NCBI GenBank assembly: GCA_025355505.1
Contig: JANXZM010000043.1
Location: forward strand, 1 to 38,329
Reading direction: 5' to 3'
DNA from: Acidobacteriaceae bacterium
GTDB lineage: Bacteria; Acidobacteriota; Terriglobia; Terriglobales; Acidobacteriaceae
Length of the DNA stretch: 38,329 nucleotides
Within the stretch, counting starts at the first letter, position 1, and every line of letters starts with the position of its first letter. The notes beneath the pieces are model-generated. The model searched no databases. It was not told the origin of the DNA and saw nothing but the letters and a program-made list of their open reading frames with translations. Positions 1 to 38,329 of the stretch are shown here, in pieces. Both the position numbers and the translations under genes were made by a program.

Positions 1-56
1 ATTACGTCCTGTACTTTCATCGCCCGCTCCATCGCGGCCTTCGGGTAGGAATCCAT
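1..56 (-). CDS. IS transposase, N-terminal fragment (cut by window edge)
   Basis: The minus strand from 56 down to 1 reads MDSYPKAAMERAMKVQDVI with no stop. The MERAMKVQxVI stretch resembles, from memory, the start of helix-turn-helix transposases common in Acidobacteria and other environmental bacteria. In those the HTH domain follows directly. In-frame ATGs lie at 56, 32 and 20, and the true start is uncertain. A GGAG-containing stretch lies upstream on that strand (around 70-75), somewhat far from the ATG at 56. Only 18-19 residues are visible, so the IS family cannot be assigned. Confidence 0.55.
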   Translation of the reverse strand, partial: MDSYPKAAMERAMKVQDV

Positions 57-92
57 GCTTGGTATGGTCTCCTACCCTCGCCGCCCGCAAAG

Positions 93-135
93 CGGACATA
101 TCATGTGCTATCTCAACCGGACATATCATGTGCTA
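93..135. repeat. 18-bp direct repeat x2 at the IS end
   Basis: Two identical copies of CGGACATATCATGTGCTA lie at 93-110 and 118-135, separated by 7 bp. They sit between the partial transposase and the amidase gene. They are probably transposase-binding repeats at the IS tip. Confidence 0.75.
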
Positions 136-228
136 CCGACAGGATTTGCAGGAATCCCTTGACAATCTGTTTCCCGAGTAGCAGCATTCCGAGCGTCGCC
201 CTCACCAAATTTTCCCAGGAGGAACAAA

Positions 229-2055
229 ATGATCGTCCCAGCCATACGCACTCTGCTCCTTTCAGCCTTGCTGGCGCTTCCACTGGCGGCAGCAAATGAT
301 GCCACGCGCAACAGCGAGTCACCCGACATTCCCAAGCGGCACAACGAAGCGACGGTAGCGCAACTCCAGGCGGAGATGGCTTCCGGCAAACTTACCTCAG
401 AGTCATTGACCAAGGAATATATTGCCCGCATCATCGCGCTGGACCAGAATGGTCCGGGGGTCAACTCGGTGATCGAGCTGAACCCTGAAGCGCTCGATAT
501 GGCGCGCCACGCCGACCAACTGCGCAGGCACGGAATCCTGCTGGGGCCTTTGCACGGAATTCCGGTACTGCTTAAGGACAATGTCGAGACCGGCGACATG
601 ATGCAGACTACCGCGGGCTCGTTCGCGCTGGTTGGAAAGCCGGCGCTTACGGACTCCACGGTCGTCGCCAACCTGCGCGCGGGCGGCGCGGTGATTCTGG
701 GAAAGACGAACCTGTCGGAGTGGGCCAACTTCCGCTCCTTCGAATCCATCAGCGGGTGGTCGGGCCGGGGCGGGCAGACGAACAATCCCTATGGCATCGA
801 TCGCAATCCCTGCGGCTCCAGTGCCGGCTCGGGTGCTGCGGTGTCGGCGAACTTTGCCGCAGTGTCGTTCGGGACGGAGACCGATGGCAGCATTGTCTGC
901 CCGGCCAACGCGAATGGCGTCGTTGGCCTGAAGCCGACGGTGGGCCTCACCAGCCGTGCGGGTATCGTGCCACTCTCGCACACGCAAGACACTTTCGGTC
1001 CGCATGGGCGCACGGTGGCCGACGCGGCGGTGGCGCTGGGCGTGGTGCAGAGCCGCACCTTCGACGGCCGCGATCCTGCGACCGGCGGCGTTCCCCTGGG
1101 ATGGCAGGGCCGTTTCTCGCGCCCCACGAACATCCCCACCGACTACACAAAATTCCTCAACCCGAACGGGCTCCAGGGCGCGATCCTCGGCGTGACCAGG
1201 GCGGGACTGAACGGATTCGACCCGTTCGTGCCGACGCCGCCGCTGGTGCTGGACCAATTCGAGGCTGCGCTGAACGCAATGAGTGCGGCGGGTGCCACGC
1301 TTGTCGACCTCGACGCCGCGGGTTTCACGTTCCCTTCAGCCGACGGCGAGTTACTGGTGCTGTGCTTCGATTTCAGGAATGACCTTAAGGCTTATTTTCA
1401 CACGCGCGTGGGGGTACCCATGGCGGGCAAGACCTTAACCGATGCCATCGCTTTCAACAACGCCCACGCCGATGCCGAGATGCCGTTTTTTAGTCAGGAC
1501 ATTTGGGATCTCACCGATTCGCTGGCGCCGGGACCCGACGACCCGCAGCCGGTCTTCGGTGGGATGACCTATAACCAGGCGCTGGCCATCGACCAGAACG
1601 CCGGGGTCAACGGCATCGACGCGGCGCTGAGCCAGTTCGGTCTCGACGCGGTGGTCAGCGCCACCGACAACCCTGCCTGGGCCACCGACCTGCTCTACGG
1701 CGATCACTTCATTTTCGGTACGTCGGGCCTGGCGGCTGCGCCCGGTTATCCCATTGTGCAGGTGCCCGCGGGCATGGTGTTCGGCGTGCCACTCGGCGTC
1801 AGCTTCTTCGGAACGGCGTTCAGTGAGCCCATGCTCATCAAGCTCGCCTCCGGGTTCGAGGCGGTCACCCAGGCGCGCGCACACAACCTGCCCACGTTCG
1901 CGCTGACGGTGCCGTTCGACCACATCTCCGGCTCGACGCTGAAGCCGCCGGCTCAGCGCAACGCGCCGCCCAAGGTCAGCCGAAGCCGGCCGTCGCCGCC
2001 GTCAAATGCAACCAGACAGCCAGGGAAAGAACTCAGGCGGCCGCACCATTTGTGA
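229..2055 (+). CDS. Exported amidase-signature family hydrolase
   Basis: This is an amidase-signature (AS) family enzyme that hydrolyses C-N amide bonds; the substrate cannot be told from sequence. The 608-aa protein starts with a signal peptide (hydrophobic residues about 8-21, ending LAAAND), so it should act outside the cytoplasm. The Ser-cisSer-Lys triad fits K117 (GIPVLLKD), S197 (CGSSAGSG) and S221 (TETDGSI), with family-like spacing. The core runs to about residue 565, and the last ~45 residues are a Pro/Ser/Arg-rich tail without clear homology. The ATG is well supported by AGGAGG about 7 nt upstream. It is monocistronic and sits directly beside an IS end. Exported relatives are often annotated as amidase or glutamyl-tRNA amidotransferase subunit A-like, but nothing suggests a role in tRNA amidation here. 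Confidence 0.9.
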   Translation: MIVPAIRTLLLSALLALPLAAANDATRNSESPDIPKRHNEATVAQLQAEMASGKLTSESLTKEYIARIIALDQNGPGVNSVIELNPEALDMARHADQLRRHGILLGPLHGIPVLLKDNVETGDMMQTTAGSFALVGKPALTDSTVVANLRAGGAVILGKTNLSEWANFRSFESISGWSGRGGQTNNPYGIDRNPCGSSAGSGAAVSANFAAVSFGTETDGSIVCPANANGVVGLKPTVGLTSRAGIVPLSHTQDTFGPHGRTVADAAVALGVVQSRTFDGRDPATGGVPLGWQGRFSRPTNIPTDYTKFLNPNGLQGAILGVTRAGLNGFDPFVPTPPLVLDQFEAALNAMSAAGATLVDLDAAGFTFPSADGELLVLCFDFRNDLKAYFHTRVGVPMAGKTLTDAIAFNNAHADAEMPFFSQDIWDLTDSLAPGPDDPQPVFGGMTYNQALAIDQNAGVNGIDAALSQFGLDAVVSATDNPAWATDLLYGDHFIFGTSGLAAAPGYPIVQVPAGMVFGVPLGVSFFGTAFSEPMLIKLASGFEAVTQARAHNLPTFALTVPFDHISGSTLKPPAQRNAPPKVSRSRPSPPSNATRQPGKELRRPHHL

Positions 2056-2079
2056 TTCTGCCTGGAGTTGCTAACGATC

Positions 2080-2112
2080 GAGGGGGCGCATATTTGAAGT
2101 GCGCCCTCTTAT
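2080..2112 (+). terminator. Possible terminator after the amidase gene
   Basis: GAGGGGGCGCA (2080-2090) can pair with TGCGCCCTC (2100-2108), with two G residues bulged and a loop of about nine nucleotides. Only a short TT follows, so intrinsic termination would be weak. Confidence 0.35.
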
Positions 2113-2346
2113 CCCGTCCAACCATGAGGAGGGATAGGAGCGTGCGCGATTCAATGGTGCACTTCCTGACATCGGGGCGGGGGAAGCTTCTTGGACGAAG
2201 CTCCCGGGAGAGCCGAAACTCGTGTCCGAATCGATCCCTGTTGTGAAATCGCGTTTTCAATATTGACGTCTGCTCACGCACGAACCCGCTACTTTATTCC
2301 CAATCATCGCCCGGTCCTGCTACTTTCAAGGGACGGTGACCGCAGA

Positions 2347-2378
2347 GCGTGAGAGGCGGCAAGCCGTGTCTCTACGGG
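2347..2378. repeat. GAGACG-type palindromic repeat (degenerate copy)
   Basis: GAGAGGCGGCAAGCCGTGTC with the following TCTAC matches, in the reverse orientation, the repeats at 10477-10503 and 13840-13900 (GGCAAGCC core flanked by GAGA and TCTCTAC). It lies just upstream of the transglutaminase-like gene. Confidence 0.6.
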
Positions 2379-2388
2379 AAAAATTGGG

Positions 2389-3003
2389 ATGAAGAACGCC
2401 AATTCCTGGGGCCTAACCCCCGCCGAACTTCGCAAGCTGCGTGGATTGAAGACTCCGCATGGGATTCAACGCTTGCTTGACGACATGCCTTATCACCTTG
2501 CGGACAGTGCCTGGTCTCCGCGACGGGTGCTGCGGGAAAACACTTCGCATTGCTACGAGGGGGCGCTGTTTGCGGCGGCGGCGCTGCGCGCCATTGGATA
2601 TCCTCCGCTGATTCTCGATCTGGAAGCTGAGCACGATACCGATCACGTGATTGCCGTGTACCGCGTCGATGGACATTGGGGTGCGGTGGCTAAATCGAAT
2701 TACACTGGGTGCCGCTATCGCGAGCCAGTGTATCGTTCGCTGCGTGAACTGGCGCTTAGTTATTTCGACACTTACTTCAATCTGAGGGGAGAGCGAACGC
2801 TGCGGACTTTTTCGCGGCCGGTGCACATGCGGCGTTTCGATGCTCTTCAGTGGATGACTTCCGAGCAGCCAGTGTGGTTTGTGGCGGAGTACCTGCTGGA
2901 GATTTCTCATACCCCACTGATCACTCGCGGGCAGGCTCAGCGGCTGCATCGGCTGGATGGACGATCGTTCCGAGCGGGGTGTCTGGAGCGAGCGGACAAG
3001 TAG
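2389..3003 (+). CDS. Transglutaminase-like protein of unknown substrate
   Basis: This 204-aa protein has no signal peptide. The pattern fits a compact transglutaminase/cysteine-peptidase-like fold. A candidate catalytic Cys lies in NTSHCYEGA near residue 54, followed by an Ala-rich helix, a His in TDHVIAVYR near residue 88, and a polar residue in AKSNYTG near residue 104. The next segment, YREPVYRSLRELALSYF, is well formed and suggests a conserved family. The reaction could be hydrolysis or transamidation of a peptide or small molecule; I infer only the fold class. There is no strong Shine-Dalgarno sequence ahead of the ATG at 2389. The gene stands alone between two long intergenic stretches. 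Confidence 0.75.
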   Translation: MKNANSWGLTPAELRKLRGLKTPHGIQRLLDDMPYHLADSAWSPRRVLRENTSHCYEGALFAAAALRAIGYPPLILDLEAEHDTDHVIAVYRVDGHWGAVAKSNYTGCRYREPVYRSLRELALSYFDTYFNLRGERTLRTFSRPVHMRRFDALQWMTSEQPVWFVAEYLLEISHTPLITRGQAQRLHRLDGRSFRAGCLERADK

Positions 3004-3643
3004 GGGCAGGGCCTAAAATCATTCACCACCAATGACATTGAAGGTGCACGAAGGAAACCCCTCGAAAGCCGATGTGCAATGTCTCTACCACGAACCAGTA
3101 AGATGGCTTTTTATCTTCGAAAACAGATCAGGCTACAGGAGCCGGTGCGAACGAGAAGTGACGGGGCTCACGCGGTGCGGGTGATGCGAGCACGTGTAAC
3201 GGGGGACGTTGAGCTGGAAGGGAAGGCAAATCGGACCGATCTTCGAGTTGGAGGGATGGAGCGAGTTGTAGCATTTTCAGCGGCTTGCGCGCCCGTCCAA
3301 GTACTTCCGTACCGTCTCTAGTACCTTAGTTACCCCAACGAGGGTGACCGGTGTCCAATTTGCTTATTGACTACCACCCATAGTGGTACTCGCACGCTCC
3401 AATGCTAGCAGTAGAGATTAACCGCAAGTCCACTTTTTGCGAAATCCAGAAAAACCCCATAAAACCCAAAGAAACCGGGAGATTCCCGTGGAGAGGTCCT
3501 CGGTTCCGGTTGAGATATGCTCAGCACACCAAAACACACTCGAACGCGTTTGAATCGAGGACTTGGTTCTCCCAAATTCGGTCAGCGTTGCCGGAAAGAA
3601 AAGGCGGGGCTGAGAAGCGGGTTCTGTGGGAGAGAGAAACGTT
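3004..3643. other. Long intergenic region upstream of the pilus operon
   Basis: About 640 bases hold no gene I can support. An 80-codon open frame (3079-3321) has Arg/Val-rich, feature-poor sequence and no ribosome-binding site. A perfect 6-bp inverted repeat, TACCAC-N5-GTGGTA, lies at 3372-3388. The A-rich segment around 3440-3475 and the following sequence are the likely place for the promoter of the HTH-pilMNOPQ operon, but I cannot point to a clear -35/-10 pair. Confidence 0.5.
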
Positions 3644-3880
3644 ATGACCGACTCGCGAGAAGTGATGAACATTCGCCAAGCTTCGCAGTATCTGGGAGTG
3701 AGTCCGGACACATTGTACAAGTACGTGAACGAGCAGAAGATTCCGGCGTTCAAGTTGGGCAATCGCTGGCGCTTCAAGAAATCGAAGCTTGATGAGTGGA
3801 TGGAACAGAAGTCGATGGAAACGGAACCGCAGGGCAAAAAGAAAATCAAGGCAGCGGTGAAAGCTGCCGGAACTTCGTAG
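3644..3880 (+). CDS. Excisionase/MerR-type HTH DNA-binding protein
   Basis: A small (78-aa) DNA-binding protein of the excisionase family. VMNIRQASQYLGVSPDTLYKYVNEQKIPAFKLGNRWRF spans a winged helix-turn-helix, with the recognition helix around SPDTLYKYV and the wing at KLGNRWRF. A basic tail (KGKKKIKAA-like) follows. A GTG in the same frame at 3626 would add six residues. I prefer the ATG at 3644 because the family alignment begins right after it and GGGAGAGAG lies upstream. It is the first gene before pilM, 27 bp away, so it may regulate the pilus operon. Proteins of this size are also found in mobile elements, but no element is seen here. Confidence 0.85.
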   Translation: MTDSREVMNIRQASQYLGVSPDTLYKYVNEQKIPAFKLGNRWRFKKSKLDEWMEQKSMETEPQGKKKIKAAVKAAGTS

Positions 3881-3907
3881 GCGAACTCGGTCAACAAAGG
3901 CGGGCAC

Positions 3908-4963
3908 ATGTTTGGAATGGGATCGAAAACGATAGTGGGTTTGGATGTGGGATCTTCCAGCATCAAGGCGGTCGAGCTCAGGAAGACACGCACTGGAATC
4001 GAAGTGGCGCACATCGGCATGGAGCCAATCGCGCCCGACATTGTTGTGGATTCCATGATCGTGGACTCGGGTACGGTTTCAGCCGCCATCTCCAAGCTGT
4101 TCGCGGACACTTTGATCAAGTCGAAGGCGGTGGCCACGGCGGTGAGCGGACACTCGGTGATCGTAAAGAAAATTTCACTGCCTTCGATGAGCGATCAGGA
4201 ACTGGCCGAGACCATCCAGAAGGAAGCTGCCCAGCACATTCCGTTCGATCTCGCGGATGTGAACCTCGACTACCAGATTCTTTCCGACGACGCGACCAGC
4301 CCGACCATGGATGTGCTGCTGGTGGCTGTCAAGAAAGACAAGATTCTGAACTACACCAACGTACTCTCGATGGCGGGCAAGACTCCGGCTATTGTGGATA
4401 TCGATGCGCTCGCTCTGCAGAATTGTTACGAGTACAACTATGAACCGGCGCCCAATCAGGTGGTGGCGTTGCTCAACCTGGGTGCGAGCGTGATGAACAT
4501 CAACATTGTCAAGGGCACGACGCCGCTGTTCCCGCGCGACGTTTCGGTGGGCGGGCATCAGTATACCGATTCGCTGCAGAAGGAGCTGGATCTGAGCTTC
4601 GATGACGCGGAATCGCTGAAGCTGGGGCACAAGGTGGGCACGGTGCACGACGACGCGAAGACGCCGATCCTGCAGCAGGTGACGGAAATCATCGTTCTGG
4701 AAATTCAGAAGACATTCGATTTTTTTCGCGCCAGCGCCTCGGGCGAACACATCGAGAAGATTTATCTGGCCGGCGGTTCGGCCAAGGTACCCGGCCTGGT
4801 GGAAGCTTTGCGCCAGGAGTTCTCGATGCCGGTCGAGTTGTTTAATCCGTTTCAGAAAGTGTTGGCTCCGGTGGACGGCGCCGGGGCGGAGCTGGTCGAA
4901 CAGAACGCGGGCCAGTTGGCAGTGGCCGTGGGTTTGGCCCTGAGGAGCTTTGAAAAGCTATGA
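3908..4963 (+). CDS. pilM: Type IV pilus assembly protein PilM
   Basis: PilM is an actin-like (FtsA-fold) cytoplasmic protein that binds the N-terminal tail of PilN and links the inner-membrane PilN-PilO-PilP platform to the pilus motor. The 351-aa length is normal. The phosphate-1 loop GLDVGSSSIKAVEL is near residues 11-24, the second nucleotide-binding region is around LLNLGASVMNINIV, and the adenosine motif IYLAGGSAKVPGL is near residue 285. It is the first structural gene of pilMNO(P)Q. Its stop overlaps the pilN start by 4 nt (ATGA at 4960-4963), which indicates translational coupling. Confidence 0.95.
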   Translation: MFGMGSKTIVGLDVGSSSIKAVELRKTRTGIEVAHIGMEPIAPDIVVDSMIVDSGTVSAAISKLFADTLIKSKAVATAVSGHSVIVKKISLPSMSDQELAETIQKEAAQHIPFDLADVNLDYQILSDDATSPTMDVLLVAVKKDKILNYTNVLSMAGKTPAIVDIDALALQNCYEYNYEPAPNQVVALLNLGASVMNINIVKGTTPLFPRDVSVGGHQYTDSLQKELDLSFDDAESLKLGHKVGTVHDDAKTPILQQVTEIIVLEIQKTFDFFRASASGEHIEKIYLAGGSAKVPGLVEALRQEFSMPVELFNPFQKVLAPVDGAGAELVEQNAGQLAVAVGLALRSFEKL

Positions 4964-5547
4964 TCCGAATCAACCTGCTGGGTTCTCCGAAACCGAAAGG
5001 CAAGAAAAACTCTGCCGTCAATATGCCGAGCTTCGAGCTGGGCAATCTCGGCGGACCCATGGTCCAGGTGGCTGGCGTGTTGCTGATCGCCGGCGCTCTG
5101 AATTTCGGGTACTGGTACCAGCTCGACCGGGAAAAGAAATCGATCGAAATGCAAGCCCGGGTGGCGGAACAGAAGAATCGCGAACTAGCCGACATCAAGG
5201 TGCGGTATATGGAGCGGCAGAAGCAAGCTGACTCCTACAAGCGGCGGGTGGATGTGATCGATCAGTTGCGGACGAACCAGTCCGGCCCGGTGAACCTGCT
5301 CTCGATGATCGGCGATACGGTGAACAGAACCGAGGCGGTCTGGTTGAACAGCATGCAGGACCAAGGCGCGAGCGTGGCCATTGACGGCACGGCGCTGAGC
5401 AGTGATGCGGTGGCCAATCTGATCTCCAATCTGCAGAAGACCGGTTTTTTCCGCAACATTGAGATCAAGGAAAGTTATCAGGACGAATCGGTAAAGGACA
5501 TGCAGGCGTTTCAATTCACGCTGACCTGCGAAAAGGCGAAGTCGTAA
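4960..5547 (+). CDS. pilN: Type IV pilus assembly protein PilN
   Basis: PilN is a bitopic inner-membrane protein that pairs with PilO and binds PilM through its cytoplasmic N-terminus. The 195-aa protein begins with the diagnostic MIRINLL motif, the PilM-binding tail. It has one membrane segment at about residues 34-53, a coiled-coil-prone stretch (about 55-95) and a C-terminal ferredoxin-like periplasmic domain. It has an unusually long cytoplasmic linker rich in Lys and Gly between MIRINLL and the membrane helix. The start overlaps the pilM stop by 4 nt, and pilO follows after 14 bp. Confidence 0.93.
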   Translation: MIRINLLGSPKPKGKKNSAVNMPSFELGNLGGPMVQVAGVLLIAGALNFGYWYQLDREKKSIEMQARVAEQKNRELADIKVRYMERQKQADSYKRRVDVIDQLRTNQSGPVNLLSMIGDTVNRTEAVWLNSMQDQGASVAIDGTALSSDAVANLISNLQKTGFFRNIEIKESYQDESVKDMQAFQFTLTCEKAKS

Positions 5548-5561
5548 AGGCGGAACCGACT

Positions 5562-6194
5562 ATGAATATTGGCGAATTAACGGGTGTGAAGCTGTTGGGA
5601 GTCCTGCTGCTGGTGGCGGCGCTGGCGACGGGCGGCCTCTACTACACGGTCTACAAATCGCAGCGCGATCAAAACGGGGCGGCCCAGTTCAAGCTGCAGG
5701 CCAAACTGCGGGAGAATGCGGAACTGGAAGCCTACCGGCCGAAACTAGCCGACATGGAGCGCCAGCTTGCCAGTTTGAAGCAGCAGCTCGAAATCGAGCG
5801 GCGCATCGTGCCCGATGAAAAAGAAGTGGACAATTTTATGCGCATAGTGAGCGGAGAAGCGCGCAAGTCGGGAGTGGAAGTCCGCCGCTACACGTCGCGC
5901 CCGTACGTGGCCAAAGAGTTCTACACGGAAGTACCGTTCGAGGTGGAGTTTGACGGTCCGTACTACTCGATGCTTGGGTTCTTCGACCGGCTGGGAAAAG
6001 CGGAGCGCATCGTAAATGTTGCGAACCTGCTGGTGGCGTCGACCCGGAAGCCGTCCGATGCCAAGGCGAAGCATACCTACCAGTACGCGCCGGGAGAGAG
6101 TGTGGTGGCGACCTGCCTGACCACCACGTATTTCAGTCATGACCTGGATCCGGCGGCGCCGGCCAGCAAGCCCGGACCACCGGCAAAGAAATAG
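5562..6194 (+). CDS. pilO: Type IV pilus assembly protein PilO
   Basis: PilO is the inner-membrane partner of PilN in the pilus alignment complex. The 210-aa protein has a short cytoplasmic tail, one membrane helix (about residues 9-29), a coiled coil (about 40-85, LKQQLEIERRIVPDEKEV) and a periplasmic domain with the PilO-typical VPFEVEFDGPYYSMLGFFDRLGKAERIVNV segment (about 125-155). The C-terminus is Pro/Ala/Lys-rich. It sits in the expected operon position. The next gene starts 10 bp after its stop. Confidence 0.93.
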   Translation: MNIGELTGVKLLGVLLLVAALATGGLYYTVYKSQRDQNGAAQFKLQAKLRENAELEAYRPKLADMERQLASLKQQLEIERRIVPDEKEVDNFMRIVSGEARKSGVEVRRYTSRPYVAKEFYTEVPFEVEFDGPYYSMLGFFDRLGKAERIVNVANLLVASTRKPSDAKAKHTYQYAPGESVVATCLTTTYFSHDLDPAAPASKPGPPAKK

Positions 6195-6204
6195 GAGGGA
6201 CAGG

Positions 6205-6999
6205 ATGAAGCCGACGGTGACAATTCTCGTTTGTGTAATGGCTGCGGGCTTGGCCTCGGCCCAGAGTCCCAGCATTATCCAGAACACTCGCGCCGCCATG
6301 AGCGGGGTGAGCAACCATGCGACGGCTGCCTCGAATGAGGCTCTGGGCATTCACCAGTCCGCTCCAGCGGCGGCGAGCGCCACCCACGCAGCGGCTAAGT
6401 CGAGCGGAGTGGGAGTGGTTACGTCGGTAAAGTCTTCTTCACCTTCTTCTTCCGCACCATCAAAGGCGGGTGCGACTGCAGCGCGTGCGAAGAACGCGGG
6501 CGGGGCGAAACAGGTTCCGACCGTCGCGGCCAGTCGCAGCGCGCATGCCAAGCCAGCCGCGGCAGCTCCCAAGAGCAATCCGCCGGTGGCCGCTACCGCA
6601 GCCGGCAACGGCGCTTCGGGCAGCGGAGCAGGCGAGAGCGCGGCGAGCGAGCCGAAGCCCGCTCCGGACAGCAAGTACAACGCGAACGGAAGACGGGATC
6701 CTTTTCTTAGTCCGGTGGTGAGCCACGCGGGCGGTTCGGGATGCAGCACCGGAAAGAAGTGTCTGGAAATCGGGGCCATCAACCTGCGCGGTGTGGTGCA
6801 TCAGGAAAGCGGTTTCATCGCCGTGGTTAGTAACGGTCTAAATAAAGCGTATTTTCTGCGGGAAAACGACCCGGTGTTCAACGGTTATGTGATGAAAATC
6901 ACGGGGGACTCCATCGTTTTTCAGGAAACACTGCAGGACCGGTTGGGCAAGACTTTTACGCGGGAAGTAGTGAAGAAAATTACGACTCCGGCAGTGTAG
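6205..6999 (+). CDS. PilP-like pilus alignment lipoprotein analogue
   Basis: PilP normally bridges the PilN-PilO inner-membrane complex and the PilQ secretin. This 264-aa protein occupies the pilP slot. It starts with a signal peptide (MKPTVTILVCVMAAGLASAQ) and continues with a long Ala/Ser/Lys low-complexity linker (about residues 30-150). It ends in a small beta domain (about 155-264) with GRRDPFLSP and LRGVVHQESGFIAVVSNG, which resembles PilP. The signal has Cys at residue 10 but no clear lipobox at the cleavage site, so unlike proteobacterial PilP it may not be a lipoprotein. The ATG at 6205 has AGGAGG upstream. An earlier in-frame start would overlap pilO and is unlikely. Confidence 0.8.
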   Translation: MKPTVTILVCVMAAGLASAQSPSIIQNTRAAMSGVSNHATAASNEALGIHQSAPAAASATHAAAKSSGVGVVTSVKSSSPSSSAPSKAGATAARAKNAGGAKQVPTVAASRSAHAKPAAAAPKSNPPVAATAAGNGASGSGAGESAASEPKPAPDSKYNANGRRDPFLSPVVSHAGGSGCSTGKKCLEIGAINLRGVVHQESGFIAVVSNGLNKAYFLRENDPVFNGYVMKITGDSIVFQETLQDRLGKTFTREVVKKITTPAV

Positions 7000-7065
7000 G
7001 CCTGGAGAAAAAGACTTTAAAGAAACACATGGGGGCGAAACGGCCTCGCATGGGGAGATAGGGAA

Positions 7066-9201
7066 ATGCGAAAGCAACTGCTGGGTCTCTTGGTTCCGCT
7101 GATGGCGTTCGTGCTGATCGCCGATGCGGCTGACATGACGGGCAAGGGGGTGGCCGCGAGCGCTGCGCTGCAGAAGCTCGAGGTCGCACACAGCCAGGAC
7201 GGATTGCGGGTCGAGTTCAAAGCGAAGGGCACACTGGCGCCCAAACTGACGACGCTCGATTCTCCGGCACGCATCGTCATCGACTTTCCCAACACCGTGA
7301 TGGCGACGGCGCAGAGCCGCATTAGCGTTGGCCAAGACGGGGTGAAAGACGTCCGCGTCGGGATGGACGGGCAGGTTCCGCCCAACACCCGCGTGGTGGT
7401 CGATCTCTCCGCCAGCCGCCAGCATGAACTGGTGGCGGGTCCCGACGGGAGCTTCATTCTTATTCTGAAGACCGCAAATCACGACGCCGTGCTGGCCCAT
7501 CGCCAAGCGGCGCCGGGCGCCCAACCTGTGGCCAAGACGGCAGCGCCGAAACTGGTGCTGGCTTCGGCTAAGGCGTCTCCGGTGGCGTCGTTTCCGGTAA
7601 CGCCGGTCCCGGCAACCTTGGCTCCGACAAAGACGGTTGCGGCCAGTTCGGCCGCGGCAGAGAACCCGGAGAAACCTTCGGACTTCGCCTTCGTCGAGCC
7701 CAAGTACTCGGTCAAAGAGGGCAAAGCTGACGACAGAGCTGCCCCACCGGCCGCAAAGGCCCAGGAAGCCGCAGGTCGTTTCGCCGACAAGACTGCAGCG
7801 GAACTGGTTGTCACCAATTCCAATGCGGCCATCTCAGAAGCTGCGGGCAACGGGCAGGCCATCCAGCCAGCCGTGAACCTGGCCGCTGAGCAGAAGGTCC
7901 AGATGGAACAGAAGCCGGCCGCCAGCGGGGTCAAGTACACGGGCGAGCCCATCTCGGTCAATCTTAAGGATGTGGATCTGAAAGACTTCTTCCGCCTGAT
8001 TCACGAGATCAGCGGTCTGAATGTCGTGCTCGATCCCATGGTCCACGGCAATCTGACGATCGTGCTCGATGATGTGCCGTGGGATCAGGCGCTGGACATC
8101 GTGCTCAAAAACAACGAGCTGTCGCGCCAACTGGACGGCAATGTCCTGCGCGTCGCCACCGTGGATACGTTGAGGAAGGAAGCCGAGGGCCGGCGCGCCC
8201 AAATCGATGCCGAGGCGCTGGCGGTAGACAAAGTCAGCATCACGCGTTTCCTCAGCTACGCCCATGCCAAGGACGTACTACTGCCGGTCAAGAAATTCCT
8301 GAGTCAGCGCGGCGACGTGGTCGCGGATGAACGCACCAACGCGTTGATCGTCAACGACATTCCTGGGGTTCTGCCGCAGATCGACCGCATCATCCAGCAG
8401 ATGGACCGCAAGACGCAGGAAGTCGAAATTGAAGCGCGCGTAGTGGCTGCCACTCGCAGCTTCGCTCGCGACATCGGCGTGCAACTCGGTCTGGGCTGGG
8501 GCAACGGCACAACCGCCGTTGGCGGGGTGCAAGGTGTTGGAACCACGCCGACCACCGTCGGTTCAGGAGTCGTACCAAATCCGTTGTACATCATCAGCGG
8601 CAACCCGACAACCGGGAGTCAGATTCCGTTGTTTTCGAACCTGGGTGCAACCGGGCCGACCAGTGGTTTGCAATTTTTGAACGCCACCAACAACATGCGG
8701 ATCGACCTTCTGCTAACGATGGCCGAGTCGCGCGGGTTGCTGAAAGTTCTTTCCCGTCCGCGTATCGTCACGCAGAACAACATTCAGGCGGTGGTGAAAC
8801 AGGGCGTGCGCGTACCGATCACGACCCTGGCGCAATTGGGAGGTCCGCCGACCGTTACCTACGTCGATGCTTTCCTGCGACTGACCGTGACTCCGCAGAT
8901 CACGTCGGAAGGAACCATCTTCCTCAACGTGGATGTGGAAAACACCTTGCCTGACTTTGGCCACACGCTCCAGGGCAATCCGACTCTGATCACGCAGCAG
9001 GCGACCACGCAAGTGCTGGTCACCGACGGCGGCACGGTCGTGATTGGCGGCGTTATCCAGACCCAGAACTCGCTCAGTGTCTCGCAGGTTCCGCTGCTCG
9101 GCGATATCCCGTACCTTGGCAACCTGTTCAAGCATCGTTCGGTGCAAACGACAAATCAGGAGCTGATTTTCTTCATTACTCCGCGCATCATTCAGACGTA
9201 A
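7066..9201 (+). CDS. pilQ: Type IV pilus secretin PilQ
   Basis: PilQ forms the outer-membrane ring through which the pilus passes. The 711-aa protein has a signal peptide (about 1-21), one AMIN domain (about 35-130, LQKLEVAHSQDGLRVEF...) and a long Ala/Lys/Pro linker (about 140-290). Then come an STN/N0 domain (about 298-370, ISVNLKDVDLKDFFRLI), an N1 domain (about 385-450) and the secretin barrel (about 455-709). The barrel has the hallmark VPLLGDIPYLGNLF near residue 675 and ends ELIFFITPRII. Peptidoglycan binding by AMIN would anchor the ring. GGGAGATAGGG precedes the ATG. It is the last gene of the operon and is followed by a hairpin at 9224-9274. Confidence 0.95.
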   Translation: MRKQLLGLLVPLMAFVLIADAADMTGKGVAASAALQKLEVAHSQDGLRVEFKAKGTLAPKLTTLDSPARIVIDFPNTVMATAQSRISVGQDGVKDVRVGMDGQVPPNTRVVVDLSASRQHELVAGPDGSFILILKTANHDAVLAHRQAAPGAQPVAKTAAPKLVLASAKASPVASFPVTPVPATLAPTKTVAASSAAAENPEKPSDFAFVEPKYSVKEGKADDRAAPPAAKAQEAAGRFADKTAAELVVTNSNAAISEAAGNGQAIQPAVNLAAEQKVQMEQKPAASGVKYTGEPISVNLKDVDLKDFFRLIHEISGLNVVLDPMVHGNLTIVLDDVPWDQALDIVLKNNELSRQLDGNVLRVATVDTLRKEAEGRRAQIDAEALAVDKVSITRFLSYAHAKDVLLPVKKFLSQRGDVVADERTNALIVNDIPGVLPQIDRIIQQMDRKTQEVEIEARVVAATRSFARDIGVQLGLGWGNGTTAVGGVQGVGTTPTTVGSGVVPNPLYIISGNPTTGSQIPLFSNLGATGPTSGLQFLNATNNMRIDLLLTMAESRGLLKVLSRPRIVTQNNIQAVVKQGVRVPITTLAQLGGPPTVTYVDAFLRLTVTPQITSEGTIFLNVDVENTLPDFGHTLQGNPTLITQQATTQVLVTDGGTVVIGGVIQTQNSLSVSQVPLLGDIPYLGNLFKHRSVQTTNQELIFFITPRIIQT

Positions 9202-9223
9202 GCGCGAAGTTAGAACGAGCCAC

Positions 9224-9274
9224 AGCCGCCGGCTTTCTCGGAGAACCTGCCGAGTGCCCGGCGGCTTCGCTTTT
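9224..9274 (+). terminator. Terminator-like hairpin after pilQ
   Basis: AGCCGCCGG (9224-9232) pairs with CCGGCGGCT (9257-9265). Inside it, CTCGG and CCGAG form a second stem. TCGCTTTT follows, so it can serve as an intrinsic terminator for the pilus operon. Confidence 0.65.
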
Positions 9275-9311
9275 GCCGGAAACCGCTTCCATCTGCTCAC
9301 TTCGAGCGCCC

Positions 9312-9320
9312 TGCTACACT
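9312..9320 (+). promoter_or_regulatory. Extended -10 element, possibly for a leaderless pepP-like mRNA
   Basis: TGCTACACT reads as an extended -10 box (TGN-TACACT). Only 7 nt separate its last base from the ATG at 9328, so transcription would begin at or beside the start codon. There is no Shine-Dalgarno sequence ahead of this ATG or of the in-frame ATGs at 9343 and 9358. No good -35 is seen. Confidence 0.45.
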
Positions 9321-9327
9321 CCTTGCC

Positions 9328-10476
9328 ATGCACCGCACGGCTATGCACCCGACTGCCATGGACCACGGTGGACGCCTGCGTCGACTCCAAGCTTCGCTGT
9401 TGAGCCACAAGCTTGACTGCCTGCTGATTGCGCACCTTCCCAATGTTCACTATCTCTGCGGCTTTACGGGCAGTGCAGCTGCTTTGGTGGTCTCGGAGCG
9501 TGGTTCCATCCTTTTTACTGACGGACGCTACCGCACCCAGGCAAAAGAGGAAGTAAAGGGCGCGAGCGGCAATACTGTGAACGTTGTCATCGCTCGCAAG
9601 TCTCCGCTGGTGGCGGCGGCGGAGTGGCTGGCCAGGCAGCGCAGGAGTTCGACGCCGGCATCATTGACGCCAACGGCGTTGGGCATCGAGCCGGAGTCGA
9701 TCACCGCTGGCATGCGCGACCGGCTCGCGTCTGTGCTGAAAGGGAAGGCGCGCCTGCGGTCCGCGCCACCGCTGGTCGAGCAAGCGCGCATGGTGAAGGA
9801 CGCTGCCGAGATCCAGCGCATTCGGCGAGCGGTTGAACTCGGTGCCAGTCTTTTCCAGGTAGCATGCAAGAAAATACGGCCGGGCGTGAGTGAGGTGGAA
9901 GTCGCCGCCGCCATGGAATACGAGGCTCGTTGTGCGGGTGCCGAAGGCATGTCCTTCCCGACCATACTCGCTTCCGGAACCCGGTCGGCGATTGTGCATG
10001 GCCGAGCGTCGGGCGCGCGCATTCCGCGGCGCGGGTTCGTGGTCTGTGATTTTGGTGTTATACTCGCCGATTATTGTTCGGATCGCACGCGAACGGTGCA
10101 TGTCGGACAGCCGTCGGGAGACGCTCGACGGCTGTATGAAGCCGTGTTGGAAGCGCAGCAGGCTGCCATTGCAGCGGTTGGTCCGGGCGTGACTGCCGCC
10201 GAAGTGGATGGCGCCGCGCGTCGTGTGCTTCGCAAGCGGAAACTCGCCCGGTACTTCACCCATTCGACCGGGCATGGTTTAGGATTGGAGATACACGAGG
10301 CACCAAGGCTGGCAGCGGGACAAACCCAGATGCTGGAGCCGGGGATGGTGATTACGATTGAGCCTGGCGCGTACATCCCTGGGAAGTGGGGTGTGCGGAT
10401 CGAAGATGTGGTGCTGGTTACGTCTTCGGGCTGCGAAGTGCTGACGCCCGCGGATAAAGAACTGGTGATTATTTAG
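9328..10476 (+). CDS. Xaa-Pro peptidase (M24B family aminopeptidase P-like)
   Basis: This is a cytoplasmic dimetal peptidase that removes residues N-terminal to proline or splits Xaa-Pro dipeptides. The 382-aa protein has a creatinase N-like domain (about 10-145) and a pita-bread catalytic domain (about 150-380). All five metal ligands are visible: Asp in VVCDFG, Asp in CSDRTRT, His in TGHGLGLEIH, Glu in TIEPGAY and Glu in RIEDVV. Length and the YLCGFTGSAAALVV start fit the YqhT/PepQ-type short enzymes. Three in-frame ATGs (9328, 9343, 9358) compete. I keep the first because of the -10 element just upstream. In Acidobacteria, as in Bacillus, the gene lies next to accB. Confidence 0.9.
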   Translation: MHRTAMHPTAMDHGGRLRRLQASLLSHKLDCLLIAHLPNVHYLCGFTGSAAALVVSERGSILFTDGRYRTQAKEEVKGASGNTVNVVIARKSPLVAAAEWLARQRRSSTPASLTPTALGIEPESITAGMRDRLASVLKGKARLRSAPPLVEQARMVKDAAEIQRIRRAVELGASLFQVACKKIRPGVSEVEVAAAMEYEARCAGAEGMSFPTILASGTRSAIVHGRASGARIPRRGFVVCDFGVILADYCSDRTRTVHVGQPSGDARRLYEAVLEAQQAAIAAVGPGVTAAEVDGAARRVLRKRKLARYFTHSTGHGLGLEIHEAPRLAAGQTQMLEPGMVITIEPGAYIPGKWGVRIEDVVLVTSSGCEVLTPADKELVII

Positions 10477-10503
10477 CAGAGACGAGGCTTGCCGCGTCTC
10501 TAC
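10477..10503. repeat. GAGACG-type palindromic repeat
   Basis: GAGACGAGGC-TT-GCCGCGTCTC (10480-10501) is a 10-bp inverted repeat with one mismatch, flanked by CA and TAC. It fills most of the gap between the peptidase stop and accB. The same unit recurs at 13840-13868 and, degenerate, at 2347-2378. Confidence 0.8.
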
Positions 10504-10531
10504 ACACGAAACGCGGGACCCGCCCTTATCC

Positions 10532-11002
10532 ATGAATCAAAAAGAGCTGAGAGAGCTTATCGAGTTCTTAGTCGAAAAAGACATTGCCGAGTTTGAACTG
10601 GAGCGCGGCGATGTCAAGGTGAAGATCAAGCGCGCCACCGAGCCGTTGCCCGCGCCAGAATCGCGCTATGGCGCGGTTCACCCCACGCCGGTTCCTGCTT
10701 CCGCGACCGGCCGGGTCGATCTGGCAGCGAACGCCGGCGTGTCTGAACCTGAGGAAGTCTTGCACATTGTGAAGTCGCCGATCGTGGGCACCTTTTACGA
10801 ATCGCCGTCGCCCGGATCCCCGCCCTTTGCCAAAGTCGGCGATCCCCTGGAAGTCGGTCAGGTGTTGTGCATTGTTGAAGCGATGAAGCTGATGAATGAA
10901 ATCGAATGCGACGTGGCGGGAGAGTTGGTCAAGATGTTGGTCGCGAACGGCCAGCCCATCGAGTACGGTCAGGAACTGTTCGCCGTCCGACCGGTAAAGT
11001 AA
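10532..11002 (+). CDS. accB: Biotin carboxyl carrier protein of acetyl-CoA carboxylase
   Basis: AccB carries biotin between the carboxylase and carboxyltransferase half-reactions that make malonyl-CoA for fatty acid synthesis. The 156-aa length is typical. The N-terminal helix-rich segment is followed by a Pro/Ala linker (about 36-75) and a biotinyl domain (about 78-155). The biotin attachment motif is EAMKLM with K119, and the thumb segment is FYESPSPGSPPF. It lies 85 bp upstream of accC and is almost certainly co-transcribed with it. No clear Shine-Dalgarno sequence precedes the ATG. Confidence 0.96.
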   Translation: MNQKELRELIEFLVEKDIAEFELERGDVKVKIKRATEPLPAPESRYGAVHPTPVPASATGRVDLAANAGVSEPEEVLHIVKSPIVGTFYESPSPGSPPFAKVGDPLEVGQVLCIVEAMKLMNEIECDVAGELVKMLVANGQPIEYGQELFAVRPVK

Positions 11003-11087
11003 TGGATGTTGGTTCGACTGACGTTAGCTCGAATAGCGCCCGAGCGCCCAGGGCAGATCATCCAAGGCAGATCATTCCAGGCACATC

Positions 11088-12449
11088 ATGTTCAAGAAAA
11101 TTCTGGTAGCGAATCGCGGAGAGATTGCGCTGCGCGTCATTTGCGCATGCAAGGAACTCGGCATCCGCTCGGTCGCCATTTACAGTGAGGCGGACCGGAA
11201 TTCGCTCCACGTGCGCTTTGCCGATGAAGCGATTTGCATTGGGCCTCCGCAACTGGCGCTGAGTTATCTCAACATCCCCGCCGTCATCAGCGCGGCTGAG
11301 ATCGCGAACGTGGACGCCATCCATCCCGGTTATGGCCTGCTTTCGGAAAACGCCAACTTCGCCGAAGTCTGCGAAGCCTGTCACATCAAATTTATTGGGC
11401 CGACTCCTGACGTCATCCGGCTCATGGGCGAAAAAGAAAAGGCTCGCGCCGCCATGAAGCAGTACGGTGTGCCGATCCTTCCCGGTTCGGACGGCGTGAT
11501 CGCCTCCGATGGAGAAGCTTGCGAGTGGGCGCGGACGGTTGGTTTCCCGGTTATCCTCAAGGCCACGGCGGGCGGTGGCGGGCGGGGCATGCGCATTGTT
11601 CGTAAGGAAGATGAATTGCCCGCGCTTTACCGTCAGGCGCAGTCGGAGGCCTCGGCCGCCTTCGGCAATGGCGATCTCTATCTGGAAAAGTATGTCGAGA
11701 ACCCGCGCCACATCGAATTCCAGGTGTTGGCCGACGAACACGGCAACGTGGTCAGTCTGGGAGAACGCGAGTGCTCGATTCAGCGGCGGCATCAGAAGTT
11801 GCTCGAAGAGTCGCCGTCGGTGCGGGTCACGCCCGAGCTGCGCAAGGAAATTGGAGACGTGATCAGTAAGACGCTCAGCCAGGTCGGCTACCACAATGCC
11901 GGCACCATCGAATTCCTCATGGACCAGGATAAGCGGCTGTATTTCATCGAGATGAACACGCGCATCCAGGTGGAGCATCCGGTCACCGAAATGGTCACCG
12001 ACGTGGACCTGGTGAAAAGTCAGCTCATGATCGCCGCGGGCGCAAAGCTTTCCGATGTGTTGCAAGGCCCCATCGTGCATCGCGGACACGCGATCGAGTG
12101 CCGCATCAATGCCGAGCATCCGGAGAAGTTCACGCCTTCGGCGGGCAAGATCACGACCTTCAACCCCCCGGGAGGGACGGGCGTGCGCATCGACACGGCC
12201 GCCTATGCCGAAGGCACGATTCCTCCATACTATGACTCGCTCATTGCCAAGCTGGTGGTGCGTGGCAAGGATCGCAGCGAAGCTATCTCGCGCATGAGTC
12301 GGGCCCTGGAAATGTTTATCGTGGAAGGAATCTACACGACGATTCCGCTGCACCGGCGAATTTTGGCGGACCCGGATTTCCGTGCGGGCAATTTCGATAC
12401 CGGGTTCATTGAGAGATTCCTGGCGAAAAAATCGGAGACGGCGGGGTAG
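11088..12449 (+). CDS. accC: Biotin carboxylase subunit of acetyl-CoA carboxylase
   Basis: AccC carboxylates the biotin on AccB with ATP and bicarbonate. The 453-aa protein matches family length and shows all landmarks. These are the N-terminal [18 protein letters not shown], the ATP-grasp glycine loop [14 protein letters not shown] (about residue 158), the [15 protein letters not shown] segment, the catalytic region [16 protein letters not shown] (about 287-302) and the C-terminal [18 protein letters not shown]. It follows accB. The carboxyltransferase genes accA and accD are not in the window. Confidence 0.97.
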
Positions 12450-12501
12450 GGACTGGTATCAAGCATCGTGAGCGCCGGCGCGTCGTGAGAATGCAAGGCT
12501 A

Positions 12502-13197
12502 ATGACCGACATCGCAAAGACAATCAACGATCTTCCGCACTTTAAGGTGTCCGCCATACGGAAAGGCGAGGGCGGTGACAGCGGGCGCGCTGACTTCGAG
12601 CTCGCCGGTGTATTTGACCGAACCGAAGGCGTGAACGAAGGTCGATGCTGGCTGCTTCTCCCTCGAAAAGACGTTCTGATTGATTTCACCGGTGAGCTAA
12701 AATCTCTTGAGGCCGGTACGGGTGCCGCACTCTATCAAACCTCCGAAGAGCCTATGCCCGACATGGTTGGTTTGGCATTTGCCTATCTTGGTCCGCAGTG
12801 GGCGCCGTATCACGTCTGGATGGTCACTGAGCCGAAGTGGAGATGGGATAGAAAGTTGTTCCACGCGGTCGACGCGAATGCCAGGAAAATAGAGGGGAAC
12901 GGTGTCTCCATTGTTGACGGACAGGAAGTAAAAGAATGGATCGAGATCAAGAAGATCGGGCAAGAGAGTCACCTTTCGAGATATTATCCGGTCTTTCCTG
13001 ACGGGAAAACTACTCTTCCGCCGATCGGTCCCGACGGAGTCGTCAGAGGTGGATGGGGTCATGTTCACTGTGAAATTTGCGATGCGCACATAGTTGCTGA
13101 AAGCTACGGATACATAGATCCGGGGGAACACTGGGTCTGCGAGGCATGTTACGACAAATATGTCGTAAGTCTTGACCTCTCGTTTATCAAGACATGA
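12502..13197 (+). CDS. Unrecognised protein with C-terminal zinc-ribbon-like motif
   Basis: I do not recognise this 231-aa protein. It has no signal peptide or membrane helix. Residues 1-175 are acidic, mixed alpha/beta and Trp-rich (GPQWAPYHVWMVTEPKWRW around 97-115). The C-terminus has CEIC (about residue 194) and CEAC (about residue 215), a likely four-Cys zinc ribbon. DNA composition appears somewhat more AT-rich than the flanking accC and thiE. Its stop overlaps the thiE start by 4 nt (ATGA at 13194-13197), so it is translationally coupled to thiE. No Shine-Dalgarno is evident before the ATG at 12502. It may be a late insertion between accC and thiE; a function in thiamine synthesis is not supported by any motif. 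Confidence 0.75.
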   Translation: MTDIAKTINDLPHFKVSAIRKGEGGDSGRADFELAGVFDRTEGVNEGRCWLLLPRKDVLIDFTGELKSLEAGTGAALYQTSEEPMPDMVGLAFAYLGPQWAPYHVWMVTEPKWRWDRKLFHAVDANARKIEGNGVSIVDGQEVKEWIEIKKIGQESHLSRYYPVFPDGKTTLPPIGPDGVVRGGWGHVHCEICDAHIVAESYGYIDPGEHWVCEACYDKYVVSLDLSFIKT

Positions 13198-13808
13198 ATC
13201 CACTTCCCCGGCTATATGCGATTCTCGACGCTGCGTATTTCTCCGATGCCGGGGGAATGTTCACCGCCGCCGAGGAACTCACGTCTGCCGGCTGCACCCT
13301 GCTCCAATACCGCAACAAGTCGGGCAGCGCGCGCCGCATGCTCGACGAGGCGCGGGAACTCAGAGCGCGCCTCGGAGCAGGCGTCAAGCTCATCATGAAC
13401 GACCGTGCCGATCTCTGTCTGGCCGCTGGCTTCGACGGGTTACATGTTGGCCAGGATGATCTCTCGGCTCAGTCGGCGCGGCGTATCCTTGGCCCCGCTC
13501 GCTGGCTCGGAGTATCAACGCACAATCCCGAGCAACTTGCGGAAGCCGATCAAACTTCCGCCGACTATCTCGCCATCGGCCCCGTCTTTGCGACCTCCAG
13601 TAAGGCCAATCCTGATCCTGTCGTCGGACTCGAAGGCGTTCGTCGGGCAAGGGAACTGACGCGCAAGCCTCTGGTTGCGATCGGCGGCATTACTCGTGCC
13701 AACTCCCGCTCCGTTATCGATGCCGGAGCCGACGCCGTGGCGGTGATATCCGACTTGATACGGGAGCCACGCAAATCAGCAGAGGAATTTTTGAGGGTTC
13801 TGGGGTAA
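13194..13808 (+). CDS. thiE: Thiamine-phosphate synthase
   Basis: ThiE joins HMP-pyrophosphate and the thiazole phosphate to form thiamine monophosphate. The 204-aa protein is a full-length TIM barrel. Family motifs are LLQYRNKSG (about residue 38), IMNDRADLCLAAGFDGLHVGQDDL (about 66-89), LGVSTHN, YLAIGPVFATSSKANPDPVVG (about 125-146) and the phosphate-binding AIGGIT...AGADAVAVISDL. Its start overlaps the upstream Zn-ribbon gene by 4 nt. The thiazole synthase gene thiG lies about 21 kb away on the other strand, so the pathway is scattered. No THI-box riboswitch was recognised upstream. Confidence 0.94.
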   Translation: MNPLPRLYAILDAAYFSDAGGMFTAAEELTSAGCTLLQYRNKSGSARRMLDEARELRARLGAGVKLIMNDRADLCLAAGFDGLHVGQDDLSAQSARRILGPARWLGVSTHNPEQLAEADQTSADYLAIGPVFATSSKANPDPVVGLEGVRRARELTRKPLVAIGGITRANSRSVIDAGADAVAVISDLIREPRKSAEEFLRVLG

Positions 13809-13839
13809 AGTGGAAAGCTCTTGCGGCGGATACGATCCC

Positions 13840-13900
13840 GTAGAGACGCGGCTTGCCGCGTCTCACGCAGCGGACGAAACGGGGCAAGCCCTGTCTCTAC
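13840..13900. repeat. Two GAGACG-type palindromic repeats in opposite orientation
   Basis: A perfect 10-bp inverted repeat GAGACGCGGC-TT-GCCGCGTCTC lies at 13843-13864. A second, inverted and degenerate unit (GGGGCAAGCCCTGTCTCTAC) follows at 13880-13899. The pair lies between thiE and the first permease gene and could also fold as one larger structure through GTAGAGAC and GTCTCTAC. Confidence 0.8.
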
Positions 13901-13934
13901 CGCGGAAGTTTTTTAGCAGCCCATTAGGAGGTTC

Positions 13935-15488
13935 GTGAGCACCAACGTTCAACCCCCAGTTCCAGCTTCGAGCGCCAGCGATTGGGCGCGGCATACCCAT
14001 CAGGACAAAGAGCTAGTCAAAGGTTTCGGCCTCACCAGCGCGACCATGCTGGTGATGGGATCCATGATCGGCTCGGGCATCTTTATTGTGTCCGCTGAGA
14101 TTTCCCGTGAGGTGACTTCGCCGGCGCTGCTGATTGGCGCCTGGCTCATCACTGGCTTTCTCACCATTGTCGGCGCGCTCACCTACGGCGAACTGGCGGC
14201 GATGATGCCTCGTGCGGGCGGACAGTATGTCTATCTGCGCGAGTCGCTCGGTCCACTTTGGGGATTTCTCTACGGCTGGACGCTGTTTCTCGTCATTCAG
14301 ACCGGCACAATCGCTGCTGTGGGCGTGGCTTTCGGCAAATTCCTCGGAATCTTCTGGCCGGCAATCTCCTCCAGTCATTGGATCGTCCACCTGTGGAAAG
14401 TGCCGAAGTTTGCAGTTGGCCCGATGATGCTCGGTGGCATGGATGTTGGACTGAACACGCAGAACTTTGTCGCCATCCTGATAGTGATTGCGCTCTCCAT
14501 CATCAACATTTTTGGCGTGAAGACGGGCGCTATCATCCAGAACATTTTTACCACCGCGAAAGTTTCCGCACTGCTGGGCCTGGTGCTCTTCGGAATCTTT
14601 CTTGGCCGGAATGCGCACGCAGTGGCCGCTAACTTCGGCGCCAACTTCTGGAACAATGCGGGCCTTGGCACGATGCATGACGTCGGCGGGGGCGTGCTCG
14701 TCTCGGCGCTTACCGCGCTCGCTATCGCTCAGGTCGGATCGCTGTTTTCCGCCGATGCCTGGAATAACGTTACCTTCACGGCGGGCGAGGTGAAAAACCC
14801 CAGCCGCAATCTCCCCCTGTCGCTGGCGATTGGTACCGGCGTTGTAATCGCGCTCTATATTGCGTGCAACTTTATTTATCTGAGCGCGCTGCCGCTCGTG
14901 GGCAGTCCGACGGGAACGACGCTGCTGGAACGCGGAATTCAGTATGCCAGCGAAGATCGCGTCGCTACGGCCGTGATGACGCAGATGTTTGGTTCCGCTG
15001 GTGGAGCGCTGATGGCGGTCGCCATCATGATTTCCGGCTTTGGCTGCTGCAACGGCTTGATTCTCTCCGGTGCCCGCGTTTACTACGCCATGGCCAAAGA
15101 TGGCCTGTTCTTTCGCAGCGTTGCCAAACTGCATCCCGGCTACAAGACGCCCGCCGTTTCCCTGATGGTGCAGATGGTTTGGACCTGCGTCCTCTGCATC
15201 TCCGGCAGTTACGGCCAGCTTCTCGACTACATTATTTTTGCGGTGCTGGTTTTTTACGTACTCACCATTTTCGGACTTTTTGTCCTGCGCCGCACTCACC
15301 CCGAGGCCGAGCGTCCGTACAAAGCCATCGGATACCCCGTTCTGCCCGCGATCTATATTGTGATTGCTTTGTTTATTGACGTGGTGCTGTTACGCTACAA
15401 ACCGCAATACACGTGGCCGGGACTGTTCATCGTGCTGCTCGGCATTCCGGTGTACTATATCTGGCGGCCGCGAACTGCGAGGGCTTAG
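13935..15488 (+). CDS. APC-family amino acid permease (first of two)
   Basis: An inner-membrane amino acid transporter of the amino acid-polyamine-organocation superfamily. The 517-aa protein has about 12 hydrophobic segments. The first holds the substrate-binding motif SMIGSGIFIVSAEI (about residues 41-54). The next segments, TYGELAAMMPRAGGQYVYLRESLG, resemble the SteT/LAT-type exchangers. The substrate cannot be assigned. Two unusual loops with Asn/Phe-rich sequence lie between helices 5-7. The GTG start at 13935 is taken from AGGAGG at 13926-13931; the spacing of 3 nt is shorter than usual, but no better start is in frame. It lies 22 bp upstream of a second permease, so they likely form an operon. 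Confidence 0.92.
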   Translation: MSTNVQPPVPASSASDWARHTHQDKELVKGFGLTSATMLVMGSMIGSGIFIVSAEISREVTSPALLIGAWLITGFLTIVGALTYGELAAMMPRAGGQYVYLRESLGPLWGFLYGWTLFLVIQTGTIAAVGVAFGKFLGIFWPAISSSHWIVHLWKVPKFAVGPMMLGGMDVGLNTQNFVAILIVIALSIINIFGVKTGAIIQNIFTTAKVSALLGLVLFGIFLGRNAHAVAANFGANFWNNAGLGTMHDVGGGVLVSALTALAIAQVGSLFSADAWNNVTFTAGEVKNPSRNLPLSLAIGTGVVIALYIACNFIYLSALPLVGSPTGTTLLERGIQYASEDRVATAVMTQMFGSAGGALMAVAIMISGFGCCNGLILSGARVYYAMAKDGLFFRSVAKLHPGYKTPAVSLMVQMVWTCVLCISGSYGQLLDYIIFAVLVFYVLTIFGLFVLRRTHPEAERPYKAIGYPVLPAIYIVIALFIDVVLLRYKPQYTWPGLFIVLLGIPVYYIWRPRTARA

Positions 15489-15510
15489 CCCTTAAGGAGA
15501 GATCCACGAA

Positions 15511-17061
15511 ATGGCCAATCTGCTGGCTACCAAGCCACTCGAAATGATCTTAGATGAGTCTGCCGAAGGTGGGGAACATTCGCTGAAGCGGACGCTGGGC
15601 GCGACGAATCTGATTACGCTTGGCATCGGCGCAATCATCGGAGCGGGCATTTTTGTCCTGACCGGAGCGGCGGCCGCGCAGTACGCCGGACCCGCCATCG
15701 TGCTTTCCTTTGTTCTTGCTGGTATCGCCTGTGCGTTTGCGGGTCTCTGCTACTCGGAATTCGCCGCGTTGATTCCGATCGCCGGTTCCGCCTACACGTA
15801 CGGCTATGCGACCCTGGGCGAGATTTTTGCCTGGATCATCGGATGGGACCTGATTCTCGAATACGCCTTTGGCGCCGCCACCGTCGCCTCAGGCTGGAGC
15901 GGCTACGTAAACAGCTTCCTTCAGGACTATGGCATTCATTTGCCGCCGTCACTGACGGCAACTCCAGGCACGGACATGGTGATGTACAACAACCGATGGG
16001 AACGGCTGGCCACCATCGTACCAACTCTGAAAGCCCACGGAGTCGATCCGTCCGCGCTTACGCATGTTCATGGTTCGTTCAACCTGATTGCCTTTCTTGG
16101 GATCGTTGCCGTGACCGTGATCCTCATCATCGGCATTCAAGAATCGGCGAACTTCAACTCGGCGATCGTCATTATTAAAGTTGCAATCGTGCTCACATTC
16201 ATTGCGATTGCGGGTGGCTTTATTCTGAAGCACCCGGACATCGCCGCCCGGAACTGGCACCCGTTCATACCACCGAATACCGGGGAGTTCGGACATTACG
16301 GTTTGTCCGGAATCGCACGAGGGGCCGCGGTCATTTTCTTTGCCTACATCGGCTTTGACGCCGTCTCCACCGCCGCCCAGGAAGCGAAAAGGCCGCAGCG
16401 GGATATGCCGATCGGCATTCTCGGTTCGCTGGTGATTTGCACGATCCTCTATATTCTCGTTGCTGGACTTCTCACGGGAGTTGTTTCGTACACCACCTTG
16501 AACGTCCCTGATCCGGTTGCAGTTGGCATTGATCACACCGGGGTGCGCTGGGGCAGCATCCTCGTGAAGTTGGGGGCGATTGCCGGCTTGAGCAGCGTGA
16601 TGTTGGTGATGCTGCTGGGGCAGTCCCGCGTGTTCTACTCCATGTCGCGCGATGGCCTTCTGCCCAAGTGGGCCGGCGCGGTGCATCCCCGCTTCCGGAC
16701 TCCGTGGATCTCGAGCATCACGGTAGGAATCTTCGTGGCCATTTTCGCGGCGCTGATTCCAATCGGCATTCTGGGCGAACTGGTTAGCATCGGCACGCTG
16801 CTGGCGTTTGTCATCGTGTGCGCGGGCGTGTGGATCCTGCGCGTGCGCCGGCCGGATTTGGCTCGTCCATTTAAGACGCCGTGGGTGCCGTTCGTGCCAA
16901 TCATGGGGATTCTGGTGGCTGGGCTCATGATGGTGAGTCTGCCGCTCGACACCTGGCTGCGGCTGATCATCTGGCTCGCGATCGGGATGGTGATTTACTT
17001 CGGCTACGGACGCCATCACAGCCGCGTGCAAGCCGCAGTATCGGCGCGCAAGACACCGTAA
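15511..17061 (+). CDS. APC-family amino acid permease (cationic amino acid transporter-like)
   Basis: The second inner-membrane amino acid permease, 516 aa, is closer to the CAT/YfnA branch. It has LGATNLITLGIGAIIGAGIFVLTG (about residues 29-52), then CYSEFAALIPIAGSAYTYGYATLGE (about 81-105), and the helix-8-type segment FFAYIGFDAVSTAAQEAKRPQRDMPIGI (about 275-302). About 12-13 hydrophobic segments are present. AAGGAGAG stands ahead of the ATG. It follows the first permease by 22 bp. The two differ in sequence, so this is not a recent duplication. Nothing in the neighbourhood reveals the amino acid carried. Confidence 0.92.
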   Translation: MANLLATKPLEMILDESAEGGEHSLKRTLGATNLITLGIGAIIGAGIFVLTGAAAAQYAGPAIVLSFVLAGIACAFAGLCYSEFAALIPIAGSAYTYGYATLGEIFAWIIGWDLILEYAFGAATVASGWSGYVNSFLQDYGIHLPPSLTATPGTDMVMYNNRWERLATIVPTLKAHGVDPSALTHVHGSFNLIAFLGIVAVTVILIIGIQESANFNSAIVIIKVAIVLTFIAIAGGFILKHPDIAARNWHPFIPPNTGEFGHYGLSGIARGAAVIFFAYIGFDAVSTAAQEAKRPQRDMPIGILGSLVICTILYILVAGLLTGVVSYTTLNVPDPVAVGIDHTGVRWGSILVKLGAIAGLSSVMLVMLLGQSRVFYSMSRDGLLPKWAGAVHPRFRTPWISSITVGIFVAIFAALIPIGILGELVSIGTLLAFVIVCAGVWILRVRRPDLARPFKTPWVPFVPIMGILVAGLMMVSLPLDTWLRLIIWLAIGMVIYFGYGRHHSRVQAAVSARKTP

Positions 17062-17074
17062 ACAAGCTTGTTCG

Positions 17075-17103
17075 TCGGGAAGGGCGGGGACGCCCGCCCG
17101 TCG
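17075..17103. repeat. GC-rich palindromic repeat between convergent genes
   Basis: GGGCGGGGACGCCCGCCCG, flanked by CGTC and CG, forms a short GC-rich hairpin. The GGGCGGGGACGCCC core matches the second half of the repeat at 35505-35524. It occupies the gap between the convergent permease and SDR genes. Confidence 0.5.
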
Positions 17104-17115
17104 CTTTATCACCTA

Positions 17116-17895
17116 CTACATCTCCTGCGTTTTCCTGGCAATCGCCGTTACCAGGCGGCGCGGGGAGAAGCGCACCGATTGTGCCACCAGCCAATTCTTG
17201 AATCCCGAAATCACCACTGGCTTTCCAGCTATCAATGCGCGATAACCGTCTTTGGCAACGGTGCGCGCATCCATCGAGCCGAACTTCAGCAGGCGCATCC
17301 CGGTTGCATTCGCGCGCTTGTGGAACTCCGTGGCCGTCGCGCCCGGGCACAGGCAGGTTACGGTGATGCCCGTACCCTCCAGTTCATTGGCCAGCGCCTC
17401 TGACAAATACAGGACGTACGCTTTGGTCGCGAAATATACGGCCATCAATGGTCCCGGCTGAAACGCCGCGGTGGACGCCACGTTCAGAATGCGCCCGCTT
17501 TTCCTCTCGATCATCGCCGGGAGATACAGGCGCGTGAGGTGGGTGAGAGTCGTCACGTTGAGTTGGATCTGGCGCAGACATTCTTCCAGATCATTTTCGG
17601 CGAACTTGCCATACTGTCCGAATCCGGCGTTGTTGACCAGCACCTCCACCTGAATATTCGCGCGCGTGGTTTGATCCAGTACATACGCGGACGCCCCGGG
17701 TTCAGTCAGGTCGGTTGCCAGAATCAGCGAACGGGTGCCGTGGGCTTTCTCAAGTTCGGATGCGAGTTGCCGGAGTTTGTCCGCGCTGCGGGCGACGAGA
17801 ACCAGGTTGTAGCCTTCGCGCGCGAAGATGCGGGCGAATTCCAATCCGATGCCGAACGAGGCGCCGGTGATGAGAGCGGTCTTAGGGTCAGGCAT
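17116..17895 (-). CDS. Short-chain dehydrogenase/reductase
   Basis: A classical SDR oxidoreductase using NAD(P)(H); the substrate is unknown. The 259-aa protein shows TGASFGIG (cofactor loop, about 9-16), a charged/basic residue after beta-2 (VARSADKL, about 33) that hints at NADPH, NNAGFGQYG (about 88), catalytic Ser in NVASTAAF (about 139) and YFATK (Tyr/Lys pair near 153-157). The following CPGATATEFHKR is family-typical. The AKDGYRALIAGKPVVISG tail matches the DltE/YqjQ-like subgroup. It lies downstream of the aldolase gene but is separated from it by a strong terminator, so it probably has its own promoter. Confidence 0.92.
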   Translation of the reverse strand: MPDPKTALITGASFGIGLEFARIFAREGYNLVLVARSADKLRQLASELEKAHGTRSLILATDLTEPGASAYVLDQTTRANIQVEVLVNNAGFGQYGKFAENDLEECLRQIQLNVTTLTHLTRLYLPAMIERKSGRILNVASTAAFQPGPLMAVYFATKAYVLYLSEALANELEGTGITVTCLCPGATATEFHKRANATGMRLLKFGSMDARTVAKDGYRALIAGKPVVISGFKNWLVAQSVRFSPRRLVTAIARKTQEM

Positions 17896-17911
17896 GGCGC
17901 TTCCAGTTTAT

Positions 17912-17944
17912 GACAAAAAGAAAGGCGGGTCCGAAGACCCGCCT
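17912..17944 (-). terminator. Rho-independent terminator of the aldolase gene
   Basis: On the minus strand AGGCGGGTC-TTCG-GACCCGCCT is a perfect 9-bp stem with a stable UUCG tetraloop. It is followed by TTTCTTTTT. It lies 20 bp after the stop codon of the aldolase gene. Confidence 0.92.
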
Positions 17945-17964
17945 AAATATTGAAAGCGGAATCG

Positions 17965-18966
17965 CTAGACTAGTGCCGGTTCCACTTCGTAGATCGAGTG
18001 CCAAGAAGTCGCGGCCTTCAGTTTGTCGTTGACGTTGTGGATGTTCTTTACGCCTTCGGTTTCGAGCCACTTGCGGAACGCATCGGCGCCGTGTTTCGCG
18101 TAGATGGGGATACCGTCCTTCCAGGTGGCGCGTCCGCAGAGCACACCGTTGAACTTCACGCCGGATTCTCCAGCCAGTTCAAGCGTCTCGCTGAACTCCG
18201 CATTGCTGACCCCAGCCGAAAGATAAATGAACGGTTTGGTCGCAATGTTGGCAGCCTGGTGGAACAGGTCGATGGCTTCTTTCTTCGTGTACGCCTTCTG
18301 GCCTCCAAACGATTTAGTGCCCTCGACGAACTTCATGTTCACGGGCACTTCGACTTTGAGTACGTCTACGCCGTAGCGCGGTTTGCTGAATTCCCGCATG
18401 CTCTCGGTAACAATGTGCGGCTTCTTCCTGGCGTACTCAAGTCCTTTCTCGTCCGCGTCCTCTTCGTAGCCGATAAACTCCAGGAAGTAGGGGATGTCGT
18501 TGGCGCGGCACTCGTCGCCAATGCGCTCAACCCAGGCGTGTTTCTTGTCGTTCACGTCCTTGGGATCGTCGGGAGTGTAGTAGAGCAGAACCTTGACGCA
18601 GTCGGCGCCCGCATCTTTCAGGCGGCGCGCGGACCAATGGTCGAGCAAGTCACCCAGTCGTCCCGGCCCAGTCTTGTCGTAGCCGGTCTTTTCATAGGCC
18701 AGCAGCAGGCCGGCGTTCTTGGCCCGCCGCTTTGAGGCCGGCAGTCCCCACTCCGGATCGAGCAGGATGGCGCTGGCATGTGGCGTCAACACTTCGCTCA
18801 CCAAAATCTTGAATTCTTCCATCATTTCATCGGAGATGGCCGTGCCCTTCTCCTTGGAGAGAGATTTTTGCAGTGAGCCGCGCTGGTCCATGGCAACAGC
18901 CGCGATTACGCCGCGATCATTCGACACAGCCTTTATTCCGGAGAGTTTGCCGGGTGTAAGTTTCAT
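17965..18966 (-). CDS. lacD: Tagatose 1,6-bisphosphate aldolase-like protein (LacD family)
   Basis: A class I (Schiff-base) aldolase of the LacD/DeoC-like group, expected to split tagatose 1,6-bisphosphate or a related ketose bisphosphate into triose phosphates. The 333-aa length fits LacD. Recognisable parts are AAVAMDQRGSLQKSL near the N-terminus, SAILLDPEWGLPA (about 60-72), DCVKVLLYYTPDD (about 122-134), VDVLKVEVPVNMKFVEG with the candidate catalytic Lys (about 199-215), and PFIYLSAGVSNAEF (about 245). AGGAGGATTT precedes the ATG. It appears monocistronic because of the strong terminator. No lactose/galactose genes are nearby, so the true substrate may differ. Confidence 0.88.
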   Translation of the reverse strand: MKLTPGKLSGIKAVSNDRGVIAAVAMDQRGSLQKSLSKEKGTAISDEMMEEFKILVSEVLTPHASAILLDPEWGLPASKRRAKNAGLLLAYEKTGYDKTGPGRLGDLLDHWSARRLKDAGADCVKVLLYYTPDDPKDVNDKKHAWVERIGDECRANDIPYFLEFIGYEEDADEKGLEYARKKPHIVTESMREFSKPRYGVDVLKVEVPVNMKFVEGTKSFGGQKAYTKKEAIDLFHQAANIATKPFIYLSAGVSNAEFSETLELAGESGVKFNGVLCGRATWKDGIPIYAKHGADAFRKWLETEGVKNIHNVNDKLKAATSWHSIYEVEPALV

Positions 18967-19034
18967 AAATCCTCCTAATAATGCCGACGACAGGACATTC
19001 TAAACTACTGCACCAGAATGAGCAGTGCCGGAAT

Positions 19035-19772
19035 TCACTGCCGCAGAGCGAGTGTTCCCAGCAGCGCCTGCTGCTTGGCGATCAGCGACTGGATGCCCTT
19101 CCGCGCGAGCGAGATCATCTTTGCCAGCTGAGCGTCGTCGAACACCTGGTGTTCCGCCGTGGCTTGCAGTTCGACAATTTTGTTGCCTGCCGTCATGACG
19201 AAGTTCATGTCCACGTCGGCGCGCGAGTCTTCTTCGTAGTTAAGGTCCAGAAGAACTTCGCCGTCCACGATGCCGACGCTGATGGCGGCCACAAAATCCT
19301 TGATCGGCGCCGCGGTCAATGTTCCCGCATCGATCAGGCGCTGCAAAGCCAGCCCCAAAGCGACGAATGCCCCGGTGATGGAGGCCGTTCGCGTGCCTCC
19401 GTCCGCCTGGATCACGTCGCAATCGATCCAGATTGTGCGCTCACCCAGTCGCTTCAAATCAGCCACCGCCCGCAGCGAACGTCCGATGAGCCGCTGAATT
19501 TCCTGCGTGCGCCCGCTTTGCTTTCCCTTGGTTGCTTCGCGTGCCGACCGAGTCAAGGTTGAGCGGGGCAACATTCCGTACTCGCCGGATATCCATCCCT
19601 TGCCGGAGTTGCGCATGAATGCCGGTACCGATTCTTCGACCGATGCGGTGCAGATGACGCGAGTGTTGCCCATCTCAATCAGCGCCGAGCCCTCCGCGGT
19701 CGAGATGAAGTCGGGAATGATGTTGACGGGTCGAACCTGCTCAGGAGTGCGGTTATCGCTGCGATAGATCAT
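19035..19772 (-). CDS. rph: Ribonuclease PH
   Basis: RNase PH trims the 3' ends of tRNA precursors phosphorolytically and assembles into a hexamer. The 245-aa protein fits the family: [14 protein letters not shown] at the N-terminus, [20 protein letters not shown] (about 25-45), [33 protein letters not shown] (about 88-103), [27 protein letters not shown] (about 112-138) and [16 protein letters not shown] (about 176-191). The phosphate-binding TRT triad is present in GGTRTASI. The frame is also open from a TTG two codons upstream; I chose the ATG. It closes the cluster DUF1015 - amidase - GerMN - rph. Confidence 0.96.
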
Positions 19773-19838
19773 TGTCAAAGGATTCTAAATGATTGCACGT
19801 TGAATAATCACAGACTCCATGATTGGGTAGCTTCGGTT

Positions 19839-20423
19839 CTACTGACTGCCCGCCTGCGCCACGGTCAACACATCGAACGACTCGGATAGATCGGCATGTC
19901 CCGCGAGCGTGTCGCGCGCTTTGCCTTCGACCAGGATGTTGACGCGCTGGATTCCCGGAACATTCACGGCCAGCGTCTCCACCAGCGAATTCACGGTGAG
20001 TTGCTCGCTGAGAATGCCGGAGCGGTGCTGGTCGGCGAAGGCGGCATTCAGATCGATGACGGCCGCGCCCGGATCGACGAGATAGATGCTGCGGATGTCC
20101 GCCGCCGGTGCCAGAGGATGGGCCGCGCCCGGCTGCTGGTAGATGCGCAGCAGTGCGCGCAACAACTCCTCGGCTCGCTGCTGGCGTCCTCCGGGAAGAG
20201 GAATCTGTGCCGATCGCGGGCGGAGCATGCCGGCGTCGTCGTCTGCCACATACAGAGTTACCGTCTCGGTCGGACCGGAGGCTGGGGGAGCGACGGGCAA
20301 CGCGTTGGCCGCCAGAGACTCAAATTCAGCCGCCTGTCGGCGCATGTGGCGAACGTAGATTCCCATCGACACCACCAGCACCAGCAGCGCGGTGACACCG
20401 ATCAGAAGATGCCGTGGGATCAT
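19839..20423 (-). CDS. GerMN-domain envelope protein
   Basis: A membrane-anchored protein with one GerMN domain, a small fold seen in spore-germination protein GerM and in periplasmic lipoproteins of non-spore-formers. The 194-aa protein has an N-terminal membrane segment (about residues 5-23). The GerMN domain spans about 55-180: VTLYVADDDAGMLRP, RAEELLRALL and VDPGAAVIDLNAAF. An in-frame upstream ATG (20483) would overlap the amidase gene, and I prefer the ATG at 20423, where the hydrophobic anchor begins. The preceding amidase gene ends 10 bp upstream. The pairing with a cell-wall amidase suggests a peptidoglycan-related role, which is inference. Confidence 0.82.
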   Translation of the reverse strand: MIPRHLLIGVTALLVLVVSMGIYVRHMRRQAAEFESLAANALPVAPPASGPTETVTLYVADDDAGMLRPRSAQIPLPGGRQQRAEELLRALLRIYQQPGAAHPLAPAADIRSIYLVDPGAAVIDLNAAFADQHRSGILSEQLTVNSLVETLAVNVPGIQRVNILVEGKARDTLAGHADLSESFDVLTVAQAGSQ

Positions 20424-20433
20424 ATTTGTACCT

Positions 20434-21930
20434 TCATGGTTGTACCCCGAGGCGGTCGCGGACAGAAACCACGGCATCGGCAATCGCCGACGCGGCCCGT
20501 TGTTGATAGTTGGCAGAGGTCAGGTCGGCGATACCATCCGCTCCGGGCGCCAGTTCCACCGCGACTGCGGGCATGAACACATTGTTCAACGGCCGCAGCG
20601 AAGCGGAAGATGCTCGAACCGGAAATTCCCTTTTCTGCATCTCGGCAACAATTGCCGCCGCCACGATCCGGCTGACGGGCAGAGACGGCGCCTGCGCCGT
20701 ATTCCACGCAAGAAATACTCCTTTGCTCGTTCCTTCCACCGGCAGCAGGGCGGTGTAAACGCGTGCGCCGCTGCCCTGCGAAACCGCGTGCAGGCTGATG
20801 TAGATTCCGGCGCGCGCGACGTTGGCTGCTGCTGCGCGCTGGTCCAGAGTCGAACCGATATCGCCGTCGCGCAGCAAAGCAACCGCGAACCCACGAGTCT
20901 CCAGTTCGTGCCGCAGCAGCCGTGCAAATCCCAGCGTGACGTTTTTTTCGGTCAGCTGTTCGGTCAAGGCCGCACCTCGCTCGTCGCCACCGTGCGCGGG
21001 ATCCACCACGGCCAGAACGCGATGAGGGTTGTTATGCGCCGAGCCGATGTTTGCAGCCGGTGCCGCAAGGGGTGGTGCCTGCGTGGGATTCTGCGGTGCA
21101 GGCCCAACGCCGCCCGATGCCGCTGGAGTCCCATTCGCCGCCATCGCCTGCGGGAAAACGGAAACGATGATCGTCTTTCTGTCGTTACTGAAGCTGGCCA
21201 TCAGCGGCTGGTTGGCAGCCACGTCCCATTCGGCGGCGCCGTTGTTCTCGGAGTAACCGGCCTGCGTGATGATTTTGTTGTCAAAAGAAATCGACTGGCT
21301 TCCTGGGGACACGACTGGGTCCCGCGTAAAAATCATGCGCAGTTTGCCGGGTTCGGTGGAAATAGTCGGGTTCACTGGAGCGCTAAAATTCAGCGCCAGC
21401 CGGGGCGGGCTGCCTGCGTCCAGCTGGAAACGGATATGTATGCCGATATCGCCGACGAATAACCGGCGCGAGCTTTCGTGAAAGTTAACCGGCGCTCCCA
21501 GAAAGCGCGGCAGAAACCCGTTCAGCGAGCTTAGCGGAACCAATCCGCGCGAGTTTTCAATAAGGAAGGGAGCGACGAAATCAAAATCGCGTCCACGAAT
21601 CCTGGCCCGCGTCCTTCCCGCAACAAACTCCGCGTCTACCGCGTTATATCGAAGTCTCCAATGCCGCCCGTCGGTCTCGGTGCTTACGCGGCCAAGCGGC
21701 TCTAGAAGTTCGAGCAGGCCGACATACTCACGGCCTGCACGCTCCTGAACCGGGAGCGTGTAGACAGCCACTGGAGAGTAGACGGAGATGTGCTTTTCGT
21801 CGGCAGCGGGCGCCGCGGACAGGAGCGTCACAGTGGCCAGCAGTATCCAGTACCCCACTTTCCACTGGAAACCGGGTACTGAGTACTGAGTACTGAGTAC
21901 TGGAGTTCGAGTTTCGCTACTCCAGCGCAT
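20434..21930 (-). CDS. N-acetylmuramoyl-L-alanine amidase (Amidase_3, AmiC-like)
   Basis: A zinc amidase that cleaves the bond between MurNAc and the stem peptide in the periplasm. The protein (498 aa from the ATG at 21930) has a copper-amine-oxidase-N-like domain (about 48-150), an AMIN-like beta region (about 160-260), a Pro/Ala linker, and the catalytic domain (about 304-490). Zinc ligands fit VDPAHGGDERGA (His), EKNVTLGFARLL (Glu) and IYISLHAVS (His), and a catalytic Glu fits AVAVELAPGADG. The usual GHGG is AHGG here. The first ~24 codons run through a heptanucleotide tandem repeat and look non-conserved. A GTG at 21858 would start the protein right at a signal-peptide-like segment (MGYWILLATVTLLSAAPA) and may be the real start. 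Confidence 0.87.
   Translation of the reverse strand: MRWSSETRTPVLSTQYSVPGFQWKVGYWILLATVTLLSAAPAADEKHISVYSPVAVYTLPVQERAGREYVGLLELLEPLGRVSTETDGRHWRLRYNAVDAEFVAGRTRARIRGRDFDFVAPFLIENSRGLVPLSSLNGFLPRFLGAPVNFHESSRRLFVGDIGIHIRFQLDAGSPPRLALNFSAPVNPTISTEPGKLRMIFTRDPVVSPGSQSISFDNKIITQAGYSENNGAAEWDVAANQPLMASFSNDRKTIIVSVFPQAMAANGTPAASGGVGPAPQNPTQAPPLAAPAANIGSAHNNPHRVLAVVDPAHGGDERGAALTEQLTEKNVTLGFARLLRHELETRGFAVALLRDGDIGSTLDQRAAAANVARAGIYISLHAVSQGSGARVYTALLPVEGTSKGVFLAWNTAQAPSLPVSRIVAAAIVAEMQKREFPVRASSASLRPLNNVFMPAVAVELAPGADGIADLTSANYQQRAASAIADAVVSVRDRLGVQP
21876..21903. repeat. Heptanucleotide tandem repeat (GTACTGA)4
   Basis: Four consecutive GTACTGA units (the last ends GG) cover 21876-21903. They lie at the junction of the DUF1015 and amidase genes. 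If the amidase began at 21930 they would be translated as VLSTQYSV, which supports a later start. Confidence 0.9.
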
Positions 21931-23230
21931 AAATCGTGAGCCCGCTCAGCAACTTGGGATAGAAATCGGTTGACTTCTGGGGCAGCACTTCGCCGGCAAG
22001 TGCGATATCGCGAACCTGCTCCATGCGCACCGGATTCATCAGGAAAGCTATTTGCACTTTTCCACTGCGCACCTGCGAGAGCGCTTCAGCCGGCTCGCGA
22101 CAATAGGAAACATTCTCCTGATTGCGAATGGCATCCTCGGAAATCTTCAGAACATGTTCCAGCAGGCACTTGTGCAATTGCACAACGTCCAGCGCTTGCT
22201 GGCGCAGAGAAAAGTTTCCGAACAAGCTGGCGCCGACGGCCTTTGGTGAGTGCAGCAAAAATGCGATTTCGGCGGTGACCGCGAGCAGCGCCGTCCCTGC
22301 GTGCCCCGCCTGCTGCAGAATGGCGGTGGCGCGCGCCGCATCGATTCCCGCATCGACCTCTTCCACGGTAAAGAATTTCCGGGTCTCCGCCTGAAATTGT
22401 GCAGCCGAGAAAGATGGCAGGCCGAACACAAGCCGGTGCGTCGGCAGAATTACCAAGCCCGGGCGATCCATGTCTATGAAGGTCATCATCACCGAGTCGT
22501 AAGGAACTGGAAGGCCCGACCCAGTGTCGGCCGCGGCTAGCCGCTCATCGCGATAAGTCAAAGCGGTCTCATAGCGGTGATGGCCGTCGGCGACGATCAG
22601 CTTCCGATCCTGCATCTGTACCTGTACGGAGGCAATGACGGAGGGATCGGAAATCTTCCAGACGCGGTGTACCACGTCGTACTCGTCGGTGAGCTCAATA
22701 TCAATATCCTTGTCTGGGGCTGCCGCCGAATCGAGCAGGGCATCGACCTTGCCCGCGCCGCTGTAGAGCATGAAGATTTGACCGAAGTGGGCTCGAGTCG
22801 CACGCAGCAGGTCGAGTCGGTCGGCCTTCGGTTTGGCCAGCGTCTGTTCGTGCCGGAACACAACGCCCGCGGAATATTGCTCGATCCGGCCGAGTGCAAT
22901 GAAACCCCGCCGCTCGGCCCGAGCCGAGCTTCCCGGAACCGTAAAAGACTGGGAATAGCGGTAGATCGAAGGCTCGGAATCCCGTCGCAAAACGCCTGTC
23001 TGGCACCAGTTCTGGAAGCACGCCGCCGCCCGGGTATAGACGTTCTCGGCCTCCACGTCACCGGGCAGCCGTTTCCCGAGAATAACCCGCACCAGGTTAT
23101 AAGGACTGGCTTCGTAGTAGCGTTCCTGCATGGCAGGGGTGATTTTGTCGTAGGGCTGGGTCACAGCCTGCTGGACCGGTACGAACTCAGGGGCGTAGCG
23201 CCAAGCTTTAAATGGATAAATAGCTGCCAT
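21917..23230 (-). CDS. DUF1015 family protein
   Basis: A 437-aa cytoplasmic protein of the DUF1015 family, widespread in bacteria and of unknown biochemical function. Characteristic parts are YPFKAWRYAPEFVPVQQAVTQPYDKITPAMQ at the N-terminus, SPYNLVRVILGK (about 43), IYRYSQSF...RRGFIALGRIEQY (about 95-125), the strongly conserved ADGHHRYETALTYRDE (about 215-230) and MTFIDMDRPGLVILPTHR (about 250-267). The frame is open for 76 further codons upstream, but that part is repeat-derived and outside the family, so I start at the ATG at 23230. There is no good Shine-Dalgarno sequence. The gene heads the minus-strand cluster and overlaps the amidase ORF by at most 14 nt. Confidence 0.9.
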   Translation of the reverse strand: MAAIYPFKAWRYAPEFVPVQQAVTQPYDKITPAMQERYYEASPYNLVRVILGKRLPGDVEAENVYTRAAACFQNWCQTGVLRRDSEPSIYRYSQSFTVPGSSARAERRGFIALGRIEQYSAGVVFRHEQTLAKPKADRLDLLRATRAHFGQIFMLYSGAGKVDALLDSAAAPDKDIDIELTDEYDVVHRVWKISDPSVIASVQVQMQDRKLIVADGHHRYETALTYRDERLAAADTGSGLPVPYDSVMMTFIDMDRPGLVILPTHRLVFGLPSFSAAQFQAETRKFFTVEEVDAGIDAARATAILQQAGHAGTALLAVTAEIAFLLHSPKAVGASLFGNFSLRQQALDVVQLHKCLLEHVLKISEDAIRNQENVSYCREPAEALSQVRSGKVQIAFLMNPVRMEQVRDIALAGEVLPQKSTDFYPKLLSGLTIYALE

Positions 23231-23283
23231 AAGAGGGACGCAGAATTGTAGCAGGGACGATCCGGTCCCGGCCCAATGAGAAA

Positions 23284-23348
23284 GCTGCGAGCTACGAGCT
23301 ACGGGGCAAGCGGCATGCTCGAAGCTCGCGGCCCGAAGCTCGCGGCTC
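23284..23348. repeat. AGCTACGAGCTACG / GAAGCTCGCGGC repeat cluster
   Basis: GAGCTAC occurs twice in tandem (GAGCTACGAGCTAC), and GAAGCTCGCGGC occurs twice at 23321-23332 and 23335-23346. A related stretch lies at 26735-26806. It appears to be a simple-sequence family placed at gene borders. Confidence 0.7.
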
Positions 23349-23448
23349 AACAACGCGGAACCGGCTCCTACCCAAAAAGAGAAAAAATGCGCAGAGTTAG
23401 AAGGCGCCTTCGGACACTGCACGGAATCTAAGGGTCGGTTACGAAAAG

Positions 23449-23480
23449 GTGACAACACTCTTTCGAGACTGTGCTAGTAT
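23449..23480 (+). promoter_or_regulatory. Probable promoter of the VWFA gene pair
   Basis: GTGACA (23449-23454) and TGC-TAGTAT (extended -10, box at 23475-23480) form a plausible vegetative promoter with a 20-bp spacer; shifting the -35 by one base gives 19. It is correctly placed for the downstream VWFA genes. Confidence 0.5.
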
Positions 23481-23558
23481 CCGGCTCAGTAGAGAGTTTT
23501 TGATCCGCTTTTTGGGATGCGGGTCGCCTTCCTTCCAGGCGCGGATTTAGTGGGGCCT

Positions 23559-24569
23559 ATGTTGTACGGCAAAAAGTTCTCGACTCGCGTCTCCTTTGCT
23601 GTTCTTCTGGTTGTTGTGTGCGGCACCCTCCCGCTTCTCGCCCAGAATTCGATTGAAGACGTCCACATCCAGCCCCGCGTTCAGCGGCCGGCTCCGAAAG
23701 AGCCCGAAATAGACCCAGCGTTCAAGACCCACACCAAGCCCTACAAAGTCGACGTGGACATGGTGCTGGTGCCGGTCACCATCACCGATCCCCTAAACCG
23801 GCTCATAACCGGCCTCGACCGCGAGAACTTCAACCTTTTCGAAGGCAAAGACCTGCAGGAGATCAAGACCTTCTCCAGCGAAGACGCTCCCGTTTCGATC
23901 GGCGTGATCTTTGACATGAGCGGCAGTATGGGCAGCAAGATCGAGCGCGCCCGCGAGGCGGTGGTCGAGTTCTTCAAGACCGCCAACCCGCAGGACGAGT
24001 TCTTCATGATCACCTTCGCCGATAAGCCGGAGGAGATCTCCGATTTCACCAGTTCGGTGGATGACATTCAGGGCCGACTCGTCTACGCCGTTCCCAAGGG
24101 CCGCACGGCGCTGCTTGACGCCATTTACCTTGGCGTCAGCAAAATGCGCCAGGCCAAGTATCCGAAGAAGGCGTTGCTGATCATCTCCGACGGTGGCGAC
24201 AACCATAGCCGTTATACGGAAGGTGAGATCCGGTCGATGGTCAAAGAGGCCGACATCCTCATCTACGCCATTGGCATCTACGATCATTACTTCCCCACCG
24301 AAGAAGAGCGGCTCGGACCCACACTGCTCAGCGATGTCACGGAACTGACCGGTGGCCGGGCTTTTACCATTGATAACCCGAATGACCTGGCGGACGTTTC
24401 CACGAAAATTGGTATTGAGTTGCGCAACCAATATGTAATCGGATACCGTCCAAAGAACCCAGTGCGCGATGGCAAATGGCGTAAAATAAAAGTGAAGCTG
24501 CTACCGCCAAAAGGATTGCCACCGCTCCGGGTCTACGCCAAGACGGGTTACTATGCGCCGACGGAATAA
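23559..24569 (+). CDS. Secreted VWFA-domain protein (Acidobacterial type), first copy
   Basis: A von Willebrand factor A protein of the type named for Acidobacteria (VWFA-related Acidobacterial domain); the role is unknown, probably metal-dependent binding of a protein partner outside the cytoplasm. From the ATG at 23559 it has 336 aa with a clear signal peptide (LYGKKFSTRVSFAVLLVVVCGTLPLLAQ). A beta-rich segment (LITGLDRENFNLFEGKDLQEI, about 75-95) precedes the VWA domain (about 105-290), with a complete MIDAS motif DMSGSMG, the second site at KGRTALLDA and LIISDGGDN. The C-terminal NQYVIGYRP...YAKTGYYAP is the family signature. An ATG at 23517 would only lengthen the region ahead of the signal peptide. 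It overlaps the next gene by 17 nt. Confidence 0.88.
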   Translation: MLYGKKFSTRVSFAVLLVVVCGTLPLLAQNSIEDVHIQPRVQRPAPKEPEIDPAFKTHTKPYKVDVDMVLVPVTITDPLNRLITGLDRENFNLFEGKDLQEIKTFSSEDAPVSIGVIFDMSGSMGSKIERAREAVVEFFKTANPQDEFFMITFADKPEEISDFTSSVDDIQGRLVYAVPKGRTALLDAIYLGVSKMRQAKYPKKALLIISDGGDNHSRYTEGEIRSMVKEADILIYAIGIYDHYFPTEEERLGPTLLSDVTELTGGRAFTIDNPNDLADVSTKIGIELRNQYVIGYRPKNPVRDGKWRKIKVKLLPPKGLPPLRVYAKTGYYAPTE

Positions 24570-25605
24570 CATTCCTCTATTGATCCTCTTCCTGCTGACA
24601 GCGCTATTCCTGGCGAACCCACAAACGACCGCGACAGCTCCGAATCAGCCTCCTCCGGCCCCGTCTGCAGGTTCCCACTCACCTGCGGATTCCCCATCAA
24701 AGTTGCAACCGCCAACCGCCAACTCCTCTCAAGGTCCCGATTCCACCGACAGCGGCACCTTCGTTTTCCGCAAGCAGGTTGATGAAGTTGTTCTGCATGC
24801 AACGGTGGTCGACGACAAGCAACACATCGTGACCAGCCTAGACAAGGGCGATTTCAACGTGTACGAGGATGGGCATCCTCAAAGCATCACCTCATTCCGG
24901 CACGAAGACATTCCCGTTGCCCTGGGCATCGTTGTCGATAACTCCGGTTCCATGCGCGAGAAGCGTCAAAAGGTGAACGCCGCGGCACTGAATCTGGTGC
25001 GCTCGTCGAATCCCAATGATGAGGTGTTCATCGTCAACTTCAACGACGAGTATTACCTTGACCAGGATTTCACTTCCAACGTCAATAAGCTGAAACAGGG
25101 GCTGGAAAAGATCGAGGCTCGTGGCGGCACGGCGCTCTACGATGCGGTCGTAGCCTCCGCCGACCATTTGAAAAAAGATGCGAAGCTCGAAAAGAAAGTT
25201 ATTTTTGTGGTGACCGACGGCGAGGATAACGAGAGTGCCGAAAATCTCGAGCAGGCGGTAAGGCGTCTACAGGGCGACGGTGGACCAACCGTTTACGCCA
25301 TCGGCATCCTGGAGGGCGAAGAGCACCCGAAGCACGCTAAGCGTGCGCTGCAAATCATGTCTGAGAGAACTGGCGGCATCGCGTTCTTTCCCAAGACACT
25401 GGACGAAGTAGACGCCATCAGCCGTAGCGTGGCTCGCGATATTCGCAGCCAGTACACCATCGGATACAAGCCGACGACGCCGAAAAACCAGGGCGGCTAT
25501 CGTCAAGTGAAAGTGGATGCCCGTTCGCGCAGCTACGGCAAACTCACCGTCCGCACAAAAAGCGGTTATTACGCTGGGACCGAGCCCGCTTCAGGGGCGC
25601 AGTAG
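24553..25605 (+). CDS. Secreted VWFA-domain protein (Acidobacterial type), second copy
   Basis: A 350-aa paralogue of the preceding protein. It has a signal peptide (RRRNNIPLLILFLLTALFLANPQ), a Pro/Ser/Thr-rich linker (about 24-68), then VTSLDKGDFNVYEDGHPQSI and a VWA domain (about 118-310). The MIDAS motif is DNSGSMR, followed by GGTALYDAV and FVVTDGEDNES. The C-terminal RSQYTIGYKPTT...RTKSGYYAG matches the family. Its start codon lies inside the last codons of the first VWFA gene in another frame, so translation is probably coupled. The paralogues are clearly diverged, which argues against a recent duplication and for a heteromeric pair (inference). Confidence 0.88.
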   Translation: MRRRNNIPLLILFLLTALFLANPQTTATAPNQPPPAPSAGSHSPADSPSKLQPPTANSSQGPDSTDSGTFVFRKQVDEVVLHATVVDDKQHIVTSLDKGDFNVYEDGHPQSITSFRHEDIPVALGIVVDNSGSMREKRQKVNAAALNLVRSSNPNDEVFIVNFNDEYYLDQDFTSNVNKLKQGLEKIEARGGTALYDAVVASADHLKKDAKLEKKVIFVVTDGEDNESAENLEQAVRRLQGDGGPTVYAIGILEGEEHPKHAKRALQIMSERTGGIAFFPKTLDEVDAISRSVARDIRSQYTIGYKPTTPKNQGGYRQVKVDARSRSYGKLTVRTKSGYYAGTEPASGAQ

Positions 25606-25619
25606 AGAGGATCGTGTAA

Positions 25620-25750
25620 TTTTGTACTTTGAAAAGTTTGTAATCGTGTAATCGTTTGCGAATTTCGGACGGCCCGCCGCCGCCGCTCCAAGTATGAATG
25701 AAATTTCAAATGACCACTTTACCCAATTGCAAAATTACAAATTCCTTGCA
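25620..25750. repeat. AT-rich TGTAATTTTG-type repeats in inverted orientation
   Basis: TGTAATTTTGTAC (near 25616-25628) and TTTGTAATCGTGTAATCG (25637-25654) face the oppositely oriented CCAATTGCAAAATTACAAATT (25723-25743). The shared element is TGTAATTTTG / CAAAATTACA. The stretch is distinctly more AT-rich than the flanking genes and separates the VWFA pair from cysK. Confidence 0.6.
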
Positions 25751-25780
25751 TTGACGGTCACCCTTCCCGTTCCTTATTCT
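25751..25780 (+). promoter_or_regulatory. Promoter of cysK, probably giving a leaderless or near-leaderless mRNA
   Basis: TTGACG (25751-25756), an 18-bp spacer and TATTCT (25775-25780) form a good vegetative promoter. The GTG start of cysK begins only 6 nt after the -10 box, so the transcript should start at the initiation codon. No Shine-Dalgarno sequence is present. Confidence 0.55.
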
Positions 25781-25785
25781 GTAGA

Positions 25786-26736
25786 GTGCCTTTAACGACC
25801 TCAAACTCGCGCCTGCGCGTTAGCGACGATATCTCCAAGCTCGTCGGCGAAACGCCAATGCTGCAAATGAAGAAGCTGGCCCCTCCGGGATCGGCCGATA
25901 TTTTTGCCAAACTCGAATACATGAACCCCGGCGGCAGCGTGAAAGACCGCGCCGCCATTGGCTTGATCGAGCGCGCCGAGCGCGAAGGCAAACTGAAGCG
26001 GGGTGGCACTGTCATCGAAGCCACCGCCGGAAATACCGGTATCGGCCTGGCTTTGATCGGCGTGAGTCGTGGCTACAAAGTCCGGCTGTTTGTCCCTGAA
26101 AAATTTTCGGAGGAAAAAGTAATCATCATGCGGGCCCTCGGCGCCGAGGTGACTCGCACTCCGGAAGCCGAGGGCATGCAAGGCGCCATCCAGCGCGCCA
26201 AGGACCTGCAGGCAAGCGACCCTTTGGCCTTCATGGCTGCCCAGTTTGAGAATTCCGCCAACCCCGACTACCACTACGAAACTACAGCCCCCGAAATCTT
26301 CGAACAGATGGAAGGGCGGATTGATGCCATCACAGTTGGCAGCGGCACCGCCGGAACTTTCACCGGGATTGCCCGATTTCTGAAAGAGCGCCTCCCGAAC
26401 GTGCACACCGTTGCCGTAGAAACTGAAGGGTCGGTGCTTGGCGGAGGCAAACCCGGTCCGCACAAAGTGGAAGGCATCGGATCGAGTTTCATACCCAAGA
26501 ATTTCGACGCTTCGGTTTGCAGCGAAATCATGATGGTGACCGACGTTCAGGCCTTCGGGATGGTCAAAGAGCTTGCCGTGCGCGAAGGCGTACTCGGAGG
26601 CTCAAGCGCCGGCGCCAACGTCTACGCGGCGGTGGAAATCGGCAAGCGCCTCGGGGCAGGGAAGCGTGTAGTCACGCTGATCCCCGACTCTGCCGAACGC
26701 TATCTGTCGAAGAAAATTTTTGAAGGTGGAATATAG
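25786..26736 (+). CDS. cysK: Cysteine synthase (O-acetylserine sulfhydrylase)
   Basis: A PLP enzyme that makes cysteine from O-acetylserine and sulfide. The 316-aa length is typical. It shows LVGETPML (about 19-26), the PLP lysine K53 in GGSVKDRAA, the substrate loop EATAGNTGIGLA (about 78-89), the glycine-rich phosphate cup GSGTAGTFTG (about 185-194) and the PLP-nitrogen Ser in LIPDSAERY (about 300). The close relative cystathionine beta-synthase is possible, especially because a cystathionine-forming/cleaving enzyme follows, but no CBS domain is present. The GTG at 25786 is the only start that keeps the N-terminus. Confidence 0.9.
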   Translation: MPLTTSNSRLRVSDDISKLVGETPMLQMKKLAPPGSADIFAKLEYMNPGGSVKDRAAIGLIERAEREGKLKRGGTVIEATAGNTGIGLALIGVSRGYKVRLFVPEKFSEEKVIIMRALGAEVTRTPEAEGMQGAIQRAKDLQASDPLAFMAAQFENSANPDYHYETTAPEIFEQMEGRIDAITVGSGTAGTFTGIARFLKERLPNVHTVAVETEGSVLGGGKPGPHKVEGIGSSFIPKNFDASVCSEIMMVTDVQAFGMVKELAVREGVLGGSSAGANVYAAVEIGKRLGAGKRVVTLIPDSAERYLSKKIFEGGI

Positions 26737-26806
26737 AGAAGCTGTTTGCTCTTGGCCGTTGGCTTGGAGCGCTCGGATCGAGCTACGAGCCAAAAGCTAA
26801 GAGCTG
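26735..26806. repeat. AGCT-rich imperfect inverted repeat between cysK and metB-like gene
   Basis: AGCTGTTTGCTCTTGGC at the left is roughly inverted in GAGCCAAAAGCTAAGAGCT at the right, with GAGCTACGAGC between. It belongs to the same AGCTAC/AGCCAA family as 23284-23348 and fills most of the short gap between the two sulfur genes. Confidence 0.5.
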
Positions 26807-26833
26807 AATCTGAACCTGCCCCAGGAGAACCTT

Positions 26834-27988
26834 TTGACCACTAAACAATCGGGCTTCGCAACCAAGGCTATCCACACCGGCCAAGAGCCAGATCCCCTCA
26901 CCGGCGCCGTCAGTGTCCCCATCTACGCGACTTCCACCTACGTGCAGGAAGAAATCGGCAAGCACAAGGGTTACGAATACGCGCGCGTCTCGAATCCAAC
27001 CCGCGACCGGCTGGAGACCAACCTGGCCGCGCTGGAAAACGGCGTGGCCGCAAAAGTATTCGCCAGCGGGATGGCGGCGATCAACGCCGTCGCGACCATG
27101 CTCAAGGCAGGCGACCATGTCGTCGCCGGCCACAATCTCTACGGCGGGACGCCGCGCCTGTTCAATCAGGTCCTTGCCAACTTTGGTCTTACATTCACCT
27201 ACGTGGATACTTCCGATCTCAACAAGGTGGAGAGCGCGTTTCAGAAGAATACGCGGCTGGTGTTTCTGGAGACTCCAACCAATCCTCTGATGGAGCTTTG
27301 CGATCTCCGCGCCATAAGTGAACTCAGCCACCGGCATGGCGTTGAGGTCGTCGTCGACAACACTTTCATGTCGCCGTATTTCCAGCGCCCCATCGAGTTT
27401 GGCGCCGACATGGTCGTCCACTCCACCACCAAATTTCTAAACGGACACAGCGACGGGCTCGGCGGTGTCGTGGTCTGCACCAAACCCGAGCAGGCGGAAA
27501 AACTTGCCTATATTCAGAAATGCGCCGGCGCCATTCTGTCGCCCTTCGAGTCCTGGCTGATCCTGCGCGGCGTCAAGACTCTGGCGGTTCGCATGGAACA
27601 GCACGACCGCAGCGGCCGCAAAGTCGCCGACTACCTTTCGAAGCACAAGAAAGTGCAGAAGGTTTTCTATCCCGGACTGCCCGATCATCCGCAGCACGAA
27701 CTGGCGAAGCGCCAGATGTCCGGCTTCGGCTCGATGATCGCTTTCGAAACCGGATCGCTCGCGAACGCCAACCAGATGCTCCGCAAAGTGCGCGTCTGTT
27801 GCCTGGCGGAGTCGCTCGGCGGCGTCGAGACCCTGATTTCGCATCCCGCAACCATGACGCACGCCGCTGTCGGCGAAGAAGGCCGCCGCAAAATCGGCAT
27901 TACCGACGGTATGGTCCGCATCTCCGTCGGTATTGAGGACGTGGACGATATCCTCGCCGATCTCGACCAGGCGTTGGCTGCGATCTAG
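26834..27988 (+). CDS. metB: Cystathionine gamma-synthase/gamma-lyase family enzyme
   Basis: A PLP enzyme of the Cys/Met metabolism family. It either joins an O-acylhomoserine with cysteine (MetB) or cleaves cystathionine to cysteine (MccB). The 384-aa protein shows GFATKAIHTGQEPDPLTGAVSVPIYATSTY at the N-terminus, YEYARVSNPTRDRLE (about 48-61), GDHVVAGHNLYGGTPRLF (about 93-110), the PLP lysine K200 in HSTTKFLNGHSDG, and SLGGVETLISHPATMTHA near residue 325. Synthase and lyase cannot be separated by eye. The start is TTG at 26834, with AGGAGAACC upstream. Its place behind cysK suggests a cysteine-homocysteine interconversion unit. Confidence 0.88.
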   Translation: MTTKQSGFATKAIHTGQEPDPLTGAVSVPIYATSTYVQEEIGKHKGYEYARVSNPTRDRLETNLAALENGVAAKVFASGMAAINAVATMLKAGDHVVAGHNLYGGTPRLFNQVLANFGLTFTYVDTSDLNKVESAFQKNTRLVFLETPTNPLMELCDLRAISELSHRHGVEVVVDNTFMSPYFQRPIEFGADMVVHSTTKFLNGHSDGLGGVVVCTKPEQAEKLAYIQKCAGAILSPFESWLILRGVKTLAVRMEQHDRSGRKVADYLSKHKKVQKVFYPGLPDHPQHELAKRQMSGFGSMIAFETGSLANANQMLRKVRVCCLAESLGGVETLISHPATMTHAAVGEEGRRKIGITDGMVRISVGIEDVDDILADLDQALAAI

Positions 27989-28007
27989 CAGGCTTGGCTT
28001 GTGTGGT

Positions 28008-28027
28008 GACGGGGCTTCGCCCCGTCC
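28008..28027. repeat. GACGGGGC-TTC-GCCCCGTC palindrome
   Basis: A perfect 8-bp inverted repeat with a 3-nt loop lies 20 bp after the metB-like stop. There is no T-tract, so it is classed with the GACGGGCG-type border repeats (34601, 35484) and not as a terminator. Confidence 0.7.
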
Positions 28028-28200
28028 AAGTCGAGCAAGGCTTCCCTCGTGATACCAGAGCTTAAGATACGCAAACCGAATGCCCGAATCGCAACTCTTC
28101 AGAAATTGTCATTCTTAGAGAAGCGCAGAAGCTCCTGTTCGCGGCGAAATGCACATATTTCGCTGCGACACGATCACTATCGATATTGCATCTCAAACAA

Positions 28201-29040
28201 CTAAGGCCTTGTCCGGTCCTGTTGTTTCCGCCGCCATCCCGGATACAAGTTGCCAATCGAGTACGTGAGCCCGGCGAAGACATGCCGATGCGGCCCGCTG
28301 GCAGTCAGTCCGCCCTCAAAGCCGCCGTCAATCACGAGCCGCGGATTGATGGTGTAAGTGAACGCCCACAGGGAAGAGACGAAGCTGGGCGTATTCTGGT
28401 TGAGTTGCGTGTCTCCGTAGAATTCGCCCGTAAAGCCCAGCCCGCCGTGAATGGTGCGTGAGAACGCTAGATTGAGTTGATCGTTGCGATCGAAGCCGGA
28501 CGTGCCCTCGCGGCCGATCCATGAATGCGTAGCGTTGAAATCGAAATGAAGATGCGCAATGTCCTTGCTGGCGAGGAACGTTAAGGAGTGATCTACACGG
28601 CCCGTGCCCAGTCCGCCATCGGTGCTGGCGGAGGGGATTTTTGCCGCATAGCTGAATGCGAGACTGGGAACGCGTTTTGTCTGGCGGTACACACGAACCT
28701 GCGGACCAATCCAGTTGTCGCCGAATCCACGATGGGTGGCAACGGCGTCGGTCTGCAAAAGGAATGAGGTTGTGGTCCAGCGCAATTCGACGTCGCAGAG
28801 CAATCCGAATTTCAGCAGGCCGCCAAAGGAGGTCTGCTGAACACTTTCTTCGGGCCAGGTGCGGTCCCCACCATACTCAAGTTCCAGCACGCCGTATTGG
28901 GTGATGTCGGCAGGATTGGCGACGGTGGGGCGGTTGGGATTGGCGAGGATGGAATCGGCGTAGCAGCCCGTTTGTTTGCCGATCCATTGAGCTCGCGCTG
29001 GAGAACAAAACACCAGCAGAGAAACGAAAAGCAGCGCCAT
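28201..29040 (-). CDS. Putative outer-membrane beta-barrel protein
   Basis: A 279-aa exported protein. A short signal peptide (MALLFVSLLVFCSPARAQW) is followed by alternating aromatic/polar strands typical of an outer-membrane barrel: VLELEYGGDRTW, LLKFGLLCDVELRWTTTSF, IGPQVRVYRQTKR, LAFSYAAKIPSAS, HLHFDFNATHSWIG and FTYTINPRLVIDGGFEGG. The overall pattern resembles the MetA-pathway/transporter-like barrel family (PF13557-like), which is often annotated only as hypothetical. The last residues are basic, after a final YSIGNLY strand. GGGGAG lies 7 nt ahead of the ATG at 29040, which is why I chose it over the ATG at 29133. The function is unknown. Confidence 0.72.
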   Translation of the reverse strand: MALLFVSLLVFCSPARAQWIGKQTGCYADSILANPNRPTVANPADITQYGVLELEYGGDRTWPEESVQQTSFGGLLKFGLLCDVELRWTTTSFLLQTDAVATHRGFGDNWIGPQVRVYRQTKRVPSLAFSYAAKIPSASTDGGLGTGRVDHSLTFLASKDIAHLHFDFNATHSWIGREGTSGFDRNDQLNLAFSRTIHGGLGFTGEFYGDTQLNQNTPSFVSSLWAFTYTINPRLVIDGGFEGGLTASGPHRHVFAGLTYSIGNLYPGWRRKQQDRTRP

Positions 29041-29146
29041 CCGTTGACTCCCCGAGGCGGCGCGTGTCGGAGATGTGTGAGGCAGCGGCACAGCAACAAT
29101 TATCCTTATAAGATGGGGTTTCCGGAAGTACAAACGCTGGAACGGG

Positions 29147-29947
29147 ATGGCTCCTCGGAAAACTTCTCGCGAATGGAACGCTGCCGAGTACCATCGCCTC
29201 TCCGCGCCCCAATTTCAATGGGGACAGCGCGTGCTCAACCAACTTCATCTGCGCGGCGATGAATGCGTGCTCGATGCCGGGTGCGGCACGGGAAAACTAA
29301 CCCGCCTTCTTCTGGAGAATCTTCCGCGCGGCCGCGTTGTTGCCCTCGATCTTTCCCGCAACATGGTACGGCACGCGCAGCTCAATCTTGTGCCAGACTT
29401 TGACGACCGTTCCAGTTTTGTCGCCGCCGATCTCGCCGCTCTTCCGTTTCGCAACTGCTTTGACGGAATCTTCAGCACCGCGTCGTTTCACTGGGTGCTG
29501 GATCACGATGGGTTGTTCCGCAACCTCTACGAGGCGTTGCGTCCGGCTGGTTGGCTGCACGCACAATGTGGCGGCGGCCCCAATCTCGCTAGCCTGCGTC
29601 AGCGCGTGTGCGCACTTTCCCAGACGGCGGAGTTCTTAAACTGGCTGGGGAAGTTTCCGGAACCATGGTTTTTCTCCGACGCCGAAGGCGCGGCTTCTCG
29701 CCTGCGGGCCGCTGGATTCGAGCACATTGAAACCGGCATCGAGCAGGCGACCTTCACCGTGCCCAGCGGTCAGGAGTTCCAGCAGTATCTCCGGACTTTC
29801 GTGCTGCATCGCCACCTTGAACTTCTGCCTACCGACGCGCTGCGCGCGGCATTCGTGCAGAAACTCGCCGACCAGTCCGCCCGCGACAATCCCCAGTGGG
29901 CGCTCGATTACTGGCGGCTGAACTTACGCGCTCATAAATCCGCCTAA
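29147..29947 (+). CDS. Class I SAM-dependent methyltransferase
   Basis: A Rossmann-fold methyltransferase of 266 aa. Motif I is VLDAGCGTGKLTRLL (about residues 40-54), the acidic residue of motif II is in VVALDLSRNMVRHA (about 66-79), and motif IV/post-motif features are FVAADLAALPFRNCFDGIFSTASFHWVLDHDGLFRNLYEALRPAGWLHAQCGG (about 90-143). WNAAEYHRLSAPQFQWGQRVL at the N-terminus and the SFHWVLD motif resemble trans-aconitate methyltransferase (Tam) and BioC. The substrate is not assignable because no biotin or aconitate genes are nearby. It is divergent from the outer-membrane protein gene. TATAAG at 29107-29112 may be its -10 box. Confidence 0.88.
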   Translation: MAPRKTSREWNAAEYHRLSAPQFQWGQRVLNQLHLRGDECVLDAGCGTGKLTRLLLENLPRGRVVALDLSRNMVRHAQLNLVPDFDDRSSFVAADLAALPFRNCFDGIFSTASFHWVLDHDGLFRNLYEALRPAGWLHAQCGGGPNLASLRQRVCALSQTAEFLNWLGKFPEPWFFSDAEGAASRLRAAGFEHIETGIEQATFTVPSGQEFQQYLRTFVLHRHLELLPTDALRAAFVQKLADQSARDNPQWALDYWRLNLRAHKSA

Positions 29948-30491
29948 GTCCCCATCCCACCCATCGCCGTGCGGTCTTTCGTTTTTCATCACAACTGGCC
30001 GGTGTCCGCCGTCACAGACTCCCAATTCCCCCCATGCAACAATATTCCTCGGTTGGGGCTGTGCAGAGGTGTGCGCGTCTCCCAGGAGACGGCTCTCGAA
30101 GCGACCCCAGTCTGGTCGTTGCTCTTGGTTTCGAGAATGCCTGGAAGCAGGACGGGTAGGTGGGGTTGATCTTTGAAAACATCGCGTGTTCCGAACCGGA
30201 GCCGTCCATTTTTTACCCCCGAAGGTGCTCCTGGGGTGTTGGCGGTGTGATAATTACTTGACGTGATTCGCCACGGTTCGGCCGCCGCCAGAAAATCCAA
30301 ATTTTAGGAGAATTTGGCGAACAATCAAGCTAAGTCCCTATTTCGGAATACTTTGATATAAGTCCTTATTTTTCAAAGACCACGTCCGAAAATTGCTCCT
30401 AATCCTATGATTCCTATAGACCAGGGGGGAGGGGGTAGGGGTAAACACGGGTTAATACCTTTAGAGTAAACACGGAGTCTCAGGTCAGGGG
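29948..30491. other. Intergenic region with degenerate repeats
   Basis: No gene is supported in these 544 bases. They contain two imperfect direct repeats: TAAGTCC(C/T)TATTT at about 30330 and 30359, and GTAAACACGG at 30441-30450 and 30466-30475. A purine-rich tract (GGGGGGAGGGGGTAGGGG) stands just before the second pair. The base composition is uneven, with G-rich and AT-rich blocks. Confidence 0.6.
30330..30475. repeat. Direct repeats TAAGTCCYTATTT (x2) and GTAAACACGG (x2)
   Basis: TAAGTCCCTATTT (30331-30343) is repeated with one change at about 30360-30372. Each copy is followed by a partly similar CTTTGA / TTTCAAAG stretch. GTAAACACGG is repeated exactly 25 bp apart at 30441 and 30466. 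These look like decayed copies of intergenic repeat elements. Confidence 0.55.
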
Positions 30492-30809
30492 TCAGCGCAC
30501 CGACTCTCCAATCCATCCTAAATATGCGGCGCTTCCGTCTGCGATGGCGATCTCGATGCACTCGGGAAGCTCGTAGGAATGCAGTTCCTGCAAAGCCTCG
30601 CGCAGGCGATTACAAGCTTCTGCCGTGGTCTTGATGACCAGCAGCCACTCCGTTGCCGTCTCCACCTCGCCTTGCCAGCGATACACCGATTCAATCTGGG
30701 GAACGATGTTGACGCAGGCTGCCAGTTTCCGCTCCACCAACGCATGGGCGATGCTGCGGGCTTCTTCAAGCGATCCGCAAGTTGTGAGAACCAGCCTTTT
30801 GTCGGTCAT
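30492..30809 (-). CDS. cutA: Divalent-cation tolerance protein CutA
   Basis: CutA1 is a small trimeric ferredoxin-like protein linked to copper/divalent cation tolerance. The 105-aa protein has the family features: LVLTTCGSLEEARSIAHALVERKLAACVNIVP (about 5-36), SVYRWQGEVETATEWLLVIKTT (about 41-62) and ELHSYELPECIEIAIADGSAAYLGWI (about 80-103). The catalytic-like Cys of ACVNI is conserved. It is divergent from the phosphohexomutase gene, with promoter elements packed in the 60-bp gap. Confidence 0.95.
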   Translation of the reverse strand: MTDKRLVLTTCGSLEEARSIAHALVERKLAACVNIVPQIESVYRWQGEVETATEWLLVIKTTAEACNRLREALQELHSYELPECIEIAIADGSAAYLGWIGESVR

Positions 30810-30829
30810 GGAAAATCGGTCGTTATAAT
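30799..30829 (+). promoter_or_regulatory. Promoter of the phosphohexomutase-ftsB unit
   Basis: TTGTCG (30799-30804), a 19-bp spacer and a perfect TATAAT (30824-30829) form a good vegetative promoter. It overlaps the cutA start codon region, so the divergent genes may interfere with each other's transcription. Confidence 0.6.
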
Positions 30830-30870
30830 ATTTAGGCTTCGAATTTCACTGGAAGCATACGAGGCAACCG

Positions 30871-32286
30871 ATGGCAACGCAAATCAAGTTTGGCACTTCT
30901 GGATGGCGCGCCGTGATGGCCGAAGAGTTCACCTTCGCCAACGTCCACCGCGCCGTGCACGGCATCGCGCGCTACGTGGCCTCGCAGAAATCGAGCCGGG
31001 CGAAGGTCATTGTCGGCCGCGATCCGCGCTTTCTCGGCGAAACTTTTTGCGCCATGGCTGCTGAAATCTTGTCCAGCTACGGCATCACGCCGCTAGTCAT
31101 CGCGGAGCCTGCGCCTACGCCAACAATTTCCTATGCCGTGATGCAGTCCAAAGCCGACGGCGCCATCAACTTCACGGCTTCGCACAATCCTCCGGAATAC
31201 AACGGCATAAAGTTTTCGACCCCCGATGGCGCGCCTTCGCTGCCGGAAGTTACGCAGGCCATCGAGCGCGAAATCGCGGTCTTTGACGCGAATCCACAAA
31301 CGCCGCACACAACAAATGCGGCGACGCAGTTTCAGTCCCAACCCATTGACCCGCGCCGCATGTATTTGTCGCGTTTGCGGGAAATCGTCGATCTCGACGT
31401 CATCAAGAAAGCCGGCGTCAAGATTGCCTTCGATCCCATGTGGGGTGCTGCCCGAGGCTATTCGGATACGTTCCTGCGCGAGGCCGGCGTAACCGTGGCC
31501 ACCGTCCACGACACGCGCGACGTGCTCTTCGGAGGCCAGGCCCCCGAACCTGACGATCGCCTGCTCGAAGACCTGCGTTACAAGATGCGCGAAATCGGCG
31601 CGGCCATTGGAATCGCGACCGATGGCGATGCCGACCGCTTCGGAATTGTCGACGACGACGGCACCTTCCTTCAGCCTAACTACATCATCGCTCTGCTCTT
31701 TGACTACCTGGTCGAAACCCGCGGCTGGAAAAACGGAGTCGGCAAGTCCGTCGCCACCACCAACCTCATCAACGCGCTTGCCGAAAAACACAAGATCGAG
31801 CTCCACGAAACGCCGGTCGGCTTTAAATATATTGGCGAACTGATTAAGCAAGACAAGATCCTCATCGGGGGTGAAGAGAGCGCTGGCCTTTCCATCCGCA
31901 AACATGTCCCCGAGAAAGACGGCGTGCTTGCCGGCTTGCTGTGCTGCGAGATGGTGGCGCGTCGCGGCAAGTCGCTGGGAAAGCAACTAGAAGAACTATT
32001 TGCCAAAGTTGGTTCCTATTATCCTTTAAGGGAGAACTTCCGCTTGACGCCGGAAGTAAAACAGAAGTTTACTGAGAAGTTAGGTGGAGATCCGAGCGAG
32101 TTCCATGGCATCAAAGTTGCCAAAGTGGTGAGGATCGACGGACTCAAACTCGTACTCGCCGACGGATCGTGGGTTTGCTACCGGCTCTCGGGCACGGAGC
32201 CGGTGGTGCGCGTGTATAGCGAGGCGCGCAGCAGGGAAGACCTCGCAAAGTTGAGTGCGGCAGCCAAAGCATGGATCTTCGACTAG
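30871..32286 (+). CDS. Phosphoglucomutase/phosphomannomutase family enzyme
   Basis: An alpha-D-phosphohexomutase that moves phosphate between C6 and C1 of a hexose (glucose, mannose or glucosamine). The 471-aa protein contains the four domain signatures: phosphoserine loop TASHNPPEYNG with S104, metal loop TDGDADRFGI (about 250), sugar loop GGEESAGLS (about 333) and phosphate-binding loop RLSGTEPVVRVY (about 441). The start KFGTSGWRAVMAEEFT resembles archaeal-type and acidobacterial phosphoglucomutases more than GlmM. Substrate specificity cannot be decided by eye. Its stop overlaps the downstream FtsB-like ORF by 16 nt. Confidence 0.92.
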   Translation: MATQIKFGTSGWRAVMAEEFTFANVHRAVHGIARYVASQKSSRAKVIVGRDPRFLGETFCAMAAEILSSYGITPLVIAEPAPTPTISYAVMQSKADGAINFTASHNPPEYNGIKFSTPDGAPSLPEVTQAIEREIAVFDANPQTPHTTNAATQFQSQPIDPRRMYLSRLREIVDLDVIKKAGVKIAFDPMWGAARGYSDTFLREAGVTVATVHDTRDVLFGGQAPEPDDRLLEDLRYKMREIGAAIGIATDGDADRFGIVDDDGTFLQPNYIIALLFDYLVETRGWKNGVGKSVATTNLINALAEKHKIELHETPVGFKYIGELIKQDKILIGGEESAGLSIRKHVPEKDGVLAGLLCCEMVARRGKSLGKQLEELFAKVGSYYPLRENFRLTPEVKQKFTEKLGGDPSEFHGIKVAKVVRIDGLKLVLADGSWVCYRLSGTEPVVRVYSEARSREDLAKLSAAAKAWIFD

Positions 32287-32777
32287 GACCAGCGTCGAGA
32301 ATGCGCATCCTTCCACTCCCGGAGGAAGGCCTCCGCGCGGCCATTGGTCAGGTCATTGGTCAGGCCATCGGTCAGGCCAAGGATCAGGCTCCAAAAGCAG
32401 AGGCCGCGGCGGCGCGCTGGGTCGAACGGACGCGCCCGGCCTGGTCGTGGCTTGCGCTGGAGTGGCGTCGTTGGGGAACGGCGGCTGCCCTTGTTCTTAT
32501 CGTAGGGCTGCTGCTGCACGCTATGTTCGGAGCCAACGGCATGGTGATTTACCGCCACAAGCACACCGACATGCTGTCGCTCCAGAGTGAGGTCGAGCGC
32601 CTGCAGAAAGAAAACAATCTGTACGTCGATCAGATCAAATCGCTCAAATCCGATCCCGCCGCCATCGAGAAGGAAGCCCGCGAACAGCTTCACTACACGC
32701 GGCGTGGAGAGATTGTCTACGTCGCTCCCGATCCTCCCTCGAAGCCACCCACCGGCCGCGCCAAGAACGACCGGTAG
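32271..32777 (+). CDS. FtsB/DivIC-like septum formation initiator protein
   Basis: A bitopic cell-division protein. FtsB/DivIC pairs with FtsL in the divisome. In 168 aa it has a cytoplasmic N-terminal part, one membrane helix (about residues 69-86, WGTAAALVLIVGLLLHAMFG), a coiled coil (about 98-128, LQSEVERLQKENNLYVDQIKSL) and the typical end SDPAAIEKEAREQLHYTRRGEIVYV. The cytoplasmic part is longer than usual and carries a 4-residue repeat (IGQV-IGQA-IGQA-KDQA, about 25-40) encoded by 12-bp tandem units. The start may instead be the ATG at 32301; neither has a good Shine-Dalgarno. It is coupled to the phosphohexomutase gene. Confidence 0.85.
   Translation: MDLRLGPASRMRILPLPEEGLRAAIGQVIGQAIGQAKDQAPKAEAAAARWVERTRPAWSWLALEWRRWGTAAALVLIVGLLLHAMFGANGMVIYRHKHTDMLSLQSEVERLQKENNLYVDQIKSLKSDPAAIEKEAREQLHYTRRGEIVYVAPDPPSKPPTGRAKNDR
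32343..32390. repeat. 12-bp tandem repeat within the ftsB-like gene
   Basis: Four 12-bp units (ATTGGTCAGGTC, ATTGGTCAGGCC, ATCGGTCAGGCC, AAGGATCAGGCT) keep the frame and encode IGQ[V/A] three times and KDQA once. Confidence 0.9.
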
Positions 32778-32798
32778 ATGCTGGTTGCAAGCAACTAC

Positions 32799-33347
32799 CT
32801 ACTGGGCGATGATCGCGTGCGTACTGTCGAGCACACAGCGGTTATTCACGGGCGCGTTCGATTCCGCTATGTGCTGCCCGCGAAGCGACTTCCACCATTG
32901 CAGCAGGGGCTTAACCTGCGGTTCATAGGGCTTCATGCTCTTGCTGTCGAGGAACTCCATATTCTGGTAGCTGCGGTCCCGCGCCACGCTCATGGTGTAA
33001 GGGTGTGTGTCTTGCATCACTAACGGCGGCACACTTTGCGGAACTTTGAGTTCGCGAAATTCCTTGTTGTCAAGAATGCCGCCGAGCGCATTCCATTCCG
33101 CTTCGGAGAGTTCGCCCTCGTAAACCTTGCGATCAGTATCTTTTCCGTGGTGGCGGATCGCTTTCTCCGAGTGGAAACGGCGGTCCGCATACACCAGAGT
33201 GCAGTACTGCTCGGCGGACATGGCCCCCGGCATGACTTCAGAAAGAAGCAGGCGAATTGTGGGCTTAACTGGGGCTTGGCCGGATCCGGCCGTGGTCGCT
33301 AGCCCGAGTCCCAGCAGGACGGAAAGAACTCTTATGGATATTGTCAT
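32799..33347 (-). CDS. Secreted protein of unknown function (paralogue of the upstream gene)
   Basis: I do not recognise a named family. The 182-aa protein has a signal peptide (MTISIRVLSVLLGLGLATTAGSGQ). The mature part has LSEAEWNALGGILDNKEFRELKVPQ (about 78-102) and PLLQWWKSL (about 147), which parallel GADDLQRLKGILNDEALKKVGTP and PLMKWFEGL in the next gene upstream. The two are therefore distant tandem paralogues. The start ATG lies 4 nt after the stop of the upstream gene, and its AGGATA ribosome-binding site is within that gene, so they are co-translated. The C-terminal tail after WKSLRG is unrelated between the two. Confidence 0.75.
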   Translation of the reverse strand: MTISIRVLSVLLGLGLATTAGSGQAPVKPTIRLLLSEVMPGAMSAEQYCTLVYADRRFHSEKAIRHHGKDTDRKVYEGELSEAEWNALGGILDNKEFRELKVPQSVPPLVMQDTHPYTMSVARDRSYQNMEFLDSKSMKPYEPQVKPLLQWWKSLRGQHIAESNAPVNNRCVLDSTHAIIAQ

Positions 33348-33351
33348 CGCA

Positions 33352-34023
33352 TTATCCTATGTTCATCGGTACACAGTATTGGGGCTTCGAATCCTTCAGG
33401 TCCGACTTACTCTTTTTCTCCAGCCCTTCGAACCACTTCATCAGCGGGTTCAGCGTTTTTTGATAAGGCGCGCCGTTATCGATGTAGGTATCCATTCCGC
33501 TGGTGGCGCTCGTCTTTACCCGCTCCTTTATTGTCGTGAAGTGTTGGCCTTTGCCCGCGTGGTCGATTTGCGCGTCGATGCTTTCGATTTCACGAACCGT
33601 GACGGCGTCGTCGGGAAGATCCGGCGCTTTCGGCGTCCCGACTTTCTTCAGGGCTTCATCGTTGAGGATTCCCTTAAGACGCTGCAGATCATCGGCGCCC
33701 AGAGAGCCTTCGGCGGTCTTGATTTTGGGCTTCCCTAAAGTCGCTTCCTCTCTTTTCTCCAGCACGAACTTGCCGTCGCCATAAACCACCAGGCACGAGA
33801 GCGAGTTGGGGTAACTGAACACATCTCCCGATTTGCCATAGGTGATGCCATTCATGCCCTGCGCGTGCACTACATTAGTCTCCAGATTCAGATACGCTTT
33901 CGAACGTTGCAGCCGAAGCAGCGGCGTTGAGGACTCCTGGCCCGCGACAATGTGTGTCAACAGCAGGATTCCAAGAAGCGGCAGAAGTGTGAGTAACTTG
34001 TTAAAACGGAACGGCGCAACCAT
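33352..34023 (-). CDS. Secreted protein of unknown function
   Basis: A 223-aa exported protein, first gene of a two-gene operon. The signal peptide is FRFNKLLTLLPLLGILLLTHIVAGQ. Beta-rich sequence (SCLVVYGDGKFVLEKREEATLGKPKIKTAEGSL, about 68-100) is followed by a helix (DDLQRLKGILNDEALKKVG) and a final PYQKTLNPLMKWFEGLEKKSKSDLKD. No catalytic motif is visible. AGGAGG stands 7 nt ahead of the ATG at 34023; an in-frame ATG at 34104 lacks one and would spoil the signal peptide. It is divergent from the small secreted protein gene at 34210. Confidence 0.78.
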   Translation of the reverse strand: MVAPFRFNKLLTLLPLLGILLLTHIVAGQESSTPLLRLQRSKAYLNLETNVVHAQGMNGITYGKSGDVFSYPNSLSCLVVYGDGKFVLEKREEATLGKPKIKTAEGSLGADDLQRLKGILNDEALKKVGTPKAPDLPDDAVTVREIESIDAQIDHAGKGQHFTTIKERVKTSATSGMDTYIDNGAPYQKTLNPLMKWFEGLEKKSKSDLKDSKPQYCVPMNIG

Positions 34024-34209
34024 TTCGATTCCTCCTGAAGTGGTCCTCATTCTGCTCGCCATGATATACCGGGAGCGCCGAAAACTGCAATGGACTTGTC
34101 TCAACCTTCCCAGCGAGGCGTTCCAGTTTTTGCCACCCCGGCCTTTGCTCCTCTCTGTGATAGAGTTTGTAGGCGTATCGTGTGTGGGAACAAATCTAAG
34201 GAGGATGGC

Positions 34210-34533
34210 ATGAAGAAATTTCTCTTGTTGTTACTTGCCGGAGCGCTGATTTTGATGGTGGCCTCGGTGTCATTTGCCAGCGACGCCCAAACCGTGAACG
34301 GCTGGGTTAGCGAATCGAAGTGTGGCGTTAAGGGAGCCAATGCGGGCGCGGAAGAATGTACAAAGAAGTGCATCAAAGCCGGCGCCAGCCCAGTCGTCGT
34401 TACCGACACAGACCAGAAAATCCTGACGGTGGAAAATCCCGATGCCCTGAAGGAGCACTATGGACATCACGTTGCCGTGACGGGACACATTGACGGCGAC
34501 AAGATCCATGTTGAAAGCGTAAAGATGCTCTAG
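34210..34533 (+). CDS. Small secreted four-Cys protein of Acidobacterial type
   Basis: A 107-aa exported protein. The signal peptide MKKFLLLLLAGALILMVASVSFA is followed by VNGWVSESKCGVKGANAGAEECTKKCIKAGASPVVVTD and NPDALKEHYGHHVAVTGHIDGDKIHVESVKML. Three Cys (and a His pair) are positioned as in many small Acidobacterial secreted proteins of unknown function; the C-terminal half looks like a small OB/BON-like beta domain. AAGGAGGA lies just ahead of the ATG at 34210. The frame is open further upstream (34090), but that part lacks protein features. It is monocistronic with a strong terminator. Confidence 0.85.
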   Translation: MKKFLLLLLAGALILMVASVSFASDAQTVNGWVSESKCGVKGANAGAEECTKKCIKAGASPVVVTDTDQKILTVENPDALKEHYGHHVAVTGHIDGDKIHVESVKML

Positions 34534-34555
34534 GGCTGAAGAGTCCAACAGATGC

Positions 34556-34590
34556 AAAAAGGGCGGCCCTTGTGGCCGCCCAATGTTTTT
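34556..34590. terminator. Bidirectional terminator between the small secreted gene and thiG
   Basis: GGGCGGCC-CTTGT-GGCCGCCC (34561-34581) is flanked by AAAAA on the left and AATGTTTTT on the right. On the minus strand the stem is followed directly by TTTTT, and on the plus strand by AATGTTTTT. It can end transcription from both convergent genes. Confidence 0.9.
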
Positions 34591-34594
34591 GCCG

Positions 34595-34623
34595 TGGAGC
34601 GACGGGCGTCTCGCCCGTCCACC
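34595..34623. repeat. GACGGGCG-type palindromic repeat
   Basis: GGAGC followed by GACGGGCG-TCT-CGCCCGTC (34601-34619) and CACC. The unit TGGAGCGACGGGCGTCTCG recurs almost identically at 35478, on the other side of thiG. Confidence 0.85.
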
Positions 34624-34663
34624 AGAAGGTCTATCGCACGGCTGTTGAACCTCTCTCGTACTT

Positions 34664-35437
34664 CTATCGCACCGCGCCTTCCAGCGGCGAACTAGCCGTC
34701 GCATAAAGTTTCCGCGGCATTCGCCCCGCCAGGTACGCCTGTCGTCCCGCCAGCACTGCATGCTTCATCGCTTCCGCCATCAGCACCGGTTCCTGAGCGC
34801 CGGCGATACCGGTGTTCATCAGCACCGCGTCGTAGCCCAGTTCCATGGCAATGGCCGCGTCGGAGGCGGTGCCCACGCCCGCGTCCACAATTAACGGAAC
34901 TCCCGTGATCAGTTCGCGCAGGATTCGCAGGTTGGCGGCGTTCTGAATACCCAGTCCGCTGCCGATCGGCGCGCCCAAAGGCATCACCGCCGAAGCTCCC
35001 GCGTCCACCAGCCGTTTGGCGAACACGATGTCGTCCGACGTATAGGCCAGCACCGTGAATCCTTCTTTTGCCAGCACACGGGTGGCTTCGAGCGTCGCTT
35101 GCACATCCGGATAAAGCGTTGCCTGATCGCCAATCACTTCGAGCTTGATCCAGTCCGAGAGTCCAACCTCGCGCGCCAGCCGGGCGGTGCGGATCGTGTC
35201 ATCGGCCGTATAGCAGCCGGCGGTGTTCGGCAGAAGAAAATATTTCTTCAGATCGATGTAATCGAGCAGAGACTCCTTGCTGCGGTCGAGATTCACCCGG
35301 CGCACGGCCACCGTCACCATGTCGGCGCCGCTGGCTTCGAGCGCGCGCGCGGTTTCCTGGAACGACTTGTATTTCCCGGTCCCAACGATCAAGCGGGAGC
35401 GGAATTGCCTGCCAGCGATAGTGAATAAGTCCGTCAT
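34664..35437 (-). CDS. thiG: Thiazole synthase
   Basis: ThiG forms the thiazole ring of thiamine from DXP, the ThiS thiocarboxylate and dehydroglycine. The 257-aa protein is full length: [15 protein letters not shown] (about 12-26), [18 protein letters not shown] (about 36-53), [23 protein letters not shown] (about 67-89), the Schiff-base Lys in [10 protein letters not shown] (about 96), [16 protein letters not shown] (about 145-160) and [36 protein letters not shown] (about 171-206). An upstream in-frame ATG (35578) would include a palindromic repeat, so I start at 35437. thiS and thiO/thiH are not adjacent. Confidence 0.95.
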
Positions 35438-35477
35438 GGCCTTATTGTACGGCTCCAGGGAACTGGGAACCAGGGAG

Positions 35478-35526
35478 TGGAGCGACGGGCGTCTCGTCCG
35501 TCCAGCCGGGCGGGGACGCCCGGCAC
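35478..35526. repeat. Double GACGGGCG-type palindromic repeat
   Basis: GACGGGCG-TCT-CGTCCGTC (35484-35502) is followed directly by GCCGGGCG-GGGA-CGCCCGGC (35505-35524). The first unit is nearly identical to 34595-34623, and the second resembles 17075-17103. The element sits upstream of thiG, just after the acyl-CoA synthetase stop. Confidence 0.85.
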
Positions 35527-35537
35527 ATTCCACCTGC

Positions 35538-37310
35538 TCACCCTCCCGCCTCCTCTGCATTCGCGTACATCTCATCAATCAACGCCCGGTACCGCTCCTC
35601 AATCCCCCGTCGCCGCACCTTCATCGTATGCGTCAGCGTTCCATCCGCCGCCGAAAATTCTTCGGGTACTAGCAGCACGCGTTTCAGTTTTTCGAAGCGC
35701 GCCAGGTTTTGGTTCAGTTCTTCGATGATGCCCTCATACAGCGCCTGCACCTTGGCGTTTGCAACCAGAGTTTGTCGCGAAGAAAAGTCAACCTGGTTCG
35801 CCCGCGCCCAATCTTCCAGCACGGGGAAGTCCGGGGAGATCAGCAGCGCGGGAAACTTCCGCCGGTCGCCAATCACTACCGCTGTCCCAATGAGCGGGTT
35901 CAGCTTCAGCGAATTCTCAATCGGTTGCGGCGCGATGAACTTCCCGCCGGAAGTCTTGATCAGATCCTTCTTGCGATCGGTGATCGAAAGGTATCCCTCG
36001 CTGTCGATCTGCCCGATGTCGCCTGTCTTGAACCAGCCATCCATAAACGCGTCGCGCGTTTCCTCCGGACGATTCCAATAGCCCTTGAATACCGAGGGCC
36101 CGCGCACCAGCACCTCGCCGTCGTCGGCAATCCGCACTTCGACGTTCGCCAGCAGCTTGCCGACTGTCCCCAGTTTGTGCGCTCCGGGCGTGTTTACCGC
36201 GATCACCGGTGAGGTCTCCGTCAGCCCGTACCCCTCGTGGATGCAAATGCCGATATCGGCATACCACTCCGCCAATTCCCAGCCCAGTGGCGCGCCTCCG
36301 GAAATGAACTCCTTCGCCCTTCCACCCATCCCCGCGCGCACTCTGGAAAAAACCAGCCGGTCCGCGATTTTCCAGCAGAGCGCCGTCGGCTGGGTTCCGG
36401 CCAGAGTCTCAGCGCGGTGAGTGCGCCCCACCGAAAGCGCCCAGCAATAGATCGCACTCTGAGGAAAGCCCGCAGCCTTTCCGATTACCTGGTGGCGTAT
36501 CTTCTCGTACACACGCGGCACAGCAATAAAGATAGTGGGATGCACCTCCGCCAAAGTCTGCGCCAGTTGCGCAAGGTCAGGGCAATATGCCAGCACCACC
36601 CCGCGGTAGAGCAGCGCGAAGTCCACGTGCCGCGCCGTCACGTGGGAAAGGGGCAGAAACGATACGCTGACCTCTTCTTTTGTTACGAGTCCGAATCTTT
36701 CCATCGAACGCGCGATATTCGATGCCATGTTCCCGTGGGTGAGCATCGCTCCCTTCGGAGTTCCCGTCGTGCCTGAGGTGTAAATAATTGTCGCCAGATC
36801 GTCGGGCCCAATCGATCGTGAGCGGGCATCGAACTCGGGATCGGAGTCGGTGGGCCCGTGCAGCATCAGTCCCTGCATCGGGACCGCGTGTGCGGTCTCG
36901 ACGACGTCCATCACCAGGATCCGCTCCACCGGCGTGTGCCGCTGGATGGTCAGTATCTTTTCCAACTGGTGCTTCGTGGATACCACGATGACGCGCGCCC
37001 CGGAATCGCTGAGGACGAATGCGGTCTGCTCCGGTGTTTGTGTGGGATAAATCGGAACCGTGACCGCGCCCAAGGCAAGCGCCGCGAAATCGGTAATCGT
37101 CCACTCAGAACGATTTTCGCTGAGGATGGCGACGCGGTCGCCCTTGCGGACACCCCAGGATTCAAGCGCGCGAGCCACACCGACCACGCTGCGGTAAATC
37201 TCCGTGGAAGAGATCGGCACCCAGCCCAGGGCCTGTCGTTGCAGCATGACGCGGTCGCGGCGGTTCGTGCAGACCGCCAGTAAGATGTCGTTAAGAGTCT
37301 GAAGGCTCAT
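35538..37310 (-). CDS. Long-chain acyl-CoA synthetase (AMP-forming)
   Basis: An adenylate-forming ligase that activates fatty acids as acyl-CoA; cytoplasmic or membrane-associated. The 590-aa protein matches FadD15-type enzymes. The P-loop is [21 protein letters not shown] (about 174-194), then [10 protein letters not shown] (about 218), [36 protein letters not shown] (about 339-374), [43 protein letters not shown] (about 430-473) and a C-terminal [19 protein letters not shown] with the adenylation Lys region. The ATG at 37310 gives a normal N-terminus ([21 protein letters not shown]). It is divergent from the peroxiredoxin gene. Confidence 0.94.
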
Positions 37311-37409
37311 CCGATCCGACTCAAGGTCTCGCCATTATTGTACGCAGTCATTGTACAAAGTCCGCAGAAGTGCGTGGGCGCTGCCGGTAGTCGAGACATT
37401 GTTGGCGCT

Positions 37410-37439
37410 TTGACGGCGTTCCCCGTCGCAGGTTACGCT
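37410..37439 (+). promoter_or_regulatory. Possible promoter of the selenocysteine peroxiredoxin gene
   Basis: TTGACG (37410-37415), an 18-bp spacer and TACGCT (37434-37439) make a moderate vegetative promoter ahead of the ATG at 37466. A repeated ATTGTAC (37337-37343 and 37350-37356, 13 bp apart) lies further upstream in the divergent region and could be an operator, which is speculative. Confidence 0.35.
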
Positions 37440-37465
37440 TTAGAAATCATTGCGAAGGAGTTTCC

Positions 37466-38035
37466 ATGAAACGAAGGAGTGTTTCGACAATGCTGGGAGT
37501 CTGGCTGCTCGCAGCGGCGATTGTCTGCCCGCAGATCAAAGCTCAGGGCAGCAAGCCCGAGCCGCCCATGAAACTGAAAGTCGGCGACGTCGCTCCCGAC
37601 TTCAAACTGCAATACTTCGATGGCAGCGACGACAAAGAAATCTCCCTGAGCCAGTATCGGGGCAAGAGCAACGTCGTTCTGGCCTTCTACATTTTTGCCT
37701 TCACCGGTGGTTGAACCGCGCAAATGAAGGCCTTCCAGCAGAATCTTAAGAAACTGGAAGCCGCCGACACCCAGGTTCTGGGTGTGAGTATGGACAGTCC
37801 CTACGCCAACAAAGCCTTCGCCGACCAGATCGGCGTCACCTTCCCGCTTCTGAGTGACTGGGGAGGAGACGTCACCCGCCAGTACGGCGTCTACGTCGAC
37901 AAATACAAAGCCGCGCGCCGCATCAACTTCCTGATAGGCAAAGACGGAAAAATCCTGGAAGAGCAGATTGACCGGGATGCCATCGATCCCAAGAAGATCG
38001 TAGATGCCTGCGAGCGCAAGAAGCTGAGCCGCTGA
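37466..38035 (+). CDS. Exported peroxiredoxin with selenocysteine (TGA) at the peroxidatic position
   Basis: A thioredoxin-fold peroxidase (AhpC/TSA-Bcp-like) expected to reduce peroxides in the periplasm. The full frame is 189 codons with one internal TGA at 37712-37714 (residue 83). Before it: a signal peptide (MKRRSVSTMLGVWLLAAAI, cleavage near KAQG), KVGDVAPDFKLQYFDG and SNVVLAFYIFAFTGG. After it, in the same frame: TAQMKAFQQNLKKLEAADTQVLGVSMDSP, FPLLSDWGGDVTRQYGVY and RRINFLIGKDGKILEEQ. The TGA replaces the peroxidatic Cys of the usual PGCT/VCT motif. The only other Cys in the mature protein is in DACERK near the C-terminus. A strong hairpin follows the TGA. GAAGGAG precedes the ATG. A nonsense mutation or sequencing error is the alternative, but the exact position at the catalytic residue argues for Sec. 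Confidence 0.85.
37729..37762 (+). promoter_or_regulatory. Candidate bacterial SECIS hairpin
   Basis: GGC-(C)-TTCCAG (37729-37738) pairs with CTGGAA-GCC (37754-37762), nine pairs with one bulged C, around a 15-nt loop starting CAG. The loop begins 25 nt after the UGA, within the range known for bacterial SECIS elements read by SelB. The loop contains G as its third base; a canonical SECIS prefers a G in the first two loop positions, so details remain open. Confidence 0.7.
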
Positions 38036-38211
38036 ATCATGCCTGCACGCAAGGCGAAGCCCCGGGAGCAGTTCGCTTGGAACGAGACGTATATGAGCCT
38101 CCATGGATTCAAGCGGACTCGCCAAGGGGAACCAGTGAGTGGAAAGAGTGCGAAGCCACTCATCTTGATTTGGTCACTACCGAGCTGCTCACTACCGGAG
38201 CGCCAGCCCGT

Positions 38212-38242
38212 TTGAACCTGCTTCTCCACACTGTGTTATGAT
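38212..38242 (+). promoter_or_regulatory. Possible promoter of the initiator tRNA gene
   Basis: TTGAAC (38212-38217) and TGT-TATGAT (extended -10, box 38237-38242) precede the tRNA with a 19-bp spacer. Transcription would begin almost at the mature 5' end (38248), which leaves little or no leader. Confidence 0.4.
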
Positions 38243-38247
38243 TTTTC

Positions 38248-38324
<77 letters not shown>

Positions 38325-38329
38325 CTTAC

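Follow-up and report, generated by a model that had tools for sequence, protein, structure and literature searches.

What are the short palindromes that recur at gene borders in this DNA, and how are they spread? Within the 38,329-nt stretch analysed here (the window), a preliminary description had pointed to at least four such units with a shared GGCTTGCC core and GAGACG/CGTCTC arms and had likened them to REP elements. The palindromes are real. With up to three mismatches, the 22-mer gave five matches (both strands counted) at three places in the window and none in 100 shuffled sequences:

13843–13864: 22-mer match with perfect 10-bp arms around TT
10479–10500: 22-mer match with one mismatch
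2351–2372, minus strand: 22-mer match with two mismatches

The perfect 10-bp inverted repeat claimed for 13843–13864 is thus present, and all four proposed units could be placed, although the one set at 10480–10501 was one base off. The core GGCTTGCC by itself is not significant in the window (four matches versus 2.2 expected, with four reached in 19 of 100 shuffles). It is the foot GTAGAGAC that stands out, with five matches versus 0.35 expected and a shuffle maximum of two. The real unit is longer than described, with a GTAG foot and a CTTG loop that is asymmetric. The fourth unit was detected once the foot was added to the search pattern, and the tagged 25-base unit occurs in the window four times with zero to two mismatches:

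2351–2375, minus strand: single REP copy, GTAGAGACACGGCTTGCCGCCTCTC, 13 nt upstream of a predicted gene (2389–3003)
10476–10503: single degenerate 'double-foot' copy, GCAGAGACGAGGCTTGCCGCGTCTCTAC; the 25-base unit fits at 10476–10500, plus strand
13840–13864, plus strand: REP arm A, exact consensus GTAGAGACGCGGCTTGCCGCGTCTC, with GTAG foot and 10-bp stem
13865–13875: 11-nt spacer of a head-to-head dimer
13876–13900, minus strand: REP arm B, GTAGAGACAGGGCTTGCCCCGTTTC, two mismatches, with the GTAG foot pointing outward

The head-to-head pair that had been proposed for 13840–13900 therefore consists of 13840–13864 (plus) and 13876–13900 (minus) with an 11-nt gap. The first base of the double-foot copy is the last stop-codon base of a peptidase-like gene (9328–10476), and its CTAC end lies at 10503. 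At gathering thresholds, Rfam recognized nothing in the window except a tRNA.

Eighty distinct units were gathered from the genome to which the window belongs (4.16 Mb in 119 contigs, 96% complete). Since 30 loci had been selected as those matching arm A best, this set is enriched in exact arm-A copies. The consensus unit, GTAGAGACG[C/G]GGCTTGCC[G/C]CGTCTC, spans 25 bases and joins a GTAG foot to a hairpin with a 10-bp stem. An exact GTAG, a trait of the GTAG REP superfamily, starts 61 of the 80 units, and the loop is CTTG in 60. The consensus stem can be read as 10 bp with a TT loop or as 9 bp with CTTG, and either fits the superfamily range (stem of 6–13 bp, short loop). Every stem pair is of the Watson–Crick type in 69 to 79 of the 80 units. 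Stem pair 7 (positions 10 and 19) is the most variable, with C-G in 53 and G-C in 18 units; these 18 compensated double changes compare with 5.3 expected, next to seven single changes and two unpaired double changes. We also compiled a sample of 438 kb, i.e., the window plus 20 stretches of 20 kb chosen from contigs listed with matches, so that copy density in it is biased. It contains 51 copies, compared with none in the reversed sequence. By the pair at positions 10 and 19, 29 of these 51 are A arms (C-G) and 12 are B arms (G-C).

The units are frequently paired. When 80 nt to either side were searched with up to nine mismatches, 37 of the 80 units had an inverse partner at their hairpin end and three had one at their foot end. 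All 11 close pairs in the 438-kb sample are head-to-head, which is the opposite-orientation dimer trait of the superfamily, and their arms are always unlike at position 10 (nine C with G, two C with A). The same holds for 17 distinct head-to-head dimers, all of them own-genome loci with spacers of 2 to 33 nt: 15 combine C with G and two C with A, and A-A or B-B homodimers are absent among them. The arm A stem reads GAGACGCGGC and the arm B stem GAGACGGGGC, with the GTAG feet outward. The mobile unit is probably this head-to-head heterodimer of about 60 bp, which is REPIN-like. REPINs reportedly are inverted pairs of REPs that act as the mobile unit in Pseudomonas, where sequence and RAYT type are other than here.

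In the whole genome, the 22-mer with up to three mismatches yields 108 forward and 106 reverse matches, near-palindromic copies scoring on both strands so that places are fewer than matches; 20 places are exact and the control gave none. This is far above chance, as REP elements predict. The tagged 25-mer with up to two mismatches gives 66 + 70 = 136 matches, again with none in the reversed control. Across 61 scanned genomes it was found in every one of the 24 genus genomes (with 1 to 345 matches each; controls 0) and in one of 13 other genomes of the family (two matches; control 0), while none of 24 genomes from elsewhere in the order and class had a match (controls 0).

Gene positions in the 438-kb sample were predicted with our own codon-bias script (coding fraction 0.84). 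When the 51 copies are merged into 40 independent loci, 37 are mostly intergenic, compared with 16% expected (0.163; p = 4.5e-26). The earlier statement that the units are always intergenic holds as a strong enrichment rather than as a rule: 42 of the 51 copies lie clear of genes, but six touch a gene edge and three are inside predicted genes. In four of the 51, the TAG of the GTAG foot serves as a stop codon, the gene and the foot overlapping by four bases. High copy number and extragenic position, a further trait of the GTAG REP superfamily, thus apply to the repeat. They make up a REP family with a GTAG tag, dispersed between genes across a single bacterial genus.

Which enzyme moves them? 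A Pfam Y1_Tnp search gave eight matches in the own genome and 113 in the genus. The palindrome lies beside none of the own eight, several of which sit at contig ends with their flanks cut short. A looser scan of these eight loci gave one match with eight mismatches, in L032, which was taken as chance. In the genus, no REP lies within 500 nt of any of the 69 Y1 loci examined out of the 113 (the two matches of G023 fall outside this set), the nearest being 510 nt away, and the Pfam Y1_Tnp search yielded no partner among these 69. Mobilisation in trans by other RAYTs of the own genome is an unlikely explanation. It could draw on the eight Y1 genes, four of which were scanned against the NCBIfam REP-associated tyrosine transposase (two pass, and two domain fragments match below the cut-off), but it is opposed by the missing REP neighbours at all 69 loci and by the inverted repeats of other families that many genus Y1 loci carry in their flanks.

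A scan of named genomes for GTAGAGACG-N10-CGTCTCTAC returned at least 118 stretches, mostly from Bacteroidota and Cyanobacteria, and also from Acidobacteria, Planctomycetes, Chloroflexi and others. In the 80 of these stretches that were inspected, the inner ten bases vary between records yet are mostly self-complementary. Twelve of the 118 contain a RAYT-like frame. For 11 of these the GTAGAGACG foot is inside the matched region or within 250 nt; in the remaining one (L192, which is of another RAYT type) 115 nt separate the palindrome from the end of the frame. The cognate genes came to light only through a profile of six of these RAYTs, which accompany the same foot in other phyla. Among the 24 genus genomes, the profile has strong matches in three (E = 1e-49, 7e-42 and 1e-32) and weaker ones (E = 2e-9 up to 0.01) in 14 more, other-kind RAYTs among them. 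The three genes have the following arrangement:

G016: 179-aa frame with no stop; REPs at L275 1445–1469 (plus) and 2120–2144 (minus)
G004: frame with one in-frame stop; flanked by a REP dimer and, at the opposite end, by a REP, with one more REP inside
G004, internal REP: L274 1713–1737, within the profile match 1501–2028
G003: shortened frame with one in-frame stop, between two REPs

At all three, the flanking REPs point their feet outward. A REP insertion within the transposase gene, as in G004, also occurs in RAYT-like frames of other phyla, while the genes of G016 and G003 have none. The Y1/RAYT gene flanked by the same palindrome that the preliminary description had envisaged hence exists in three of 24 genus genomes, but was not found in the window's own genome, where the G016 protein has its best match at E = 0.38 and the profile match at E = 0.0049 is another RAYT type. 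Nor did the REP-rich genus genomes G010 (242 matches) and G008 (168) show a strong profile match. Together with the excess over chance and the intergenic placement, the three flanked genes support the interpretation as REP elements.

The G016 protein scores 17.9 bits against Pfam Y1_Tnp (PF01797; cut-off 23) and 40.6 bits against NCBIfam (cut-off 80). All seven members of alignment A2 match PF01797 at E ≤ 0.01, and in the PDB the RAYT profile matches, up to E = 1, only E. coli TnpArep (4er8; E = 3.9e-5). The protein contains NHVH and WQ motifs and has YIRRNP where the subclass 2.4 list has YIxNNP. The genus transposase resembles subclass 2.4/RAYT group 4 (PMC6006769). The three carriers have 119, 218 and 345 REP matches versus 1 to 242 in the 21 other genomes (p = 0.009, from three carriers only, two of whose assemblies have an estimated 6–7% contamination).

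We consider it highly probable (roughly 0.87) that the palindromes are a GTAG REP family whose heterodimer is spread by a RAYT of group 4/subclass 2.4, the source enzyme not having been found in the own genome. Most likely, such a Y1 HUH transposase would recognise the GTAG foot and hairpin on single-stranded DNA, cut and rejoin at this site, and spread the dimer into spacers between genes, the presumed direction of movement. The copies of the own genome were probably spread by a transposase that has since been lost or is missing from the assembly. Several observations weigh against this model: no cognate RAYT was found in the own genome, nor a strong match in REP-rich genomes such as G010 and G008; the link to copy number comes from three carriers; and 13 of the 51 sampled copies fit the consensus exactly, which is hard to square with a transposase lost long ago.

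Presence of the element varies between orthologous spacers of the genus. For the spacer between thiE (13194–13808) and a permease-like gene (13935–15488), which holds the window dimer, 20 of the 24 genomes yielded the sequence with both flanks. Four of them have the dimer (G000, G003, G010 and G007) and one, G006, a degenerate copy; the other 15 have no copy at up to six mismatches. Some of these 15, such as G009, G017 and G018, have short spacers of 43, 55 and 62 bases, respectively; in others the spacer contains different repeats. The spacer between the peptidase-like gene and a biotin carrier gene (10476–10532) shows the same patchwork over 22 loci, with copies at varying distance from the stop codon. 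Gain and loss are alike compatible with this pattern. Single copies may be decayed or deleted dimers, and double-foot copies may stem from deletion between the dimer arms.

The repeats could instead be RNA elements selected by the host, i.e., terminators or mRNA-stabilising hairpins 3' of genes, whose copy number would reflect function and not mobility. The RNA fold of the window dimer is indeed strong (−36.7 kcal/mol, z −4.6; the DNA fold has z −4.1), and most tandem-spacer loci (23 of 25) are closer to the 3' end of the upstream gene (p = 2e-5). Removal of insertions that hit promoters would, however, also produce such a 3' bias. The 36 loci with clear neighbours fall into 25 tandem, six divergent and five convergent spacers, close to the shares of these classes in total spacer length (64%, 22% and 14%). 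The lack of enrichment in convergent spacers (five of 36 loci versus 14% of spacer length) led us to drop the terminator idea. Selection as RNA elements also fits poorly with orthologous spacers that differ in presence and with transposase genes flanked by the repeat, and we regard it as quite improbable.

Among 399 genomes of the class, 32 have a group-4-like RAYT at E ≤ 1e-15. GTAG hairpins (stem of at least 8, within 250 nt) accompany 31 of the 32 RAYT loci examined (three from the genus and 29 from the class), the miss being L333, in contrast to a single case among the 69 other Y1 loci (L038 of the own genome, with a different G+C-rich hairpin; p = 1e-23). That the repeats are MITE-like elements of another, non-RAYT transposon is very improbable in the face of these hairpins and of the three cognate RAYT genes between repeat copies in the genus, even though the own genome lacks a detected cognate RAYT and 21 of the 24 genus genomes a strong profile match.

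The foot at 27 of the 29 class loci is GTAGGGGC. Exceptional feet are GTAGGGCC at L314, GTAGAGACG at L332 and both main types at L315. In a tree of 42 RAYTs, a branch with support 97/98 separates the 14 rows beside GTAGAGACG, which come from several phyla, from all others; the other-phyla rows had been picked for this foot, the genus and class rows had not. The tree is midpoint-rooted, omits L276 as too short, counts L314 in the GGGC group and has a very long branch for L332. The genus RAYTs group with Planktothrix (support 98/95). Tentatively, and with somewhat less than even confidence, we propose that group-4 RAYTs read a two-state foot code, with a GTAG-AGACG and a GTAG-GGGC clade, while the inner stem drifts freely; that the AGACG clade passed between phyla together with its repeat and reached the genus next to a cyanobacterial relative; and that the REP populations of this clade outlive the transposase. 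The correspondence of RAYT clade with REP foot is possibly new, as is an abundant repeat without a RAYT of its own. The former would allow recognition specificity to be probed through swaps. Genomes with REPs but no detectable RAYT offer a natural test of how durable such repeats are without the enzyme, and abundant palindromes of poorly annotated bacteria may be assignable to transposases that score under standard profile cut-offs.

How do these findings relate to known systems? A literature search with the palindrome sequence gave only unrelated work among the matches listed, and a search of a limited collection for REPs of this genus found no description. According to the accessible part of Di Nocera et al. 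(2013; PMC3733652), GTAG REPs comprise 24 published families, have a GTAG foot, a 6–13 bp stem and a short loop, occur in many copies mostly between genes, and form head-to-head dimers with outward feet. Some families form only heterodimers, and the TAG of the foot can be a stop codon. The present repeat agrees in foot, stem and loop size, copy number, head-to-head heterodimers, stop-codon use and intergenic position. In that part of the source, the sole transposases mentioned for Acidobacteria are bordered by long terminal inverted repeats that bear no relation to GTAG repeats. For subclass 2.4 TnpA-REP or RAYT group 4 REPtrons, the accessible part of the 2018 study (PMC6006769) gives NH[IFV]H, WQ and YIxNNP motifs, long and double-foot REPs, REPs both flanking and inside the gene, two named REP types within the subclass, and hosts among Cyanobacteria, Bacteroidetes and scattered phyla. 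The genus system shares NHVH and WQ, REPs flanking the gene, double-foot REPs and a REP inside the gene. As far as this source describes the subclass, the differences are the probable Acidobacteriota host genus, YIRRNP for YIxNNP, an intact RAYT that scores below the Pfam and NCBIfam cut-offs, and a gene present in three of 24 genomes versus a REP in all 24. Our finding is a further case of the kind reported in PMC3733652 and PMC6006769.

Besides the REP hairpin with its GTAG foot, the window contains two further palindrome families, each present twice:

34594-34621, second palindrome, GTGGAGCGACGGGCGTCTCG[C/T]CCGTCCA
35477-35504, second palindrome, near-identical copy
17083-17096, third palindrome, GGCGGGGACGCCCG
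35509-35522, third palindrome, second copy

In the 438-kb sample, which comprises twenty 20-kb stretches of the same genome together with the window, the stem of the second family (GACGGGCG-N2-6-CGCCCGTC) yielded 42 matches on both strands, and GGCGGGGACGCCCG yielded 22, each with at most one mismatch. A lone GTAGAGAC foot also lies at 3081-3088 on the minus strand of the window; it is not among the REP copies found at up to five mismatches and is possibly a decayed copy.

Within the genus, the repeat type in the spacer between thiE and the permease-like gene differs among genomes (stretches L339-L360), and those of G004 and G011 carry GTAGGGACAGCCGCCCTCGGCTGTCC at this position. Inverted repeats of several distinct families, such as GGGGTGCGCCACTTCTCGCGCTTTTCGAGAAGTGGCCT in L105, are found on both sides of many other Y1/RAYT transposase loci of the genus (L096-L155, L031-L038).

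The motif GTAGAGACG-N10-CGTCTC gave 104+98 matches in Acidobacteria bacterium isolate gp1 AA112 (G437, stretch L228), and among the matches listed most copies share the core CAGCATGCTG. This population is a parallel expansion with another stem. At L315, a RAYT locus of the GTAGGGGC type, additional GTAGAGACG hairpins are located at 1332-1357 and 2148-2173, and a single RAYT gene is thus associated with two REP types. In L164, L188, L202 and L220, from Balneolota, Bacteroidota and Cyanobacteria, the GTAGAGACG palindrome resides within the open RAYT reading frame itself, where it is in frame and translated, for example, as ETHGRASLQS. For subclass 2.4, REPs inside the transposase gene are already known (PMC6006769).
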